Source of the DNA: Streptacidiphilus pinicola
Lineage (GTDB): Bacteria > Actinomycetota > Actinomycetes > Streptomycetales > Streptomycetaceae
Direction: 5' to 3'
NCBI RefSeq assembly: GCF_003258295.1
Contig: NZ_QKYN01000111.1
Span: 24,842 to 88,841 of the forward strand
DNA length: 64,000 nucleotides
Made by a program: the position numbers and the translations under genes. Every line of letters begins with the position of its first letter. The stretch's first letter is position 1. Below, in pieces: positions 1 to 64,000 of this stretch. Below the pieces are notes generated by a model. The model was not told the origin of the DNA and did not search any database. It worked only from the letters and a program-made list of their open reading frames with translations.

Positions 1-1101
1 CGGACGCCGGCCGACGTGGCCGACGCCCTGCCCTACCTGCTCGGCTTCTTCCCGAGCGACAGTGTGGTCGCGCTCGGCCTCCAGGGATCACGCCGACGGC
101 AGGGCGGATCCGTACGCGTCGACATCCCGCCGCCCGCCGCCTGGCCCGCCGCCGCCCGCGAGGTGGTCGGCTTCCTACTGGCGCTCTCCGAGCAGCGCGA
201 CCGCCCTCCGGACGCCGTGATCCTCTACTTCTGCCAGGATCCGGAGCCCGGTGGCAACCCGCGGGCCGTCACCGAACGGCTGCGCCCCCTCGCCACCCTG
301 CTGGCCGACGGATTCCGGGCGGCCGGCGTGCCCGTGCACGAGTCGCTGTGCCTGTCCGCCGGCCGCTGGTTCTCCTACACCTGCGCCGATCCGGCCTGTT
401 GCCCCACCGAGGGGGCGCTTGTCCGGCCGCCCGGCAGCACCTCACCGGTCGCGGCCGCCGCGGCCTTCGCCGGGATCCAGTTGCGGGGCAGCCTGCGCGA
501 GCTGCACCGGGAGCTCGAGCCGGTCGCCGTCGAGGCGGTGGCGCCGCTGCTGCTCGCCCTCGAGCGGGAGATGCCTCTGGTCGCGGCCGAGCTGGACCGC
601 GAGGGCGGTCGCGAGCGGCTCCGTGAGGCGACGGCCGCACTGGTCGACGCCGCTGTGGTTCGTTTCGGCCAGGGCGAGTGCGAGCTGGACGATCACGACG
701 CGGCGCGGATCGTCCTCGGTCTGCAGGACCGGCTCGCCCGCGACCGGGCGGCCGAATGGCTCGACCCGCCCGACGTCGCCCACGCGGGCAGGCTCTGGCG
801 CTATCTCGCCAGACGTTGCGTCGGTCCGTTCGAGGCGCATGCCGCCGCTCCGCTGTCCCTGCTCGGCTGGACGGCCTGGGTGACGAGCGACACGGTCACC
901 GCCCGAGTGGCGCTCGGGCGCGCGCTGGCCGTCGACCCGAGCTACACCTTCGCCGCCCTGCTCTACGAGGCGATCAACTGCGGGGCGGTGCCGGACACCC
1001 TCTGCGCCACCCTGAGGGCCGAACGAGCGGCCCGCTCCCGACGGCGCACCCGGCGCCGGCGGGGCAGGCTACCGCGGTGTCTCGGTCGGTCGAGCGACTA
1101 G
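1..1101 (+). CDS. DUF4192 domain protein (5' partial)
   Basis: This reading frame is open from the first base of the window, so the gene begins outside it; 366 codons are visible before a TAG stop. The first visible residues ([20 protein letters not shown]) match the usual N-terminus of DUF4192 proteins, which start with a proline/leucine-rich GF.P.DS.V motif, so probably only a few residues are missing. The GTG at 16 is better read as an internal valine. The C-terminal half has TPR-like helices ([18 protein letters not shown]) and ends in an Arg-rich tail. The family is actinobacterial and of unknown function. The downstream Nudix gene starts 30-40 bases after the stop on the same strand. 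Confidence 0.85.
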
Positions 1102-1113
1102 TCCCACTGTTTA

Positions 1114-1128
1114 TCGTCACTGAGACGA
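1114..1128. promoter_or_regulatory. inverted repeat upstream of the Nudix gene, candidate operator
   Basis: TCGTC and GACGA arms flank a 5-base centre, and the similarity extends outward (TTA on the left, CTA on the right). It ends a few bases before the likely start codon of the NrtR-like gene. NrtR-family proteins commonly regulate neighbouring genes, so autoregulation is plausible, but the assignment is inference. Confidence 0.35.
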
Positions 1129-1142
1129 CTATGATGCGGCGC

Positions 1143-1892
1143 ATGTCGCGTTACGATCCGTCGGCCTTCCCTCCTTTCGCGGTCACCGTCGACCTGGTGG
1201 TCCTGACCGTGCGCGACCATTCCCTGTGCGCGTTGATGGTCCGTCGAGGTGAACCGCCCTTCCAGGGCTTCTGGGCGCTGCCCGGCGGCTTCGTCCGTCC
1301 CGATGAGGGGCTTGTCGAGGCGGCCGCCCGTGAGCTGGCCGAGGAGACCGGCCTGCGCGCCCACGGTGCACCCGGGCAGGGGCCCGGAGTCGGCGCCCAC
1401 CTGGAGCAGCTCGCCACCTATGGAGAACCGCAGCGCGATCCGCGGCTCCGCGTGGTGAGCGTGGCCTACCTGGCCCTCGCTCCGGACCTGCCCACCCCGA
1501 GGCCCGGCGGGGATGTCCGCAGCGCCCGATGGGCGCCGGTCGAGGAGTTGCTCGGCCGGGACAAGGAGGACGACGGGATGCTGCTCGCCTTCGACCACAG
1601 CGCGATCCTGGCGGACGGAGTGGAGCGGGCCCGATCCAAGATCGAGTACTCGGCCCTGGCCACCGCCTTCTGCCCGGCCGAGTTCACCGTCGGCGAGCTG
1701 CGCCGGGTGTACGAGTCCGTCTGGGGCGTGCAGCTCGACCCGCGCAACTTCCACCGGAAGGTCACCGGCACGCCCGGCTTCCTGCTCCCGGCAGGCGGCA
1801 CGACGACCCGTCAGGGCGGCCGACCTGCGCAGCTCTTCCGGGCGGGCGGGGCCACCGTGCTGAACCCGCCGATGCTGCGCCCCGACAACTGA
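1143..1892 (+). CDS. Nudix hydrolase with C-terminal winged helix (NrtR-like)
   Basis: The 249-residue protein has an N-terminal Nudix domain with an intact Nudix box: G.....E.......RELAEETGL at about residues 45-67, so the metal-binding REXXEE core is complete. The C-terminal part ([15 protein letters not shown], then NFHRKVTG) has the winged-helix arrangement of NrtR-type Nudix regulators. NrtR proteins sense ADP-ribose and regulate NAD-related genes; Nudix enzymes of this shape can also hydrolyse ADP-ribose. The intact box favours retained catalysis. ATG codons at 1131, 1134 and 1143 are all possible starts; 1143 gives the usual MSRYDP-type N-terminus. No NAD gene is adjacent, so the target is not evident here. 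Confidence 0.8.
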
Positions 1893-2002
1893 TCCGCCGG
1901 GGCGCTCGACGCCTACGCGCCGTAGAGGTCAATCCCACGCAAAGTAACCATGTCGGTCTATCGTGCTGGCGTTGGGGGTGACCAGCGCGGAGGTGCCCGA
2001 CC

Positions 2003-3121
2003 GTGGCTCAGATTGTCCAGTCCGAGGCCGACCCGGCCGCTCGGGACCAGCAGGTGCGGCAGGTCCATCACCCGTTCCAGGCGATCGGTCTGACCAAGCC
2101 GGGCAGGCGCGGCCAGGAGGCCGCGCTGCTCGACCTGTCCTTCGACGCGAGGGCGGGGCAGGTCACCGTGCTGCTCGGCCCGGAGGGCTCGGGTCGCACC
2201 ACGGCCCTGCGACTGGCCCTGGGTCTTGAACGGGGACAGGGAGCGGCCCTCTTCCACGGGCGCTCCTATCGGCGGCTGCCGCGCCCGGAACGCGAGGTCG
2301 GCGTGGTTCTCGGTGAGGCCGACCGGCCTGCCGGGCACCCGGGACGGCGGGCGCGGGCGCACCTGCGCATGATGGCTGCCGCCGCCGGGGTCTCCTCCCG
2401 CCGGGCGGACCAACTGCTGGAGCAGACCCGCCTCGGCCCGGCGGCCGAGCACCGGCTGCGTACCTTCTCGCCCGGAATGAACCGGCGCCTGCAACTGGCT
2501 CAGGCGCTGCTGGGCGATCCGTCGACGCTCCTGCTGGACGAGCCCACCGAGGGCCTCTCGCCCAAGAACATCGAGTGGTTCCACGCCTTCCTGCGGGCCT
2601 TCGCAGCCGGAGGCGGGGCGGTCCTGGTCACTTCGCGCAGCCCGCAACAGGCGGCACAGCTCGCCGACCGGGTGGTCACCCTCGAACTGGGGCGGCTGCT
2701 GGCCGACCAGCCGGTGGACCAGTTCCGCCGCACCCGACTGCGCGACGAGGTGAGCGTCCGGGGGCCGCAGGTGGCCCGGCTGGCCGACCTGCTCAAGGCA
2801 TCGGGGGCGACCGTCCGGCACGACGGCGGCAACGTGATCGCCGTCGAGGGGATGGCCCGGACCGAGATCGGCGAGCTGGCGTTCCGCCACGGCATCCTGC
2901 TCCACGAGCTGGCCGACCAGGTTGTCGAGCACGCCCCCGCTCCGGGTCCGCGGCCGCCGGAACCCGCGGGCGCATCGCTGGCTTCGGCCACCGTCGCCCT
3001 AGGGCCCGGCGAGACCGTCACCGCACAGGTGGTCGTCCCGACCCCGCCCGCGCCCCGCGTGCTGCCCACCAGGCGCGAACGACGCGTCGGCGGCCCGCTT
3101 TTCGCCGACGAGGACTTCTGA
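2003..3121 (+). CDS. ABC transporter ATP-binding protein with degenerate catalytic motifs
   Basis: This 372-residue protein has the ABC ATPase fold. Walker B (LLLDEP, residues 176-181) is intact, but three other motifs are altered. Walker A reads GPEGSGRT (59-66), with Arg in place of the invariant Lys. The signature is FSPGM instead of LSGGQ. The H-loop reads VTSRSP, with Arg-212 where His is expected. A long C-terminal tail follows residue 300. The GTG start has a GGAGGTG ribosome site 7-8 bases upstream. The membrane partner follows 341 bases later on the same strand. The altered residues predict weak or lost ATP hydrolysis, unless a partner supplies the second site. Family assignment is certain; substrate is unknown. 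Confidence 0.85.
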   Translation: MAQIVQSEADPAARDQQVRQVHHPFQAIGLTKPGRRGQEAALLDLSFDARAGQVTVLLGPEGSGRTTALRLALGLERGQGAALFHGRSYRRLPRPEREVGVVLGEADRPAGHPGRRARAHLRMMAAAAGVSSRRADQLLEQTRLGPAAEHRLRTFSPGMNRRLQLAQALLGDPSTLLLDEPTEGLSPKNIEWFHAFLRAFAAGGGAVLVTSRSPQQAAQLADRVVTLELGRLLADQPVDQFRRTRLRDEVSVRGPQVARLADLLKASGATVRHDGGNVIAVEGMARTEIGELAFRHGILLHELADQVVEHAPAPGPRPPEPAGASLASATVALGPGETVTAQVVVPTPPAPRVLPTRRERRVGGPLFADEDF

Positions 3122-3462
3122 GCGACGAGCGACCGGGCGAACACCACCGGGGCGAACACCACCGGGCGTGCGCCCTGCCGGGCGAGCCGGGCGAGGTGGG
3201 CCCCCGCTGGGGTCAACACCACGGGGTGGCCGCCATTCACGGCCGGAGGCGGGCGCCGGGAGCGGCGCCCGTCGCAGGGCCCGCCGGGGGCACCGTCACG
3301 GCCCCGGGCGGGCCCTCGGGTTCCAGCCGCTGTCCCCAGACAGCACGGTCGGCGTTGCAGGCCCGGGGCACGACAGTCCCACGGCTGACGGCGACAGCCG
3401 GCGGCACGACAAGAGCGCGGCGCGACAGCGCGGCCGCGCGTGAAGACGAGAGCGAGCGACCC
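3122..3462 (+). other. 341-bp gap between ABC ATPase and permease genes
   Basis: There is no convincing gene here. It contains a short tandem repeat (3135-3163) and several GC-rich inverted stretches but no clear terminator. The permease frame stays open upstream of its chosen start, so an earlier start cannot be excluded. Confidence 0.4.
3135..3163 (+). repeat. two tandem 15-base units (GGGCGAACACCACC)
   Basis: The 14-base sequence GGGCGAACACCACC occurs at 3135-3148 and again at 3150-3163, directly after the ABC ATPase stop codon. Function unknown. Confidence 0.8.
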
Positions 3463-4269
3463 GTGCACGCACTGACCTATGAGCGCCGACGGCTGACCGG
3501 GGTCCGATCGACCTGGCTGGTCCCTGTCGTGGTGCTGGTCGCCAGCGCCGTGGTGGCCGAGCTGACGCTGCGGCAGGCCGCGACGGCAGGCTCCCCGGCG
3601 GCCGATCCGTTGCGGGTGCTCACGGCGGGGCTGCCGCTGCTGCCGCTCCCGCTCGCAGCGCTGGGCGCGGGCGTGGTGGGTGCGCTCTCGGCCGGGCACG
3701 AGTTCCGGCATCCCGCGCCACTCGCGCTGCTCCGGCCACTGCGACGGCGCTTGGCGCTGCTGCTCGCCAAGCTGGCCACGGTCGGAGTCTTCGCAGGGCT
3801 GCTGGGGGTCGGCACGCTCGCCGTGGACGGGATCGTGCTGCACTTCGGCAACCGCGCCGCGGCGGCCCCGCTGGAGACCACCGCACTCCACGGCCACCTG
3901 CCCGGCGCACTCGGCGGCTATCTCGCGCTGGTCGTCGCGGGTGGCTGGATCGGGCTGCTCGGGGCGGTCCTGCTGCGCAGTGCCGCCGCCGGCATGCTCG
4001 TGCTGATCACGGTGCCGGTGCTGATCGAGCCCCTCGCCTCCGCGCTGCTGAGCGGCGAAGCGCCGGGCGGTGGCGGGGGTGGGAGTGCACTGCGCTGGAG
4101 CCGACTGTTCCCGGTGGACCGGACCCACGCGTGGCTCTACGGCGCGCTGTCGGGGCTGCACAGCGGGACCGCCGTCTCCGACGCGGGCCTCGCGGTCGCG
4201 GTGGCGGCGCCGGTGGTGCTGTTGCTGCTCGCCTACCTCGTGCTCCTGCCGCGTCGCAGCGCGCTGTGA
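3463..4269 (+). CDS. ABC transporter membrane subunit
   Basis: From the GTG at 3463 the protein is 268 residues, with about six hydrophobic segments (first WLVPVVVLVASAVVAEL, last VVLLLLAYLVLLP). The N-terminal charged motif YERRRLTGVRSTW before the first membrane helix is typical of ABC-2 type permeases in actinobacteria. It follows the ATP-binding gene and is its probable partner. The start was chosen because the upstream part of the open frame is Arg/Pro/Gly rich and looks non-coding; the ribosome site is weak (GAGAGCGAG), so the start is uncertain. Substrate unknown. Confidence 0.7.
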   Translation: MHALTYERRRLTGVRSTWLVPVVVLVASAVVAELTLRQAATAGSPAADPLRVLTAGLPLLPLPLAALGAGVVGALSAGHEFRHPAPLALLRPLRRRLALLLAKLATVGVFAGLLGVGTLAVDGIVLHFGNRAAAAPLETTALHGHLPGALGGYLALVVAGGWIGLLGAVLLRSAAAGMLVLITVPVLIEPLASALLSGEAPGGGGGGSALRWSRLFPVDRTHAWLYGALSGLHSGTAVSDAGLAVAVAAPVVLLLLAYLVLLPRRSAL

Positions 4270-4463
4270 GTCGCGGGAGCCGGCGCTCCGGGGGCGGGGC
4301 TGGGGAGCCGGGGAGCCGGGAAGCGCCGATCGGAGCCGGCATCGCGTACGCGGAGGGGCGTGAACGCGGTGCGGTGGGGCGCGTCGAGGGGCGCAAGCAG
4401 GGTGTGTCCAGGGCGTGTCAAGAGCGCGGTGCGGCGCATCCGGGTTCAGGTGGGGCAATAACA

Positions 4464-4471
4464 GCCGATAT
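4464..4471 (+). promoter_or_regulatory. candidate SigWhiG-type -10 element (GCCGATAT)
   Basis: GCCGATAT matches 7 of 8 bases of the GCCGATAA -10 consensus of the sporulation sigma factor WhiG, about 92 bases before the whiH-like start codon. The expected TAAA at -35 is poorly matched (TTCA with a 15-base spacer). WhiG control of whiH is established in S. coelicolor; whether this is the promoter here is inference. Confidence 0.35.
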
Positions 4472-4563
4472 GGCGTCAATTGTGTAGTGATGCGCGATCA
4501 CCCGTTCGTGTGCTTTTCACGAAATTCCTCAAGGGCGCGCGCGCCATCGCCGACAAAGGAGAC

Positions 4564-5454
4564 GTGAGTACCGTTGCGCACCCCACCATGCCCCCCGCCC
4601 AGATGACGTCCACTCAGCTGGACCGCTTCCCCGTCGGCGCCCCGCACGGCTCGGCTCCTGGTGTGTCCCACGCCACGAGCGGCGTTGCGCTGCACTGGGA
4701 GAGCACCGACCCCGAGTTCGGCCGCGTCGGCCGCCGCGCCGCCGGAAGTCGCGGCCGCGGACTGCACGGACAGCTGGTCCAGCAGCTCGGACAAATGATC
4801 GTTTCCGGTGACCTCGGAGCCGACCGCCCGCTGGTGCCCGAGGAGATCGGGCAGCGTTTCGAGGTCTCCCGCACCGTCGTCCGTGAGTCGCTGCGCGTGC
4901 TGGAGGCCAAGGGCCTGGTCAGCGCCCGCCCCAACGTCGGCACCCGCGTCCGCCCCGTCTGCGACTGGAACCTGCTCGACCCCGACATCATCGAGTGGCG
5001 CGCCTTCGGGCCGCAGCGCGACGACCAGCGTCGTGAGCTGTTCGAGCTGCGCTGGGCGATCGAACCGCTGGCCGCCCGCCTCGCCGCCGGCCACGGCCGG
5101 GACGAGGTCCGGCAGCGCATGCACGACATGACCGAGATCATGGGTCACGCCGCCGCCCAGGGTGACGCGCTCACCTACGGCCGGGCCGACGCCGAGTTCC
5201 ACGTCGTGCTGCTGGAGCTCGCCGGCAACAAGATGCTGGAGCACCTGGCCGGGATCGTCGCCTCGGCGCTGCAGGTCTCCGGTGGCCCCGTCACCGCGTG
5301 CGACCGGCCGTCCGAGCCTTCGGTCGGGCTGCACGTCCGGTTGGTCGACGCGCTCGCCACGGGTGACGGCACCGCGGCCGAGGCCGCGATGCGCGCCCTG
5401 CTCACGGTGCACCCGGAGGTCGACCCGCTTGTTCCCGGTCCGCGCGAGCACTGA
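4564..5454 (+). CDS. whiH: GntR/FadR-family sporulation regulator WhiH-like
   Basis: The 296-residue regulator starts at GTG 4564 behind an AAAGGAG ribosome site. A disordered N-terminus of about 65 residues is followed by a GntR winged helix (EEIGQRFEVSRTVVRESLRV, then GLVSARPNVGTRVRP) and a FadR-type C-terminal ligand domain (FELRWAIEPLAARLAAGHG, ADAEFHVVLLELAGN). Its position directly upstream of hrdB on the same strand is that of whiH in S. coelicolor, where WhiH controls sporulation septation in aerial hyphae. Closely related GntR proteins exist elsewhere in Streptomyces genomes (for example gluconate regulators), so the name rests on position as much as sequence. Confidence 0.75.
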   Translation: MSTVAHPTMPPAQMTSTQLDRFPVGAPHGSAPGVSHATSGVALHWESTDPEFGRVGRRAAGSRGRGLHGQLVQQLGQMIVSGDLGADRPLVPEEIGQRFEVSRTVVRESLRVLEAKGLVSARPNVGTRVRPVCDWNLLDPDIIEWRAFGPQRDDQRRELFELRWAIEPLAARLAAGHGRDEVRQRMHDMTEIMGHAAAQGDALTYGRADAEFHVVLLELAGNKMLEHLAGIVASALQVSGGPVTACDRPSEPSVGLHVRLVDALATGDGTAAEAAMRALLTVHPEVDPLVPGPREH

Positions 5455-5720
5455 GACAGCCTTGCGCGAGCACTGAGACCGCTCCGCGCGCGACCGTCTC
5501 TGCCCCACCTCCCCGACACGAAGCCCTCTGCTACGCCCAAACCCTCTGCCCGGCCCCTCAGCCGGAGCCTTCGGCAGGCCGCCGCCGTCATGAGCCACGA
5601 GCTCGCCATGACCGCGGCGGCCTGCGGCGTCTGCACCCGTTCAGCAGCTCATGCCTGGTCGGTGAGCTGCGCGCAGGGCGCTCGGGGGGCCGCTCGCGCT
5701 ACCCGATTCAGGCGACACTC

Positions 5721-5746
5721 GGAATGAGCCCGGATCTGGCATCGTT
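5721..5746 (+). promoter_or_regulatory. SigR-type promoter of hrdB (GGAAT-N18-GTT)
   Basis: GGAAT at 5721-5725 is followed by exactly 18 bases and GTT at 5744-5746, a perfect match to the SigR consensus GGAAT-N18-GTT. In S. coelicolor hrdB has a SigR-dependent second promoter that raises the principal sigma factor under thiol-oxidative stress. Position and match support the same control here. Confidence 0.85.
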
Positions 5747-5787
5747 GAACGGGGTACACCTCCGTTGGCAAGGGACTATCGACCTAT

Positions 5788-5801
5788 GTGACCTGCGCCA
5801 C
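5788..5801 (+). promoter_or_regulatory. Crp-like half-site pair (GTG-N6-GNCAC)
   Basis: GTGACCTGCGCCAC fits the actinobacterial Crp pattern GTGNNNNNNGNCAC and lies between the SigR promoter and the putative P1 promoter of hrdB. Only seven bases are fixed, so chance occurrence is possible. Confidence 0.3.
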
Positions 5802-5812
5802 GTAAGTAGGGC

Positions 5813-5838
5813 GTAACGCTTTGCTGCGGGGAGCGATG
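5813..5838 (+). promoter_or_regulatory. candidate ECF-type P1 promoter of hrdB
   Basis: GTAAC (5813-5817) and CGATG (5834-5838) are separated by 16 bases, about 115 bases before the start codon. In S. griseus the main hrdB promoter is read by the ECF sigma factor ShbA; the GTAAC/CGATG pair is offered as the equivalent by position only. Confidence 0.35.
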
Positions 5839-5951
5839 TGTACGAGGGCGGTGACAGATCTGTACTGATCCGCCAGCTCAACAGCATTTGCAGTTTCCAG
5901 AAGGCCGCCATGCGGCCGGCCTTCTGTCCACTCACGTCCGAGAGGTTGTTC

Positions 5952-7589
5952 GTGTCGGCCAGCACATCCCGTTCTCTCCCTCCCGAGATCTCCGAGTCCG
6001 CCGCTCTGATGGCGCTCATCGAGCGGGGTAAGGCTCAGGGGCAGATCGCCGGTGATGACGTGCGGCATGCCTTCGAGGTGGACCAGATTCCGGTCACCAA
6101 GTGGAAGAACGTCATGCGCAGCCTCAACCAGGTCCTCGATGAGGAGGGTGTGACGCTGATGGTGAGCGCTGCGGAGTCGTCCGCCCCCAAGCGCCCCCGG
6201 AAGAGCGTCGCGGCGAAGAGCACTGCCACGAAGACGACGGCCACGAAGTCCGTCGCTCCGCGGCCTGCGGCTGCCGCGAGCACGACCCGTACCGCTGCTC
6301 CGCGCGTCGCCGCTGCGGCGCCGGTGGCCGTGTCGGTCACCGAAACCGTGACGTCCGTCGACGTCGAGGCGACCCTGGTGGCCGCTCCGGCCGAGCCGGC
6401 CAAGAAGGCCGTGGCCAAGAAGGTCGCGGCGAAGAAGGCGGCCCCGGCCGCCAAGAAGACCGCTGCGAAGAAGACCGCCACCAAGGCGACCGCCGGCAAG
6501 GCCGACGGGGCCGAGGGCGACACCGAGTCCGCGGGCGAGGAGGAGCTGCTCGAGGACGCCGCCGCGACCGCCACTCCTGAGGGTGCCGAGCCCGCCGAGG
6601 GCGAGGAGGAGTCCGAGGGCTTCGTCCTCTCCGACGAGGACGAGGACGACGCTCCCGCGCAGCAGGTCGCTGTGGCCGGTGCCACCGCCGACCCGGTCAA
6701 GGACTACCTCAAGCAGATCGGTAAGGTCCCGCTGCTCAACGCGGAGCAGGAGGTCGAGCTCGCCAAGCGGATCGAGGCCGGCCTCTTCGCCGAGGACAAG
6801 CTGGCCTCCGAGGACAAGCTGGCGCCGCGCCTGCAGCGCGAGCTGGAGATCATCGCCGAGGACGGGCGCCGCGCCAAGAACCACCTGCTGGAGGCCAACC
6901 TCCGTCTGGTCGTCTCGCTGGCCAAGCGGTACACCGGTCGCGGCATGCTCTTCCTGGACCTGATCCAGGAGGGCAACCTCGGTCTGATCCGTGCGGTCGA
7001 GAAGTTCGACTACACCAAGGGCTACAAGTTCTCGACCTACGCCACCTGGTGGATCCGTCAGGCGATCACCCGCGCCATGGCCGACCAGGCCCGCACCATC
7101 CGTATCCCGGTGCACATGGTCGAGGTCATCAACAAGCTGGCCCGCGTCCAGCGCCAGATGCTCCAGGACCTGGGCCGCGAGCCCACCCCGGAGGAGCTGG
7201 CCAAGGAGCTGGACATGACGCCCGAGAAGGTCGTCGAGGTCCAGAAGTACGGCCGTGAGCCGATCTCGCTGCACACCCCGCTCGGCGAGGACGGCGACAG
7301 CGAGTTCGGTGACCTCATCGAGGACTCCGAGGCCGTGGTCCCGGCCGACGCGGTCAGCTTCACCCTGCTCCAGGAGCAGCTCCACTCGGTGCTGGACACC
7401 CTGAGCGAGCGCGAGGCCGGCGTGGTCTCCATGCGCTTCGGTCTGACCGACGGTCAGCCGAAGACGCTGGACGAGATCGGCAAGGTCTACGGGGTCACCC
7501 GTGAGCGCATCCGCCAGATCGAGTCCAAGACCATGTCGAAGCTGCGTCACCCCTCGCGCTCGCAGGTTCTGCGCGACTACCTGGACTGA
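5952..7589 (+). CDS. hrdB: principal RNA polymerase sigma factor HrdB
   Basis: This is the housekeeping sigma-70 factor, 545 residues from GTG 5952 ([12 protein letters not shown], the usual HrdB N-terminus). The frame is open for 38 more codons upstream, but those codons are leader. Region 1.1 spans about residues 10-70; an Ala/Lys-rich stretch and then an acidic stretch follow to about 240. Region 1.2 begins at [16 protein letters not shown]. Region 2 is intact ([35 protein letters not shown]), and so is the region 4.2 helix-turn-helix ([18 protein letters not shown]). A hairpin terminator follows 25 bases after the stop, so it is transcribed alone from the promoters at 5721-5838. Confidence 0.97.
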
Positions 7590-7613
7590 CGGACTGACCC
7601 TCCTGGTCTGACA

Positions 7614-7646
7614 GGCCCCCTCCCGCCGAACGGCCGGGAGGGGGCC
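7614..7646 (+). terminator. hrdB terminator hairpin
   Basis: A 12-bp stem (GGCCCCCTCCCG / CGGGAGGGGGCC) with a 9-base loop lies just after the hrdB stop and is followed by TTCC. Confidence 0.85.
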
Positions 7647-7900
7647 TTCCGCCGTTCAGACGGCTTCCCGGGCCCCCGGGAATCGAGCCGCTGTCAGCGC
7701 GCCCATGCAGGCCTGGAGTTGCCCGCCGGAAGGGTCCGAACCGGCCGCTGCGCGAGAATCCGGACGCGGTGGGCCGACGCGCCGTCACCCTGGGCACAGA
7801 CGTACCCATGTCCGATTGTGCGCGGCGATTGGGTACGCAACGTGGTGGGATCGCTACCCTGAGGCGCGACGGGAGTGCGGGTCGCGACGGAAGGAACAGG

Positions 7901-8749
7901 GTGGGAGCCAGGCTGACAACTTCCGGGAGGCGGACAGGTCCTGGGCGCAGGCGGACGATGATGGTGCTCTTCGCGACGCTGCCGGCGGCACTGGCCGCCC
8001 CGGCGACGCCGGCGGCGGCGATCGTGGGCGGGGTCAGGGCGAGCACGACGGATCACCCGTGGATGGTGGCCGTCGCCAGTCGGTCGGTCTACGGAGACGC
8101 GCGCTCCGGGCAGTTCTGCGGCGGCACGCTGATCAGTCCGACCAAGGTGGTGACCGCGGCGCACTGCCTCTACGACGAGTCGACGGGGCAGCGGGTGGAC
8201 CGGCCCGACCTGTCCGTGGTCGTGGGGCGCACGGATCTGGCGGGCTCGGCGGGTCAGGAGGTGCCGGTCGTCGACACCTGGGTCGACCCGAACTACGACC
8301 TGAACACCAACGAGTGGGATGTGGCGGTCCTCACACTCGCCGAGCCGCAGGACCCCCGAAGCGTGCTGCCGATGGTGAGTCAGGGGGACGCCGCGCCGTA
8401 CGCGACGGGTACCGCGGCCACCGTCCTGGGGTGGGGAGACCTGCACGGCAACGGCAGTTACCCGGCCACGCTGCACGAGGTCCAGGTGCCGATGGTGGCG
8501 AACGCCACGTGCGCGGCCGACTACCACTCCGGGCCCTCGGGCACCTACGACGCGCGCACCATGGTCTGCGCGGGGCGGCAGTCCCTCGGCGGGCGGGACG
8601 CCTGCCAGGGCGACAGCGGTGGGCCGCTGGTGGTGGCCGGGCGGCTGGTCGGCCTCGTCTCCTGGGGCGAGGGCTGTGCCGAGCCGGGCCACCCGGGCGT
8701 CTACACCCGCCTGTCGGTGATGGCGGACGCGGTCCGCGGCCAACTGTGA
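7901..8749 (+). CDS. secreted trypsin-like serine protease (S1A)
   Basis: From GTG 7901 (GGAAGGA ribosome site) the 282-residue precursor has an Arg-rich, twin-arginine-like N-terminus (GRRTGPGRRR), a hydrophobic core and an AAA-IVGG junction, so signal removal exposes the IVGG N-terminus of an active chymotrypsin-fold enzyme. The catalytic triad is visible: His in TAAHC, Asp in NEWDVAVL, Ser in GDSGGPL. The residue six before the catalytic Ser is Asp (DACQGDSGG), the S1-pocket residue for trypsin-like Arg/Lys specificity. Six cysteines are paired as in trypsins. It lies alone between two terminators downstream of hrdB. Confidence 0.9.
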   Translation: MGARLTTSGRRTGPGRRRTMMVLFATLPAALAAPATPAAAIVGGVRASTTDHPWMVAVASRSVYGDARSGQFCGGTLISPTKVVTAAHCLYDESTGQRVDRPDLSVVVGRTDLAGSAGQEVPVVDTWVDPNYDLNTNEWDVAVLTLAEPQDPRSVLPMVSQGDAAPYATGTAATVLGWGDLHGNGSYPATLHEVQVPMVANATCAADYHSGPSGTYDARTMVCAGRQSLGGRDACQGDSGGPLVVAGRLVGLVSWGEGCAEPGHPGVYTRLSVMADAVRGQL

Positions 8750-8810
8750 GCGACGCAACACCCGCTCGGGTCGGCGTGAGGCGCCCGACGGACTGAGACG
8801 ACCATGAAAC

Positions 8811-8850
8811 GACGGTGGGCGGCGGACCTCTCGGTCCGCCGCCCACCGTC
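8811..8850. terminator. bidirectional terminator between protease and DUF7455 gene
   Basis: A perfect 17-bp stem (GACGGTGGGCGGCGGAC and its complement) with a 6-base loop lies between the two convergent genes. Confidence 0.85.
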
Positions 8851-8942
8851 TCAGACAGCTCTGTTCTTCAGTTCAGCTCGTCGCTCGTTGAGGCGCTGAA
8901 CCCGGGCGTGCGCACTGGGCGTGCCCGCTCGACCGCTCTGGG

Positions 8943-9173
8943 TCAGCGCTCGTCCGACGCAGCCGTGGGCGTGGCCGTCAGGCGGCCGCTCTCGTCCTGT
9001 ATCTCGGCGGCGATCTTCTTCAGCTCGGGCTCGAACTTGCGGCCGTGGTGAGCGCAGAAGAGCAGCTCCCCACCGGACGCGAGCACGACGCGGAGGTAGG
9101 CCTGGGCGCCGCAACGGTCGCAGCGGTCGGCCGCGGTCAGCGGGGTCGCGGGGGTGAGAACGTTAGTAGTCAC
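8943..9173 (-). CDS. DUF7455 family small zinc-binding-like protein
   Basis: The 76-residue protein starts at GTG with an AGAGG ribosome site. It has CDRCGAQAY and, later, LLFCAHHGRKFEPEL, i.e. CxxC...CxHH, which looks like a metal site. This is the short conserved actinobacterial family DUF7455 found beside hrdB and parE in many Streptomyces. No function is established. It is divergent from parE across a 523-base gap and converges on the protease. Confidence 0.85.
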   Translation of the reverse strand: MTTNVLTPATPLTAADRCDRCGAQAYLRVVLASGGELLFCAHHGRKFEPELKKIAAEIQDESGRLTATPTAASDER

Positions 9174-9696
9174 GTCGCCTCTTCTCTAGCTCGACGAGCT
9201 GTCTTACCAGGGTCAACATCCAACCAGGCCGGATTCGTTCCCGCTCGGTCTTTCTTTTTGAGCGGTGCCCGGAGGTGGCGGGGATGGAGACGGCGGTCTT
9301 GGTAGCGATGCTGTCGTGGTGCGTTGTTGTCGTTGAGGACGTGCCCGGAGTGGGAACGGTTCATGCCTGCCGCCGTCGATGCCCGACCTTCACTCGAACG
9401 TGTTATCGAACGCCCGTGCGAGGTGCGCGTAGCATAAGCCACGATGAGCTGGAAGCAATAGCCCCAGCCCACGCACCGGTAGCCTGCATCCCGGCAGCAT
9501 TCCTGCCATGGTGCCTTGGCCCCCGGGTCCGAGGCCAGGGAAGTAGCTTTTGTTCGCAGCCAGCGGAAGTCGGCATGAATTCCGTCACTCGAACAACCGG
9601 CCCCTTCCCGAACACTGAGCAGTCCAGACCGTCCAGACAGTCCAGGTAGTGCAGTCAGCAGCAGCGAAGGCTTTGAAGGTTAAGGAGCAGGACCGC
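9174..9696. other. 523-bp intergenic region upstream of parE
   Basis: No gene is evident. The region separates the divergent DUF7455 and parE genes, so it must hold both promoters. Near parE there is a triple GTCCAG repeat (9621-9647), and a degenerate LexA-type box lies at 9394-9409. I could not assign -10/-35 boxes with confidence. Confidence 0.5.
9394..9409 (+). promoter_or_regulatory. degenerate LexA-like box upstream of parE
   Basis: TCGAACGTGTTATCGA matches 10 of the 12 fixed positions of the actinobacterial SOS box TCGAAC-N4-GTTCGA. It lies about 290 bases before the parE start. The two mismatches are in the core GTTC half, so binding is doubtful. Confidence 0.25.
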
Positions 9697-11802
9697 GTGA
9701 CCGCCGAACAGACCGTGCCCGCCAGCGCCCAGCAGGACGGCTCCAACTACACCGCGCGGCACCTTCTCGTCCTCGAGGGGTTGGAAGCGGTTCGCAAGCG
9801 CCCCGGCATGTACATCGGGTCCACCGACAGCCGGGGCCTGACGCACTGCCTGTGGGAGATCATCGACAACGCCGTCGACGAGGCCCTGGCCGGCTTCTGC
9901 GACCACATCGACGTGCTGTTGCACGACGACGGCTCGGTCGAGGTCCGCGACAACGGCCGCGGCATCCCCGTCGACGTCGAGCCCAAGACGGGCCTGTCCG
10001 GCGTCGAGGTCGTCATGACCAAGCTGCACGCCGGCGGCAAGTTCGGCGGCGGTTCCTACGCCGCCTCCGGCGGTCTGCACGGCGTCGGCGCCTCCGTGGT
10101 GAACGCGCTCTCCTCCCGCCTCGACGTCGAGGTCGACCGCAGCGGCCACGTCCACGCGCTCAGCTTCCGCCGTGGCACGCCCGGCCGGTTCAAGGGAGCG
10201 GGCCCGGACGCCGAGTTCGCGCCCGGCAGCGACCTGGACAAGAGCCGCAAGGCCCCGCGCGGCAAGACCGGCACCCGGGTCCGCTACTGGGCGGACCGGC
10301 AGATCTTCCTCAAGGACGCCAAGCTCTCCCTGGAGCAGCTGCACAACCGCGCACGCCAGACCGCCTTCCTGGTACCGGGCCTGACGATCGTGGTCCGCGA
10401 CGAGCGCGGCGTCGACGGCGCGCCCGTGGACGAGCAGGTCTTCCGCTTCGACGGCGGCATCGCCGAGTTCTGCGACTTCCTGGCGCCCGACAAGCCGGTC
10501 TCCGACACGCTGCGCTTCACCGGCCAGGGCACCTTCAAGGAGACCGTGCCGGTCCTCGACGAGCTCGGACACATGACCCCGACGGAGGTCGTCCGCGAGC
10601 TCGGCGTCGACATCGCGCTGCGCTGGGGCACCGGCTACGACACCACGGTCCGCTCCTTCGTCAACATCATCTCCACCCCCAAGGGCGGCACCCACGTCGC
10701 CGGCTTCGAGCGCTCGCTGACCAAGACCTTCAACGAGGTGCTGCGCGGGGTGAAGCTGCTGCGCGTCGCCGAGGACGACGTCATCAAGGACGACGCCCTC
10801 GAAGGCCTGACCGCGGTGGTCACCGTGCGGCTGGCCGAGCCGCAGTTCGAGGGCCAGACCAAGGAGGTGCTCGGCACCTCCGCGGCGCAGCGGATCGTGG
10901 CAGGTGTGGTCGCCAAGGAGCTCAAGGAGTTCCTGACCTCCACCAAGCGCGACGCCAAGGCGCAGGCGCGCTCGGTGATGGACAAGGTGGTCTCGGCCGC
11001 GCGCACCCGCGTCGCCGCCCGTCAGCACAAGGACGCGCAGCGTCGCAAGACCGCGCTGGAGACGTCCTCGCTGCCCGCCAAGCTGGCCGACTGCCGCAGC
11101 GACGACGTGGACCGCAGCGAGCTGTTCATCGTCGAGGGTGACTCGGCGCTCGGCACCGCCAAGGTGGCCCGCAACTCCGAGTTCCAGGCGCTGCTGCCGA
11201 TCCGGGGCAAGATCCTCAACGTCCAGAAGGCGTCCGTCTCGGACATGCTGAAGAACGCCGAGTGTGCCGCGATCATCCAGGTGATAGGGGCCGGCTCCGG
11301 CCGCACCTTCGACATCGACCAGGCGCGTTACGGCAAGGTCATCATGATGGCGGACGCCGACGTCGACGGCTCCCACATCCGCTGCCTGCTGCTGACCCTG
11401 TTCCAGCGCTACATGCGACCGATGGTCGAGGCCGGCCGGGTCTTCGCGGCCGTCCCGCCGCTGCACCGGATCGAGCTGACCAACCCGCGCAAGGGTCAGG
11501 ACAAGTACATCTACACCTACTCCGACAACGAGCTGCGCAACACGCTGCTGGAGCTGCAGCGCAAGGGCCAGCGCTGGAAGGACCCGATCCAGCGCTACAA
11601 GGGTCTCGGTGAGATGGACGCCGACCAGCTGGCGGAGACCACCATGGACCCGCGGCACCGCGTGCTGCGCCGGGTCAACCTCGGCGACCTCGACGCCGCC
11701 GAGAGGGTCTTCGACCTGCTGATGGGCAACGACGTCGCGCCGCGCAAGGAGTTCATCGTCGAGTCCGCCGCGCTGCTGGACCGTTCCCGCATCGACGTCT
11801 GA
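9697..11802 (+). CDS. parE: DNA topoisomerase IV subunit B
   Basis: This type IIA topoisomerase ATPase/TOPRIM subunit has 701 residues from GTG 9697 (TAAGGAG ribosome site). Seen in order: GHKL ATPase (DNAVDEALAG, DNGRGIP, GGLHGVGASVVNALS), transducer domain, TOPRIM with EGDSALGTAK, and the metal-binding MMADADVDGSHI. The ALGT in the TOPRIM motif, in place of the AGGS of GyrB, and the position next to hrdB fit ParE. The matching ParC gene is at 27560-30025 on the other strand. Together they decatenate daughter chromosomes. A hairpin terminator follows. Confidence 0.9.
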   Translation: MTAEQTVPASAQQDGSNYTARHLLVLEGLEAVRKRPGMYIGSTDSRGLTHCLWEIIDNAVDEALAGFCDHIDVLLHDDGSVEVRDNGRGIPVDVEPKTGLSGVEVVMTKLHAGGKFGGGSYAASGGLHGVGASVVNALSSRLDVEVDRSGHVHALSFRRGTPGRFKGAGPDAEFAPGSDLDKSRKAPRGKTGTRVRYWADRQIFLKDAKLSLEQLHNRARQTAFLVPGLTIVVRDERGVDGAPVDEQVFRFDGGIAEFCDFLAPDKPVSDTLRFTGQGTFKETVPVLDELGHMTPTEVVRELGVDIALRWGTGYDTTVRSFVNIISTPKGGTHVAGFERSLTKTFNEVLRGVKLLRVAEDDVIKDDALEGLTAVVTVRLAEPQFEGQTKEVLGTSAAQRIVAGVVAKELKEFLTSTKRDAKAQARSVMDKVVSAARTRVAARQHKDAQRRKTALETSSLPAKLADCRSDDVDRSELFIVEGDSALGTAKVARNSEFQALLPIRGKILNVQKASVSDMLKNAECAAIIQVIGAGSGRTFDIDQARYGKVIMMADADVDGSHIRCLLLTLFQRYMRPMVEAGRVFAAVPPLHRIELTNPRKGQDKYIYTYSDNELRNTLLELQRKGQRWKDPIQRYKGLGEMDADQLAETTMDPRHRVLRRVNLGDLDAAERVFDLLMGNDVAPRKEFIVESAALLDRSRIDV

Positions 11803-11826
11803 CCCGGTCGGCACGACGGGTCCACC

Positions 11827-11865
11827 CGGGGGTGGAGAGGCGGTGGCACCGCTTCTCCACCCCCG
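11827..11865 (+). terminator. parE terminator hairpin
   Basis: Two 19-base arms flank a single central base and are complementary except for one wobble position, 25 bases after the parE stop. Confidence 0.8.
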
Positions 11866-11993
11866 TCTCCATCCCTGCTCCGAGGCCTGGCGGACCGCTC
11901 GTCCGTAGCTTCGTAGGTGTCGGCGGAACCCCGCCGGCGACCAGCCGAGGAACCCGCCGGACCGCCGGTGAGTCGAAGCAGGAGACGATCGAG

Positions 11994-12500
11994 ATGCCCG
12001 CCGTTGCCAACGTCGTACTCATCATCGCGGTGGTCGGATACGTGCTCTTCCGTCAGTTCCAGGCCCGCCGCTGGAATCCGAACCCGCGCAGGCTGCTGGT
12101 GGTCCCGGCGGTGCTCGGCTTCATGGCGCTGCGCGACCCGCACCTGCTGGACCCGCACCACGCGGCGCTCTCGGCGGCCTTCCTGGTCGGCGGCGTCCTG
12201 GTCGAGATCGGCCTGGGCGCGGTGTGGGGCTTCACCACCCGGATCTGGGCCGACGCCGACGGGGCGGTCTGGTCCAAGGGCACCATGGCCAGCTTCTTCG
12301 CCTGGATCGGCATGATGATCGTGCGCGTCGCCCTCTACGCCGCCGCGGCCGCCCTGGGCGTCGCGCAGGGGCAGGCCGGACTGCTGCTGGCGCTGGCCGC
12401 GCTGCTGCTGGTCCGCGGCGCCGTGGTGACGTGGCGGGCACGGGAGTTCGCCCCGGCCGCGGCGTACGGTACCTACGGGGGCCCGGCCCGGACGCTCTGA
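11994..12500 (+). CDS. DUF1453-like integral membrane protein
   Basis: The 168-residue protein starts at ATG 11994 with GGAGA upstream. It opens with a membrane helix (NVVLIIAVVGYVLFRQF), then RRWNPNPRRLLVVPAVLGFMAL, and has about five hydrophobic segments in all. The layout matches DUF1453/CcdC-like membrane proteins that accompany a NarL-type kinase in actinobacteria. The kinase gene follows after 90 bases on the same strand, so the three genes 11994-14545 may form a unit with this protein as a membrane accessory. Function unproven. Confidence 0.65.
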   Translation: MPAVANVVLIIAVVGYVLFRQFQARRWNPNPRRLLVVPAVLGFMALRDPHLLDPHHAALSAAFLVGGVLVEIGLGAVWGFTTRIWADADGAVWSKGTMASFFAWIGMMIVRVALYAAAAALGVAQGQAGLLLALAALLLVRGAVVTWRAREFAPAAAYGTYGGPARTL

Positions 12501-12590
12501 CCGCCTCGGTCGGACGGTGATCGGCAGGTTGTGATCGGCAGGCCGCGGGTGGCGGGCCGTGGGTGGCGGGTCGTGAGGGGCAGGAGAGAC

Positions 12591-13742
12591 GTGGACATCT
12601 GGACCGACTGGCCCTCCCGGGAGGCACTCGCCCGGGAGGGCCTCGGCGCGGGCCGGCGCTGGGTCGGCTGGTTCGGCCGGATCGGCGGCCTGACCGGCGG
12701 TCTGTGGGCGACCTTCGCCAACGAGCACCTGAATCCGGCGCAGGTGGTCACCGTGCTGGCGATCACCGCGGTCGGCGTCGTCTGCTTCGTCGGTTTCGTC
12801 CGCTCGGTGCAGCGCCGGAACCTCAAGGTCAGCCTGATCTGGCTGACCTTCACCTTCGCCGAGGCGATCCTGTGCGGGCTGAACCACGCGCCCGTGATGG
12901 GGATCATCTTCATGTGCGCCATCTCGATCGGGGCGATCCAGCGGCTCCCGATCGTCGTGGCCGCGCCGTTCACCCTGCTGGCGACGAGCGTCTTCATGAT
13001 CGTGGTGCCCCACGACGTGCGGAACTGGGGCAACGTCGTCACCATCCTCGGCCTCGGCATCCTCGGCTATGTCACCCGCCAGGACTGGGAGGCGCGGGCG
13101 CAGACACAGCGGACCCTCACGCAGGAGCGCTCGCTGCGCACCGCCGAGGCCGAGTCGGCCGCGCTGGCGGAGCGGAGCCGGATCGCGCGGGAGATCCACG
13201 ACGTGCTGGCGCACAGCCTCTCCGCGCAGCTGGTCCACCTGGAGGCGGCGCGGCTCATGGTCGACAACGGCGCGGAGCGCGAGCAGATCCGTGAGCGGAT
13301 CGTCGCCGCGCGCCGGATGGCGCAGGACGGGCTGCTGGAGACCCGGGCCGCCTTGTCCGCGCTGCGGGGCGAGTTCACGCCGATCGGGGAGTTCCTGGGC
13401 AAGCTGACCGCGGACGAGTCGGCGCGCCTCGAGGTGGTCGGCACGCCGCGTCCGCTCACCGCCGAGGCGGGCGTGGCCGTGCGGCGCACCGCGCAGGAGG
13501 CGCTGACCAACGTCCGCAAGCACGCCCCCGGCGCGGTCTGCACCGTCCGTTTGTCGTACCTGGCCGATAGTGTCGAGCTCGAGGTGGTCGACGAGGGCGG
13601 CAGCGGCGGGGGAGAGCTGGCCTCCTCCGGCAGCGGCCTCGGGCTGCTGGGCATGCGGGAGCGCGCGGAACTGCTCGGCGGGTCGCTGGAGGCGGGGCCG
13701 ACGCCCACGGGGTTCCGGGTGCTGTTGCGGATCAAGGGCTGA
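12591..13742 (+). CDS. NarL-type sensor histidine kinase
   Basis: This 383-residue kinase starts at GTG 12591 behind AGGAGAG. About five membrane helices fill residues 20-150. Then come a HisKA_3 dimerisation helix with the phospho-acceptor His ([13 protein letters not shown]) and a HATPase domain (N-box [12 protein letters not shown]-box [16 protein letters not shown]). It is followed after about 35 bases by its LuxR-type response regulator. No extracytoplasmic ligand domain is evident, so the signal is probably sensed in or near the membrane. Confidence 0.88.
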
Positions 13743-13777
13743 CGTCCTCGTCGGTCCCGTTGATTACGATGGGTCAG

Positions 13778-14545
13778 ATGAACGAGCAGCCGGTGCGGGT
13801 GGTGGTCGCGGACGACCAACAGGTCGTGCGTGAGGGAATCGTCATGCTGCTCGGGCTGCTCCCGGGCATCGAGGTGGTCGCGGCGGCCGCGGACGGCGAG
13901 GAGGCGGTGGCGCTCGTCGCCCGGCACGCGCCCGAGGTCGTGCTGATGGACCTGCGGATGCCGCGCGTCGACGGCGTCGAGGCCACCCGCCGGATCCGGG
14001 CCGAGCATCCGGGCACGGCCGTGATCGTGCTGACCACGTATGCCGACGACGACTCGCTCTTCCCGGCGCTCCAGGCGGGAGCGCGCGGCTATCTGACCAA
14101 GGACGCGGGCAGCGAGGAGATCGCCCGCGCGATCCGCGACGTGCGCTCCGGGGCGGCGGGCCTCTCGCCGCAGGTCCAGGCGCGCCTGTTGGAGCGGTTC
14201 TCGGCGGCGGGCGGGGAGTCGGCCGCGCCCACGTCGGCCGCACCGCCGGCACCCACGGCTCCGGCAGTACCCACGGCACCGGGCGCACCGGCAGCACCCA
14301 CGGCGCCGGGCGCGCCGGCGGCGGCCTCTGTCGCGCTGCCCGACGGGCTGACGGCCCGTGAGGCCGAGGTGTTGGGCCTGATCGCTGCGGGGTTGTCCAA
14401 CCAGGAGATCGCCGCTCGGCTCTTCGTCAGCGTGGCGACGGTGAAGACTCACATCAACAACCTCTTCGCCAAGACCGGCGTCAGGGATCGTGCCCAGGCG
14501 GTCGGTTATGCGTACAAACACGGGCTGCATCACCTGATGGGGTGA
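13778..14545 (+). CDS. LuxR/NarL-type response regulator with long Ala/Pro linker
   Basis: The 255-residue partner of the upstream kinase has a receiver domain ([13 protein letters not shown], phospho-Asp in VLMDLRMP, Lys in YLTKDAG) and a C-terminal LuxR helix-turn-helix ([31 protein letters not shown]). The two domains are joined by an unusual low-complexity linker of about 40 residues ([20 protein letters not shown]) coded by imperfect tandem DNA repeats (about 14234-14327). ATG 13778 is the likely start; ATG 13769 and TTG 13760 are in frame and no ribosome site separates them clearly. Confidence 0.88.
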
Positions 14546-14596
14546 ACGTCCGTACACCGGACCACGGCGGCGCGGCAGGCTGCTCATTCTGGTGGC

Positions 14597-15109
14597 GTGA
14601 GTCCTCAAGAACTGGCCCCCAACACAGAGCAGTCGACGGAGGAATCCTTCGACTGGTGGTCCGCGCCCGCCCCCGCGCGGGAGAAGCAGGAGCAGCGCCA
14701 GGAGCACGGCTCGGCCGCCGATCCGTACGCCGAACCGGCGGCCGATCCGTACGCCGAACCGGCGGCCGATCGGGCCGCCGAGCCGGTCGACGATGCCGCG
14801 GCGGCGATCTACCGTGCGGTCCATGAAAGCCCCGAGTTCCGGGAAATCCGCACCCGGTACCGGCGCTTCGTCTTCCCCGCCACCGCCGCCTTTCTGCTCT
14901 GGTACCTGCTCTACGTCGTCCTGGCCGTCTCCGCGCCGCAGTTGATGGCGCGTCCGATCGCCGGGCCGTTCAACACCGCCTGGCTGCTGGGGCTGCTCCA
15001 GTTCGCCAGCACCTTCCTGCTGACCTGGCTGTACGCCCGGCATGCCCGCGCCCACCGGGACCGCGCCGCGCTCGGCCTGCGCTGGGAGACCCAGGACCGA
15101 CTCCGGTGA
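14597..15109 (+). CDS. DUF485 membrane protein (symporter partner)
   Basis: The 170-residue protein has a disordered N-terminal half with an exact 8-residue tandem repeat (DPYAEPAA twice), then two membrane helices typical of DUF485 (FPATAAFLLWYLLYVVLAV and LLGLLQFASTFLLTWLY). DUF485 proteins (YjcH type) are usually encoded just before acetate/solute symporters, as here. The gap to the symporter is 43 bases and holds a hairpin. Confidence 0.85.
   Translation: MSPQELAPNTEQSTEESFDWWSAPAPAREKQEQRQEHGSAADPYAEPAADPYAEPAADRAAEPVDDAAAAIYRAVHESPEFREIRTRYRRFVFPATAAFLLWYLLYVVLAVSAPQLMARPIAGPFNTAWLLGLLQFASTFLLTWLYARHARAHRDRAALGLRWETQDRLR
14717..14770 (+). repeat. 24-bp tandem repeat inside the DUF485 gene
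   Basis: Two identical 24-base units (14717-14740, 14741-14764) plus the first six bases of a third encode DPYAEPAA repeats. This is a likely site of length variation between strains. Confidence 0.9.
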
Positions 15110-15135
15110 GGACGCCGCGCAGCGCGGCGGTCCTC
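15108..15135 (+). other. hairpin in the DUF485-symporter gap
   Basis: GAGGAC, a GC-rich stem and GTCCTC form an inverted repeat between the DUF485 stop and the symporter ribosome site GGAGGA (15141). It could be a transcript-processing or attenuation hairpin. Confidence 0.5.
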
Positions 15136-15152
15136 ACGAGGGAGGATTGACC

Positions 15153-16712
15153 ATGGCCGCTGGCCTCTTCGTGCTCGTCGTCCTGGTGACGCTGGGCATC
15201 ACCTTCTGGGCCGGCCGTCGCAGCCGCGCCGCGGAGGACTTCTACGCCGCGGGGCGCGATTTCAGCCCGATGCAGAACGGTTTCGCCATCAGCGGCGACT
15301 ACATGTCGGCCGCCTCCTTCCTCGGCGTGACCGGACTCATCGCCCTCTACGGGTACGACGGGCTGCTCTACACCATCGGCTTCATGGTGGCCTGGCTGCT
15401 GGTGCTGATGCTGGTCGCCGAGCTGGTCCGCAACTGCGGGCGCTACACCCTGGCCGACGTGCTGACGCTGCGCATGCGGCAGCGCCCGGTCCGGGTGGCG
15501 GCCGGTGTCTCCGGCATCGTGGTCTCGCTGCTCTACCTGCTCGGGCAGATGGTGGGGGCGGGCACGCTGGTCTCGCTGCTGCTGAACCTGCACTCCTCGG
15601 CTGCCCGGACGGGGGCGATCGTCGGGGTCGGGGTGTTGATGGTGGTCTACGTGACGGTCGGCGGGATGACGGCCACCACCTGGATCCAGATCGTCAAATG
15701 CGTTCTGCTGCTGGGCGGAACGGTTCTGCTGACCGCGCTGGTGCTGCTCCGCTTCCACGGCGATGTCGGCTCGCTGATGCGCTCCGCCGCACAGGGCAGC
15801 GGGCAGGGCAAGGCCTACCTGCTCCCGGGCCTGCGTTTCGGCCACGGGCTCACCGAGCAGCTGGACTTCGTCAGCCTGGGCCTGGCCCTGGTGCTCGGCA
15901 CGGCCGGGCTGCCGCACATCCTCGCCCGCTTCTACACCGTCCCCACGGCCCGGGCCGCACGGCGTTCCGCGGTGTGGGCGATCGGACTGGTCGGAGCGTT
16001 CTACCTGATGACGATCGTGCTCGGTCTCGGTGCCGCCGCGGTGATCGGCGCGCCCGCGATCAAGGCGGCGAACAGCGCGGGCAACACCGCGGTGCCGCAG
16101 CTGGCCGAGTCGCTTGGCGGAACGGTTCTGTTCGGCCTGACCTCGGCCGTCGCCTTCGCCACGATCCTGGCTGTGGTGGCCGGGCTGACCATGGCCTCCT
16201 CGGCCTCCTTCGCCCATGACCTGTGGGCGCACGCCTTCCGGCACCCGGACGAGGAACCGCCGAGCGAGCGGCAGGAGGTCACGGTGGCCCGGATCGCGGC
16301 CGTCGTCATCGGCGGGGTCGCGATAGTCCTGAGCCTGTACGCGCAGAAGCTGAACGTGGCGACGCTGGTCGGGCTGGCGTTCGCGGTGGCGGCCTCGGCG
16401 AATCTGCCGGCGCTGCTGTTCACGCTGTTCTGGGGGCGCTTCACGACGCGCGGGGCGGCCTGGGCGATCTGGGGCGGGCTGATCCCGGCGCTGGTCCTGG
16501 TGGTCTTCTCACCTGTGGTCTCCGGCAACGCGGCCGCGGTCTTCCCGAACGCGCACTTCGACTGGTTCCCGTTGCAGAACCCCGGCCTGGTCTCGATGCC
16601 CTGCGGATTCCTGGCGGGCTGGCTCGGCACGGTCACCTCCCGCGTGCGGGCCGAGGCCGACGCCTTCGCGGAGCTCGAGGTGCGCGCCCTGACCGGCGCC
16701 GGCGCGGTCTGA
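15153..16712 (+). CDS. sodium:solute symporter, ActP-like (SSS family)
   Basis: The 519-residue protein has about 13 membrane helices. It shows SSS/ActP hallmarks: FWAGRRSRAAEDFYAAGRDF near the N-terminus, AISGDYMSAASFLGVTG (sodium-site helix), GGMTATTWIQIVKC and FATILAVVAGLTMASSASFAHD. ActP-type carriers take up acetate and other short monocarboxylates with sodium. The start ATG 15153 has GGAGGA upstream. Its DUF485 neighbour supports this. The downstream CitA-type two-component system may sense a carboxylate and control it. Confidence 0.88.
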   Translation: MAAGLFVLVVLVTLGITFWAGRRSRAAEDFYAAGRDFSPMQNGFAISGDYMSAASFLGVTGLIALYGYDGLLYTIGFMVAWLLVLMLVAELVRNCGRYTLADVLTLRMRQRPVRVAAGVSGIVVSLLYLLGQMVGAGTLVSLLLNLHSSAARTGAIVGVGVLMVVYVTVGGMTATTWIQIVKCVLLLGGTVLLTALVLLRFHGDVGSLMRSAAQGSGQGKAYLLPGLRFGHGLTEQLDFVSLGLALVLGTAGLPHILARFYTVPTARAARRSAVWAIGLVGAFYLMTIVLGLGAAAVIGAPAIKAANSAGNTAVPQLAESLGGTVLFGLTSAVAFATILAVVAGLTMASSASFAHDLWAHAFRHPDEEPPSERQEVTVARIAAVVIGGVAIVLSLYAQKLNVATLVGLAFAVAASANLPALLFTLFWGRFTTRGAAWAIWGGLIPALVLVVFSPVVSGNAAAVFPNAHFDWFPLQNPGLVSMPCGFLAGWLGTVTSRVRAEADAFAELEVRALTGAGAV

Positions 16713-16756
16713 GAGCGACGCGGCGTCGGAATCCGGCCACCGACGCTCCGGGGGAC

Positions 16757-16783
16757 GGGGGCCCCGGGCAAGGAAGGGCCCCC
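16757..16783 (+). terminator. candidate terminator after the symporter
   Basis: GGGGGCCC and GGGCCCCC arms surround an 11-base loop, about 45 bases after the symporter stop. There is no T-run. Confidence 0.5.
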
Positions 16784-17001
16784 GGGCGCGACGGGGGAGG
16801 CGCGCCCGGGGGCTGACTTCCAGCGTAGCCCTCACCCGCCTCAGGAGTGAGCGAGTTGTGCATTTCTCGCGTTACCGACGGTTCTGCTCGTTCTGCGCAC
16901 GGTGACAGGGGTAGGCAAAGCCGGGCTCACCAGGCACAATCGCCGGGACGCGGGCGTGGCAACGGGGCTTTCGCCCCAGTTCACCCGGGTTGGAGGCCGA
17001 C

Positions 17002-18699
17002 ATGCTCTCTCGTCGTAAGCTTTCCGGCCGGATCCTGGTCAGCCAGCTCCTGATCCTCGCCGTGACGAGCATGATCGGCTTCGTGCTGCTGGCCATCTCG
17101 CAGCGCTCCCAGCTCGACCACGTCAACGAGCAACGGGCGCTCTCCATCGCCCAGGTCGCGGCGGCAGATCCGCAGATCGTCCAGGCGATGACGGCCGGTG
17201 ATCCGCGGCCGAGCACGGCCGGACCGGTCCAGGCGGCCGCGATGCGGATCATGGACGCGACGAACGCCCGCTACGTCGTGGTGATCGACCGCAAGGGCAT
17301 CCGGCACTCCCACCCGACCCTGACGGAGATCGGCCAGCCCGTCACGGAGCCCGTCGTGGCCCTCGACGGCCAGGACCACTTCTTCATCGACCCCGGCTCC
17401 ACCGGTCCCTCCGCGAACGCCCGCACGCCGCTGTACGACGCCTCGCACCGGCACATCATCGGCGAGGTCTCCGTCGGCATCAGCGAGAAGACGGTCGTGA
17501 CCGACCTGCTCAGCGAGCTCAAGGTGTTCGCCCTCTACATCGGGATCGCGCTGGCGGTCGGCGTGCTCGCCTCCTACGCGCTGGCCTGGCGGCTCAAGCG
17601 CACCACCTTCGGTCTGGAGCTGGAGGAGATCGCGGGGCTGCTGCAGGACCGCGAGGCGATGCTGCACGGCATCCGCGAGGGCGTGCTCGCCTTCGACCAG
17701 AGCGACAGGGTCAGCGTCGTCAACGACGAGGCCCGGCGACTGCTCGGCCTCGGCACCGCGCTGGGCTCCCGGCTGGAGGACCTGCTGCCGCAGGGCCGGC
17801 TGCGCCGGGCGCTCGCCGGTGAGCTGGGCCCGGACGAGATCCACGTGCTCACCGACAGCCACTGCCTCGCGATCAACCGGATGCCCGTGGTGCTGCACGG
17901 ACGCGCGCTCGGCGCGGTGGTCACCGTCCGCGACCGCACCGAGATGGTCGGCATGCTGCGCGAGCTCGACTCGGTGCGCGGCCTGACGGACGCGCTGCGC
18001 GCGCAGCAGCACGAGTTCGCGAACCGGATGCACACCCTCGCCGGCCTGCTGGAGCTGGGCGAGCAGGAGCAGGCGCTGGACTACGCGGTCGAGCTGGCCT
18101 CCACCGACCGCACCCAGGCCGCCAAGGTCCGCGAGCGGATCGCCAACTCGCTGATGGTGGGCTTGATCGTGGCCAAGTGCACGGTCGCCGCCGAGCGCGG
18201 CGTCCGGCTGAGCCTGGACCCGGCGTCCAAGCTGGGCGCCGAGCCGGGACATCTGCGCCGGCTGCTCACCGTCGTCGGGAACCTGCTCGACAACGCCGTG
18301 GACGCCACCGCCGCCAGCAGCCCGGCCTCGGTCGAGCTGCTCATCCTGGAGACCCCGCACGCGATCACGGTCCGGGTCACGGACAGCGGCCCGGGTGTCC
18401 CGGCGGAGGCCAGGGCGCATATCTTCGAGGACGGCTGGTCGACCCGGCCGGACCGGGGCACGGCCCGGCGTGGACTGGGGCTCGCCATGGTGCACCGGTT
18501 GGTCACCCGGCACGGCGGCGAGATCACGGTCAGCGAGGGACCGGGCGCGGTGTTCACCGTCCGGCTGCCGCTGCCCGACGCGGAACCGGCCCCGCTCGGC
18601 GCGGTCTTCGTGACCGCGCCGCCGGCCCTGGAGCTTGAGGCGGGCGGAGCGGGCAGACTCACGACAGCAAGACAGAACTCGGGAAGGACGCGCTGGTGA
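17002..18699 (+). CDS. CitA/DcuS-type sensor histidine kinase
   Basis: The 565-residue kinase has a membrane helix (ILVSQLLILAVTSMIGFVLL), an extracytoplasmic PASTA/PDC-like sensor domain of about 130 residues (containing RYVVVIDRKGIRHSHP, the family signature), a second membrane helix (ALYIGIALAVGVLASYALAW) and a cytoplasmic PAS. A SpoOB-type His helix (QQHEFANRMHTLAGLL) and a HATPase domain (NLLDNAVDA, DSGPGVP, GLGLAMVHRL) follow. This family senses citrate or C4-dicarboxylates outside the cell. Start ATG 17002 sits behind TTGGAGG. The response regulator overlaps it by four bases. Confidence 0.9.
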   Translation: MLSRRKLSGRILVSQLLILAVTSMIGFVLLAISQRSQLDHVNEQRALSIAQVAAADPQIVQAMTAGDPRPSTAGPVQAAAMRIMDATNARYVVVIDRKGIRHSHPTLTEIGQPVTEPVVALDGQDHFFIDPGSTGPSANARTPLYDASHRHIIGEVSVGISEKTVVTDLLSELKVFALYIGIALAVGVLASYALAWRLKRTTFGLELEEIAGLLQDREAMLHGIREGVLAFDQSDRVSVVNDEARRLLGLGTALGSRLEDLLPQGRLRRALAGELGPDEIHVLTDSHCLAINRMPVVLHGRALGAVVTVRDRTEMVGMLRELDSVRGLTDALRAQQHEFANRMHTLAGLLELGEQEQALDYAVELASTDRTQAAKVRERIANSLMVGLIVAKCTVAAERGVRLSLDPASKLGAEPGHLRRLLTVVGNLLDNAVDATAASSPASVELLILETPHAITVRVTDSGPGVPAEARAHIFEDGWSTRPDRGTARRGLGLAMVHRLVTRHGGEITVSEGPGAVFTVRLPLPDAEPAPLGAVFVTAPPALELEAGGAGRLTTARQNSGRTRW

Positions 18700-19400
18700 T
18701 CAGAACCCTGGTCGTGGACGACGACTTCCGGGTCAGCGGCATCCACGCGGCGTATGTCGCCAAGGTGCCGGGCTTCGAGGTGGTCGGCCAGGTGTCGACG
18801 GTCGAGGCGGCCGAGGACGCGGTCCGCACGCTCCGCCCCGAACTGCTGCTGCTGGACGTCTACCTGCCCGACGGCACCGGCCTCGACCTGCTGCGCCGCC
18901 TCGCCGCGCAGCCGCCGGACCCCTCGGCCCCGCACGCGGGCCGCCCCGACGCCATCATGATCACCGCCGCCCGCGACATGCACTCGGTGCGCGAGGCGAT
19001 GCAGCTCGGCGCCATCGGCTACCTGGTCAAGCCCTTCGGCTTCGCCGCGTTCGAGCAGCGGCTCGTCGCCTACGCGGAGCTGCGCCAGCGGATGGACGCG
19101 CTGGTCGGGGCGGAGGAGACCGACCAGGCCGACGTCGACGCCCTGTTCAGCGCGGGCCGCTCGGCGCCCCTGCCCACGACGCCTCCCAAGGGCCACTCCG
19201 CCCCGACCCTCGCCCTGGTCCGCGACGCCGTCCGTACCGCGCGCCGCGACCTCTCGGCGGCGGAGGTCGCCGAACTCACCGGCGTCTCCCGGGCCACGGC
19301 CCAGCGCTACCTCTCCTACCTGGTCCGGGAGGGCATGGCCCGCCTGGAGCTCCGCTACGGCACCACCGGCCGCCCCGAGCACCGCTACCGCGCGGCCTGA
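18696..19400 (+). CDS. CitB/DcuR-type response regulator
   Basis: The GTG start overlaps the kinase stop (GTGA), so the pair is translationally coupled. The 234-residue protein has a receiver domain (VVDDDFRVSGIH, phospho-Asp in LLLDVYLPDGTG, YLVKPFGF) and a C-terminal helix-turn-helix (SAAEVAELTGVSRATAQRYL) of the CitB type. Likely target genes are the neighbouring carboxylate symporter or other transport genes; no operator was recognised. Confidence 0.9.
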   Translation: MIRTLVVDDDFRVSGIHAAYVAKVPGFEVVGQVSTVEAAEDAVRTLRPELLLLDVYLPDGTGLDLLRRLAAQPPDPSAPHAGRPDAIMITAARDMHSVREAMQLGAIGYLVKPFGFAAFEQRLVAYAELRQRMDALVGAEETDQADVDALFSAGRSAPLPTTPPKGHSAPTLALVRDAVRTARRDLSAAEVAELTGVSRATAQRYLSYLVREGMARLELRYGTTGRPEHRYRAA

Positions 19401-19508
19401 GCCCGGCTCCCGGCGGGACACGGCGGCGAGGTGCAGCGGCCGCTCCGGATCAGCCCGAGGGCCCGGCGAGCCGACCGTCGAGGCCGGAAGGCCGACCGAC
19501 CGCGACGG

Positions 19509-19979
19509 TTACGGGCTGGGCACGCCGCCGGCGATGCCGCGGCTCGGGTCGCGGAGCAGGTAGACGTCGACCGGGTCCTCGGACTCCAGGGTGAAGCCGT
19601 GGCGCTCGTAGAGGCGGCGCGCCGGGCTGCCCTGGAGGACGTTGAGGCGGACGACCGCCCCCTCGGCGTCGCACTCGGTGAGCAGCTCGCGCAGTACGGC
19701 GCCGCCGATGCCGGCGCCCTGGAAGGCGGGGGCGAGCAGGAAGTGCTCCAGCCAGTGGGCGTCCTCGGCCCGGCGCAGGGCGACGCAGCCGACGAGGGCG
19801 GAGGAGACCTCGATGATCCGGGTGTTCGCCGGTTCGAAGGCGTCGCGCAGGCGTTGGCGCACGCGGGCGGCGTCGTAGCGGCCGAGGCGTTCCAGGTCGG
19901 GGCGCATGACGACCGCGCGGATCTCGACGAGGGCTTCCAGGTCGTCGGGCGTGGCGGGGCGCAGCTTCCAATCGATCAC
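19509..19979 (-). CDS. GNAT-family N-acetyltransferase
   Basis: The 156-residue protein starts at GTG 19979, 11 bases after the stop of the sucrase/ferredoxin gene. It has the GNAT fold: RPATPDDLEALVEIR at the N-terminus, LEHFLLAPAFQGAGIGGAVL (acetyl-CoA pyrophosphate loop, Q..G.G) and RLYERHGF. It probably shares a transcript with the upstream siderophore-linked genes. A role in acylating a siderophore precursor is possible but not shown; a general acetyltransferase is equally likely. Confidence 0.8.
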   Translation of the reverse strand: MIDWKLRPATPDDLEALVEIRAVVMRPDLERLGRYDAARVRQRLRDAFEPANTRIIEVSSALVGCVALRRAEDAHWLEHFLLAPAFQGAGIGGAVLRELLTECDAEGAVVRLNVLQGSPARRLYERHGFTLESEDPVDVYLLRDPSRGIAGGVPSP

Positions 19980-19990
19980 GGGCGCACAGG

Positions 19991-20926
19991 TTACGCGGTG
20001 GTCGCGCCGACCCCGGCGGGCAGGGGGCCGAGCGAGAGCACGTCGTAGCGGTCGGGGTTGCTCGGCGCCTTGACGCAGCTCTCCGGTCGGGCCGGGGTCG
20101 CGGCCGTGCGGCGGACCTCGGCCTGCCAGGCGCGCCCGTCCGTGTGGTGGACCTGCACGGTCCAGGTGTCGGGGGCCCCGGGATCCGGCCGCTGGGTGAC
20201 GGTCAGGGCGTCGGCCTCCTCGACCGCGTGGTTCTGACGGACCGCCAGCTCGGCGGCCTGGCCGGGGCGGTCCCAGGAGGAGCGGCCGCGGCAGAACTCC
20301 GGGACGACGCGGCCGCGGTGGGTGGCGTCCAGGATCTCCTTGGCCGTGGGCGCGGTGAGCCGGCCGTAGGTGAAGCCGTAGGGGAGCACCAGCATGGTCG
20401 GCGCGAAGCGGTGACCGCCCAGGTGGGTGACCTCCCAGACCTGGGCGTGCCCGGCGGCGGCCAGCTCGCTCGCGAGCGGACGGCCGAGGAGGGCGCAGCA
20501 GCGGTCGCGGCGGCCGTTGGTGCAGACGAACGCGAGCGGGTCGCCCTCGTAGTCGGCGCCGAAGCCGCCGTGGTCGCCGGCGCCGACCGCGGCGTAGTCG
20601 AGGTCGCGCAGGACGTGCGGGTCGCGGAGGTGGGCCGTGCGGACCCAGCTGCGGCCGGGGGCCGTGTGGGCGAGGTAGACGATGCGTTCGCCGCTCGGCG
20701 GGCGGTCGGCGTGCTTGCCGGGGCGGCGGATGAGGGCGATCTCGACCCCGGTGCCGCGGGTGAGCTCCTGCAGGTCGCGGCCCAGCTCGGGATGGAAGTG
20801 GCTCTCGGTGAGCGCGCGCGGGCCCCAGGGGCCGGTCTGCTCGATCAGCAGCCACGCGGCAGCGCGCGGCGCACTGCCGGCCAGCGGCTCCGCCAGGTCC
20901 TCCGAGACTCTCGCACAGATGCTCAC
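19991..20926 (-). CDS. sucrase/ferredoxin-like thioredoxin-fold [2Fe-2S] protein
   Basis: The 311-residue protein of the sucrase/ferredoxin-like (Apd1-type) family has CTNGRRDRCCALLGRP and then THLGGHRFAPT, the Cys/His motifs that bind a [2Fe-2S] cluster in this family. An IdeR/DmdR-type iron box ends about 6 bases before the GTG start (20926), so iron starvation should induce it from a very short leader. Next to siderophore synthetases, a role in reductive iron release or iron homeostasis is plausible. It lies between an NIS synthetase gene and a GNAT gene, all on the minus strand. Confidence 0.85.
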   Translation of the reverse strand: MSICARVSEDLAEPLAGSAPRAAAWLLIEQTGPWGPRALTESHFHPELGRDLQELTRGTGVEIALIRRPGKHADRPPSGERIVYLAHTAPGRSWVRTAHLRDPHVLRDLDYAAVGAGDHGGFGADYEGDPLAFVCTNGRRDRCCALLGRPLASELAAAGHAQVWEVTHLGGHRFAPTMLVLPYGFTYGRLTAPTAKEILDATHRGRVVPEFCRGRSSWDRPGQAAELAVRQNHAVEEADALTVTQRPDPGAPDTWTVQVHHTDGRAWQAEVRRTAATPARPESCVKAPSNPDRYDVLSLGPLPAGVGATTA

Positions 20927-20930
20927 TAGG

Positions 20931-20949
20931 CAAGGTTAGCCTTACCAAT
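20931..20949. promoter_or_regulatory. iron box (IdeR/DmdR-type)
   Basis: AGGTTAGCCTTACC (20933-20946) matches 12 of 14 core bases of the actinobacterial iron box TTAGGTTAGGCTAACCTAA. It sits immediately upstream of the sucrase/ferredoxin-like start codon, so the iron-bound repressor would block its transcription. Confidence 0.75.
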
Positions 20950-21102
20950 GTCGTTGCTGTCCACTGGAGTGACGCCGCCTGAGAGGGGTCTCGGAGGAAT
21001 GGCCGGAGGAAGATCCCGGCAAGGAGCCCGGCAAGAAACCCCGACGCGAGGCGAGCGGCTTCACACGAACACGCTCACGCGAACACGTGCACGCGACAAC
21101 GC

Positions 21103-22677
21103 TCAGGCGAGCGGGTTCGGTGTCTCCGTCCACCGGTCGCCCGTGGGCCCGCCGTCCAGCCGCATCAGCGTCAGCGCCTTGACCGGGACCGGCTGCTCCA
21201 GCAGCGCGCGCCGGTCGGCGGGGTCGTCGAGCAGCTCTGGCGCGAGGCTCCGCGCCTCGACCGCGACCGCCTGCCAGAGCCGGTCCTCCAGGACTCGGTC
21301 GCCGCCGCCGAAGCCGGAGACCAGGCCGCCGAACGCGCCGCCGAGCAGTGAGCCGAGCAGCTTGCGCCGCAGCACCAGGGGGTCGTCGCTGACGACGTGT
21401 CCGGTCAGCGGGACCTCCTCTCCGGCCCGGGACAGCCGCCGCGGTGCGACCCGGATGTCGTTGAGGTCGCGGTAGACGAGCCGCACCGGCCGGTCCGCGC
21501 CGTCCAGCACGAGCAGCAGGTTCTGGCCGTGCGCCTCCAGTGCGACGCCGAGGTTCCACAGCGTCAGCAGCGGCGGCCAGGCCAGGCGGGCGAAGGCGGC
21601 CAGCCACGCGGCGGGGTCCTCGGTCTTCAGCGGGTGGGCGGCGAGCGTGGCCAGCGGGACGACGCGCTCGCCCGGTCGCAGACCGACCGTCGGTGACTCC
21701 CGGACGATCACCGCGAGGTCGGGGGAGGGCTCTCCGTCGACGAGGGCGGCGGCCGCGGCCAGGTTCCGGGTGATCCGCAGCGAGCCGTCCAGGCGCGCGA
21801 CCAGCCCCTCCAGCAGCGCCGAGATCGCTGGCGCGTTGCGGACCGAGCCGCCGGAGATGTCGCGTACGGACGAGGTCATCCGCAGCGAGAGCGAGGTCTT
21901 CAGATGCGGGCCGCCGTCCAGCGGGGCCAGGGTGCGCACGGACATCAGCGGCGCGGCCGGCAGCGTGCGGCCGGTGGGCGTGAGGCCGAGGCCGGGCAGC
22001 ACCTCCCGGGCCTGCCACGGGTGCACCGGCAGCAGCGCCGCGCCGTGCTCGTCGCGCAGCCACCCGGGCCAGTCGCCCACGGCGACGGTCCGCTCCGGCG
22101 GCAGCACGACCAGCTCCAGGGCGACGTCCGCGCCGTGCTCGGGGGCGAAGGCGAGCTGGTCGGCGACGGTGAAACCGGGGCGGCTGCGGCAGCACGGGTG
22201 GTAGGGGTGCCCGTCGACGATCGAGCGCTCGGCCGCCTCCAGCGAGCCCAGCGGGTCGAGCGACGGCGCGGCGCCGGCGCCGGTGCCCGTGCCCGCCCGG
22301 GAGAGGGCGAGGGAGGCCACGCTGTGCTCGACCTCCGCCAGCAGCGTGCCGGAGCCCGGCAGCGCCAGCGCCTCCAGCAGCGTCGCGGGGTGGGTGAACG
22401 CTTCGTCGTCGAGGCGGACGGCGTAGCCCGAGGCCGGGGCGTCGACGTCGTACGGGCGACGGTCCGGACCGCTCAGCCGCGCGCGCAGGCCTGGGACCAG
22501 CGGCAGCGGCTCGATCCGCAGCGCCCGCCACAGCCGCGCCAGCACGGCCGCTCGGGCGCCGGGCAGCGCGGCCGCGAAGGCGGCGTCGAGATCCGGCCGC
22601 ACCTGGTGGAGCTCGGCGGCGAAGGCGGCCTCGGCGGGGCGGAGGCCGGCCGGTTGCTGGCGGGAGGTGGCGCGCAT
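21103..22677 (-). CDS. IucA/IucC-family siderophore synthetase (NIS synthetase)
   Basis: This 524-residue NRPS-independent siderophore synthetase condenses a carboxylate with an amine or alcohol using ATP. Family landmarks are visible: GHPYHPCCRSRPGF, PVHPWQ, HLKTSLSLRMTSSVR (ATP/carboxylate site), EAHGQNLLLVLDG and YRDLNDIR. The ATG at 22677 is the most likely start, but it has no good ribosome site; in-frame starts at about 22724 and 22797 are possible. It is divergent from a second synthetase 137 bases away. No iron box was seen in that shared promoter region. Substrates cannot be predicted because no amine-forming genes are nearby. Confidence 0.9.
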   Translation of the reverse strand: MRATSRQQPAGLRPAEAAFAAELHQVRPDLDAAFAAALPGARAAVLARLWRALRIEPLPLVPGLRARLSGPDRRPYDVDAPASGYAVRLDDEAFTHPATLLEALALPGSGTLLAEVEHSVASLALSRAGTGTGAGAAPSLDPLGSLEAAERSIVDGHPYHPCCRSRPGFTVADQLAFAPEHGADVALELVVLPPERTVAVGDWPGWLRDEHGAALLPVHPWQAREVLPGLGLTPTGRTLPAAPLMSVRTLAPLDGGPHLKTSLSLRMTSSVRDISGGSVRNAPAISALLEGLVARLDGSLRITRNLAAAAALVDGEPSPDLAVIVRESPTVGLRPGERVVPLATLAAHPLKTEDPAAWLAAFARLAWPPLLTLWNLGVALEAHGQNLLLVLDGADRPVRLVYRDLNDIRVAPRRLSRAGEEVPLTGHVVSDDPLVLRRKLLGSLLGGAFGGLVSGFGGGDRVLEDRLWQAVAVEARSLAPELLDDPADRRALLEQPVPVKALTLMRLDGGPTGDRWTETPNPLA

Positions 22678-22814
22678 GAAGGTGAGGTACCCCGAAATGG
22701 GAAAGGATGCGTCTGGGCAGATCATCGTCTGTCGGATGGGGGCGGACAAACCGACCGTCGCCACGATCGGGTGGGGACCGCCACAGCGGAGACCCACGGG
22801 GTGCGGAGGCAGCT

Positions 22815-24464
22815 ATGAACGGCGACGCGGCCAGGAACGCCGACGCGGCGTCGAACGGCGTGGCGGACCCGGCGGACCGGCGGGACGGGCCGGACACCGC
22901 GGGTGCCTGGAGCGGCGGTTGGCGGCCGGGGGAGGCCGAGACGGCGACGGCGCTGCTCAACTGCCTGGTACGGGAGCTGACGGAGCCGCGCGCCGACGGC
23001 GCCTCCGGCCACCGCCTCACCGGCACCGGCCGGACGCTGACCGTCGGCGCGGGCCGCTGGCCGCAGCCGCCGCTGGCCGTGGACGGCGTGGCCGTCCGCG
23101 GGTTCGAGGCGCTGGTGGCCCTGGCGGAGGAGGAGGCGCGGGCCCGGACCGGGGTGGACAACCCGACACTGGGTGCGGAGATCCGCGACAGCCGCGACGT
23201 CGTGGCCGCGGTGCTCGGCGCGCGGCAGGCCGCCGCCGCGCGGGACGAGAAGCCCGTGGACGACCTGTACCTGCGCTCCGAGCAGGCGCTGGTGGCCGGC
23301 CACCGCTACCACCCCGCGCCCAAGACCCGCGGCGGCGGAGCGCCGGAGAGCTGGCTGCCGTACGCCGCGGAGGCGGGCGCCCGCTACCCGCTGACCCTGC
23401 TCGGCGTGCGCGAGGACCTGCTGGGCGGGGAGGGGACGACCGGCGCGATCGACGCGCTGTGGGGTGACGCGGCGCCGTCGGGGTACCGCGTGCTCCCGGC
23501 GCACCCGTGGCAGTTGGCGCTACTGCGCGACCATCCGACCCTGGCCCCCGACGCGCTGGGCGCGCTCGGCGACGGCCGCCTCCGCGTCCTCGGCCGGACC
23601 GAGGAGCTCGCCTATGCGACGTCCTCGCTGCGCACCGTCTACCTGCCGGACGCGGACCTCTCGCTCAAGTTCAGCCTGGAGGTGCGGGTCACCAACGACG
23701 TCCGCCGGCTCTGGCTGCGCGACCTGCGCTGGCTGGCGCCGGTCGACGAGCTGCTGGCGTCCCTGCCGATCGCGGCCCAGCTGCTCGCCGACCAGGGTTA
23801 CCGCACGCTCGCCGGGCAGGGCGAGCACGGCTGGGAGGCCTACGCGGTGCTGCAGCGCGAGGGCTTCGCGCACCGGGTGCGGCCGGGCCTGACGCCGCTG
23901 CTCGCGGCGGGCGTCAGCGAGGGCTTCGCGGGCAACCCGCTGGACGGCCTGACGGCCGATCAGGCCCTGGCCTGGTGGTGCCGCTATGTCGAACTCCTCG
24001 CCCCGCCCGCGCTGGACGCGCTGCGGGACCACGGAGTGGTGCTGGAGTGCCATCTGCAGAACGTGCTCGTCGCCGTGGACGCGCAGGGCCGGCCGGGCCA
24101 GGTCCTCTTCCGCGACCACGAGGGGGTCAAGCTCACCACGGACCGCCACGCCGCGCTGCTCGCCCGCTTCGGCCCCGAGGTGCCCACCCCGGGCGTCAGC
24201 CCGGCCAAGGGCCGTGACCGCCTGCTCTACTGCCTGGTCGTCAACAACCTCTCCGAGGTCGCGGGCGCCATCACCGCCCGCCACCCGGCGCTCGCCGAGG
24301 ACCTCTGGCCCGCCGCCCGCCGGCTTCTCGCCCGCCACGCCGACCTCCTCGACGTGCCCCACATCCCCGGCAAGACCAACCTCCTGCTGCGCTGGCTCGA
24401 CGCCGACGGCGGCGACTCGACCTACACCCCGCTGCCCAATCCCCTGAGCACCGCCCGCAGCTGA
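22815..24464 (+). CDS. second IucA/IucC-family siderophore synthetase
   Basis: This 549-residue NIS synthetase, from ATG 22815 behind CGGAGG, is divergent from the first. Motifs: GHRYHPAPKTRGG, PAHPWQLALL, SLKFSLEVRVTNDVRR, ECHLQNVLVAVDAQG, FRDHEGVKLTTDRHA. The ExHxQN and RD.E motifs are intact. Two synthetases suggest two successive condensations, as in citrate-hydroxamate siderophores, but decarboxylase, monooxygenase and transporter genes are absent here. Its last 43 bases overlap, tail to tail, the HAD gene on the minus strand. Confidence 0.9.
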   Translation: MNGDAARNADAASNGVADPADRRDGPDTAGAWSGGWRPGEAETATALLNCLVRELTEPRADGASGHRLTGTGRTLTVGAGRWPQPPLAVDGVAVRGFEALVALAEEEARARTGVDNPTLGAEIRDSRDVVAAVLGARQAAAARDEKPVDDLYLRSEQALVAGHRYHPAPKTRGGGAPESWLPYAAEAGARYPLTLLGVREDLLGGEGTTGAIDALWGDAAPSGYRVLPAHPWQLALLRDHPTLAPDALGALGDGRLRVLGRTEELAYATSSLRTVYLPDADLSLKFSLEVRVTNDVRRLWLRDLRWLAPVDELLASLPIAAQLLADQGYRTLAGQGEHGWEAYAVLQREGFAHRVRPGLTPLLAAGVSEGFAGNPLDGLTADQALAWWCRYVELLAPPALDALRDHGVVLECHLQNVLVAVDAQGRPGQVLFRDHEGVKLTTDRHAALLARFGPEVPTPGVSPAKGRDRLLYCLVVNNLSEVAGAITARHPALAEDLWPAARRLLARHADLLDVPHIPGKTNLLLRWLDADGGDSTYTPLPNPLSTARS

Positions 24465-25057
24465 TCGGCGTCGGTGAAGTGCACGGCGGGCATGCCGAGT
24501 CCGCGCGCGGCCTCGACGTGGGCGAGGGTGTCGTCGACGAAGAGGCAGCGCCGGGCGTGCACGCCGGCCAGCTCGGCGGCGAAGCCCAATACGCGCGGGT
24601 CGGGCTTGCACCACCCGATCCGCGCGGTGTTGACCACCGCGTCGAACGCGTCGTCCAGGCCCAGTGCCGCCAGGTCGCGTTCCAGCCGGGTGGTGGCGTT
24701 GGAGACCAGCACGACGGGCACCTTCCGCCGTGCGGCGGCCAGCAGGCCGAGCACCTCGGCGTCCACCCGGCCGACGGGCCGCGACCACGCCTCGACCAGC
24801 TCCCGCGCACGGTCGGGGCTCCCGCAGACCTCGGCCAGGTCCTCCGCCACCAGCGCGCGGAACCGCTCGTCGCTGACCGCGCCCGTGACCGCCGGCTCCA
24901 GCCGCTCCGGCCGGAACGCGGCGCGGGCCAGCGTCCCCTCCGGCAGCCCCCAGGCGCGGTCGAGGGCCTCCATCGGCTGGGCGTCCCAGTGGCGGACGAC
25001 GCCGTCCAGGTCGCACAGGACGGCGTCGAACGTCCGGGTGGAGCTGCTGCCGTTCAT
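24422..25057 (-). CDS. HAD-superfamily hydrolase
   Basis: The 211-residue HAD phosphatase-like protein has all motifs: motif I DLDGV (Asp nucleophile and acid), motif II VLVSNAT, motif III Lys in GWCKPDPRVLG, motif IV CLFVDDT. A helical cap lies between motifs I and II. It is most like the pyrimidine/sugar phosphatase group (YihX/Epoxide-hydrolase N type). The C-terminus overlaps the convergent NIS synthetase gene. Substrate unknown. Confidence 0.85.
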   Translation of the reverse strand: MNGSSSTRTFDAVLCDLDGVVRHWDAQPMEALDRAWGLPEGTLARAAFRPERLEPAVTGAVSDERFRALVAEDLAEVCGSPDRARELVEAWSRPVGRVDAEVLGLLAAARRKVPVVLVSNATTRLERDLAALGLDDAFDAVVNTARIGWCKPDPRVLGFAAELAGVHARRCLFVDDTLAHVEAARGLGMPAVHFTDADQLRAVLRGLGSGV

Positions 25058-25217
25058 GCGGTGGATCGTGTCAGAACGGTCGCGGAGACGGGCGGGCAGG
25101 TAGGGGTTTGCCTACCTGAGCTGTAGGTTCCGGTCCATCGCGCCCGGTGGGGCGCCCGCAGCAGCATGGTGTGTGTGGTCGCAGCGGGCGGTCCGGAGAG
25201 GGAGAGGGGTGGGGGAC

Positions 25218-26840
25218 GTGCCGCCGGTGTTGGTGGACAGGGAGCCCTGGGTGTTGGTCCTGGTCGTGGCGTTGACCGCGGTCTGCGGTGGGGCGGCGAT
25301 CAGGGCGGCGGGCCTGCGGGAGCGCTCCGGTGGCTCGGTGCGGGCGGAGCGGTTCCGGCGGCTGGTCGGGCGGTTCGGGTGGCCGGGCGCGGCACTGCTG
25401 GCGGGGGTGGCCGCCTACGCGGCCGTGCAGGTGCTGCTGGTGGACGTGCACAACCCGGGCCGGAGCGGCTGGGCGGTCACCATGACCGGGATGGCCCCGG
25501 ACGGGCTGTCCGCCTCGATGCTGCTGCTGATCGGGCTGCTGCTCACCGCGCTGCCGCCGCTCGCGCCGGGGCGCCGGCGCCGGCTCCTGCCGACCCTCGG
25601 GGTGGTGGGAGGCGGACTGCTGATCGGCCTCAACCCGTTCTCGACCCCGCACGGGCGGCCGCCGTTGGACTACGTGCTGGGCGGCACGGTCGGGCTGGCG
25701 CTGGTGTTCCTGGTCTGGTCGGGGCTGCTGCGGCTGGCCGGTTCGGGGGACCCGCGGGCCGAGCGCTGGTGGCTGCTTCTGCCGGGCGTCGTCGCGGCGA
25801 CCGGTGATCTGCTGGGCCTCGACCTGTGGGTGCCCGCCCAGCCGGGGACGGGCATTCCGCTCGCCGTGGCGGCCTTCGGGGTGGGCCTCGCGGTGGTGGT
25901 GGGCGTCGCGGGCGCGGCCGTGCGGTGGCCGAGGGCGGCGGCGGATCTCGTGGCCCTTGGCCTGGTGGGGATCGGAGTGTACGGCACGGCTCAGGGGGCC
26001 TTCGGACGGGCACAGGTCGTGGTCGGCACCTTCGGGGCCCCGAACGGTCCGGCGCCGGTCGTCCCGGACGGCTTCGGGCACAACGCGGCCGTGCTGGGCG
26101 GGATCCAGGGTGCGCTGCTGCTGGCCCTCGGCCTGTGGCTGCTGCCGCGCACGGTGCTGCCGGACGCCCGGCGGCTGCTGGGACGGGCGCCGGACCCCGC
26201 GCTGACCGCACGGGTCCAGGTGCTGACCGAGACCCGGGCCGAGGCGGTCAGCTCGGCCGCCGCCGAGCTGCGGCGGATCGAGCGGGACCTCCACGACGGC
26301 GCGCAGGGGCGGCTGGTGGCCATCGGGATGAACCTGCGGGCAGCGGAGGACGTGATCGCGAGCAGCCCGCAGGAGGCCACCGCGCTCATCGTGGAGGCCC
26401 GGCACGCCTCCGCCGCCGCACTGGAGGAGCTGCGCAGCCTGGTCCGCGGGATCTACCCGCCGGTGCTGGCCGACCGGGGCCTGGGCGAGGCGATCCGGGC
26501 CCTGGCCCTGGACCAGCCGCTGCCCTGCGAGACCGAGATCGACCTGCCCGGCGGGCGGCTGGAGCCGCCGGTGGAGTCCGCGTGCTACTTCGCGGTCGCC
26601 GAGGTCGTCACCAACGCCGTCCGCCACGCCGACGCCCGCAGCCTGCGGATCCAGGCCGTCCGCAGGGAGAGGCTGCTGCGGATCGAGGTCACCGACGACG
26701 GGGTGGGCGGCGCCGATCCGGCCGCCGGCAGCGGACTGGCGGGCGTGGAGCGCCGGTTGGCGGCCTTCGACGGCATCCTGGCCGTCAGCAGCCCGCCCGG
26801 GGGACCGACGATCGTGGTCATGGAGGTGCCATGTCCGTAG
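25218..26840 (+). CDS. membrane sensor histidine kinase (NarL type)
   Basis: The 540-residue kinase begins at GTG 25218 (GGAGAGGGG upstream; GTG 25209 is also possible). Eight or more membrane helices occupy residues 10-340. The kinase core follows: LRRIERDLHDGAQGRLVAIG with the phospho-acceptor His, the helix TALIVEARHASAAALEELRS, and HATPase boxes VVTNAVRHADA and GSGLAGVERRLAAFDG. The gene overlaps its response regulator by ten bases. The multi-helix sensor suggests a membrane or envelope signal. Confidence 0.9.
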   Translation: MPPVLVDREPWVLVLVVALTAVCGGAAIRAAGLRERSGGSVRAERFRRLVGRFGWPGAALLAGVAAYAAVQVLLVDVHNPGRSGWAVTMTGMAPDGLSASMLLLIGLLLTALPPLAPGRRRRLLPTLGVVGGGLLIGLNPFSTPHGRPPLDYVLGGTVGLALVFLVWSGLLRLAGSGDPRAERWWLLLPGVVAATGDLLGLDLWVPAQPGTGIPLAVAAFGVGLAVVVGVAGAAVRWPRAAADLVALGLVGIGVYGTAQGAFGRAQVVVGTFGAPNGPAPVVPDGFGHNAAVLGGIQGALLLALGLWLLPRTVLPDARRLLGRAPDPALTARVQVLTETRAEAVSSAAAELRRIERDLHDGAQGRLVAIGMNLRAAEDVIASSPQEATALIVEARHASAAALEELRSLVRGIYPPVLADRGLGEAIRALALDQPLPCETEIDLPGGRLEPPVESACYFAVAEVVTNAVRHADARSLRIQAVRRERLLRIEVTDDGVGGADPAAGSGLAGVERRLAAFDGILAVSSPPGGPTIVVMEVPCP

Positions 26841-27502
26841 GGCCCGTCCGACTGGTCGTCGCGGAGGACCTCTACCTGCTGCGCGAGGGACTGGTCCGGC
26901 TGCTGAAGGCGCGCGGGTTCGAGATCGCCGCGGCCGTCGACAGCGCGCCCGACCTGCTCGCGGCTCTGCTGGAGCACCGGCCCGATCTGGCGATCGTGGA
27001 CATCCGGCTGCCGCCCACCCACACCGACGACGGGCTGCGGGCGGCCCTCGCCGCCCGCGAGCAGCTGCCCGGACTGCCGATCCTGCTGCTGTCGCAGTAC
27101 GTCGAGCCCGTCTACGCCCAGGAGTTGCTCGCGGACCAGGCAGGCGGGGTCGGCTACCTGCTCAAGGACCGGGTGTTCAGCGACGACCAGTTCGTGGACG
27201 TGATCCGCACCGTCGCCGCGGGCGGGACGGTCATGGACCCGCAGGTGGTCACCAAGCTGCTGGTGCGGCGCAGGGGCAGCGAGCCGCTCGCCCGGCTGAC
27301 CGAACGGGAGCGCCAAGTGCTGGAGTTGATGGCCGAGGGCCGCTCGAACAGCGCCATCGCGAGCCGGCTCTTCGTCAGCGAGAAGGCCGTCTCCAAGCAC
27401 AGCACCAGCATCTTTGCCAAGCTGGAGCTGGCGCCCTCGGACGACGACAACCGCCGCGTCCTCGCGGTCCTCGCTTATCTGATGGCGACACCGAGGACCT
27501 AG
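26831..27502 (+). CDS. LuxR/NarL-type response regulator
   Basis: The ATG lies inside the last codons of the kinase gene (10-base overlap), so the pair is coupled. The 223-residue protein has a receiver (VVAEDLYLLREGL, phospho-Asp in LAIVDIRLPP, Lys in YLLKDRVF) and a LuxR helix-turn-helix (LTERERQVLELMAEGRSNSA, KAVSKHSTSIF). A strong bidirectional terminator separates it from parC. Confidence 0.92.
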   Translation: MSVGPVRLVVAEDLYLLREGLVRLLKARGFEIAAAVDSAPDLLAALLEHRPDLAIVDIRLPPTHTDDGLRAALAAREQLPGLPILLLSQYVEPVYAQELLADQAGGVGYLLKDRVFSDDQFVDVIRTVAAGGTVMDPQVVTKLLVRRRGSEPLARLTERERQVLELMAEGRSNSAIASRLFVSEKAVSKHSTSIFAKLELAPSDDDNRRVLAVLAYLMATPRT

Positions 27503-27505
27503 CGG

Positions 27506-27555
27506 AACGCGGGATGGGCGGCAAGGCATCAAGGCCTTGCCGCCCCTCCCGCGTT
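27506..27555. terminator. bidirectional terminator between response regulator and parC
   Basis: Two 22-base arms (AACGCGGGAT..GGCAAGGC and complement) with one mismatch enclose a 6-base loop between the convergent genes. Confidence 0.88.
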
Positions 27556-27559
27556 CGCG

Positions 27560-30025
27560 TCAGGCCACCCCGGCGACCGCCGCGATGTCCTTGGCCAGCG
27601 GGACGCCCGAGCCGTCCCGGCGCGGGTCGCGGGCCGGGAGCTCGGCGGGGGAGCCGTTGGCGGTGGCGGCGCGGGCGGGCGCGGCGCCGACCCAGGCGAA
27701 GACGAGCTTGTCCTCGCCCTTCAGGAACCGCTGGCAGCGGACGCCGCCGGTGGCACGGCCCTTGCGCGGGTACTGCTCGAACGGCGTGACCTTGGCCGTC
27801 CCCTGACCCAGCCCGTCGAGCGCGTCGGACGCGCCCGCGACCGTCACCACGAGGGCGTCCTGCGCGGGGTCGACCGCGGAGAAGGAGAGGGCCCGCACGC
27901 CGTCGGCGAGCTTGATGCCCGCCATGCCGGCGGCCGGGCGGCCCTGCGGGCGGACCTGGCCGGCCGGGTAGCGCAGCAGTTGGGCGTCGGAGGTGACGAA
28001 GACCAGGTCCTCCTCGCCGGTGCGCAGCTCGACCGCGCCGACGATCTTGTCGCCGTCCTTGAGGGCGATGATCTCGAACTCGTCCTTGTTGTCCGGCCAG
28101 TCCGGCACGACCCGCTTGACCACGCCCTGCTCGGTGCCGAGCGCGAGGCCGGGGGAGGACTCGTCGAGCGTCGTCAGCGCGATCACGGACTCGCCCGCGT
28201 CGAGCTTGAGGAACTCCGCGACCTTCGCGCCGCCCGACAGCGCCGGGGTCTGCGCGCTCGGTGGCAGCTGCGGCAGGTCGATCACCGGCAGCCGCAGCAC
28301 GCGCCCGGCGTCGGTGACGACCCCGATGTGGCCGCGGGCCGTGGCCGGGACGGCGGAGACGATGACGTCGTGCCGGGCCCGCCGTTGGTCCGCGCCGTCC
28401 GCGGTGTCGGCCGTGGGGGCCTCGCCGTCGGCGGTGCGGGCCAGCAGGCCGGTGGAGGACAGCAGCACCCGGCACGGGTCGTCCGCGACCTCCAGCGGGA
28501 CGGCGGCCGTGGCCACCGCGCCCGCCTCCAGCAGCACGGTGCGCCGCTCGGTGCCGAACTTCTTGGCCACCGCCCCGAGTTCGTCGGAGACGACCTTGCG
28601 CAGCACGGTGTCCGACTCGAGGATCTCGGTCAGCTGCGCGATCTCGGTGAGGAGCTTCTCCTGCTCGGCCTCCAGCTCGATCCGGTCGAAGCGGGTCAGG
28701 CGGCGCAGCGGGGTGTCGAGGATGTACGCGGTCTGCGTCTCCGACAGGCTGAAGCGCTCGATCAGGCGCTCCTTGGCCTGCGCCGAGTTGTCGCTCGATC
28801 GGATGATGGCGATGACCTCGTCGATGTCGACGAGCGCGACGAGCAGACCCTCGACCAGGTGCAGCCGGTCCTGGCGCTTGCGGCGGCGGAAGTCGCTGCG
28901 CCGGCGGACCACCTCGAAGCGGTGGTCGACGTAGACCTCGAGCAGCTCCTTCAGCCCCAGCGTCAGCGGCTGGCCGTCGACCAGGGCGACGTTGTTGATG
29001 CCGAAGGTCTCCTCCATCGGCGTCAGCTTGTAGAGCTGCTCCAGCAGCGCCTCGGGCACGAAGCCGTTCTTGACCTCGATGACCAGGCGCAGGCCGTGCG
29101 CACGGTCCGTCAGGTCCTTGACGTCGGCGATGCCCTGGATCTTCTTGGCGCCGACCAGATCCTTGATCTTGGAGATGACCTTCTCCGGGCCGACCGTGAA
29201 CGGCAGCTCGGTGACGACCAGGCCCTTGCGGCGCGGGGTGACGTCCTCGACGGAGACCTTGGCGCGGATCTTGAAGGTGCCGCGGCCGCTCTCGTAGGCG
29301 TCGCGGATGCCGTCCAGGCCGACCACCAGGCCGCCGGTGGGCAGGTCGGGGCCGGGGATGTGACGCATCAGCGCGTCGAGGTCCGCGTTCGGGTGGCGGA
29401 TCAGGTGGCGCGCGGCGGCGACGACCTCGGCGAGGTTGTGCGGCGGCATGTTGGTGGCCATGCCGACGGCGATCCCGGAGACGCCGTTGACCAGCAGGTT
29501 CGGGAAGGCGGAGGGGAGGACCTCCGGCTCCCGCTCGCTGCCGTCGTAGTTGGGCCGGAACTCGACGGTGTCCTCGTCGATGGTCTCGACCATGGCCATG
29601 GCGGCCTCGGTGAGCCGGGCCTCGGTGTAACGCATGGCGGCCGGCGGGTCGTCGTTGCCGAGCGAACCGAAGTTGCCGTGGCCGTCGATGAGCGGCAGCC
29701 GCATCGAGAACGGCTGGGCCATGCGCACGAGCGTGTCGTAGATGGCGGTGTCGCCGTGCGGGTGCAGGCGTCCCATCACCTCGCCGACGACGCGGGCGCT
29801 CTTGACGTGGGCGCGTTCGGGGCGCAGCCCCATCTCGTTGGCCTGGTAGAGAACACGCCGGTGGACGGGCTTGAGGCCGTCCCTGGCGTCGGGGAGCGCC
29901 CGGGAGTAGATCACCGAGTAGGCGTACTCCAGGTAGGAGCTCTGCATCTCGTCCACCACGTCGATGTCGAGGATGCGCTCCTCGAAATCCTCTGGCGGAG
30001 GGGTCTGCGAACTGCGGCGGGCCAT
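27560..30025 (-). CDS. parC: DNA topoisomerase IV subunit A
   Basis: This 821-residue type IIA topoisomerase breakage-reunion subunit starts at ATG 30025. Visible: [40 protein letters not shown] (quinolone-resistance region) and the catalytic Tyr-133 in [11 protein letters not shown] beta-propeller C-terminal domain contains repeats such as [17 protein letters not shown]. The QRRGGKG GyrA box is not present, which with position identifies ParC and not GyrA. It pairs with ParE (9697-11802) to separate linked chromosomes. Confidence 0.92.
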
Positions 30026-30237
30026 CGCGGCGGCGCTCCCTAGGACGGCATGCGCGCCTCCGGTGGGACCGGTCGGTGGGCATGGGGTGGGCACGGTCGG
30101 GGACCATTCTGGACCAGCGGGGTGACAAACCCGGCCACCGCTCCCCCTGCCGGTGCAGCACAATGGGGCTTTCCGGGGTCTCACCGACCCCGGACCACGG
30201 ATTCCGATGATGCGGCAGACCGGAAGGAACGACGCGG

Positions 30238-31581
30238 ATGGCCCAAGGATTCACCATCAGCGAGCACACTCTGGCCAACGGGCTCAGGGTCGTGCTCTCC
30301 GAGGACCACCTCACCCCGGTCGCCGCGGTCTGCCTCTGGTACGACGTCGGCTCCCGGCACGAGGTGGCCGGCCGCACCGGTCTGGCGCACCTCTTCGAGC
30401 ACCTGATGTTCCAGGGCTCCGCGCAGGTTCCCGGCAACGGTCACTTCGAGCTGGTGCAGGGCGCGGGTGGTTCGCTCAACGGCACCACCAGCTTCGAGCG
30501 CACCAACTACTTCGAGACCATGCCCGCGCACCAGCTGGAGCTGGCGCTGTGGCTGGAGGCCGACCGGATGGGCAGCCTGTTGGCCGCCCTCGACCAGGAG
30601 AGCCTCGACAACCAGCGCGCGGTCGTGAAGAACGAGCGCCGCCAGCGCTACGACAACGTGCCCTACGGCACCGCCTTCGAGCGGCTGACGGCGATGGCCT
30701 TCCCGGACGGCCACCCCTACCACCACACGCCCATCGGCTCGATGGAGGACCTGGACGCCGCCACCCTCGGCGACGCCCAGGACTTCTTCCGGACCTACTA
30801 CGCGCCCAACAACGCGGTGCTGGCCGTGGTCGGCGACATCGACCCGGAGCAGACGCTGGCCTGGGTGCAGAAGTACTTCGGCTCCATCCCCGCGCACGAC
30901 GGCAAGCGCGCGCCGCGCGACGGCGCCACTGTCGTCCGCTCCGACGACGCGTCGCTGCGCGAACACGTCGTCGCCGAGGTGCCCTCGCGCGCGGTGATGC
31001 AGGCGTACCTGTTGCCGCTCGACGGCACCCGGGAGGCCGACGCCGCCGACCTGGCGCTGACCATCCTCGGCTCCGGCGAGTCCTCCCGCCTGTACAACCG
31101 CCTGGTGCGGCACGACCGGCTGGCCGTCACCGCCGGCTTCGGCCTGCTGCGGCTCGCGGGCGCGCCCTCGCTCGGCTGGCTCGACGCGAAGACCTCCGGT
31201 GAGGCGACGGTCGAGGCCGTCGAGGCCGCCATCGACGAGGAGCTGGCCCGCTTCGCGGCCGAGGGCCCCACGGCCGAGGAACTGGAGCGTGCGCAGGCGC
31301 AGATCGAGCGCGAGTGGCTCGACCGGCTCGACACCGTCAGCGGCCGCGCGGACGAACTGTGTCGCTACGCCGTCCTGTTCGGTGACCCGAAGCTCGCCGA
31401 CACCGCGCTGTCGCGGGTGTTGGAGGTGACGGCCGCGGAGATCCAGGCCATCGCGAAGCAGTTCCTGTCGCCGGACAACCGCGCGGTGCTGACCTACGAG
31501 CCGTCCGCCCCTGCCCAGGACTCAGAAGGCCAGACCGACTCAGCAGGCCAGACCGATGAGGACGAGGAGGTGCAGGCATGA
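30238..31581 (+). CDS. M16-family zinc peptidase (active subunit)
   Basis: The 447-residue protein has the inverted zinc motif HLFEH (His-51, Glu-54, His-55) and the third-ligand region VVKNERRQR, so it is the catalytic member of an M16B pair. The C-terminal domain is a second M16 fold without the motif. ATG 30238 follows GGAAGGA. The stop overlaps the start of the next M16 gene (ATGA). The Gln/Thr-rich tail (SEGQTDSAGQTDEDEE) is disordered. It is related to mitochondrial processing peptidase and to PqqF-type enzymes; the natural substrate is unknown. Confidence 0.92.
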   Translation: MAQGFTISEHTLANGLRVVLSEDHLTPVAAVCLWYDVGSRHEVAGRTGLAHLFEHLMFQGSAQVPGNGHFELVQGAGGSLNGTTSFERTNYFETMPAHQLELALWLEADRMGSLLAALDQESLDNQRAVVKNERRQRYDNVPYGTAFERLTAMAFPDGHPYHHTPIGSMEDLDAATLGDAQDFFRTYYAPNNAVLAVVGDIDPEQTLAWVQKYFGSIPAHDGKRAPRDGATVVRSDDASLREHVVAEVPSRAVMQAYLLPLDGTREADAADLALTILGSGESSRLYNRLVRHDRLAVTAGFGLLRLAGAPSLGWLDAKTSGEATVEAVEAAIDEELARFAAEGPTAEELERAQAQIEREWLDRLDTVSGRADELCRYAVLFGDPKLADTALSRVLEVTAAEIQAIAKQFLSPDNRAVLTYEPSAPAQDSEGQTDSAGQTDEDEEVQA

Positions 31582-32963
31582 CCATCGCCTCCACCATGAC
31601 CTTCCACCCGCGCCCCGAGCCGGGTCAGCCGACCCCGTGGAACTTCCCGGCGCCGACGCGCAGCACCCTGCCCAACGGCCTGACGGTGCTGCGCTGCGAC
31701 CGTCCCGGCCAGGCGCTGGTCGCGGCCGAGCTGGTGCTGGACGTGCCGCTCGCGGCGGAGCCGCGTGAGCAGGAGGGAGTCTCCACGATCCTGGCGCGCG
31801 CCTTCTCCGAGGGCACCGAGTCGCTGACGGCCGAGGAGTTCGCCGCGGAGTTGGAGCGCGCCGGCGCGAACCTGGACGCCCACGCCGACCACACCGTGCT
31901 GCGGGTCTCGCTGGAGGTCCCGGCGTCGCGGCTGGAGCGCGGCCTCTCGCTGATGGCCGACGCCGTGCGCGCCCCCGCGTTCCCGGAGCACGAGATCGAG
32001 CGGCTGGTCGCCAACCGCCTCGACGAGATCGTCCACGAGCAGGCCAACCCGGCCCGCCGCGCCGCGATCGCCTTCTACGCCGAGCTGTTCGACGCCTCCG
32101 ACCGCGTCTCGCGGCCGCGGTCCGGCAGCGCGGAGACGGTCGAGGCCATCGACCGCGCCGCGGTGGCGGCGTTCTACGCCGCCCATGTCCGGCCCGCCAC
32201 GGCCACGTTGGTCGTCGTCGGCGACTTCTCCGGGGTCGACTTCGACGCGGTGCTGGCCGCGACGATCGGCCGCTGGACCGGCACCCCCGGCGCCCACGCC
32301 GCCCCCGCGCCGGTGCGCGCGGACGACACGGGCCGCGTCGTCATCGTCGACCGCCCCGGCTCCGTGCAGACGCAGCTGCTGATCGGCCGGATCGGCCCCG
32401 ACCGCCACGACCCGAGCTGGGCGGCGCAGATCCTCGGCACGTACTGCCTCGGCGGCACCCTCACCTCCCGCCTGGACAAGGTCCTGCGCGAGGAGAAGGG
32501 CTACACGTACGGCGTGCGTGCCTTCGCCCAGCCGCTGCGCTCCGGCGCGGACGGCCAGGGCCGCGCGCTGCTGGCGATCTCCGGCTCGGTGGACACCGAG
32601 TCCACGGCGCCGGCCCTCGCGGACACCTGGCAGATCCTGCGCACGCTGGCGGCGGAGGGCCTGACCGACGACGAGCGGGACGTGGCCGTCCAGAACCTCG
32701 TCGGCGTGGCCCCCCTGCGCTACGAGACCGCGTCCGCGGTCTGCGCGACCCTCGCCGACCAGGTGGAGCAGGAGCTCCCGGACAACTACCAGGCCGACGT
32801 CTACCGCCAGTTGGCCGAGACCACGACCACGGCGGCGACGTCCGCTGTCGTGACCGCGTTCCCCCCGGAGCGCCTCGTCGCCGTCCTCGTCGGCGACGCC
32901 TCGGTGATCGCGGCCCCCCTGAAGGACCTGGGCCTCGGCGAGGTCACCGTCATCCCGGCCTGA
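31578..32963 (+). CDS. M16-family peptidase partner (non-catalytic)
   Basis: The 461-residue protein has the M16 fold (STLPNGLTVLRCDRP), but the zinc motif is replaced by STILARAFSEGT, so it cannot bind zinc and should be the structural partner of the upstream enzyme. The C-terminal glycine loop region (LGGTLTSRLDKVLREEKGYT) that binds substrate is conserved. Start and stop overlap by four bases, indicating coupled translation and a heterodimer. Confidence 0.9.
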   Translation: MTIASTMTFHPRPEPGQPTPWNFPAPTRSTLPNGLTVLRCDRPGQALVAAELVLDVPLAAEPREQEGVSTILARAFSEGTESLTAEEFAAELERAGANLDAHADHTVLRVSLEVPASRLERGLSLMADAVRAPAFPEHEIERLVANRLDEIVHEQANPARRAAIAFYAELFDASDRVSRPRSGSAETVEAIDRAAVAAFYAAHVRPATATLVVVGDFSGVDFDAVLAATIGRWTGTPGAHAAPAPVRADDTGRVVIVDRPGSVQTQLLIGRIGPDRHDPSWAAQILGTYCLGGTLTSRLDKVLREEKGYTYGVRAFAQPLRSGADGQGRALLAISGSVDTESTAPALADTWQILRTLAAEGLTDDERDVAVQNLVGVAPLRYETASAVCATLADQVEQELPDNYQADVYRQLAETTTTAATSAVVTAFPPERLVAVLVGDASVIAAPLKDLGLGEVTVIPA

Positions 32964-33020
32964 CCCTCGGCGGCGTTGCCGCCCGGGCGCGACAAGCCCC
33001 AGTCGGGGCTCCCGCAGCTG

Positions 33021-33110
33021 GTTGCACTACCCAGGGGCGCGGGGAACTGCGCGACCAACCACTGAAGTGGTGGGTTGCTCAGTTCCCCGCGCCCCTGGCA
33101 TTTGCGGCGG
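33021..33110. repeat. interspersed palindromic repeat, copy 1
   Basis: GTTGCACTAC is followed by a palindrome with perfect 19-bp outer arms (CCAGGGGCGCGGGGAACTG at 33031-33049 and its complement at 33080-33098) and a partly paired centre. The same sequence recurs at 52364-52490 and 61401-61570. Similar elements are common between genes in Streptomyces genomes. Here it lies downstream of the M16 pair and may act as a terminator. Confidence 0.85.
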
Positions 33111-33120
33111 CCCCGAGGGA

Positions 33121-33136
33121 TGTGATGTAGGTCACA
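33121..33136. promoter_or_regulatory. Crp/FNR-type operator (TGTGA-N6-TCACA)
   Basis: TGTGATGTAGGTCACA is an exact TGTGA-N6-TCACA palindrome and also fits the Streptomyces Crp pattern GTG-N6-GNCAC. It lies about 120 bases upstream of the TetR gene. Crp control of the TetR/MFS pair is inferred. Confidence 0.55.
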
Positions 33137-33257
33137 CTCGTGAACGGGATTTCCGGGGAGTGGTTCCCCGTTTAGCTGTTTGAATGGAAAGCGGGGAGAG
33201 CCTCCCCACTTCCCAGGCGACACAGCCGCACCAGCCACACCGGAGGAAGGAGTCACC

Positions 33258-33950
33258 GTGGACCAGGCCCTCGCGAGCGAGAAGCCCGCTGCCTCGGGGC
33301 TCCGTCGGCGTGCCGACGCCGCCCGGAATCGGGCGCGCATTCTTGAGGCGGCGCAGGAGGCCTTCATCGAGTTCGGCGCGGACGTGCCGCTCGACGAGAT
33401 CGCCCGGCGCGCCGGGATCGGCAACGCCACCGTCTACCGCCACTTCCCGGACCGTCGCGCGCTGGTGCGCGGCGTCGTCCTGGAGGTCATGGAACGAGCC
33501 AACAGCGTGGCCGTGCAGGCCTACGCCGAGGAAAGTGATCCCTTCGAGGCGCTGAGCCGTCTCGTGCACGACTCCGTCAACTGGAAGATCGGCGCGCTGT
33601 GCCCGATGCTCTCCGAGTGGACGGATCTGGGCGACCCCGAGGTCTACGCCACGCGGGAACGCCTCGACGGGAGCATCCAGGCGATCGTCAGCGCCGCTCA
33701 GGCGGCCGGAAGCCTGCGTGACGACGTCGGCAGCGACGACGTCATGATGGCGGTCGCCCAGCTGGTGCGGCCGTTCCCGGGCGCCCGGTACGAAAGTCTT
33801 CAACCCTTCGTCCACCGTCACCTGCAGCTGCTGCTGGACGGTCTCCGGGCGCCCGCCCGGACGCCGCTGCCGGGCAGCCCGCAGAGCCTGGAGGACGTCC
33901 GTCGCGAGTGCGTGCTCGCGTCCGCCAACCGACGCGAGTGCCGCTCGTAA
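33258..33950 (+). CDS. TetR-family transcriptional regulator
   Basis: The 230-residue regulator starts at GTG 33258 with a strong GGAGGAAGGAG site. The N-terminal TetR helix-turn-helix is clear (RARILEAAQEAFIEFG, PLDEIARRAGIGNATVYRHF). The C-terminal domain is helical and variable (RLVHDSVNWKIGALCPMLSEW). It precedes, by 134 bases, an EmrB/QacA-type exporter on the same strand, the usual arrangement for a repressor of drug efflux. Confidence 0.9.
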   Translation: MDQALASEKPAASGLRRRADAARNRARILEAAQEAFIEFGADVPLDEIARRAGIGNATVYRHFPDRRALVRGVVLEVMERANSVAVQAYAEESDPFEALSRLVHDSVNWKIGALCPMLSEWTDLGDPEVYATRERLDGSIQAIVSAAQAAGSLRDDVGSDDVMMAVAQLVRPFPGARYESLQPFVHRHLQLLLDGLRAPARTPLPGSPQSLEDVRRECVLASANRRECRS

Positions 33951-34084
33951 GGCACGCAATGCACCGGACCGACACGACTCGCTGACCTCCAGGACGCGTT
34001 CGTACGTCACCGTTCAAGTTCCACACCTGTCAGTTCGCTCACCGACGACGGCAGCTTCTGCCGCGCATGTACGGGGAAATCCTC

Positions 34085-35596
34085 ATGTCTGCATCCGCAC
34101 CCACCGCGTCACTCGACAAGGCCCAGCCCGATCCAAGGCGCTGGAAGGCGCTCATCTTCATAGCCATCGCCCAGCTGATGGTCGTCCTCGACGCGACCGT
34201 CGTGAACATCGCACTTCCGCACGCTCAGGCGGACCTGCACATCTCCGACGCCAACCGCCAGTGGGTGATCACCGCCTACAGCCTGGCCTTCGGTGGGCTG
34301 CTGCTCTTCGGCGGCCGTGTCGCCGACCTGTGGGGGCGCAAGCGGGCCTTCATCGTCGGTCTGATCGGCTTCGCGCTGGCCTCCGCGATCGGCGGTGCGG
34401 CGGTCAACTCCGGCATGCTGCTCGGCGCCCGTGCGCTGCAGGGCATCTTCGGCGCGCTGCTCGCCCCGGCGGCCCTGTCGCTGCTGGCCGTCACCTTCAC
34501 CGAGGCCAAGGAGCGCGCCACCGCGTTCGGCATCTTCGGTGCCATCGCCGGCGCCGGCGGTGCGGTCGGCCTGCTGCTCGGCGGCGCGCTGACCCAGTAC
34601 GCCAACTGGCGCTGGGCGCTGTACGTCAACATCATCTTCGCGATCGTCGCCGTGATCGGCTCCATCGTCTTCGTCCACGAGCGTGAGGACGAGCGCAACC
34701 GCAACCGCCTCGACATCCCCGGCGTGCTGCTGGCCACCTCCGGCCTGGTCGCCCTGGTCTACGGCTTCACCAAGGCGGAGGAGTCCGGCTGGGGTTCCGG
34801 CTTCACCATCGGCCTGTTCGTGGCCTCGGCGGTGCTGCTGGCGCTCTTCGTCCTGGTCGAGTCGCGCACCAAGGCCCCGCTGCTGCCGCTGCGTGTGGTG
34901 CTGAACCGCAACCGCGGTGGCGCCTACCTCGGCCTCGGCCTCGCCATCATCGGCATGTTCGGTCTGTTCCTGTTCATGACCTACTACCTGCAGGGCATCA
35001 AGCAGTACAGCCCGGTGATGACCGGCGTCGCCTTCCTGCCCATGGTCGTCGGCATGATCACCGGCTCCACGCAGATCGGCGCCCGCCTGATGAACCGCGT
35101 CCCGGCGCGCTGGCTGATGGGCCCCGGCCTGCTGGTCGCCTCGCTGGGCATGCTGATGCTCACGCAGATGCACGTGGACAGCAACTACTGGACGCTGATC
35201 CTGCCCGCCGAGATCCTGCTCGGCCTCGGCATGGGTACCTCGTTCATGCCGGCCATGAGCCTGTCGACCATCGGCGTGCAGCCGCAGGACGCGGGCGTGG
35301 CCTCCGCGATGATCAACACCTCGCAGCAGGTCGGCGGCTCCATCGGCACCGCGCTGCTGAACACCATCGCGGCCAGCGCGACGACCAGCTGGCTGGTCTC
35401 GCACCACTCCACCGACCCGCGCAACCCGCTGGCCGCCGTGCACGGCTACGACGTCGCCATCTGGTGGGCGGTCGGCATCATGTTCGCCGCCTCGGCGCTG
35501 GTCTTCATCCTGGTGAACGCCGGCCGTCCGGAGCACCACGCGGTCGCCGGCGCCGGTGCCGACCAGGACGCGAGCGTCCCGGTCGTCATCCACTGA
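34085..35596 (+). CDS. MFS drug exporter, EmrB/QacA (DHA2, 14 TM) family
   Basis: The 503-residue protein has about 14 membrane helices. Motif D1 (MVVLDATVVNIALP) and motif A (GGRVADLWGRKRAF) are intact, and a Gly-rich motif C-like segment (FGAIAGAGGAVGLLLGG) lies in helix 5. DHA2 proteins export drugs or secondary metabolites with protons. ATG 34085 is preferred over ATG 34067 because the MSASAPTASLD N-terminus is usual in relatives. Likely repressed by the TetR protein upstream. A strong hairpin follows the stop. Confidence 0.92.
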   Translation: MSASAPTASLDKAQPDPRRWKALIFIAIAQLMVVLDATVVNIALPHAQADLHISDANRQWVITAYSLAFGGLLLFGGRVADLWGRKRAFIVGLIGFALASAIGGAAVNSGMLLGARALQGIFGALLAPAALSLLAVTFTEAKERATAFGIFGAIAGAGGAVGLLLGGALTQYANWRWALYVNIIFAIVAVIGSIVFVHEREDERNRNRLDIPGVLLATSGLVALVYGFTKAEESGWGSGFTIGLFVASAVLLALFVLVESRTKAPLLPLRVVLNRNRGGAYLGLGLAIIGMFGLFLFMTYYLQGIKQYSPVMTGVAFLPMVVGMITGSTQIGARLMNRVPARWLMGPGLLVASLGMLMLTQMHVDSNYWTLILPAEILLGLGMGTSFMPAMSLSTIGVQPQDAGVASAMINTSQQVGGSIGTALLNTIAASATTSWLVSHHSTDPRNPLAAVHGYDVAIWWAVGIMFAASALVFILVNAGRPEHHAVAGAGADQDASVPVVIH

Positions 35597-35620
35597 CGCT
35601 GACGCATCGTCAACGACGAA

Positions 35621-35666
35621 GCACGACGCAGCCCCCGCCCCTTCCGGGTCGGGGGCTTCGTCGTGC
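35621..35666 (+). terminator. exporter terminator hairpin
   Basis: GCACGACGCAGCCCCCG pairs with CGGGGGCTTCGTCGTGC with few mismatches, 25 bases after the exporter stop. Confidence 0.8.
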
Positions 35667-35773
35667 CCGTGATCGGTAATTGCGTTGCGGCCTCCCCGGG
35701 GCCCATGGCTAGATAGGCGCAGTGACCGGACGTGACAGGCCGGTCCCCGAGGCGGTGGAGAGGAGGCAGTCCC

Positions 35774-35866
35774 ATGCGGGTCGAGAAGCAAGCCCGGTGC
35801 CACATCAGCACCGCGGCCGCCTCCCTGCGGCGACGCCCCTCCACCGTCCGCGGCTTCCGCCGCTGA
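35774..35866 (+). CDS. possible 30-residue leader peptide upstream of rtcB
   Basis: ATG 35774 follows a GGAGAGGAGGCAG ribosome site at good spacing and opens 30 codons (starts MRVEKQARCHISTAAASL, ends VRGFRR). The C-terminal half is strongly Arg-rich with one Cys-His pair. It ends 81 bases before the rtcB start. Short open frames with strong ribosome sites ahead of a gene are often attenuator leaders in Streptomyces. No homologue is recalled with certainty; the assignment is inference from the ribosome site and position. Confidence 0.45.
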   Translation: MRVEKQARCHISTAAASLRRRPSTVRGFRR

Positions 35867-35947
35867 GGCGGCGTTCCCCTCGCACCACCCGCGCGCGGCG
35901 ACCGCGCGCCCACAGACTTGTAGCCTTGTTCCAGGAGAACAAATCCC

Positions 35948-37141
35948 ATGTCGTACACCGAGATCCCGGGCATCAACGTGCCCATCCGCATGTGGACCGA
36001 CCCCGCGACGGTCGAGGGCCAGGCCCTCCAGCAGCTGCGCAACATCTCCTCGCTGCCGTGGATCCACGGCCTCGCCGTCATGCCCGACGTGCACCTGGGC
36101 AAGGGGGCGACGGTCGGTTCCGTGATCGCCATGAAGGGCGCGGTCTGCCCGGCCGCGGTCGGCGTGGACATCGGCTGCGGGATGAGCGCGGTCAAGACCT
36201 CGCTCACCGCCCGTGACCTGCCCGACGACCTGAGCCGGCTGCGCTCGAAGATCGAGCAGGCCATCCCGGTCGGCCGTGGCCTGCACGGCGACCCGGTCGA
36301 CCCGGGCCGCATCCACGGCTTCGCCATGAGCGGCTGGGACGACTTCTGGTCCCGCTTCGACGGCCTCACCCCGGCGGTCAAGGCGCGTCGCGAGCGCGCG
36401 CTGCAGCAGATGGGCTCGCTGGGCTCGGGCAACCACTTCATCGAGGTCTGCCTCGACAAGTCCGGCGCGGTCTGGCTGATGCTGCACTCGGGCTCGCGCA
36501 ACATCGGCAAGGAGCTCGCCGAGTACCACATCGGCGTCGCCCGCTCGCTGCCGCACAACCAGAACCTGGTCGACCGCGACCTGGCGGTCTTCATCGCGGC
36601 CACCCCGCAGATGCAGGCCTACCGCTCGGACCTGTTCTGGGCGCAGGAGTACGCCAAGCGCAACCGCGCGGTCATGATGGCGCTCTTCCAGGACGCCGTC
36701 CGGGCCGAGTTCCGCCGGGCGAAGGTCACCTTCGACCAGGTCATCTCCTGCCACCACAACTACGTGGCCGAGGAGCGGTACGACGGTGAGGAGCTGCTGG
36801 TCACCCGTAAGGGCGCGATCCGCGCCGGCGCGGGGGACTACGGGATCATCCCGGGCTCGATGGGCACCGGCTCGTACATCGTCCGTGGCCTCGGCAACGC
36901 CGACGCCTTCAACTCCGCCTCGCACGGCGCGGGCCGCAAGATGTCCCGCTCGGCGGCGAAGCGCACGTTCGGCGTCCGCGACCTGGTGGAGCAGACGCGG
37001 GGCGTGGAGTGCCGCAAGGACTCCGGCGTCGTGGACGAGATCCCCGGCGCGTACAAGCCGATCGAGAAGGTCATGGCCCAGCAGACCGACCTCGTGGAGG
37101 TCGTCGCCCAGCTGAAGCAGGTCGTCTGCGTCAAGGGCTGA
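35948..37141 (+). CDS. rtcB: RtcB-family RNA ligase
   Basis: The 397-residue protein is an RtcB 3'-phosphate RNA ligase, which joins RNA 2',3'-cyclic-phosphate or 3'-phosphate ends to 5'-OH ends with GTP and manganese. Conserved metal and GMP motifs are intact: MPDVHLGKGATVG, GVDIGCGM (Cys-77), GSLGSGNHFIEV, LHSGSRNIG, SCHHNYV and SHGAGRKMSR, which carries the guanylylated His. ATG 35948 has AGGAG upstream. No archease gene or RtcA gene is adjacent. A long hairpin lies 40 bases downstream. Confidence 0.93.
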   Translation: MSYTEIPGINVPIRMWTDPATVEGQALQQLRNISSLPWIHGLAVMPDVHLGKGATVGSVIAMKGAVCPAAVGVDIGCGMSAVKTSLTARDLPDDLSRLRSKIEQAIPVGRGLHGDPVDPGRIHGFAMSGWDDFWSRFDGLTPAVKARRERALQQMGSLGSGNHFIEVCLDKSGAVWLMLHSGSRNIGKELAEYHIGVARSLPHNQNLVDRDLAVFIAATPQMQAYRSDLFWAQEYAKRNRAVMMALFQDAVRAEFRRAKVTFDQVISCHHNYVAEERYDGEELLVTRKGAIRAGAGDYGIIPGSMGTGSYIVRGLGNADAFNSASHGAGRKMSRSAAKRTFGVRDLVEQTRGVECRKDSGVVDEIPGAYKPIEKVMAQQTDLVEVVAQLKQVVCVKG

Positions 37142-37180
37142 GTCGCTGCGAGGTGATTGTTGCCTGAACAGTCCCTGACA

Positions 37181-37255
37181 GACAGTTGACGTCGTGTGGA
37201 CCGGCTCCGGGGCGGGAGCAGCGCCGACCGCCGTCCGGGTGCGACGTCAACTGTC
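37181..37255 (+). ncRNA. long hairpin downstream of rtcB (structured RNA or terminator)
   Basis: GACAGTTGACGTCG (37181-37194) is perfectly complementary to CGACGTCAACTGTC (37242-37255). Inside it a second stem forms (GGACCGGC with GCCGTCC, one bulge). No T-run follows. It may terminate rtcB, or be a stable structured RNA; the sequence does not decide. Confidence 0.4.
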
Positions 37256-37323
37256 TTGGCAGAAAATGGAAGAGACGGGTCCTCATATGGACACATGTTG
37301 TTGTCGGTTGCCCGTTCGGCCGA

Positions 37324-37377
37324 TGATACGATCACCTCGCTTTGCGGAGCGGGCGGGTCCACCCTGCAGTGGCAGGG
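37324..37377 (+). promoter_or_regulatory. conservon promoter/leader element, copy A
   Basis: TGATACGATCAC, with a TACGAT -10-like box at 37327-37332, is followed by TTTGCGGAGC, GGGTCCACCC and the hairpin CCCTGC-agtg-GCAGGG (37362-37377). The element ends 39 bases before cvnA. The same element precedes the P450 gene at 43074-43128. Confidence 0.7.
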
Positions 37378-37416
37378 AGTTCGGCGGCCGGCTGTCAGAC
37401 GCCTGAAGAGAGTCTT

Positions 37417-38589
37417 ATGACGGAATACATCGAGAACCCAGCGCTGTGGGCTCTTGTCGTGCTCCTGATCATCGTGATCGCCGTCGTCGTCCGCCAGCGC
37501 AAGGCGGCCATGGCGTTGCGCCAGGAGATCACGGGGCTCAGGGAGTACTACTCCGACCTGGAGCACCACTACACGCAGTCCGTCGCCGCTGCTCAGGAGC
37601 AGGCAGAGGAAGCGACGAAGACCGTGCTGAAGTCGGCCATGCGGACCCTCCAGGGTCTCGCCGCCGAGCAGCAGTTGATCCTTTCGCGGCTGCAGGCCAA
37701 GCACGGGGAGTCGGTCATCCTCCAGGACCTGCTGGAGATCGACCACACCAACTCCCAGTTCGGCCGCCGCGCCCAGTCCATCGCGGTGCTCTGTGACGGC
37801 TGGCTGGGCCGCCACCGGGACAACGCCTCGGTCTACGACGTGGTGCGCAGTGCCCAGGGCCGGGTGCGCCACTTCCGCCGGGTGGAGATCCTCTCCCAGG
37901 TGGACTTCGGTATCTCCAGCCGCGCGGTCGAGCCGGTGGCGCTGGCCCTGGCCGAGCTGCTCGACAACGCAACGAGCTACTCCAGCCCGGACACGGTCGT
38001 CGAGATCAACATCCGCACCGTGCCCAAGGGCGTCGCGATCGTCGTCGACGACGCGGGCGTCGGCATGAACGACGAGGAACGCGCCCGCGCCGAGCGGCTG
38101 CTGAGCACCGACCGGGTCAAGAGCGTGGCAGGCCTGGGTAATCCGCCGCAGTTCGGCCTCGCCGTCATCGGCGTGCTCAGTGAGCGCTTCGGTTTCGAGG
38201 TGTCGGTGGACTCCACCTCGCCCTACGGCGGTGTGCGCGCGGTGGTCCTGCTGCCGCACGAGCTGCTGACCTCCATGCCCGAGAAGAAGGCACCGGCTGC
38301 TCCGATGACGCGCTCCTCCGTGCCACCCCCGGCGAACGGGCCCGAGCCCGTGCCGGGCTCCCCGACGACCTCCGACGGACTGCCGCTCAGAAGGCGCAAG
38401 CGTCCGATGGCGATCGTGCCGGGCTCCGCGCCCACCCCGCTCGCCTCGGCCCGCTCCGGCGCCGAAACCGCGGCGATCATGGGTGCGTTCCAGCGGGGCA
38501 CCCGGTCCGGCCGGGCCGTGCGCACGGACGACGCGGACCAGACGAGCAGCACACGTGGGTCAAGCAGTGAAGGGCATGAGTACTCGTGA
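37417..38589 (+). CDS. conservon protein CvnA-like sensor histidine kinase homologue
   Basis: The 390-residue protein has one N-terminal membrane helix (LWALVVLLIIVIAVVV), a coiled-coil segment, and a HATPase domain (LAELLDNATSYSSPDT, DAGVGM, QFGLAVIGVLSERFGFEV). The C-terminus is a disordered Pro/Ser-rich tail. This layout and the three following genes identify CvnA of a Streptomyces conservon, a membrane complex resembling eukaryotic G-protein coupled systems. The start ATG 37417 has GAAGAGAG upstream. The next gene begins within its stop (GTGA). Confidence 0.9.
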   Translation: MTEYIENPALWALVVLLIIVIAVVVRQRKAAMALRQEITGLREYYSDLEHHYTQSVAAAQEQAEEATKTVLKSAMRTLQGLAAEQQLILSRLQAKHGESVILQDLLEIDHTNSQFGRRAQSIAVLCDGWLGRHRDNASVYDVVRSAQGRVRHFRRVEILSQVDFGISSRAVEPVALALAELLDNATSYSSPDTVVEINIRTVPKGVAIVVDDAGVGMNDEERARAERLLSTDRVKSVAGLGNPPQFGLAVIGVLSERFGFEVSVDSTSPYGGVRAVVLLPHELLTSMPEKKAPAAPMTRSSVPPPANGPEPVPGSPTTSDGLPLRRRKRPMAIVPGSAPTPLASARSGAETAAIMGAFQRGTRSGRAVRTDDADQTSSTRGSSSEGHEYS

Positions 38590-38987
38590 ACGACGATCTG
38601 TCATGGATGCTCGACAGCGCCCTGGAGATTCCCGGGGCCCTGCACGCGGTCCTGATCTCGGCCGACGGCCTCCTGATGGCCCGTACCAAGGACTTCGACA
38701 AGGACGACGCGGACCGCGTCGCCGCCGCGATGAGCGGCGTCCAGTCGCTGAGCCGCTCCCTCGCCTTCTTCTGCGAGGACAGCAGCCAGCTGTGGCGGCA
38801 GACCCTGGTCGAGTTCGACGGCGGCTGGGTGTTCCTGATCTCCGCCGGTGACGGCGCCTACCTCGGCGTCTCCGCCGAGGCGGACGTCGACATGCAGGAC
38901 ATCACCTTCCGCATGCAGCAGTTGGTCGGCCAGCTGGGCAAGGTCCTGGTCGCACCGCCGCGCGAGAACCTGGGGGCGCATTCGTGA
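38586..38987 (+). CDS. conservon protein CvnB-like (roadblock/LC7)
   Basis: The 133-residue protein is of the roadblock/LC7 (MglB-like) family: HAVLISADGLLMARTKDF, then VFLISAGDGAYLGVSAEADVDM. CvnB proteins bind CvnA and the CvnD GTPase and can act as GTPase regulators. The gene overlaps cvnA (GTGA) and cvnC (four bases), so all are coupled. Confidence 0.92.
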   Translation: MNDDLSWMLDSALEIPGALHAVLISADGLLMARTKDFDKDDADRVAAAMSGVQSLSRSLAFFCEDSSQLWRQTLVEFDGGWVFLISAGDGAYLGVSAEADVDMQDITFRMQQLVGQLGKVLVAPPRENLGAHS

Positions 38988-39361
38988 ACGGGCCCGAGGA
39001 CTTCGAGCTCGAAGCCGCGGAGTTAGTGCGTTCGTACGTCATCACCAAGGGGCGTCGGCTGCCCGACGAGGATCAGCTCTCGCTGATCACCCTGGTGACG
39101 GCGGCACCCGAGCAGGTGCAGCGACCGCTCCGGCTGTCCCCGGAGGAACAGCGGCTGCTGGACGTCTGCTCCGCCGGCTACCTCTCGGTGGCCGAGATCG
39201 CCGGGCACACCCGGCTTCCGCTGGGCGTGGTGCGGATCATGCTGGCGGGCCTCACCGAGGCCGGCTACCTGCTCACCCGCCCGCCCGTGGCCCGTGCCCG
39301 TCTCGCCGACAAGGAGCTCCTGGAGGAGGTGCTCAGTGGTCTCCGGGCCAAGTTTGGGTGA
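38984..39361 (+). CDS. conservon protein CvnC-like (DUF742)
   Basis: The 125-residue DUF742 protein has VRSYVITKGR at the N-terminus and a winged-helix-like C-terminal part (LSVAEIAGHTRLPLGVVRIM, LTEAGYLLTRPP). In conservons it contacts the other Cvn proteins. Its start overlaps cvnB by four bases and its end overlaps cvnD by 26 bases. Confidence 0.92.
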   Translation: MNGPEDFELEAAELVRSYVITKGRRLPDEDQLSLITLVTAAPEQVQRPLRLSPEEQRLLDVCSAGYLSVAEIAGHTRLPLGVVRIMLAGLTEAGYLLTRPPVARARLADKELLEEVLSGLRAKFG

Positions 39362-39947
39362 GCGACCGGCGCTGCAGACGCGTGACTACGTCAGCGGCGG
39401 CGCCTCACAGACCGCCGTCAAGATCCTTGTCGTCGGTCACTTCGCGGTGGGCAAGACCACGTTCATCGGGTCGATCTCCGAGATCGAGCCGTTGTCCACC
39501 GAGGAGACGATGACCCGGGCCGGGCAGGACGTGGACGACCTCAAGGGGGTCCGGGGGAAGACCACGACCACCGTCGCCATGGACTTCGGCCGCCTCACCA
39601 TCAGCGACCGCGTCGTGCTCTACCTGTTCGGCACACCCGGCCAGGTGCGCTTCGTGCAGATGTGGGAGGACATGGCCCGCGGCGCGCTCGGCGCGCTGGT
39701 CCTGGTCGACCCCGAGCGGCTCGCCGACTCCTTCGCGGTGATCGACCTGATCGAGCAGTACGGCCTGGACTACGCGATCGCGGTCAACACCTTCGACGGC
39801 AACCCCGAGCGCGCCGAGGAGTCGCTGCGGGAGGCGCTCGACCTCCTCGACGACACCCCGGTCGTCACCTGTGACGCGCGCGACGAGCGGTCGTCGGCCG
39901 CCGCGCTGACCACGCTCGTCAGCTACCTGCTGGCGCGGGTCGGATAG
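39336..39947 (+). CDS. conservon protein CvnD-like small GTPase
   Basis: The 203-residue Ras-like GTPase starts at GTG 39336 (GGAGGAGG ribosome site inside cvnC). G-motifs: G1 GHFAVGKTTF, G3 LFGTPGQ (Thr-Pro in place of the usual Asp-x), G4-like VNTFD. Gly-Gln of the GTPGQ motif is kept. CvnD is the GTP-switch of the conservon. A convergent-gene terminator follows. Confidence 0.92.
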   Translation: MVSGPSLGERPALQTRDYVSGGASQTAVKILVVGHFAVGKTTFIGSISEIEPLSTEETMTRAGQDVDDLKGVRGKTTTTVAMDFGRLTISDRVVLYLFGTPGQVRFVQMWEDMARGALGALVLVDPERLADSFAVIDLIEQYGLDYAIAVNTFDGNPERAEESLREALDLLDDTPVVTCDARDERSSAAALTTLVSYLLARVG

Positions 39948-39996
39948 GCCGTCACCTCTCGTTCCGCACAGAGCTCTCCACCCAGTTCCACGCCGA

Positions 39997-40032
39997 GGGG
40001 TCGAAGCCGGGCAGCTGCCCGTCCTCGACCCC
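39997..40032. terminator. bidirectional terminator between cvnD and nucleotidyltransferase gene
   Basis: GGGGTCGA and TCGACCCC arms enclose an inner palindrome CGGGCAGCTGCCCG, followed by TTTCG, between the convergent genes. Confidence 0.8.
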
Positions 40033-40043
40033 TTTCGCGTGCG

Positions 40044-40895
40044 TCAGTACGCCGGCCGGGCGTCGTCCTGACGGTCCGACAGGCGGGCCCGCCAGTCGGT
40101 GAGGCCCTGCGTCAGCTCGCCGTCCGCGGGGGTCAGCCCGGGAAGGCAGCTGTCGATGTAGTGGACGTAGAGCGGAACGAGCTCGGCGAGGAGGAGCTCG
40201 GTGAGGCGCTCTGCCGGGTCCGGCCGCCCGTGGCGCGCACGGGTCGCGGCACGGACGAGTTCCGCTGCCACCGGTGCGGGTTGCGCGAGGTGGCGGTGGA
40301 TGGCGTCGTCGGTGGACCCGGGGTCCCCGGTGGCGGCGGTGTAGAGGAACCGGAGGGGGAGCAGGACGGCCTTGGTGAACCGCCTGGTGTCCTCCGCCAG
40401 GACCGCGGGGTGGTGGAAGTCGGCCAGGACGGGCGCCGGCGCGAGCACGTCCAGGGCGAAGCGGACGCTGTCGGTCAGCAGGGTGTGGGCGCTCGGCCGG
40501 GCGACCTCCGGGCGCACGTCCTCGCCGAGGAGCAGCAGGCCGCTCCGTTCGAGGTCGAGGCGGTCGACGGCCGGGAACCTGCCGTCGTGGCGGTTCGCGC
40601 GCAGGGCCGGCAGGGAGCTCCAGAAGACCGACAGGCGCCGGTAGGCGGCGTCCTTGGCGTGGAGTTCGCGGGTGACCTGCTCGACGGTCCCGGGGTCGTC
40701 GTCCTGGCGGTCCGCCAGGACGAGCCCGAGGTCGATGTCGCTGACGGCGGGGGCGAACCCCCCGTGCGCGAGGCTGCCGAGGGCGTAGGCCGCGACGAGG
40801 CGGTCGCCGAGGGTCTGCTGGAACAGCACAGCGCAGCGCTCGGCGACGGCGGTGGCGGAGCCGGCGTCGAGGGTCTCCTCGTGCGGTGTGCTCAT
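40044..40895 (-). CDS. nucleotidyltransferase-domain protein
   Basis: The 283-residue protein starts at ATG 40895, overlapping the upstream stop by four bases. It has a Pol-beta type nucleotidyltransferase core: YALGSLAHGGFAPAVSDIDL with the GS...DxD catalytic pattern, then a helical C-terminal domain like aminoglycoside adenylyltransferases. Such enzymes transfer AMP to hydroxyl groups of small molecules. Being the last gene of a coupled three-gene operon with a prenyltransferase and a diiron protein, it may modify or protect against that pathway's product; this is inference. Confidence 0.75.
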   Translation of the reverse strand: MSTPHEETLDAGSATAVAERCAVLFQQTLGDRLVAAYALGSLAHGGFAPAVSDIDLGLVLADRQDDDPGTVEQVTRELHAKDAAYRRLSVFWSSLPALRANRHDGRFPAVDRLDLERSGLLLLGEDVRPEVARPSAHTLLTDSVRFALDVLAPAPVLADFHHPAVLAEDTRRFTKAVLLPLRFLYTAATGDPGSTDDAIHRHLAQPAPVAAELVRAATRARHGRPDPAERLTELLLAELVPLYVHYIDSCLPGLTPADGELTQGLTDWRARLSDRQDDARPAY

Positions 40896-41533
40896 GCCGG
40901 CACCGCGGTGTCGCGGAGCGCCAGTTCGGCGATCCGGTCGGAGACCATGTTGATGACCTGCCAGGCGCGGTCGAGGAGGTCGGTCACCTCGCCGGGCTCC
41001 CACTCCTGGCGCTCGGCGAGGAGGCGGTAGCCCATCTCGATGTGCTCCTGGTCCGCCTCGTCGTGCAGCGCGAAGTAGGCGTTGCCGGGGAAGGCCAGGG
41101 AGCCGGCGTTGCTGAAGGTGAGGCTGCCGGCCTCCAGCACGAGGTGGGCCAGGACGACCTTCTGCAGCCCGGGCAGTATGCGGAACTGTTCGACGAACCA
41201 GGCGGCCCCGGCTTCGATCACGGGGTCCCAGACGGCGGTCCGGCCGGTGTCGTGGCTCTCGGCCAGGATCCCGTCGTGGCCGACCTCCTCATCCCGGTGC
41301 TCGATGGCGAGTTCCTTGAGCTGGGGGTCGGTCTCGTAGTCGGCCCGGACCGTGATCATCCGCTGGAACGCGCCCGACCACGGGGCCACATGGGCCATGA
41401 CGGCGTCCTTGGTGGCCGCCGGCGTCGTCGGGTCCTCCAGCAGGACGATGAGGCTGTTGCCGCGGTAGGCGCGGACGTGCTGCTCGTTGCGGTCGGCGAC
41501 TTCCTGCAGGGGAAGGGGCATCGTCGTGGTCAT
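40892..41533 (-). CDS. haem-oxygenase-like diiron protein (HDO superfamily)
   Basis: The 213-residue all-helical protein is annotated in relatives as iron-containing redox enzyme or TenA-like. Putative diiron ligands of the haem-oxygenase-like diiron oxygenases are visible: EHRDEEVGH (Glu-82/83, His-86), Glu-134 in VLEAGS, and the hallmark HxxxDxxH as His-157, Asp-161, His-164 in ALHDEADQEH. Known members perform N-oxygenation, C-C cleavage of amino acids or alkene formation. Both ends overlap neighbours by four bases, so it is coupled to the prenyltransferase and the nucleotidyltransferase. Confidence 0.72.
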   Translation of the reverse strand: MTTTMPLPLQEVADRNEQHVRAYRGNSLIVLLEDPTTPAATKDAVMAHVAPWSGAFQRMITVRADYETDPQLKELAIEHRDEEVGHDGILAESHDTGRTAVWDPVIEAGAAWFVEQFRILPGLQKVVLAHLVLEAGSLTFSNAGSLAFPGNAYFALHDEADQEHIEMGYRLLAERQEWEPGEVTDLLDRAWQVINMVSDRIAELALRDTAVPA

Positions 41534-42693
41534 AGGGATTCGACCTCCTGGAGGATTCCACGGGCCTGCCGTGGGAGCGGACTGGGCTGGGCGGTCAGTG
41601 GGGGGTAGATCGGGAACCTGAAGTAGACGGACACGTCGCCCTCGTGGCCGCGCGAGCGGTAGCTGACCAGCTCCTGGAGACCCCGGATGCGGTTCAGCGG
41701 CTGCGGCGCCACGGCCCGGAGCAGGGCGCGGTGGCGTTGCGGGTCCAGGCCCTCGTGCGCCATCAGTGCGCCGATCCTGGCCGCGGCTTCGGCGTCGGAG
41801 GCGGTGATGCTGGACACCCGGAAGTACGTGGACGACTCGTCGGCGCCGGCGGCGTCCGAGCGGAAGGCCAGGCAGGTCAGCGGGGCGTCCCCGGCGGCTT
41901 CGGGCGCCGTGCCGAGCAGAGTCCGGAAGGCCGAGCGGGCTCTGGCCGGCTCGTGGGAGCGGGCGAGCGAGGCCATCTGTTCCAGGACCGCGACGCTGCT
42001 GGTGTGGTTGCGGTAGTAGACCTTGGCCCGGGCCTTCGTGGCGGAGTCCAGGTCGAGGGCGAAGAACTCCAGTTCCCGCTCGACTCCGTCCGTCGCGGTC
42101 CCCCGGGCCACTCCCGCGGCGGTGTCGGCCCACGCCGGGCCCATCCCGAGGCGTTCCATCGCCTCGGTCACCAGGGCGAAACGTTCCTGCGGGGCCACCG
42201 TGTACAGCCCGAAATAGAGCTTGAAGTCCGGGGGATGCCCGGGCCGCCAGGCCAGCGAGTGCCACACCGGTATGGGCGTCAACTCCTCGCCTGCGCCCGG
42301 CGCGAAGACGTCGGCCACCTTGCCGTAGCGGTCCAGGCTGACCAGCGGCTCCCCGGCCAGCCGGTCCGTCAATCTTGCCGCCGCGACCCGGTTGGACGCC
42401 GCGGTGACGGGCCGAGAGGAGCCCAGGGCCTCGAAGAGGATGCGGAGTTCGGGTCTGCCTTGGGACCACTTCACCGACATCTCGGCGGGGAAGCCGTCGC
42501 TTCCGACGTACGAGGGGAACGGGCACGTCCGCCCGACGGGGATGTCGGCCCATGGCCGGAGCAGATCCAGGACCTGGTCCGTCACCGGGCCGGTCATGGA
42601 TCGTGACAGGCCGAGCCCGTCGCCCATCTCGGTCCAGCGTTCGCGGAGGAACTCCCCGATGGAACGCCCTTCACCAGAGAAGATGCTGTCCAC
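41530..42693 (-). CDS. DMATS-type aromatic (indole) prenyltransferase
   Basis: The 387-residue protein is of the dimethylallyltryptophan synthase family with the ABBA-barrel fold. Seen: PFPSYVGSDGFPAEMSVKW, then ELRILFEALG (first diphosphate-binding region), FKLYFGL and KVYYRN (basic/Tyr residues of the Tyr shield), and VSVYFRFPIYPP near the end. Bacterial members prenylate tryptophan or other indoles with dimethylallyl diphosphate, soluble and metal-independent. GTG 42693 is the likely start. The stop overlaps the diiron gene (ATGA). No tryptophanase or flavin monooxygenase, which accompany some bacterial DMATS genes, is present. Confidence 0.85.
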   Translation of the reverse strand: MDSIFSGEGRSIGEFLRERWTEMGDGLGLSRSMTGPVTDQVLDLLRPWADIPVGRTCPFPSYVGSDGFPAEMSVKWSQGRPELRILFEALGSSRPVTAASNRVAAARLTDRLAGEPLVSLDRYGKVADVFAPGAGEELTPIPVWHSLAWRPGHPPDFKLYFGLYTVAPQERFALVTEAMERLGMGPAWADTAAGVARGTATDGVERELEFFALDLDSATKARAKVYYRNHTSSVAVLEQMASLARSHEPARARSAFRTLLGTAPEAAGDAPLTCLAFRSDAAGADESSTYFRVSSITASDAEAAARIGALMAHEGLDPQRHRALLRAVAPQPLNRIRGLQELVSYRSRGHEGDVSVYFRFPIYPPLTAQPSPLPRQARGILQEVESL

Positions 42694-43204
42694 TCACCTA
42701 TCCAGTCTCCAAGCGCGCCGTCCCGTCCCCTGCGGGCGAATTGATCGTCCGTCGCACGCGGGACGAGGTCCTCGGCGTGGGGGAGTGTGCAGGATTCAAC
42801 GGGAGGTCGGCGCGGTCACCTTCAGCAAACTTCGCGGCGAATTCCGCGGGAAGATTGCATCAACGGATCACGACAGGTGCCCGGGGCGCACCATTGCGCA
42901 CACAAGTGAACTGTCCTGCGGGACACCGGAACCACTCCCTCCTCAACGGCCCCATGACTGCCCCGCGCGCCGTCCGGCAAACCTACTATGCGATGATCAT
43001 GGTGGGCCAGCCTTGCCGGCGGCTGTGCCCCAACGTCCGCCTCTGGCGCGGGAAGGGACCATTCGCGAACCGGTGATACGATCACACCGATTTTGCGGAG
43101 CAGGTGGGTCCACCCCGCGTTTGCGGGGCTGCAGCAGCTGGCCCCGCTGACCAGTCTCGTCAGCATTTCTTGCTGGCCCGCCGGCTTAGGAGCCACAGGC
43201 AGAC
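42694..43204. other. 511-bp divergent promoter region between DMATS operon and P450
   Basis: No gene is supported. The right part holds the conservon-type element (43074-43128) driving the P450. The DMATS operon promoter must lie in the left part; I saw no convincing -10/-35 pair. Confidence 0.5.
43074..43128 (+). promoter_or_regulatory. conservon promoter/leader element, copy B (P450 gene)
   Basis: TGATACGATCAC (GTGAT-acg-ATCAC palindrome), TTTGCGGAGC, GGGTCCACCC and the hairpin CCCCGC-gttt-GCGGGG (43113-43128). The hairpin differs from copy A at a paired position on both sides, so pairing is kept. One base is inserted relative to copy A, ruling out protein coding as the reason for conservation. 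Confidence 0.7.
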
Positions 43205-44539
43205 ATGGACGTTTCCTCTTCCGCCCCGGTGCCCCCGCCCGGCTGCCCCGCACACGGCCGAGTCCCGGTCTACGGGCCGGAGTTCGCTGCGGACCCGGAG
43301 GCCTACTACGCCTACCTGCGCAGCTTCGGGCCGACCGCGCCGGTCGACCTCGCCCCCGGCGTCCCGGCCACTCTGGTCACCGACTACCAGACCGCCCTGC
43401 GCCTGCTCCAGGACCCGGCGAACTTCCGCAAGGACTCCCGCCGTTGGCGCGACCTCGCGGAGGGCCGGCTGCCCGCCGACAGCCCGGTGGTCCCGACGCT
43501 GACCTACCGGCCGAACGCCCTGTTCAGTGACGGCGCCGAGCACCTGCGGCTGCGTCAGGCGATCACCGACACCATGGCCCGCATCGACATGCGCCGGCTC
43601 GCCCGGAGCACCGAGCAGGTCTCGAACTTCCTCATCTCCCAGTTCGGTCCCCGCGGTTCGGCGGATCTGCTCGGCGACTACGCCAAGCAGGTCTCGCTGC
43701 TGGTCTTCAACGAGCTGTTCGGCTGCCCCGCCGAGATCGGCGACCGGGTCATGTTCGGCACCTCGGGCATGTTCGAGGGTGTCAACGCCGAGCAGGCGGT
43801 CGGCGTGCTCTTCGGCGCCTGCGGCGAGCTGGTGGCGCTCAAGCGCAGCCGGCCCGGCGACGACGTCACCTCGTGGCTGCTGCAGCACCACGCGCGGCTG
43901 ACGGACGAGGAGATGGTCTACCAGCTCGCGCTGCTGCTGGCCTCCGGCACCGAGCCGCTGCGCAATCTGATCGGGAACACCCTGCACCGGGTGCTCACCG
44001 ACGACGGGTACGCCAACAAGGGCGGGCTGATCGACGAGGCGATCGACGACACGCTGTGGGAGAACCCGCCCATGGCCAACTTCGCCGCCCACTACTCCGC
44101 GAGCGACCTGGAGTTCGCCGGGCAGCACTTCCGGGCCGGCGACCTCTTCCTGGTCAGCATCGGCGCCGCCAACACCAGCCCGGCCCTGGCCAGCGCCCGG
44201 CAGTCGGGCAGCCGCGCGCACCTGTCCTGGAGCGCCGGCCCCCACGCCTGCCCGTCCAAGGACCCGGCCCGCCAGATCGCGGTCACCGCGATCGAGAACC
44301 TGCTCAACCAGCTCCCGGACGTCGTACTCGCCGTCCCCGAGCGGAGCCTGACGTGGCGTCCGGGCCCGTTCAGCCGCGGCCTGGCGGCCCTGCCGACGCG
44401 CTTCACGCCCGTGGAGGTCGCGCACCGTCCCGCCTCCGCCCCGTCGACCCAGGCGCCGACCGAGCCGGTCGCTCCGCAGCCCGGCAAGGCCGAAGGCGGC
44501 GGCCGGTGGAGCCAGTTCCTCAACTGGCTCAAGGGCTGA
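43205..44539 (+). CDS. cytochrome P450, CYP157-like, without EXXR
   Basis: The 444-residue P450 has the haem-Cys region HLSWSAGPHACPSKDPARQ (W in place of the usual F) and an I-helix LLASGTEPLRN. At the K-helix, where nearly all P450s have ExxR, it reads DDTLW. That is the pattern of the CYP157 family of Streptomyces, in which EXXR is replaced (EQSLW-like). CYP157 genes are typically the last gene of conservons. Here it is 3.3 kb from cvnD but has the same upstream element as cvnA. The C-terminal 40 residues are Pro/Ala rich. Substrate unknown; soluble enzyme needing ferredoxin. Confidence 0.88.
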   Translation: MDVSSSAPVPPPGCPAHGRVPVYGPEFAADPEAYYAYLRSFGPTAPVDLAPGVPATLVTDYQTALRLLQDPANFRKDSRRWRDLAEGRLPADSPVVPTLTYRPNALFSDGAEHLRLRQAITDTMARIDMRRLARSTEQVSNFLISQFGPRGSADLLGDYAKQVSLLVFNELFGCPAEIGDRVMFGTSGMFEGVNAEQAVGVLFGACGELVALKRSRPGDDVTSWLLQHHARLTDEEMVYQLALLLASGTEPLRNLIGNTLHRVLTDDGYANKGGLIDEAIDDTLWENPPMANFAAHYSASDLEFAGQHFRAGDLFLVSIGAANTSPALASARQSGSRAHLSWSAGPHACPSKDPARQIAVTAIENLLNQLPDVVLAVPERSLTWRPGPFSRGLAALPTRFTPVEVAHRPASAPSTQAPTEPVAPQPGKAEGGGRWSQFLNWLKG

Positions 44540-44560
44540 CCTGCCCCAGACGAGAGAAGA

Positions 44561-44592
44561 GCCCCCGCGGACCGTTCCCGGTCCGCGGGGGC
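44561..44592 (+). terminator. P450 terminator hairpin
   Basis: A perfect 13-bp stem GCCCCCGCGGACC/GGTCCGCGGGGGC with loop GTTCCC, then TTTCT, 21 bases after the stop. Confidence 0.92.
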
Positions 44593-44747
44593 TTTCTCGT
44601 GTGGCTGGGAGGAACCCCCTGGTTGATCACCCAGTCGCGGGGCTGTCGGACTGTGTGTGCGACCAATCGCCCGGGCGCCCGGGCCTTGCTTGAATCGACC
44701 CGCCTCACCACGTGAACGAGGCAGTCCGATTCGAGAGACCGAGGCAG

Positions 44748-45833
44748 ATGAAGAACCGATCCCTGCGTACCGCCCTCCTGGGCAAGGCGTTCGTCCCCGG
44801 CGCGGTGCTGGTCCTGGTCCTCGCCGGGGTCGCGGACGCGCACACGGCGAGCGTGACCGTCGCGAGCCCGGGCCCGGCGATCGGACCCGGCACGCCGTTC
44901 ACCGGCGTCTCCTCCCACGCCGACTGCGCCCAGGGCCTCGTCACCGGCGGCGGCGCGGACCAGGCCACGGGCGACAACCGGGCCGGCAACGGCAACCACG
45001 TGATGGGCCTGTCCCCGAGCGCGGACGGCGCGACCGAGTACCTCGGCACGCCGGGCGTCGTCGGCGCCGACGCCACGCACTGGCTCGCCTTCGGCGGCAG
45101 CGGCAGCAACTCCAGCCCCGCCTTCTCCACCACCCCGTACGCGATGTGCCTCACCAGCAACGGGATCCGGCACACCCTCGTCGTCATGGACAAGGCCGCC
45201 GGGCCGAGCATCGGACAGACCTCGAAGCTCGTCGTCGCGACCTGCCCGGCCGGGACCCGGCTGCTCGGCGGCGGCGCGCGGGCGACTCCGGCGAGCGTCG
45301 GCAGCCTCAAGCCGATCGCGAGCTACCCCACCTTCGCCGACGCCGCCCATGACTTCGGCCAGAAGGCCGCGGCCGACGGTGAGACGAACCCCGACTCCTG
45401 GGCCGCCGTCGGCGGCATCGGCGGCGGGCGTGACGACGACAACACCACCTACGCCTATGCGATCTGCACCGGCTTCGGCGTCGACGTCAAGCACGACAGC
45501 ACCACCGTCCACTTCCGTGAGACGGCCGGTCCCACCGTCGCGAGCACCAGCCAGGCGGTGACGGCCGGGTGCACCGCCGACGACGGGGTGCTGGTCAGTG
45601 GCGGCGCGGCGGCCAGCGGCGGGTCGGTGACCACGACCGACTTCAGCAAGGCCGGCTCCGGCGGCACCCACCTGATCGGCAGCTTCCCGAGCGACGCCGA
45701 TGGCACCCCGGCGGCGGGCGGCAGCGGCACGGCGGCGAGTTGGACCGCCGACATCCACGCCGGCGGCTCCCCGTCCCCGAACACCTTCTCCGACGTCTGG
45801 GCGCTCTGCCTGAACGTCCGCGACGGCCGCTAG
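44748..45833 (+). CDS. secreted protein with three Cys/GGGA repeats
   Basis: The 361-residue precursor has an N-terminal signal peptide (KNRSLRTALLGKAFVPGAVL... cut after AGVADA). The mature part is three repeats of about 95-110 residues. Each starts with a Cys followed by a Gly-rich turn (CAQGLVTGGGA, CPAGTRLLGGGA, CTADDGVLVSGGA) and closes with an aromatic-Ala-x-Cys (YAMC, YAIC, WALC), so each repeat probably has one disulphide. Ser/Thr/Gly rich between. No enzyme motif. It is most likely an extracellular beta-rich protein of unknown role. ATG 44748 has GAGG upstream. Confidence 0.8.
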   Translation: MKNRSLRTALLGKAFVPGAVLVLVLAGVADAHTASVTVASPGPAIGPGTPFTGVSSHADCAQGLVTGGGADQATGDNRAGNGNHVMGLSPSADGATEYLGTPGVVGADATHWLAFGGSGSNSSPAFSTTPYAMCLTSNGIRHTLVVMDKAAGPSIGQTSKLVVATCPAGTRLLGGGARATPASVGSLKPIASYPTFADAAHDFGQKAAADGETNPDSWAAVGGIGGGRDDDNTTYAYAICTGFGVDVKHDSTTVHFRETAGPTVASTSQAVTAGCTADDGVLVSGGAAASGGSVTTTDFSKAGSGGTHLIGSFPSDADGTPAAGGSGTAASWTADIHAGGSPSPNTFSDVWALCLNVRDGR

Positions 45834-45850
45834 CGGGGAGCGCAAGCCCC

Positions 45851-45885
45851 GACGGCGGGTGTCACACGATGTGACGTCCGCCGTC
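45851..45885. terminator. bidirectional terminator after the secreted-protein gene
   Basis: GACGGCGG-gt-GTCAC-acgat-GTGAC-gt-CCGCCGTC lies between the convergent secreted-protein and SDR genes and overlaps the SDR stop. Confidence 0.7.
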
Positions 45886-46511
45886 GACGGTGAGGCTGTC
45901 GCCCGTGGTGTGGGCGGCGTCGACCAGGTAGGCCACCGCGTCGGCGACGTCCTCGGGGGTGCCGGCGCGGTGCAGCGGGGTGTGGGCGGCGATCCAGTCG
46001 CGGGAGCTCTGCCAGACCTGGTCCGCCTCGGCGTACCAGGCGGTGTCGATCAGCCCCGGGGCCACCGCGTTGACGCGGATCTCCGGGCCGAGCTGCGAGG
46101 CCAGCAGCCGCGTCATGTGGTTGACCGTGGCCTTGCTGACCGCGTAGGGGATCGAGTTGCCCAGCGCCCGGGTGGCCGACACCGAAGAGCTGTTGACGAC
46201 GCTGCCCGCGCCGCCGGCGCGCAGGTGGGGCACGGCGGCGACGGTCAGCTGCCAGGCGCCGATGACGTTCACGTCGAAGATCTCGCGCCAGGCCTGCGGG
46301 TCGGCCGCGCCGAGGTCGTCCAGCGGGATGAACCGGGTGGTACCGGCATTGTTGACCAGTACGTCCAGCCGGCCGTAGTGCTTCACCGTCTGCTCGACCA
46401 GCCGCTCCGCGTCCGCCGGGTCGGCGATGTCGCCCTGGAGGTAGTGCCCGTCCGGCAGTTCGGCCGCCAGCGCCTCCCCGGCCGCGCGGCGGCGGACGAC
46501 GGCCGCGCCGA
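45862..46511 (-). pseudogene. short-chain dehydrogenase lacking its N-terminal NAD(P) motif
   Basis: The frame shows a clear [17 protein letters not shown] with catalytic Ser region, YAVSK (Tyr/Lys catalytic pair), NAVAPGLIDT and GDSLTVDGG at the C-terminus. SDR similarity extends upstream of the first available start codon (GTG 46386) to about 46511 ([18 protein letters not shown], second beta-strand), then stops. The TGxxxGIG dinucleotide motif and about 28 N-terminal residues are missing. An in-frame TAA lies at 46549-46551. The divergent response regulator gene now begins there. The remnant (174 residues from GTG 46386) should not bind NAD(P); it looks like a deletion-truncated gene. Confidence 0.75.
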
Positions 46512-46556
46512 ATGAGCCAGGTGGCCCAGTGTGATCGTGTACTGACTTTTAGTAGC

Positions 46557-47279
46557 ATGTCGCAGGTGGAGAACGACGGGGTGCGGGGAGCGGGTGTGCG
46601 GGTGGTGGTCGTCGACGACCACCCGTTGTTCCGGGAGGGGCTGCGGGCCGCCCTGGAGAGCACCGAGGACGTGCGGGTGGTCGCCGAGGCCGAGACCGCG
46701 GCCGGTGGCGTGGCGGCGGTGGCCGCACAGCGACCGGACGTGGTGGTGATGGACCTGTCGCTGCCGGACGTCTCCGGGATCGAGGCCACCAAACAGCTGG
46801 CCCAACTGCACCCGGGCGTCCCGGTGCTGATGCTGACCACCTCCGACGACGACGGCAGCCTGCTCGGCGCCCTGCAGGCCGGGGCGCGCGGCTACCTGGT
46901 GAAGGGTGCGGGCCGCGACGAGGTGCTGCACGCGGTGCGTACCGTGGCCCACGGGGGCGCGGTGTTCAGCGCGGACGTGGCCATCCGCATCTCCGCGCTG
47001 CTCACCGGCGGTGTCCGCCGCGAGGCGGAGCAGCTCTTCCCGAGCCTGACCGCGCGTGAGGTCGAGGTGCTGGACCTGGTCGCCCGGGGGCTGGACAACC
47101 GCCGCATCGCCCGCGAGCTGTTCCTCGCGGAGAAGACCGTGCGCAATCACATCTCGCACATCTTCGACAAGTTGGACGTCGCCTCCCGCACCGAGGCCGC
47201 CGCGCGGGCCCGCGACGCCGGGCTCGGCGAGCCGCCCCGGCAGCCGGGGCCGGCGGGCACGCCCGGCAGCACCGGGTGA
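46557..47279 (+). CDS. LuxR/NarL-type response regulator
   Basis: The 240-residue protein has a receiver ([15 protein letters not shown], phospho-Asp in [15 protein letters not shown]) and a LuxR helix-turn-helix ([31 protein letters not shown]). ATG 46557 has no clear ribosome site; ATG 46512 is in frame upstream. The kinase gene follows 100 bases later, so the order is regulator-kinase, separated by a repeated 35-bp site. Confidence 0.9.
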
Positions 47280-47286
47280 CCCGTGC

Positions 47287-47321
47287 GGGACCCCTGCCTC
47301 ATGCGCCCGGGACGTCCGGCG
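47287..47321. promoter_or_regulatory. 35-bp regulatory site, copy 1 (upstream of kinase)
   Basis: The site contains two GGGAC units 22 bp apart, about two helical turns, with CTCATGCGCCCGGGACGTCC between and around. It differs from the copy at 49600-49634 in only 6 of 35 bases. It lies 58 bases before the kinase start. Confidence 0.55.
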
Positions 47322-47379
47322 CGTCACGATGGACGCTCGCCACGGCGGACGGGGGAGGGCGCGAGAGGGGCGAGGAGAG

Positions 47380-49533
47380 GTGACGGCGGAGCTGAGCACG
47401 ACGCCACGCACCGCGTGGGCCGGGAGCGGACGGATGGGAGCCGCCTACGCGGCCTGCGGTGTCGCGCTCGGCGCCTGCTTCGTCTGGCTGGCGCTGGCCT
47501 ACACGGGTCTGGGCGGCTCGCGCCTGGCCTCGCTGGACTTCGGCATCTTCGGCTCGCACATCCTCTTCATGCTGGCCTGCGCGCTCGCGGGCACGTTCAG
47601 CCTCACCCACCCCTCGGGCGGAGCCGTCGGGCGGTTGCTGCTGCTGACGAGCACGGGAGAGCTGGTCGCTCAGGCCGTCGGCATCACGGCGGGGGCGCTG
47701 GGGTGCGGCGTCGCGGTGCGCACCGGCGTGGTGCTGGTGGGCTACGCCGGTGACTGCCTGTCCATCTTCCTCCTCTACGGCCTGCCGTTCTGGCTCCCCG
47801 ACGGGAGACTGCCCGGACGGCGCTGGGGCAGGGCGCTCGTCGCCGGGATCGCCGCCTGGACGCTCTGCGAGGTCTACCTCGACACCGGGACCCAGGACGA
47901 CTGGTACGGGATGCCCAACCCGCTGGCCACCGGCGAGCCCTGGGTCACCGTCAAGAACGCCCTGTCGTCCGTCGTCGGTTCGGTGCTGATCTACATGCCG
48001 GTCAGCCTCTCCGCGTTGGGCTTCCTGGTGCTCGCCGTCCGGGCGTGGCGCTGGCGGGGGCGGGGCAGGGGGCGACGGAGCGAGTCGGGGCGCCGACCGG
48101 GCCGGCCGCCACTGCTGCCCGGCGCGCTGCTCGTGGTGGTGGTGCCGTTCCTGCTGCTGACCGTGGGGAGTTACGTGGACTTCTTCTTCCCCCTGCCGAG
48201 CGCCGCGAGCCTGACGCTCTTCTACAGCCCGCTGGTGCTGCTGCCGCTCGGCCTCGTCTTCTTCTTCACCCGGGACCGCTCCGCCCACCTCGACCGGGCC
48301 ACCCGCCGGGTGCTGGCCGTGCTCGTCACCCTCGCGGTGCTGGTGGTCGGGTACTTCGCGCTGGCGATCGGCCTGTCCGACGTGCTGCCGAGCACCCGCA
48401 CCCCCGGTGCGCTGGTGCTGGCCGTGGGCTCGCTGGCGATCGGCCTGCTGCTGCGCGCGACCGGCGGCTGGGCGGTGCGCGTCGTCGACCGCTCGTACTA
48501 CGGCGACCGGGCCCGGCCGTACCACGTGGTGCGGGAGCTGGCGGGACGGCTGAGCCGGACGGTGACGCCGGGCGAGGCGCCGCGGCTGCTGTGCGCGAGC
48601 GTCGTCACCACGCTGCGCTTCCCCGCCGCGCGGGTCCTGGTGCACACCAGCGGCGGAAGCCGGGAGACGGCGGCGCTGGGCGAGGCGGCGGGACGGGCGT
48701 GGCACCGCTTCGCGCTCGTCTTCGAGGGCGAGGAGGTCGGCGCGCTCGAGGTCGCGGCGCGCGCGGGGGAGCCGGAGCTGGACCAGCAGGACCACGACGT
48801 GCTGCGGCTGCTCGCGGACCAGGCCGCGCCCGCGATCGCCTCGCTGGGCCTCTACCAGGAGCTCCAGGCGAGCCGGGAACGGATCGTGCTGGCCCGCGAG
48901 GAGGCACGGCGGAGGCTCCGCCGCGACCTGCACGACGGCCTCGCACCGGCACTGTCCGGCCTGCGGCTGCAGGTCGACACGGCCCGCGCGGGCCTCGCCG
49001 GGGACGACCCGGCCGGCGGGCGGCTCGGCGGCGTCTCCGAGGGCATCGCCGACGCGATCACCGAGCTGCGGCGGATCACCGCCGGGCTGACCCCGGCCGT
49101 GCTGGACCGGGACGGTCTGGGTCCGAGCCTGCGCGGTCTCGCGACCGGCCTCGCCGGCCGCAACCTGCTGATCGACGTCGAGCTGCGCCCGGACCCGCTG
49201 CCGGAGCTCCCGGCCGCCGTCGAGGTGGCGCTGTACCGGATCGCCTCCGAGGCCCTGCACAACGTGGTCCGGCACTCGGGTGCCCGTCACGCGCGGCTCT
49301 GCCTGGGTGTCGCCGACGGCGTGGTGCTGCTGGAGGTCGGCGACGACGGCCACGGCATGGACGCTCCGCGGCGGCTCGCTGCCGCGGGCGGCGCCGGTGC
49401 GGGCGGGGTCGGGCTGCGGTCGATGGCCGAGCGGGCGCAGGAGCTGGGCGGGACGCTGCTGGTGCGGGGCTGTTCGGAGGGGGCCGAGGGCGTGGTGGTC
49501 CGCGCCGAGATCCCGGTGCGGCCGGGCGAGTAG
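47380..49533 (+). CDS. large membrane sensor histidine kinase with GAF-like domain
   Basis: The 717-residue kinase starts at GTG 47380 within GAGGAGAGGTG; ATG 47329 is an in-frame alternative. About nine membrane helices fill residues 15-370. A GAF-like domain follows (LLRLLADQAAPAIASLGLYQ), then a HisKA_3 helix with the phospho-acceptor His (RRRLRRDLHDGLAPALSGLR) and a HATPase domain (SEALHNVVRHSGARHA, DDGHGM, GVGLRSMAERAQELGG). The cognate regulator is upstream. The bilobed design matches MacS/NarL-type kinases whose signal enters through the membrane segment. Confidence 0.9.
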   Translation: MTAELSTTPRTAWAGSGRMGAAYAACGVALGACFVWLALAYTGLGGSRLASLDFGIFGSHILFMLACALAGTFSLTHPSGGAVGRLLLLTSTGELVAQAVGITAGALGCGVAVRTGVVLVGYAGDCLSIFLLYGLPFWLPDGRLPGRRWGRALVAGIAAWTLCEVYLDTGTQDDWYGMPNPLATGEPWVTVKNALSSVVGSVLIYMPVSLSALGFLVLAVRAWRWRGRGRGRRSESGRRPGRPPLLPGALLVVVVPFLLLTVGSYVDFFFPLPSAASLTLFYSPLVLLPLGLVFFFTRDRSAHLDRATRRVLAVLVTLAVLVVGYFALAIGLSDVLPSTRTPGALVLAVGSLAIGLLLRATGGWAVRVVDRSYYGDRARPYHVVRELAGRLSRTVTPGEAPRLLCASVVTTLRFPAARVLVHTSGGSRETAALGEAAGRAWHRFALVFEGEEVGALEVAARAGEPELDQQDHDVLRLLADQAAPAIASLGLYQELQASRERIVLAREEARRRLRRDLHDGLAPALSGLRLQVDTARAGLAGDDPAGGRLGGVSEGIADAITELRRITAGLTPAVLDRDGLGPSLRGLATGLAGRNLLIDVELRPDPLPELPAAVEVALYRIASEALHNVVRHSGARHARLCLGVADGVVLLEVGDDGHGMDAPRRLAAAGGAGAGGVGLRSMAERAQELGGTLLVRGCSEGAEGVVVRAEIPVRPGE

Positions 49534-49599
49534 CCGCTGCTTCGCCGGTCGTTGAAGGCGCGACGGCCTTACCTCCGGGTGCCCGACCGGGACCGGTCC

Positions 49600-49634
49600 G
49601 GGACTCTGGACTCATGTGCCCGGGACATCCGGCG
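49600..49634. promoter_or_regulatory. 35-bp regulatory site, copy 2 (upstream of small gene)
   Basis: This is the second copy of the tandem GGGAC site, 67 bases before the 55-codon gene and in the same orientation and similar spacing as copy 1. It is a candidate target of the neighbouring response regulator. Confidence 0.55.
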
Positions 49635-49701
49635 ACGCACATTCGTCAGTGGACACCGCGCCTGCCTCGTCGAGCAGGGGCACGAACGACAGGAGCAACC
49701 G

Positions 49702-49869
49702 ATGACCGCGAATCCCTCACCCACCGCGAGCAGCGATGTCGCGGAGGAGCCCGTCACGCAGGACCCGCCCGTGGCGGAGGACCCGGACACCTGCCTGCAC
49801 CCGAACGAGTGCCCGCCCATGCCGGCCCCGCCGAGCGGACCGCGCAAGCCGCACAAGCCGGACGACTGA
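49702..49869 (+). CDS. small Pro-rich protein with a CLHPNEC motif
   Basis: ATG 49702 follows AGGAGC. The 55-residue protein is acidic then Pro-rich, with a single Cys pair (DTCLHPNECPP) and a Lys/Pro tail. No signal peptide or membrane helix. I do not recognise a family. It follows the kinase gene and carries the same upstream 35-bp site, so it may be the output of that two-component system. It converges on the multicopper oxidase operon across a perfect terminator. CLHPNEC could chelate a metal such as copper; this is speculation. Confidence 0.6.
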   Translation: MTANPSPTASSDVAEEPVTQDPPVAEDPDTCLHPNECPPMPAPPSGPRKPHKPDD

Positions 49870-49890
49870 GCCGGCCGGGCAGCACGGAAC

Positions 49891-49932
49891 CGCCTCGCCG
49901 GTGGATCCCCTCGGGGACCCACCGGCGAGGCG
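49891..49932. terminator. bidirectional terminator before multicopper oxidase operon end
   Basis: A perfect 14-bp stem (CGCCTCGCCGGTGG and complement) with inner CCCC/GGGG pairing lies between convergent genes. Confidence 0.88.
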
Positions 49933-49953
49933 TATGCGCGTGGACGGCTCGGG

Positions 49954-51768
49954 TCACATCCCGCTCATACCGCCGCTCATACCGCCCATGCCGCCGACGT
50001 CCAGGACGGCGCCGGGCATCACCGCGAACTGCCGCATCATCCCGGCGTCCTCGTGCTCCAGGATGTGGCAGTGGTACATGTACCGCCCGGACGCGCCACG
50101 GAACTGGCCTGCCACCGTGACCATCTGACCCGGCGGCACCCGCATCACGTCCTTCCAGCCCACCAGCGACGCGTCGATCGGCAGCGACTCCAGGTGTGCG
50201 ACCGGCTCGCCGGGCGCGGTGCCGCCCTTCGTGGGCAGGAACTTGGCCGTGTCGTAGCCGTCGATCGACAGCGGCTGGAAGCGCGTCAGGTGGATGTGGA
50301 TCGGGTGCAGGATGCCGCTCAGGTTGAGGATCTTCCACACCTCCCAGCCATCCTGCCGCGCCCGCCAGTTGAGCTGGTCGTCGAAGTGCCGGGCCAGCCG
50401 CCGGTAGGTGGTGGTCACCCCGTCCTGGTAGGTCACCTGGACGATGCCGTCCTCGGCGCCGCCCGTCGGCGCCTGGGAGGCCGGGACCTCGCCCAGCTCC
50501 CACAGCCCCAAGGTGCCGTCCGGGTCGGCCGCGAGCGCCAGCATCCGGTGCATGTGGTCCGGCGGGAGCAGCTCGTGCGTCAGCCGGTAGTAGGACGGCG
50601 AGAGGGTCTTCGGCAGCCGGAAGGTGTCGGTCAGCGGCGCGTCCGCGACGCGGAACTGCATCACGTCCGGCTCCGGCAGCCGGCTGGCCGGCAGCGGGTC
50701 GCCCGGCTTCACCCCGGGCGGCAGCGGGTCGCCGCGGAACGGCGCCTGCGCGGAGTTGACCAGCCGCAGCGACTGCCCGCGGAACGCGCCGAAGTCCACC
50801 AGCACGTCGGCCCGTTCGGCCGGCGCCAGGGTCAGTCCCTCGGCGGGGATCGGCAGTGGTGCGCCGAGCAGCCCGCTGTCGGTCCCGATCAGCCAGGCCG
50901 AGCCGGTCACCACCTGGTCGCTCCCGTCCAGCAGATGCAGCCGGTAGGTGCGCGAGTTGGACGCGTTCAGCACCCGGAACCGGTACCAGCCGGGCCGCAC
51001 CTCGCAGTACGGCCAGATGGTCCCGTTGACCAGCGTGTACGGCCCGAGGAACGGCAGCGTGCCGGTGGTCTTGTGCAGCATCCGTCCGGTGAAGCGGCCG
51101 GACGCGTCGGTCTCCAGGTTGCGGTCGCAGACGATCAACGGGATCTCGCGGTCACCGCCCGGCAGTCCGAGCGCCTCCTCCTCGTCGTCCCGGAGCAGGT
51201 ACATCCCGACCAGGCCGGAGAAGACGTTCAGCCGGGTGACGTTCATCGCGTGGTCGTGGTACCAGAGCGTCATCGCGGGCTGGTCGTTCGGGTACTCGGA
51301 GAGCTGCGCGTCGCCGTGCAGCACCGCGTTCTCCATCCACCCGTCGTTCCCGCCGCCGGTCACGGCCCCGTGCAGATGCGTCACCTGCCACGCCGGCAGT
51401 GCGGCCACGCCCTTGACGGGCTGGGCACGCCCGATGCCAGGGTCGTTCATGGCCAGCGAGGGGTTGCCGGGCGCGTCGGCGAGGAAGGCGTCCACGGCCG
51501 GGTAGGGCGTCGTGGTGCCGTTCTCCCACGCCACGCGGACGCGTTGGCGCCGGTGCACGTCCAGGACCGGCCCGGGGAAGTGCCCGTCGTAGGTCCACAG
51601 CGGGGTCGGCGGCAGCTGTGAGTGCAGGCGCAGGCTGACGCCCTCGGTGCGGAAGGTGAACCGCGGCTCCGGGTCCGCACGGTCCGGCCGCAGGCGTGGC
51701 GGGAGCCGCAGCGGATCGGCGAACTTGGCGAGGACGGTGGTGGTGGTTGTCGTTTCGATCGCTGTCAT
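49954..51768 (-). CDS. multicopper oxidase (CotA/phenoxazinone-synthase-like)
   Basis: The 604-residue enzyme has the full set of copper ligands: HLHG, WYHDHAMN (type 2/3), HPIHIHL and YHCHILEHEDAGMM (type 1 and 3, with His-Cys-His). The long bilirubin-oxidase/CotA-type sequence, without a signal peptide, resembles cytoplasmic phenoxazinone synthase and laccases; these couple oxidation of phenols, aminophenols or bilirubin to water formation. The C-terminus is Met/Gly rich (MGGMSGGMSGM), a possible copper-loading tail. It is the last gene of a five-gene coupled operon, so it may oxidise or dimerise that pathway's product. Confidence 0.9.
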   Translation of the reverse strand: MTAIETTTTTTVLAKFADPLRLPPRLRPDRADPEPRFTFRTEGVSLRLHSQLPPTPLWTYDGHFPGPVLDVHRRQRVRVAWENGTTTPYPAVDAFLADAPGNPSLAMNDPGIGRAQPVKGVAALPAWQVTHLHGAVTGGGNDGWMENAVLHGDAQLSEYPNDQPAMTLWYHDHAMNVTRLNVFSGLVGMYLLRDDEEEALGLPGGDREIPLIVCDRNLETDASGRFTGRMLHKTTGTLPFLGPYTLVNGTIWPYCEVRPGWYRFRVLNASNSRTYRLHLLDGSDQVVTGSAWLIGTDSGLLGAPLPIPAEGLTLAPAERADVLVDFGAFRGQSLRLVNSAQAPFRGDPLPPGVKPGDPLPASRLPEPDVMQFRVADAPLTDTFRLPKTLSPSYYRLTHELLPPDHMHRMLALAADPDGTLGLWELGEVPASQAPTGGAEDGIVQVTYQDGVTTTYRRLARHFDDQLNWRARQDGWEVWKILNLSGILHPIHIHLTRFQPLSIDGYDTAKFLPTKGGTAPGEPVAHLESLPIDASLVGWKDVMRVPPGQMVTVAGQFRGASGRYMYHCHILEHEDAGMMRQFAVMPGAVLDVGGMGGMSGGMSGM

Positions 51769-53009
51769 GACGCCTCCTCGGAGCCGGACGTGACGGGTTC
51801 GGCGCGCGGCCGCAGCGCGGCGGCGGCCTGGGGGAGCAGCGGCAGCGCGGCGAGGGCCGCGCCGACCGTGCACACGCCGGACCATCCGGCGTGTGTCCAG
51901 ACGGCGGCGGAGAGCGCGGAACCCGTCGCGCCGCCGGCGAAGTAGCAGGTCATGTAGACGGTGGTCACCCGGCTGTGGGTGCCGGTGGGCAGCAGGGCGT
52001 AGATCTGCTGCTGGTTGGCGGTCTGCACCCCGCGCAGCCCCAGATCCAGCAGGACGGCTCCGACGCCCAGCAGCACCAGGTTCCCCCGCCCGAGGGCGAG
52101 GGGCATGAACGCCACGACCATCAGGACGTTGAAACCGAAGCGCGCGGGGCGCACATGTCCGTGGTCGCACCACCGCCCGGCCGGCTGCGCCAGCAGTACG
52201 CCCGCGACCCCGGTCAGCCCGAACAGGCCGATCCCGGCCTCCCCGAACCGGTAGGGCGGACCGGCGAGCAGGAACGCCGTGGGCGTCCAGAACGCGGAGA
52301 ACGAGCCGAAGACCGCGAAGCCGCTGAGGCATCGTGCGAGGAGGACGGGATGCGCGCGGAGTAGTTGCACTATCTGGGGGTGCGGGGAACTGCGCGAGAA
52401 ACCACCCGGTGCCGATGGCCCTGCTCGCTCGGCGCGCCACGTGGGTGGGTGGCGTGCCGCGCAGTTCCCCGCGCCCCTGGAAAGTGCAAGTGCGGCCGCT
52501 GCCAACAGGACCGCCGCGGCCGCGTAGACCGCGCGCCAGCCCCAGGCCGCGGCCAGCTGGCCCGAGACCACCCGGGCCAGCAGGATCCCGGCGGTGAGTC
52601 CGCCCATGACCGTGCCCACGGCACGTCCGCGGCGTTCCGGGCCCGCCGCGGACGCGGTGAGGGCGACGAGGACCTGGGCCGCGCTGCCGAAGAGGCCCAG
52701 GAGGGAGGTGGCGAGGGCCAGGACGGGAAGGGCCGGGGCCGTCGCGGCGAGCGCCGCCGCCGGGACGGACACCCACAGCAGGGCCGCGGCCAACCGCCCC
52801 CTCGCGACGCGGTCGCCCAGGGGGACGATCAGCAGCAGGCCCGCGGCGTAGCCGAGTTGGCCCGCCGAGACCACGGTCGCCGCGCTCGCGCGGGAGACGC
52901 CGAGCGCGGCGGAGAGCGTGGGCAACAGGGGTTGGGCGTAGTAGATCCCGGCCACGCCCACCCCGGAGGCGAACGCCGTGACGGCCAGTTCGCCTCGCCG
53001 CAGGCTCAT
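51765..53009 (-). CDS. MFS transporter with a repeat-derived central loop
   Basis: The 414-residue protein has about 12 membrane helices and the AraJ/YnfM-type MFS layout (GIYYAQPLLPTLSAALGVS at the N-terminus; motif A-like PLGDRVARGRL). It is coupled at both ends by ATGA overlaps. Residues about 174-215, in the cytoplasmic loop between helices 6 and 7, are encoded by an interspersed palindromic repeat (52364-52490) that stays in frame without a stop. The insert is Arg/Pro/Ser rich (SRGAGNCAARHPPTWRAE), unlike the rest. It probably exports the operon's product, if the loop insertion is tolerated. Confidence 0.85.
   Translation of the reverse strand: MSLRRGELAVTAFASGVGVAGIYYAQPLLPTLSAALGVSRASAATVVSAGQLGYAAGLLLIVPLGDRVARGRLAAALLWVSVPAAALAATAPALPVLALATSLLGLFGSAAQVLVALTASAAGPERRGRAVGTVMGGLTAGILLARVVSGQLAAAWGWRAVYAAAAVLLAAAALALSRGAGNCAARHPPTWRAERAGPSAPGGFSRSSPHPQIVQLLRAHPVLLARCLSGFAVFGSFSAFWTPTAFLLAGPPYRFGEAGIGLFGLTGVAGVLLAQPAGRWCDHGHVRPARFGFNVLMVVAFMPLALGRGNLVLLGVGAVLLDLGLRGVQTANQQQIYALLPTGTHSRVTTVYMTCYFAGGATGSALSAAVWTHAGWSGVCTVGAALAALPLLPQAAAALRPRAEPVTSGSEEAS
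52364..52490. repeat. interspersed palindromic repeat, copy 2, inside MFS gene
   Basis: GTTGCACTA then a GGGGTGCGGGGAACTGCGCGA arm, and at the other end GCGCAGTTCCCCGCGCCCCTGG with GTGCAAG, as in copy 1. The centre differs from copy 1. Unusually it lies within a coding sequence. Confidence 0.85.
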
Positions 53010-54427
53010 CGGGGCTCCACGTCCGCGGGGCGGCGGGCGTCGAGCCAACGGCCGTCCGGTGTGCCGAACTCCACGTCGTGGCCGAGCTCGTCGAGGCGGT
53101 AGACGCTGACTCCGCGCCGGAACGTCTGCCGCACGCGGCCCGTCATCGTCCAGCCCTCGTACGCGGACCAGCCGCACTTGGAGCGGATGGCGTCCGGCTC
53201 CAGCATCCAGCGTTCGTCCGCGTCGAAGAGCACGAAGTCCGCGTCGAGGCCGGGCCGCAGCCGGCCCTTGCGCTCGTCGAGACCGAACAGCTCCGCCGGA
53301 TGCTCGGCCAGCAGCCGGACCAGGCAGGAGAGTTGCGCGTCCGGTGAGTCCATCGGGGCGCGCCGGCGCAGGCCGGTGTGGACGGCGGGGAACATCTCCT
53401 GGACGCCCGGCAGGCCGGGCGGTGCGTCGGCGGGGGCGCGGAGCTTCTCCGCGCGGGTGTGCGGGGCGTGGTCGCTGCCGAGCGTGGCGACCTCGTGGGC
53501 CAGCACGGCCTGCCACAGCCGGTCCTGGTCCGGTCGGTACCGGATCGCGGGGCTGAGCCGGGTGCGCGCGCCGACGCGCGACGTGTCCTCGGCGGTGAAG
53601 GAGAGATGATGCGGTGTCACCTCGAATGTGACCGGCAGCCCGGCGTGGGCGCCGGCCGTCAGCAGGTCCGCCTCCTCGGCGGTGGAGGCGTGCAGCACGT
53701 GCACGGACGTGCCGTGGCGGCGGACCAGCTCCAGGACCCGGGCCACCGCGACGATCGCGCCGCTGCGCGGGCGGTGCCGCTCGTACTCGGCGTAGCCGGA
53801 CGGCGCGCCGCGCCACTCGTCGAGGAGGCTGAACACGCCGTCGTCCTCGGCGTGCAGCAGCAGCCGCAGGCCGGCCTCGGCCGCGGTGCGGAACACCTTC
53901 TCCAGCTGCACCGGGTCCCGCACCACGTGCGGGGCGGTGTGGTGGCCGGCGAGGAAGACCTTGACGCTGGTGGCCTCGCGGGCGCCGACCTCGCGCAGCG
54001 GGGAGGGGTCCTCACCGGCGACGCCGAGGTGGAACCGGTAGTCCACCAGCGAGGTGCCGTCGACCAGTTCGGCCTTGCGGTGGGCCTCCTCGCCGGTGCG
54101 CAGCGGCGGGACGGTGTTCGGCATGTCGACGACGGTGGTGATCCCGCCCGCGACGGCGGCCCGGCTCGCGTGCGCCCAGTCCTCCTTGTGGGTCAACCCG
54201 GGGGTGCGGAAGTGGACATGGGAGTCGATGAGGCCGGGCAGCAGGTGGCGGCCGCCGCCGTCGAGCGTCCGCCGCGCGGGCGGACGCTCGTTCGGCCCCA
54301 GCAGACAGGCGATCCGGCCGCCCGACACGGCCAGCCCGCCCGTCACCACCCCGTCCCCGCTCACCAGCCGGACCCCGGTGACCACCAGGTCGTAGGGCTG
54401 CTCCCGGAGTTCACGGAGCTCACTCAT
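53006..54427 (-). CDS. cyclic-amidohydrolase family protein (dihydroorotase/allantoinase-like)
   Basis: The 473-residue protein has the TIM-barrel amidohydrolase metal set: DSHVHFRTPG (His-70, His-72), the carboxylated Lys-156 in SVKVFLAG, LLHAED, HVLHAST and SDHAP. It belongs to the dihydroorotase/allantoinase/hydantoinase group, which opens or closes cyclic amides. It starts at ATG 54427, overlapping the PrpF-like gene by eight bases, and ends within the MFS start. No other pyrimidine or allantoin gene is near. In this operon it may form or open a cyclic imide or ureide in a biosynthetic pathway; this is inference. Confidence 0.82.
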   Translation of the reverse strand: MSELRELREQPYDLVVTGVRLVSGDGVVTGGLAVSGGRIACLLGPNERPPARRTLDGGGRHLLPGLIDSHVHFRTPGLTHKEDWAHASRAAVAGGITTVVDMPNTVPPLRTGEEAHRKAELVDGTSLVDYRFHLGVAGEDPSPLREVGAREATSVKVFLAGHHTAPHVVRDPVQLEKVFRTAAEAGLRLLLHAEDDGVFSLLDEWRGAPSGYAEYERHRPRSGAIVAVARVLELVRRHGTSVHVLHASTAEEADLLTAGAHAGLPVTFEVTPHHLSFTAEDTSRVGARTRLSPAIRYRPDQDRLWQAVLAHEVATLGSDHAPHTRAEKLRAPADAPPGLPGVQEMFPAVHTGLRRRAPMDSPDAQLSCLVRLLAEHPAELFGLDERKGRLRPGLDADFVLFDADERWMLEPDAIRSKCGWSAYEGWTMTGRVRQTFRRGVSVYRLDELGHDVEFGTPDGRWLDARRPADVEPR

Positions 54428-55439
54428 CGCCGACACCCACCGCGACCGCGCCCAGCGCCTGGGTCTCCTTGCCGCCGACGCTCACCCAGAGCAGTTCGTC
54501 GTCCGGCCCGTCCCCGGTCGCGGCGTAGGAGGCCACGACCTGACGTGCGGGTGTGTCGATGACGAGCCGTCCGGGAGCAGCCGTGTCCGCGGCCAGCAGC
54601 CGGTTCGGGACGGTGCCGCGCAGGGCGGAGGCGGCGGCCAGGCAGACCGCGCCGGTCAGGGCCAGCTCGGGATGCCAGCCGCCGACCGTCAGCGCGCGGA
54701 CCGCGAGGTGCCCGGGGGCGACCGGGACCACGGCGGCGACCTTGGGGAAGGCCCCGTTCAGCGGCCAGCCCAGGCGGGCCGCCTGCCGCCGCCGCAGCCG
54801 CTCCAACGTGGCGTACAGGTCCGGCTGTTCACCGCGGAACAGAGCCTCCCGGTCGCGCACGCCCAGGCGAGCGCCGTCGACGAACAGGTACGGGTTGGCC
54901 ATCCGCACCACGCGCCCGCCGTCGCGCAGCAGGGTGCCGAGGCGGGTGCCGGGCGGGGCGATGAAGTGGGCGGTGAAGACGGTGTGCCGCGGCGACGCGT
55001 GGTCCACCTGGCAGACCACCTGGTCGCCGTTGTTCAGCACCCGGGCCCGGATCCGGTCGCCCGCGCGGAGCGCGGGCAGCCGGCCGGCCTGGGCCGCGGC
55101 CGTCACGGCGGCGAGCAGCGAGTGCCCGCAGTTGCCGTTCAGGTCGAAGTGGTCGTCGGCGTCCGGCATCGCCTGCACGAAGCGGTAGTCGACGTCGAAC
55201 AGCGGGTGGGCGGAGGGCGCGATCAGCGCCCACTTGAGCACCTCGCCGGGGGTGCCGGCGTCGGGGAGCCGACGGCGGATCCGGGTCAGGGCCGTGACCA
55301 GCTCCTCGCGGTCGTGCGGGAGGGAGTCGGCGTCCAGGACCAGGGTTGGTCCGGGAGCGCCCATGGCCCGGGCGAGGGCGGCGAATCCGGCGGACGTGGG
55401 TGCGGTGAGCAGCGTGGGGGTCAGGGTCGTGGCGGTCAT
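54420..55439 (-). CDS. PrpF-like isomerase/tautomerase
   Basis: The 339-residue protein matches the PrpF (2-methylaconitate isomerase)/4-oxalomesaconate tautomerase fold: FDLNGNCGHSLLAA (the GNCGN-type active site with Cys) and VRMANPYLFVDGARLGV (NP..FVD). The second half-repeat is weaker. PrpF-type enzymes shift double bonds or isomerise tricarboxylates by proton transfer on a Cys/Lys pair. The gene is coupled at both ends. No methylcitrate-cycle gene is adjacent, so its role is probably in the cryptic pathway of this operon. Confidence 0.72.
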   Translation of the reverse strand: MTATTLTPTLLTAPTSAGFAALARAMGAPGPTLVLDADSLPHDREELVTALTRIRRRLPDAGTPGEVLKWALIAPSAHPLFDVDYRFVQAMPDADDHFDLNGNCGHSLLAAVTAAAQAGRLPALRAGDRIRARVLNNGDQVVCQVDHASPRHTVFTAHFIAPPGTRLGTLLRDGGRVVRMANPYLFVDGARLGVRDREALFRGEQPDLYATLERLRRRQAARLGWPLNGAFPKVAAVVPVAPGHLAVRALTVGGWHPELALTGAVCLAAASALRGTVPNRLLAADTAAPGRLVIDTPARQVVASYAATGDGPDDELLWVSVGGKETQALGAVAVGVGDE

Positions 55440-57262
55440 GACGCCACCTCCAGTAGTTCTCGGGCCTCGGCCGGGCGGGAGGCGGCGCGGCGCACCGCGA
55501 ACTCCTCGCGCCACAGCTCGAACATCAGCAGCGACCAGGTCGCCAGGGCCAGGCAGTCGGCCGGCCGGTTCTGCTGGGCGCACAGCAGCCGGTCGACGGC
55601 GGCCGGATCCAGCAGTCCGCCGGCGCGCAGCCGGGCGGGGGAGAGCACCTCGCGCGTGTACGCCCACAGCGGCGTCCCGGGCGCGAGCATCGCCGTGATC
55701 GGCAGCGTGAAGGGCTGCTTGGGGCGTTCCAGCACGCTGCGCGGCAGCAGTCCGCGGGCGGCCGCGTAGAGGGCGACCTTGCCGCGTCCGGGCTCCGGCG
55801 AGAGCCGGTGCGACTGCGGTAGCGCGCGGGCGAGCTCGCGCACCGACCGCTGGCAGAACGGCAGTCGGACCTCGACGGCGTGCGCCATGCTCAGGTGGTC
55901 GACCCGGCGCAGGTGGTAGGCGGGCAGCCGGACCAGGGTCTCGAAGTCGGTCAGGACGTCGAGCCGGGAGCGGTGCGCGGCCTCCTGCCGCAGCCGTTCG
56001 GTGATCGCGTCGGAGGCGCTGCCGCGCTCGGCGACGAACGCCCGGTAGTCGGCGCTGTAGAGGCGCGGGCGGGCCTCGGCCGGAATGGCCGCGAGGGCGT
56101 CCACGTAGTCGGGCAGCCAGGTGCCGTGCGTGGTCATGGCCTTGTGGATGCGGCCGTAGCCGGCGAACACCTCGTCCGCCGCGTCGCCGGTCAGCGCCAC
56201 CTTGAACCCGGCCCGGTGCACGGCCTCGAACAGGCCGTAGGTGCTGAGCGCGATCGGGTCCGCGTTGGGCTGGCCCAGGTGCCAGGCCACGGCCGGGAGC
56301 AGCTCGGGGAAGCGGGCCACGTCCAGCTCGACCTGGTGGTGCTCGGTGCCGGCGCGCCGGGCCACCTCGCGGGCGAAGTGCCGTTCGTCGTGCGGCCATT
56401 CACCGTGGTAGGCGATGTTGAACGAATGCACCGCGCCGGGCGCGGCGTCGGCCATCATCGCGGTGACCAGGCTGGAGTCCAGCCCGCCGCTGGTGATCGC
56501 GCACACTCGCGCGTCCGCGACCGACAGCCGCCGGACCTCCTCGGCCAGCGCCTCCCGCACCTGTTCGCCCGGCTCCCCTCCGGTGACGGCCGGGCGCTCC
56601 GGCGCGGGTCGGCGGTGCAGCCGCAGCCCGCGCGAGCGCGAGCAGACGGCGGTGGTGCCGGGCGGCAGCACCTGCACCCCCTCGACGAGGGTGTGCTCGC
56701 CGAACGGCGTCTTGGTCGCCAGGTAGCTGTCCAGTCCCGGCTCCCACAGCGACGGCCGTTCCCGGCCCATGGCCAGCAGCGCGGGCAGCTCGGAGGCGAA
56801 GTGCAGCCGGCGGCCGTCCCAGCGGTAGTAGATCGGCTTCATACCGGCGTCGTCCGTGGCCAGGACGAGCGTCGGCTCGGCGCGCAGGTCGATCAGCGCG
56901 ACCGCGAACATGCCGTCGAGCTGTTCGGCGAAGGCGGGTCCGTGCTCCTGGTGGAGTGCGGGGAGCACGGCGCCGTCGCAGCGGTCGGCGAAGTGGTGGC
57001 CGCCTGCCCGCAGTTGGGCGCGCAGCTCGTCGTGGTTGTAGATCTCGCCGTTGAAGACGGCCTTGATGCGTCCGTCCGCGCTCTCGTAGGGCTGCTGCCC
57101 GCCGCCCGGGTCGGTGATCGCGAGCCGGTTGCTGCCCAGCGCCCACCCGGCGCCCTGCGCGAGCCGGGCCTCGTCGGGCCCGCCGTGCCGCTGCAGTGCC
57201 CCGGCCGCGCGCATGTCGTGCGGCGAGAGATCGGCGTCGAAGTGGCCGTGGATTCTGCACAT
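55436..57262 (-). CDS. glutamine-hydrolysing asparagine synthetase-like amidotransferase
   Basis: The 608-residue protein has an N-terminal Ntn glutaminase with the nucleophile Cys-2 (MCRIHGHF), NGEIYNHDELR and the usual beta-sheet. The C-terminal synthetase domain has the ATP PP-loop SGGLDSS and GDAADEVFAGYGR. AsnB-like proteins make amides by adenylating a carboxylate and adding ammonia from glutamine, and are frequent in natural-product clusters. It starts at ATG 57262 (GGAAGG upstream) and overlaps the PrpF-like gene by four bases. It is the first gene of the operon. In place of the usual HRGPDD near the N-terminus it reads RHGGPDE. Confidence 0.88.
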   Translation of the reverse strand: MCRIHGHFDADLSPHDMRAAGALQRHGGPDEARLAQGAGWALGSNRLAITDPGGGQQPYESADGRIKAVFNGEIYNHDELRAQLRAGGHHFADRCDGAVLPALHQEHGPAFAEQLDGMFAVALIDLRAEPTLVLATDDAGMKPIYYRWDGRRLHFASELPALLAMGRERPSLWEPGLDSYLATKTPFGEHTLVEGVQVLPPGTTAVCSRSRGLRLHRRPAPERPAVTGGEPGEQVREALAEEVRRLSVADARVCAITSGGLDSSLVTAMMADAAPGAVHSFNIAYHGEWPHDERHFAREVARRAGTEHHQVELDVARFPELLPAVAWHLGQPNADPIALSTYGLFEAVHRAGFKVALTGDAADEVFAGYGRIHKAMTTHGTWLPDYVDALAAIPAEARPRLYSADYRAFVAERGSASDAITERLRQEAAHRSRLDVLTDFETLVRLPAYHLRRVDHLSMAHAVEVRLPFCQRSVRELARALPQSHRLSPEPGRGKVALYAAARGLLPRSVLERPKQPFTLPITAMLAPGTPLWAYTREVLSPARLRAGGLLDPAAVDRLLCAQQNRPADCLALATWSLLMFELWREEFAVRRAASRPAEARELLEVAS

Positions 57263-57486
57263 GATCGCCGTGCCTTCCTCCCCCAGCCTTCGGCCGGGGG
57301 GACCCGTTCGGGTTTCTGTGCCTCCACGCTCACCGGCCTGCTGTCCCGCCCACCTGAGCCCGGTGTCCCGCTCCGGCCCCGCCCTCGTCCCGGACAGGTG
57401 GTGCGGCGGGTGGCGGGGCTGTGTCACCATGGGCCGACAGAGCAGGTTGACAATTTGTTGAAGCAGGGTCGCATGGGGAGCAAGAG

Positions 57487-58395
57487 GTGACTCAGCCGCT
57501 GGGGAGGCGCCTGGGCGCGGAGTTCGTCGGGACGCTCGCGCTCGTGGCGGTCGTGGTGGGGTCGGGGATCCAGGCGCAGCGGCTCACACCGGACCCTGGG
57601 GTGCAGCTGCTGGCGAACGCGCTGGTCAGCGCGCTGGGCCTGGGGGTCTTGATCGCGTTGCTCGGGCCGGTGTCCGGGGCGCACCTCAATCCCGTGGTCA
57701 CGCTGACCGCGTGGTGGACCCGGTGGCGCGCCGGTGAGGCCGGGCCGGGGCCGGGCGAGCTGGCCGGCTACGCGGTCGCGCAGCTCGCCGGGGCGATCGG
57801 CGGCGCGGTGCTCGCGGACGGCATGTTCGGCGGGCCGGTGCTGCACTTCTCGCGGCAGGCCCACGACGGCCTCCACCTCTGGCTGGGCGAGGTGGTGGCG
57901 ACCGCCGGACTCGTGCTGCTGGTGGTCGGGTTGGGGCGGATCGGACGGGAGGCGCTCGCGCCGCTGCTGGTCGCCGCCTACATCGGCGCCGCGATCTGGT
58001 TCACCTCCTCGGGCAGCTTCGCCAACCCGGCCGCGACGGTGGGCCGGGCGTTCACCGACAGCTTCACCGGCATCGCGCCCGGGTCCGTGCTGCCGTTCGT
58101 CCTGGCGCAGGCGGCCGGCGCCGCCGTCGGACTCGCCCTGGTGCCGCTGCTCTTCGGCGGCGGACCGCGGGAGCCGGGGGCCGGCTCCCCCTCGGAGGCG
58201 TCACCGGCGATGCGCCCGGAAGTCGACCCGTGTCGGCGTCAGGCGCCGCGTGCGCGCGGTCAGCGCCCGCAGCTGCTCGGCCATCTGCTGCGGGGTCAGC
58301 CGCCTGCGGTCGCCGTGGCCGGCGGCGCCCACGCGAAATGCAGCAGCGGCGCGCGGGGTGAGGAACACGAACTCCGGTCCGTACTCCAGCAGTAG
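57487..58395 (+). CDS. aquaporin/MIP-family channel with unusual C-terminal tail
   Basis: The first 230 residues are a MIP channel with six membrane helices. The two selectivity loops read HLNPVV (NPV in place of NPA) and SFANPAATVGRAF (intact NPA and Arg). The last 65 residues (from GPREPGAGSPSE) are Arg/Gly rich and unlike MIP proteins. The frame may run past the natural end, or the tail may be non-functional. GTG 57487 start. Substrate may be water, glycerol or a metalloid; no arsenic gene is near. It diverges from the AsnB-like operon. Confidence 0.78.
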   Translation: MTQPLGRRLGAEFVGTLALVAVVVGSGIQAQRLTPDPGVQLLANALVSALGLGVLIALLGPVSGAHLNPVVTLTAWWTRWRAGEAGPGPGELAGYAVAQLAGAIGGAVLADGMFGGPVLHFSRQAHDGLHLWLGEVVATAGLVLLVVGLGRIGREALAPLLVAAYIGAAIWFTSSGSFANPAATVGRAFTDSFTGIAPGSVLPFVLAQAAGAAVGLALVPLLFGGGPREPGAGSPSEASPAMRPEVDPCRRQAPRARGQRPQLLGHLLRGQPPAVAVAGGAHAKCSSGARGEEHELRSVLQQ

Positions 58396-58467
58396 CCCGA
58401 GCGGGGGCAAAGGGGATCGGGGGTTGCGGAACCTCCTGCGGCGCTCCTGCCGGTGCGCGTACCCACG
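58201..58467 (-). CDS. doubtful minus-strand open frame after the MarR gene
   Basis: This frame reads EYGPEFVFLTPRAAAAFRVG near its middle and QQMAEQLRALTARTRRL near its end, which looks more protein-like than chance. It would overlap the C-terminal tail of the MIP gene on the other strand and has no clear ribosome site. It may be the true gene here, with the MIP tail an artefact. Confidence 0.2.
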   Translation of the reverse strand, partial: RGYAHRQERRRRFRNPRSPLPPLGLLLEYGPEFVFLTPRAAAAFRVGAAGHGDRRRLTPQQMAEQLRALTARTRRLTPTRVDFRAHRR

Positions 58468-58483
58468 GACGCGGCTCCGCCGG

Positions 58484-58960
58484 CTACGGCAGACCGAGGT
58501 GGGCGGCCAGGTGTTGCAGCGCCTCGGTGAGCGCTCTGCGCTGAGCACCCGTCAGCTCGCCGGCCAGCTCCGCGTCCAGCTCGTGGCCGGCGGCCTCGCA
58601 GCGGTCGAGCAGCCGGCGGCCCTCGTCCGTCAGTGTCAGCACCTGACGCCGCCGGTCCTGCGGGTCCCGGACCCGCTGCACCGCCCCGAGCTGCTCCAGG
58701 TGGTCGGCGAGCGAGACGACCAGGCTCGGTGCGACGCCCATCCGCGCCGCCAGCTCCTGCTGCGACGCGGCGGCCCCGGCGTCGAGCGCGACCATCAGGC
58801 CGACGTGCTTGGGCTTCAGCCCGAGCTCGAAGGCGTCGAGCGCGCGGGTGAACCGGTCGGTGGCCACGGTCCCGAGGGTGCCGAGCTTGAAGACCAGGGT
58901 CGAGGTGAGGCCGGGGAGGCGTCCCGCAGCCGCGTCGTGGGCATCGCTCGCATCGCTCAT
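58484..58960 (-). CDS. MarR-family transcriptional regulator
   Basis: The 158-residue protein has the MarR winged helix (SQQELAARMGVAPSLVVSLA, HLEQLGAVQRVRDPQDRRRQ, then LTDEGRRLLD). It is divergent from the YrdB-like gene with a 166-base shared promoter region. An imperfect direct repeat CGATA-6-CGATA lies just upstream of its start (58969-58986) and may be its own operator. The operators of the other gene (59013-59100) have a different, TetR-like form. Confidence 0.88.
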   Translation of the reverse strand: MSDASDAHDAAAGRLPGLTSTLVFKLGTLGTVATDRFTRALDAFELGLKPKHVGLMVALDAGAAASQQELAARMGVAPSLVVSLADHLEQLGAVQRVRDPQDRRRQVLTLTDEGRRLLDRCEAAGHELDAELAGELTGAQRRALTEALQHLAAHLGLP

Positions 58961-59012
58961 GTGCAGAACGATACCTTGTCGATATGGTTCAGAGGCCGAA
59001 CGATTGGCAGTA

Positions 59013-59100
59013 GGGAGCGGTGCTCAAAAACGAGAGCGGTGCTCTTGACTGAGGCCCCCGCTCTCGCGCACACTGATCTCAAGCGAGAGCGGTGCTCTCG
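59013..59100. promoter_or_regulatory. three GAGAGCGGTGCTC operators upstream of the YrdB-like gene
   Basis: GAGCGGTGCTC (59013-59025, one mismatch outside), CGAGAGCGGTGCTCT (59031-59045) and CGAGAGCGGTGCTCTCG (59084-59100), plus an isolated GCTCTCG (59060-59066). The last copy is a perfect 7-bp palindrome with a 3-base centre. The centres are 19 and 53 bp apart. The GAGAGC-N3-GCTCTC form is typical of TetR-family operators. Confidence 0.75.
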
Positions 59101-59126
59101 AAACGGTCTGAGTCGAGGAGCGAGCC

Positions 59127-59492
59127 ATGATCCCCAAGCCGCTGCACCACGCGAACGAGCTGCTCGCCTTCGTCCTGGAGCTCGTCGCCCTCGGCTGCCT
59201 GGCCTGGTGGGGTTTCCACGTCGGCCACAGCACCGCCGTCCACGTCCTGCTGGGCGTCGGCGCCCCGGTGCTCATGGCCGTCGCCTGGGGCATGTTCGCC
59301 GCGCCCCGGGCCCGGCACCCGCTGCCGATCCCGGCGCTGATCGTCTTCAAGCTGGTGGTCTTCGGCCTGGCGGGCGCCGCCGTCTACGCGACCGGCGCCC
59401 ACACCTTCGGCATCGTCTTCTGGGCCGTCGCCCTGGTCAACACGCTGCTGGCCACCGCCGACCGCGAGTCGCTCGCCCGGCTGACCCACTGA
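59127..59492 (+). CDS. YrdB/DUF2568-family membrane protein
   Basis: The 121-residue protein starts at ATG 59127 (AGGAG upstream) and has four membrane helices (ELLAFVLELVALGCLAWWGF first; GIVFWAVALVNTLLATA last), with the family APRARHPLP loop between helices 2 and 3. Function unknown. The three strong operators directly upstream show tight repression. Confidence 0.85.
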   Translation: MIPKPLHHANELLAFVLELVALGCLAWWGFHVGHSTAVHVLLGVGAPVLMAVAWGMFAAPRARHPLPIPALIVFKLVVFGLAGAAVYATGAHTFGIVFWAVALVNTLLATADRESLARLTH

Positions 59493-59525
59493 CCCGGCGC
59501 GTCCCGGGCCGGCCGGACGCCCCGC

Positions 59526-61289
59526 TCAGTCGCGCGGGAAGTCCTCCTCCCAGAACTCCAGCTTGCCCCGTGCCGGTGACTCGCCGCCGCCGGTCAGCCC
59601 GCTGCCGTGCAGCTCGTTCTCCCGGCCCCGCAGCTCCACGCGGCGGATCTTGCCGGAGACCGTTTTCGGCAGTTCCGCGAACTCCAGCCGGCGCACCCGC
59701 TTGTACGGCGCCAGTCGGCCCCGCGCGAACTCCAGGATCGACCGCGCCGCCTCTGCGTCCGCGGTGGCGCCCGGCACCAGCACGACGTAGGCCTTCGGCA
59801 CCGACAACCGCAGCGGATCCGGCGACGGCACCACCGCCGCCTCCGCGACTTGCGGATGCTCGATCAGCACGCTCTCCAGCTCGAACGGCGAGATCCGGTA
59901 GTCGGAGGACTTGAAGACGTCGTCGGTGCGACCGATGTAGGTGAGGTAGCCGTCGGCGTCCCGGAACGCCACGTCGCCGGTGTGGTAGAAACCCCCCGCC
60001 GTCGCCTCCGCCTGACGCTCCGGATCCTGCTGGTAGCCCGTCATCAGGCCCAGCGGGGTGCTGTCCAGCGGCAGACAGAGCTCGCCCTCCGCGCCGGGCT
60101 CGGTGACCACCGCCCCGCTCGCCGCGTCGACCAGCGTCACCTCGTACCCGGGCAGCGGCACGCCCATCGAGCCGGGCTTGACCACCAGGCCGGGCGGGTT
60201 GCCCACCTGCGCCGTGGTCTCGGTCTGCCCGAAGCCGTCGCGCAGCGTCACGCCCCAGGCGGCCTGCACCCGCTCGATGATCTCCGGATTCAACGGCTCG
60301 CCCGCACCGACGAGTTCGCGCAGCGGCGGCCGCCACCGGGTGAGGTCCTCCAGGACCAGCATCCGCCAGACCGTCGGCGGCGCGCAGAAGGAGGTGACCC
60401 GGTGCCGCACCATCGCGTCCAGCAGCGGACGGGCGGCGAACCGTGGCTGATTGACGATCAAGATCTCCGCCCCGGCGTTCCACGGCGCGAAGAAGTTGCT
60501 CCACGCGTGCTTGGCCCAGCCCGGCGAGGAGACGTTCAGGTGCACGTCGCCGGGCCGCAGGCCGATCCAGTACATCGTCGACAGGTGGCCCACGGGGTAG
60601 GAGCGGTGGGTGTGCTGCACGAGCTTGGGGCGGCTGGTGGTGCCGGAGGTGAAGTAGAGCAGCAGCGGGTCGTCGGCGCGGGTCGGCCCGTCGGGGGTGA
60701 ACGGCGCGGGCACGGCGGCGGAGTCGGCGTAGGAGAGCCAGCCGGCCACGGGCTCGCCGACGGCGATCCGCGTCCAGTCCCCGCCGATTCCGGCGAAGCC
60801 GCCGGTCAGCCCGGACTCGGCGACGACGTGCCGCACCTCGCCCCGGCTCACCCGGTCGGCCAGGTCCTCGGGGGAGAGCAGCGTGCTGGCGGGGATGACC
60901 ACGGCGCCGAGCTTGATCGCCGCGAGCATCACCTCCCACAGCGGCACCTGGTTGCCGAGCAGGAGCAGCATGCGGTCACCGCGTGCCACGCCGAGGCCGC
61001 GCAGCCAGTTCGCGACCTGGCCCGAACGGCCGCTCAGCGCGGCGAAGCTCAACGCGGTCTCGGCGCGCACCTCGCCGTCGGCGGCGAGGTCGACGACGCG
61101 AAGCGCGACGTCGTCGTTGCCGTGGGCCTCGGGATCGAACCAGTCCAGGGCCCAGTTGAAGTACGCGCCCTCCGGGCGGGGGAGTCGCCGCGCGCCCTCG
61201 ATGTCGCCGCGGTGCTGCAGCAGATGGTCGCGCGCGGCGCGGAATTCGGCTGTCGCCTCATTCGTCGGGGGCGTGCTGTCCGGGGCCAT
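59526..61289 (-). CDS. AMP-forming acyl-CoA synthetase/ligase
   Basis: The 587-residue enzyme of the ANL superfamily has YFTSGTTSRPKLVQHTHRSY (P-loop; SGTTSRPK), GFGQTETTA, the GDVAFRDADGYLTYIGR motif and PKTVSGKIRR with the catalytic Lys. The N-terminal EGAYFNWALDWFD region is that of medium-chain acyl-CoA synthetases, which activate short/medium fatty acids or aryl acids. ATG 61289 has GGAGGAGA upstream. The gene is alone on the minus strand. Confidence 0.9.
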   Translation of the reverse strand: MAPDSTPPTNEATAEFRAARDHLLQHRGDIEGARRLPRPEGAYFNWALDWFDPEAHGNDDVALRVVDLAADGEVRAETALSFAALSGRSGQVANWLRGLGVARGDRMLLLLGNQVPLWEVMLAAIKLGAVVIPASTLLSPEDLADRVSRGEVRHVVAESGLTGGFAGIGGDWTRIAVGEPVAGWLSYADSAAVPAPFTPDGPTRADDPLLLYFTSGTTSRPKLVQHTHRSYPVGHLSTMYWIGLRPGDVHLNVSSPGWAKHAWSNFFAPWNAGAEILIVNQPRFAARPLLDAMVRHRVTSFCAPPTVWRMLVLEDLTRWRPPLRELVGAGEPLNPEIIERVQAAWGVTLRDGFGQTETTAQVGNPPGLVVKPGSMGVPLPGYEVTLVDAASGAVVTEPGAEGELCLPLDSTPLGLMTGYQQDPERQAEATAGGFYHTGDVAFRDADGYLTYIGRTDDVFKSSDYRISPFELESVLIEHPQVAEAAVVPSPDPLRLSVPKAYVVLVPGATADAEAARSILEFARGRLAPYKRVRRLEFAELPKTVSGKIRRVELRGRENELHGSGLTGGGESPARGKLEFWEEDFPRD

Positions 61290-61400
61290 CGCGATCTCCT
61301 CCCGCGGGGGGCGCACAGCGGCGTGCGCCGAACGGATCACACCGTTTCAGCAGGCTGAGTACCGGTCAAGCAGGCCGCGCCCTCCGGCGCGCGGGCACGC

Positions 61401-61570
61401 CGGGGGCGCGAGGAACGGCGCGACAGTCCCCCACCCTTCGGGCGGGGGTGTCCCCATCTGTGTGTGGTGACTCGCCGAACGGGCAGGGCCATCCGCATGT
61501 CGGTGGTTGCTCCCGCCCACGCGCCGGAGGCGCAGATCAGCACAGCCCCGCGCCCCTGGGTGGTGCAACC
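61401..61570. repeat. interspersed palindromic repeat, copy 3 (degenerate)
   Basis: GGGGGCGCGAGGAACGGCGCGA at the left and CACAGCCCCGCGCCCCTGG with GGTGCAACC at the right match the arms of copies 1 and 2. An inner hairpin (GTCCCCCACCC/GGGCGGGGGTG) is inserted. It lies between the acyl-CoA synthetase promoter and ptsH. Confidence 0.7.
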
Positions 61571-61589
61571 GGAGGTTTGCCCGAATGGG

Positions 61590-61868
61590 TCAGGCGGCCG
61601 GGAGTTCGTCGAGGCCCTCGGAGACCAGCTTCGCGAGGCGGTCGAGGGCGGCGTCGGCGTCGGGTGCGTCGGAGGAGAGGACGACCTCCTCGCCGCCCTG
61701 GGCGCCGAGGCCCAGGAGGGCGAGCATGGACGCGGCGTTGACCGGGGTGCCGCCGTTCTTGGCGATGGTCACGGGCACGCCCACCGCGCCCGCGGCGCGG
61801 ACGAAGATGGAGGCGGGACGGGCGTGCAGGCCCTCGGGCCAGCCGATGGTGACGCGGCGCTCAGCCAT
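61590..61868 (-). CDS. ptsH: HPr phosphocarrier protein of the PTS
   Basis: The 92-residue protein is HPr: the active-site His-15 lies in GLHARPAS, and Ser-47 (VNAASM) is at the regulatory-serine position. HPr passes phosphate from enzyme I to sugar-specific EIIA proteins in the cytoplasm. The start ATG 61868 is 95 bases downstream of a DasR operator. The ptsH position next to the GNAT/acyl-CoA synthetase gene matches other Streptomyces. Confidence 0.95.
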   Translation of the reverse strand: MAERRVTIGWPEGLHARPASIFVRAAGAVGVPVTIAKNGGTPVNAASMLALLGLGAQGGEEVVLSSDAPDADAALDRLAKLVSEGLDELPAA

Positions 61869-61962
61869 GGTGCGTGCCTTTCGCGTGGTGCGTGGAGCAG
61901 GGAACTCGGACAACTCAGGATATTCGGAACATTCGGCTTCACTGCGAACCCGGGCGTCCCTC

Positions 61963-61978
61963 TGTTGTCTAGACCATT
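61963..61978. promoter_or_regulatory. DasR-responsive element (dre) upstream of ptsH
   Basis: TGTTGTCTAGACCATT matches 13 of 16 bases of the dre consensus AGTGGTCTAGACCACT, including the TCTAGA centre. DasR, the GlcNAc-6-phosphate-responsive GntR regulator, controls PTS genes including ptsH in Streptomyces. Confidence 0.85.
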
Positions 61979-62105
61979 CTCGCACGCGTCACGGCAGGAC
62001 GGACCGGTCAGCGGGAAGTCAGGCCCAACGTCCCCTCGCGCCGGGCCGACAGGCCCACTCGGCGTCGCACGCCACCCGCGCCGCTTCCGCGGTTAACCTG
62101 GGCGA

Positions 62106-64000
62106 GTGAGCGAGAGCTACCCGGCCCACTGGGAGGCCGACATCGTGCTGCGCGACGGCGGCACGGCCCGGATCCGCCCGATCGTCCCGGACGACGCGGA
62201 CCGACTCGTCGCCTTCTACCAGCGGGTCTCGGACCAGTCGAAGTACTACCGGTTCTTCGCTCCCTACCCGCGGCTGTCCGCCAAGGACGTCCGGCACTTC
62301 ACCCACCACGACTTCGTCGACCGTGTCGGGCTGGCCGCGATGGTGAACGACGAGTTCATCGCGACGGTCCGCTACGACCGCATCGACGAGACCGGCCGGC
62401 CCTCCGGCTCCGGTACCGAGGCCGAGGTCGCCTTCCTGGTGGAGGACGAGCACCAGGGGCGGGGGCTCGCCTCCGCCCTGCTGGAGCACATCGCGGCCTC
62501 GGCCCGGGAGCGCGGCATCCGCCGCTTCGTGGCCGAGGTGCTGCCGGACAACCGGAAGATGGCCAAGGTCTTCACCGAGGCGGGCTACACCCAGCAGCGC
62601 AGCTTCACCGACGGCGTGCTGCACTTCGAGTTCGACCTCACCCCCACCGAGGAGTCGCTCGCGGTCATGCGCGCCCGCGAGCACCGCGCCGAGGCGCGGT
62701 CGATGCAGCGGCTGCTCGCACCTCGCTCGGTCGCGGTGATCGGCGCGGGGCGCAACCCCGTCGGCGTCGGCCGGACCGTGCTGCGCAACCTGCTGACGGG
62801 CGGCTTCACCGGGCCCCTCTACGCCATCAACCAGGCCGCCGCCGACCCGGCGGCAGGCCTGACCGAGCTGGACGGCGTGCCCGTCCACGCCGCGATCGGG
62901 GACGTCGCCGCGCCGGTCGACCTCGCCGTGATCGCGGTCCCTGCCGAGCGGGTGCCGGACGTGGTGGCCGACTGCGGCACGGCGGGCGTGCGGGGGCTGG
63001 TCGTGATCACCGCCGGCTTCGCCGAGACCGGCCTCGACGGGCGCGCCCGGCAGCGCGAACTGGTCCACCAGGCGCGCGCAGCGGGCATGCGCGTGCTCGG
63101 ACCCAACGCCTTCGGCCTGATCAACACGGATCCGGAGATCCGGCTCGACGCCTCGCTCTCCCCGCAGCTGCCCCGGCGCGGACCGCTCGGCATCTTCACC
63201 CAGTCCGGGGCGATCGGCGCGGCGCTGCTGGAGGCCGCGCACCGGCGCGGGCTCGGCATCTCCTCGTTCGCCTCGGTCGGCAACCGGGCGGACGTCTCCG
63301 GCAACGACCTGCTGCAGTTCTTCGAGGAGGACGAGGCCACCGGCGTCGCCCTGCTCTACCTGGAGTCCTTCGGTAACCCGCGCAAGTTCAGCCGCCTCGC
63401 GCGCCGGGTCGCCGCGCGCAAACCGCTGGTGGTGGTCAAGGGCGGCCGCGACACCCGCAGCATCCCGGCCGGGCACGCGGCGGCGATCACCAAGCTGGCC
63501 GACTCCACCGTCGACACGCTCTTCGACCAGGCCGGCGTGATCCGGGTCGACACCATCACCGAGCTCTACGACGCGGCCGACCTGCTCGCCCACCAGCCGC
63601 TCACGGCCGGGCCGCGGATCGCCATCGTCGGCAACTCCGACTCGCTCGGCCTGCTCACCCACGACGCCGCCCTCGGCGCCGGCCTCCAGCCGCTGCTGCC
63701 GCACGACCTCACCACGGGCGCGACGCCGGACGACTTCCGGCGCGGGCTGCGCGCCGCGATCGACCGGCCCGACAGCGACGCGGTGGTCGCCGTCGTCATC
63801 CCCCCGATCGGCGCGGGCGGCTTCCCGACCTTCCCCGGCTCGGGCCTGATCAGCCGCACCAGCCTCCCGGCACTGAGGCAGGACGCCCCGCCCCTCGACC
63901 TCGCCCCCCTCGCCGCCGCGCTCCGCGACAGCGCCCACCGCGCCCGCGCCGCGGGCGCGGTGGGCGCTGTCGCGGAGGGCGGCGGCGAGGGGGGCGAGGT
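62106..64000 (+). CDS. GNAT plus ADP-forming acyl-CoA synthetase-like protein (3' partial)
   Basis: From GTG 62106 the frame stays open to the window edge (over 630 codons). An N-terminal GNAT domain (LVEDEHQGRGLASALLEHIA, acetyl-CoA loop) is fused to an acyl-CoA synthetase (NDP-forming) region: RSVAVIGAGRNPVGVGRTVL CoA-binding fold and FTQSGAIGAALLEAAHRR. The His-loop subdomain and ATP-grasp would follow outside the window. This order is that of Pat-type protein acetyltransferases that acetylate lysines of metabolic enzymes. The last 103 bases form a near-perfect palindrome, so the final visible residues (AGAVGAVAEGGGEGGE) may not be natural. Confidence 0.85.
   Translation, partial: MSESYPAHWEADIVLRDGGTARIRPIVPDDADRLVAFYQRVSDQSKYYRFFAPYPRLSAKDVRHFTHHDFVDRVGLAAMVNDEFIATVRYDRIDETGRPSGSGTEAEVAFLVEDEHQGRGLASALLEHIAASARERGIRRFVAEVLPDNRKMAKVFTEAGYTQQRSFTDGVLHFEFDLTPTEESLAVMRAREHRAEARSMQRLLAPRSVAVIGAGRNPVGVGRTVLRNLLTGGFTGPLYAINQAAADPAAGLTELDGVPVHAAIGDVAAPVDLAVIAVPAERVPDVVADCGTAGVRGLVVITAGFAETGLDGRARQRELVHQARAAGMRVLGPNAFGLINTDPEIRLDASLSPQLPRRGPLGIFTQSGAIGAALLEAAHRRGLGISSFASVGNRADVSGNDLLQFFEEDEATGVALLYLESFGNPRKFSRLARRVAARKPLVVVKGGRDTRSIPAGHAAAITKLADSTVDTLFDQAGVIRVDTITELYDAADLLAHQPLTAGPRIAIVGNSDSLGLLTHDAALGAGLQPLLPHDLTTGATPDDFRRGLRAAIDRPDSDAVVAVVIPPIGAGGFPTFPGSGLISRTSLPALRQDAPPLDLAPLAAALRDSAHRARAAGAVGAVAEGGGEGGE
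63898..64000. repeat. 103-bp near-perfect palindrome at the right edge
   Basis: Two 51-base arms around a single central base (63949) are complementary except for one position. It lies inside the acyl-CoA synthetase gene and reaches the last base of the window, so its true end is not visible. Confidence 0.9.

Follow-up and report, generated by a model that had tools for sequence, protein, structure and literature searches.

A recurring AsnB-PrpF-amidohydrolase operon that may encode an undescribed small-molecule pathway in Streptomycetaceae

The isomerases LigU/GalD, PrpF and Mii rearrange unsaturated di- or tricarboxylates by means of a common fold with a conserved lysine and cysteine. The PrpF-like protein of the locus described here resembles them in predicted fold, in the Lys-Cys pair and in the chemistry expected of it; however, identity is about 20%, its family has motifs of its own (C-G-H-S and W-H-P), and it is coupled to AsnB in 52 of the 54 counted loci. 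In dihydroorotase, the HxHxR, PNT and DHAPH residues have substrate-binding roles, the Arg, Asn and His binding the carboxylate. The dihydroorotase-like amidohydrolase of the locus, AHD, has the metal site of dihydroorotase (PyrC), allantoinase and L-hydantoinase and shares Arg/Asn/His with the first of them, but it scores under the equivalog cut-offs and lies outside any pyrimidine operon. The multicopper oxidase (MCO) has all four copper motifs, as does the phenoxazinone synthase PhsA; it falls, however, below the curated PhsA cut-off and belongs to an overlapping gene group with amide-forming and likely ring-closing enzymes.

The best PDB match of AsnB, and its closest solved relative, is 7ylz, a hydroxyamidotransferase that we take to be a TsnB9-type trichostatin enzyme. 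In PMC13418202, a TsnB9 relative is reported to activate a free carboxylate in an ATP-dependent manner, and TsnB6/TsnB7 are named as amide-oxygenase partners. Carboxylate activation is what AsnB would have in common with these systems and with other natural-product AsnB amidotransferases; in the window, by contrast, AsnB is paired with an isomerase. Because none of the five operon genes resembles the amide oxygenases named there, TsnB9-like hydroxamate synthesis is not favoured. Clusters that combine class-I aaRS-like proteins with genes of asparagine-synthetase-like and cysteine-synthase type are described in PMC2922099. They resemble the AsnB-PrpF-SDR-MetRS-like loci found among relatives of our operon, but the main text has 0 matches each for PrpF, dihydroorotase and amidohydrolase.

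The window is the whole stretch of 64,000 nt that was analysed, and all coordinates are positions within it. Five minus-strand genes, asnB, prpF, AHD, MFS and MCO, fill the span 49954-57262 (Table 1). Reading of the sequence gave junction overlaps of 4, 8, 4 and 4 bases, as an earlier note on this DNA had claimed (four to eight bases at every junction), and the five genes are presumably co-transcribed; the promoter scan found no sigma-70-like promoter. Each of the five families named in that note is backed by Pfam, whereas its label for the oxidase, CotA-type, has to give way to PhsA, the nearest relative by both NCBIfam score and PDB match (3gyr, E 6.5e-164, 550 bits). The five-gene operon contains neither an aconitase nor an aldolase gene, a point against the route from aconitate proposed below.

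Table 1. Genes of the operon and of the adjacent two-component system (positions in the window).
Feature	Position	Strand	Evidence
AsnB-type glutamine-dependent amidotransferase, 608 aa	55436..57262	-	Pfam PF00733/PF13537, TIGR01536, motifs
PrpF/LigU-fold alkene-carboxylate isomerase, 339 aa	54420..55439	-	PF04303, AF2 model, Foldseek
Dihydroorotase-like cyclic amidohydrolase (AHD), 473 aa; likely ring-closing	53006..54427	-	PF01979, motifs, AF2, Foldseek
MFS transporter, 414 aa	51765..53009	-	PF07690
PhsA-type multicopper oxidase (MCO), 604 aa	49954..51768	-	NF045554, PDB 3gyr, copper motifs
Histidine kinase, convergent with the operon	47434..49533	+	HisKA_3/HATPase_c
LuxR/NarL-type response regulator, partner of the kinase	46557..47279	+	Response_reg/GerE

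AsnB has the asparagine-synthase domain (Asn_synthase, 247.4 bits) and GATase_7, passes TIGR01536 (330.7 bits, cut-off 267.1), and retains both the N-terminal MCRI with the Ntn cysteine and the ATP loop SGGLDSS. Its substrate is predicted to be an unsaturated tricarboxylate, a choice that the sequence alone leaves unfixed. PrpF matches PF04303 with 54.1 bits, and its AF2 model (pLDDT 93.1) finds Mii, YbhH, LigU and PrpF as the top Foldseek matches, the LigU entries K66M and C100S being among the closest folds. In an alignment with YbhH and Mii, K69 and C104 fall on the Lys and Cys of those proteins, and they are kept in 52/53 and 53/53 aligned PrpF proteins, respectively; alignment, model and fold search thus agree on a PrpF/LigU isomerase fold with the catalytic pair. 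The assignment holds at the level of the fold, since identity to any solved isomerase is only about 20% and both equivalog scores are far under their cut-offs (best match 4-oxalomesaconate tautomerase, 64.1 of 440 bits, vs 26.1 of 440.55 bits for prpF, the 2-methylaconitate isomerase).

AHD belongs to Amidohydro_1 (PF01979, 79.7 bits) and keeps HxHxR, PNT, K156 and DHAPH. Its R74, N104 and H323, the His of DHAPH, are common to the PyrC of the same genome, and R74 and N104 are kept in all 38 PrpF-linked AHD proteins (38/38); in contrast, the allantoinase of the genome has N at the R74 position and S at that of the DHAPH His. A sequence search gave a dihydroorotase as the first match, whereas Foldseek on the AF2 model (pLDDT 86.2) placed L-hydantoinase first, with allantoinase, as closest and a dihydroorotase eighth. 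AHD barely passes the broad TIGR00857 (279.9 vs 279.05 bits) and remains below the narrower models: 305.3 of 482 bits at best for dihydroorotase, 293.8 of 357.85 for allantoinase, where it has R in place of the N of HxHxN, and 175.9 of 393.25 for hydantoinase/dihydropyrimidinase (TIGR02033). The genome's own PyrC, AllB and hydantoinase are 28%, 40% and 32% identical to AHD and are encoded separately elsewhere, pyrC with pyrB (C8) and the allantoinase gene with that of allantoicase, which rules out that AHD is simply the housekeeping gene.

From these residues and folds we tentatively propose, at somewhat less than an even chance, that the operon builds a small N-heterocycle: AsnB amidates a tricarboxylate, most likely aconitate, PrpF flips the double bond, AHD closes the ring and MCO oxidises it. 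Substrates, order of steps and product are what we infer. The route would start from cis-aconitate of the citric acid cycle, on which AsnB would form an amide; PrpF would turn the double bond from cis to trans, and AHD would join the amide to another carboxylate of the molecule, forming a six-membered imide or dihydroxypyridine ring. With aconitamide, closure would give a 2,6-dioxo- or 2,6-dihydroxy-pyridine-4-carboxylate of the citrazinate type, which MCO could oxidise to a quinonoid or coupled product. Such a scheme would explain why an isomerase stands between the amidating and the cyclising enzyme, because the two terminal carboxyls come close to each other only in the trans geometry. Counted from the scissile carbonyl, the free carboxylate of the ring would be placed 1,3, just as it is in dihydroorotate; this agrees with the Arg, Asn and His common to AHD and dihydroorotase. 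Against ring closure, L-hydantoinase, allantoinase and dihydroorotase also operate in the hydrolytic direction. The logic of amidation, isomerisation and cyclisation suggested in the earlier note thus appears largely right, in that it fits the retained catalytic residues, while the product is a matter of conjecture. If ring closure is true, dihydroorotase chemistry would here serve biosynthesis, acting on an acid of the citric acid cycle. A bolder version, which we consider a long shot, is a carrier-protein-free pyridine route from aconitate to citrazinate, coupled here by MCO to an aza-quinone pigment and, in Streptomyces relatives, loaded onto serine by the cysteine-synthase-like enzyme, with mimosine-like amino acids as the products. 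The open-licence papers listed yielded neither a biosynthetic precedent for citrazinate nor the proposed route from a tricarboxylate to a nitrogen ring, those on citrazinate dealing mostly with carbon dots and synthetic chemistry, and absence there is not proof.

The gene order AsnB-PrpF-AHD-(MFS)-MCO is found in 10 distinct loci (type A), the window included, so that a chance arrangement or a strain-specific artefact is ruled out and the synteny that the earlier note asked to look for does exist. The nine further loci keep the order of AsnB, PrpF, AHD and MCO, with MFS in place in eight; PrpF is 61-93% identical to that of the window in seven of them, the other two being L004 and L009. Beyond type A, the AsnB-PrpF-AHD core occurs together in dozens of Streptomyces relatives. 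AsnB lies directly upstream of PrpF in 52/54 counted PrpF loci, overlapping it by exactly 4 bases in 38 of these 52; L090 has PrpF without AsnB. Of the 394 family genomes, 37 have AHD, at 38 places in all, and each of these lies no more than 2.07 kb from a PrpF place; AHD was never seen away from PrpF in the 394 genomes at E 1e-100. This linkage, together with the separate housekeeping dihydroorotase, allantoinase and hydantoinase, supports a small-molecule pathway outside primary metabolism, as had been suggested. The distance matrices of AsnB, PrpF and AHD correlate across 36 loci (r 0.91-0.95), in part through shared ancestry. No AHD is nearby in 12 MetRS-like PrpF loci or in four further PrpF loci; therefore, AsnB-PrpF does not always feed an AHD-type cyclase.

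As to the counts, our gene caller was a simple codon-position script, and starts and some genes are approximate. It did not find PrpF in L098, where AsnB adjoins a 32% PrpF, or in L100, which has broken PrpF pieces and an AHD fragment and lacks AsnB; both are outside the 54. L102, a duplicate of L006, was excluded from the alignments and locus counts, the match G218:C475 (E 1.1e-17) was left out of the locus set, and alignments omitted proteins shorter than 75% of the query. In a draw of 396 genomes of the phylum, PrpF was found at E 1e-20 in its own genome only; among the best 120 of 188 matches of a protein search, relatives at 45-47% identity come from Micromonospora, Actinosynnema, Saccharothrix and Actinoplanes.

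We then weighed other explanations for the operon. The substrate could be a keto-tricarboxylate of the 4-oxalomesaconate type, with a LigU/GalD-like PrpF and, as the product, a 2-pyridone-dicarboxylate, the N analogue of 2-pyrone-4,6-dicarboxylate. The NCBIfam ranking of PrpF and the LigU folds point this way, as do an HpcH/HpaI-family aldolase beside the core in seven loci and a PIG-L protein, of the family of the GalB hydratase, in 11 of the 12 MetRS-type loci; nevertheless, these aldolase or PIG-L families occur in 0/10 type-A loci, and we hold this substrate to be rather unlikely. PrpF might also be an amino-acid epimerase (DapF/DcsC-like), with AHD acting on a ureido amino acid or a hydantoin; the operon would then make a piece of a dipeptide or a modified amino acid. 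DapF and an O-ureidoserine racemase (7vdy) do appear in the fold search, L-hydantoinase heads the AHD matches, and many relatives have cysteine-synthase-like enzymes, some also L-amino-acid-ligase domains. This we find quite improbable: entries of the PrpF/LigU/Mii group hold fold ranks 1-15 and DapF comes from rank 16 onward, the conserved pair is Lys and Cys as in PrpF/LigU, unlike the two Cys of DapF, and amino-acid enzymes are absent from the window operon.

Ordinary catabolism or primary metabolism is very unlikely in our judgement. The AHD superfamily is rich in catabolic enzymes, and the best NCBIfam match of the MFS protein, a weak one, is the aromatic-acid symporter subfamily (TIGR00895, 49.9 of 418.55 bits); against these stand an uneven distribution (among the 14 genomes of the genus that were listed, 9 have PrpF), a first gene that encodes an amidating enzyme using ATP, the separate housekeeping cyclic amidohydrolases and the fact that other clusters of biosynthetic appearance also use the core. 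Similarly, that the operon makes an o-aminophenol which a PhsA-like oxidase couples to a phenoxazinone seems highly improbable even with the o-aminophenol oxidase PhsA as the nearest relative of MCO, for it would leave AHD and PrpF without a role, MCO reaches 721.9 bits where the PhsA model (NF045554) demands 950, and we know of no aminophenol maker among the five genes. Hardly credible is a ribosomal peptide, with AsnB as macrolactam synthetase acting on a small peptide from 49702-49869. That small Cys/His/Pro-rich ORF has counterparts in relatives, and AsnB has a weak similarity to lasso-peptide cyclases (117.2 bits, cut-off 525); however, AsnB retains the glutaminase Cys and exceeds the asparagine-synthase cut-off, scores on which a macrolactam is not favoured, and the ORF is located past the oxidase gene, on the opposite strand.

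Returning to the N-heterocycle pathway, its last two genes say little for export followed by oxidation, the order claimed in the earlier note. MCO (Cu-oxidase_2/3) has the copper motifs HLHG, WYHDH, HPIHIH and HCHILEHEDAGMM; no signal peptide was seen by reading its sequence. The MFS protein (MFS_1, 126.3 bits), whose direction of transport we infer, appears to be dispensable in one relative, S. jiangxiensis L006, because this species retains only a 41-residue remnant. On these two grounds the order is doubtful.

The AsnB-PrpF pair, and the triad with the dihydroorotase-like enzyme, is a marker of a biosynthetic cassette that recurs. Through it some 50 Streptomycetaceae loci become accessible at the genome level; the open-licence literature yielded no description of their products. 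PKS and NRPS signatures are absent from the operon, and therefore rule-based cluster finders could miss the cassette. The claim that no NRPS is involved stands for the window operon, but not for all relatives, as the core of L104 adjoins ATP-grasp ligases. By eye only, a stretch resembling an adenylation domain lies not far from that core. An acyl-CoA-dehydrogenase-like enzyme accompanies the core in 27 of the 54 loci, 21 of which add a cysteine-synthase-like enzyme, suggesting that these 27 are other biosynthetic-looking clusters that use the core. One FAD-enzyme family occurs in 8 loci, and the single member run against NCBIfam is urate-hydroxylase-like; all three kinds of enzyme would plausibly suit work on an N-heterocycle. 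Next to the operon, the two-component system likely controls its expression: the kinase family is present at 10/10 type-A loci, and the regulator family adjoins it at nine, not being seen in L009.

The five genes lie on contig 38 of the 8.4-Mb genome in the order AsnB, PrpF, a dihydroorotase-like cyclic amidohydrolase (AHD), an MFS transporter and a PhsA-type multicopper oxidase (MCO). The overlapping group claimed in the earlier note is correct, the overlaps read from the sequence being 4, 8, 4 and 4 bases, and Pfam and NCBIfam profiles confirmed the families of all five genes. AsnB scored above the asparagine-synthase cut-off (330.7 bits against 267.1), but the solved structure closest to it is that of the hydroxyamidotransferase 7ylz. 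None of PrpF, AHD and MCO reached the equivalog cut-off of the named enzyme nearest to it, so these names denote classes of fold and chemistry rather than functions. Within the MFS coding region we noted an inverted-repeat element (see the table); similar sequence occurs in the MFS region of the relative loci L005, L007 and L008, and L004 shows short matches.

We then asked whether the group is conserved outside this strain. A scan of named genomes gave six Streptacidiphilus loci (L004-L009), and gene calling on the fetched loci brought the distinct loci with this arrangement to 10: the window, L004-L009, L051 (of the same genus as the window), L052 and L053. The synteny outside the strain looked for as a check is thus present. 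A histidine kinase gene adjoins the operon at all 10 loci and a response regulator gene lies alongside at nine, none being seen at L009; the flank opposite the kinase varies. L009, from a genome with a listed completeness of 76%, has broken frames, and in L004 a frame break splits AsnB. The interpretation of the operon as an orphan small-molecule pathway is mostly sensible, except for the place given to the transporter, which is not essential to the group: in S. jiangxiensis (L006) only a 41-residue MFS remnant is left. We found no description of the gene group in the open-licence papers searched. A 55-residue ORF, possibly a metal-binding peptide, recurs at the equivalent position in L004, L005, L007 and L008, and L009 and L051 have weak counterparts (low-complexity filters off, generous E-values).

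Features with their coordinates (L, fetched locus; G and C, genome and contig; G000, the window genome)
Feature	Location	Strand
Five-gene operon	window 49954-57262	minus
55-residue ORF with CxHPxxCPPxP motif, between kinase and oxidase	window 49702-49869	plus
Inverted repeat, 125 bases, 43-nt arms 81% complementary, in variable middle of MFS coding region	window 52365-52489	
Second AHD-AsnB-PrpF-MFS set (L040); 59%, 59%, 48% identity	G000:C13:60000-65964	
Third AsnB paralogue (L103); 46% identity	G000:C221	
Broken PrpF pieces, then AHD fragment, without AsnB (L100)	G151:C13, about 9220-10140	

The core of the operon is more widespread. In the 394-genome family search, PrpF matched in 92 genomes at E 0.001, and the 52 places with an E-value no higher than 1.7e-23 are spread over 49 genomes; among the 14 same-genus genomes listed, nine gave a PrpF match and five gave none. 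With two weaker matches, L096 and L097, and without L102, a duplicate of L006, 54 PrpF loci were counted; L098 and L100 were fetched but stand outside this count. AsnB lies immediately upstream of PrpF at 52 of the 54, with a gap of exactly -4 in 38 of these pairs; the exceptions are L090, where neither gene calling nor tblastn gave an AsnB, and L099, at a contig edge. At L098, AsnB stands beside a 32% identical PrpF. AHD was found at E 1e-100 at 38 places in 37 of the 394 family genomes, each time with PrpF within 2.07 kb, and in five of 394 class genomes, one of which (G1044) belongs to another family and carries AsnB-PrpF-ACAD-AHD (ACAD, acyl-CoA-dehydrogenase-like enzyme) with a cysteine-synthase-like gene, an FAD hydroxylase, two ATP-grasp proteins and an MFS gene. 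The tight AsnB-PrpF-AHD core recurs in quite different clusters, at 39 of the fetched loci, one of which lies outside the family and 38 within it. L100 looks like a decayed copy, its genome having an intact set elsewhere.

The catalytic residues are well kept. In PrpF, Lys69 (52 of 53) and Cys104 (53 of 53) align with their counterparts in YbhH and Mii, and the first 15 fold matches of the AF2 model (pLDDT 93.1) are entries for Mii, YbhH, LigU and PrpF, with DapF from rank 16; by their titles, the first 15 include LigU K66M with substrate, LigU C100S and a PrpF entry with trans-aconitate. The MCR motif is present in 51 of 55 AsnB-family proteins (a set that includes the duplicate L102, plus L098 and L103 from outside the 54 loci), 44 detected by script and seven missed by it but evident at the called start; in the other four (L004, L009, L053, L088) the protein is split or cut short, or its start is uncertain. 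MCO has its four copper motifs, and no signal peptide was seen on reading its sequence.

A role of AHD in primary metabolism was considered and rejected because the genome has a separate PyrC (dihydroorotase, adjoining PyrB on C8), allantoinase (adjoining allantoicase on C46) and hydantoinase (C184), each over its curated cut-off, to which AHD is 28, 40 and 32% identical, respectively. The metal-site residues of AHD are invariant in an alignment whose 39th sequence is this allantoinase, and R74 and N104 occur in all 38 PrpF-linked sequences. PyrC shares R74, N104 and H323 with AHD, whereas N and S replace R74 and H323 in the allantoinase and none of the three is retained in the hydantoinase; the Arg, Asn and His of dihydroorotase are kept in AHD. 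The first PDB match of AHD by sequence is a dihydroorotase, but in the Foldseek ranking dihydroorotase comes after L-hydantoinase and allantoinase. We infer that the three core enzymes would form an amide, relocate a double bond and close the amide on a carboxylate into a ring. Aconitate would fit best as substrate since it is available and PrpF enzymes act on related acids; the chief rival is a substrate of the 4-oxalomesaconate type. Moreover, the terminal carboxyl groups of aconitate approach each other only in the trans form, which would account for an isomerase acting after amidation and before closure. A glutaconimide or 2,6-dihydroxypyridine-4-carboxylate would result, its free carboxylate placed as in dihydroorotate, and oxidation by an enzyme of the PhsA class would be a plausible end to the route. 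The partners of the core in Streptomyces relatives, which are dehydrogenase-like, hydroxylase-like and cysteine-synthase-like, would suit desaturation, hydroxylation and attachment of the ring to serine, for which mimosine synthesis is a model.

Scored within five genes, the contexts of the 54 PrpF loci comprise AHD with acyl-CoA-dehydrogenase-like and cysteine-synthase-like genes (21), AHD with the acyl-CoA-dehydrogenase-like gene (six), AHD with MCO and kinase (10), a MetRS-like protein without AHD (12), AHD only (L040) and none of these partners (four). Neighbour families, typed by Pfam/NCBIfam on one or two representatives each, include PALP, cupin, TauD, HpcH/HpaI, FAD_binding_3 (urate-hydroxylase-like), FMN reductase, flavin reductase, hexapeptide transferase, L-amino-acid-ligase, SDR, PIG-L and tRNA-synt_1g domains. 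P0222, a database relative of AHD, is a 666-aa fusion to a flavin-reductase domain (PF01613), a link between AHD and the flavin partner found in the Streptomyces clusters. The 12 MetRS-like loci (L057, L058, L087, L089, L091, L094, L095 and others) have the order AsnB-PrpF-SDR-MetRS-like-glycosyltransferase, a PIG-L gene running divergently and FUR/LuxR genes nearby, and appear to be an orphan cluster of their own kind. PMC2922099 describes class-I aaRS-like proteins whose gene neighbourhoods include asparagine-synthetase-like and cysteine-synthase genes; these neighbourhoods possibly overlap the MetRS-type loci, but the main text of that paper does not mention PrpF. L096 and L097 combine AsnB-PrpF with ATP-grasp, glutamate-cysteine-ligase-like and transporter-like proteins, without AHD (domains from L096 only). 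In the window genome, the AHD of L040 extends to the contig end and the genes alongside, judged by eye, resemble those for a molybdenum hydroxylase and XdhC, and the surroundings of L103 resemble by eye NRPS/PKS with aminotransferase and TauD-like genes.
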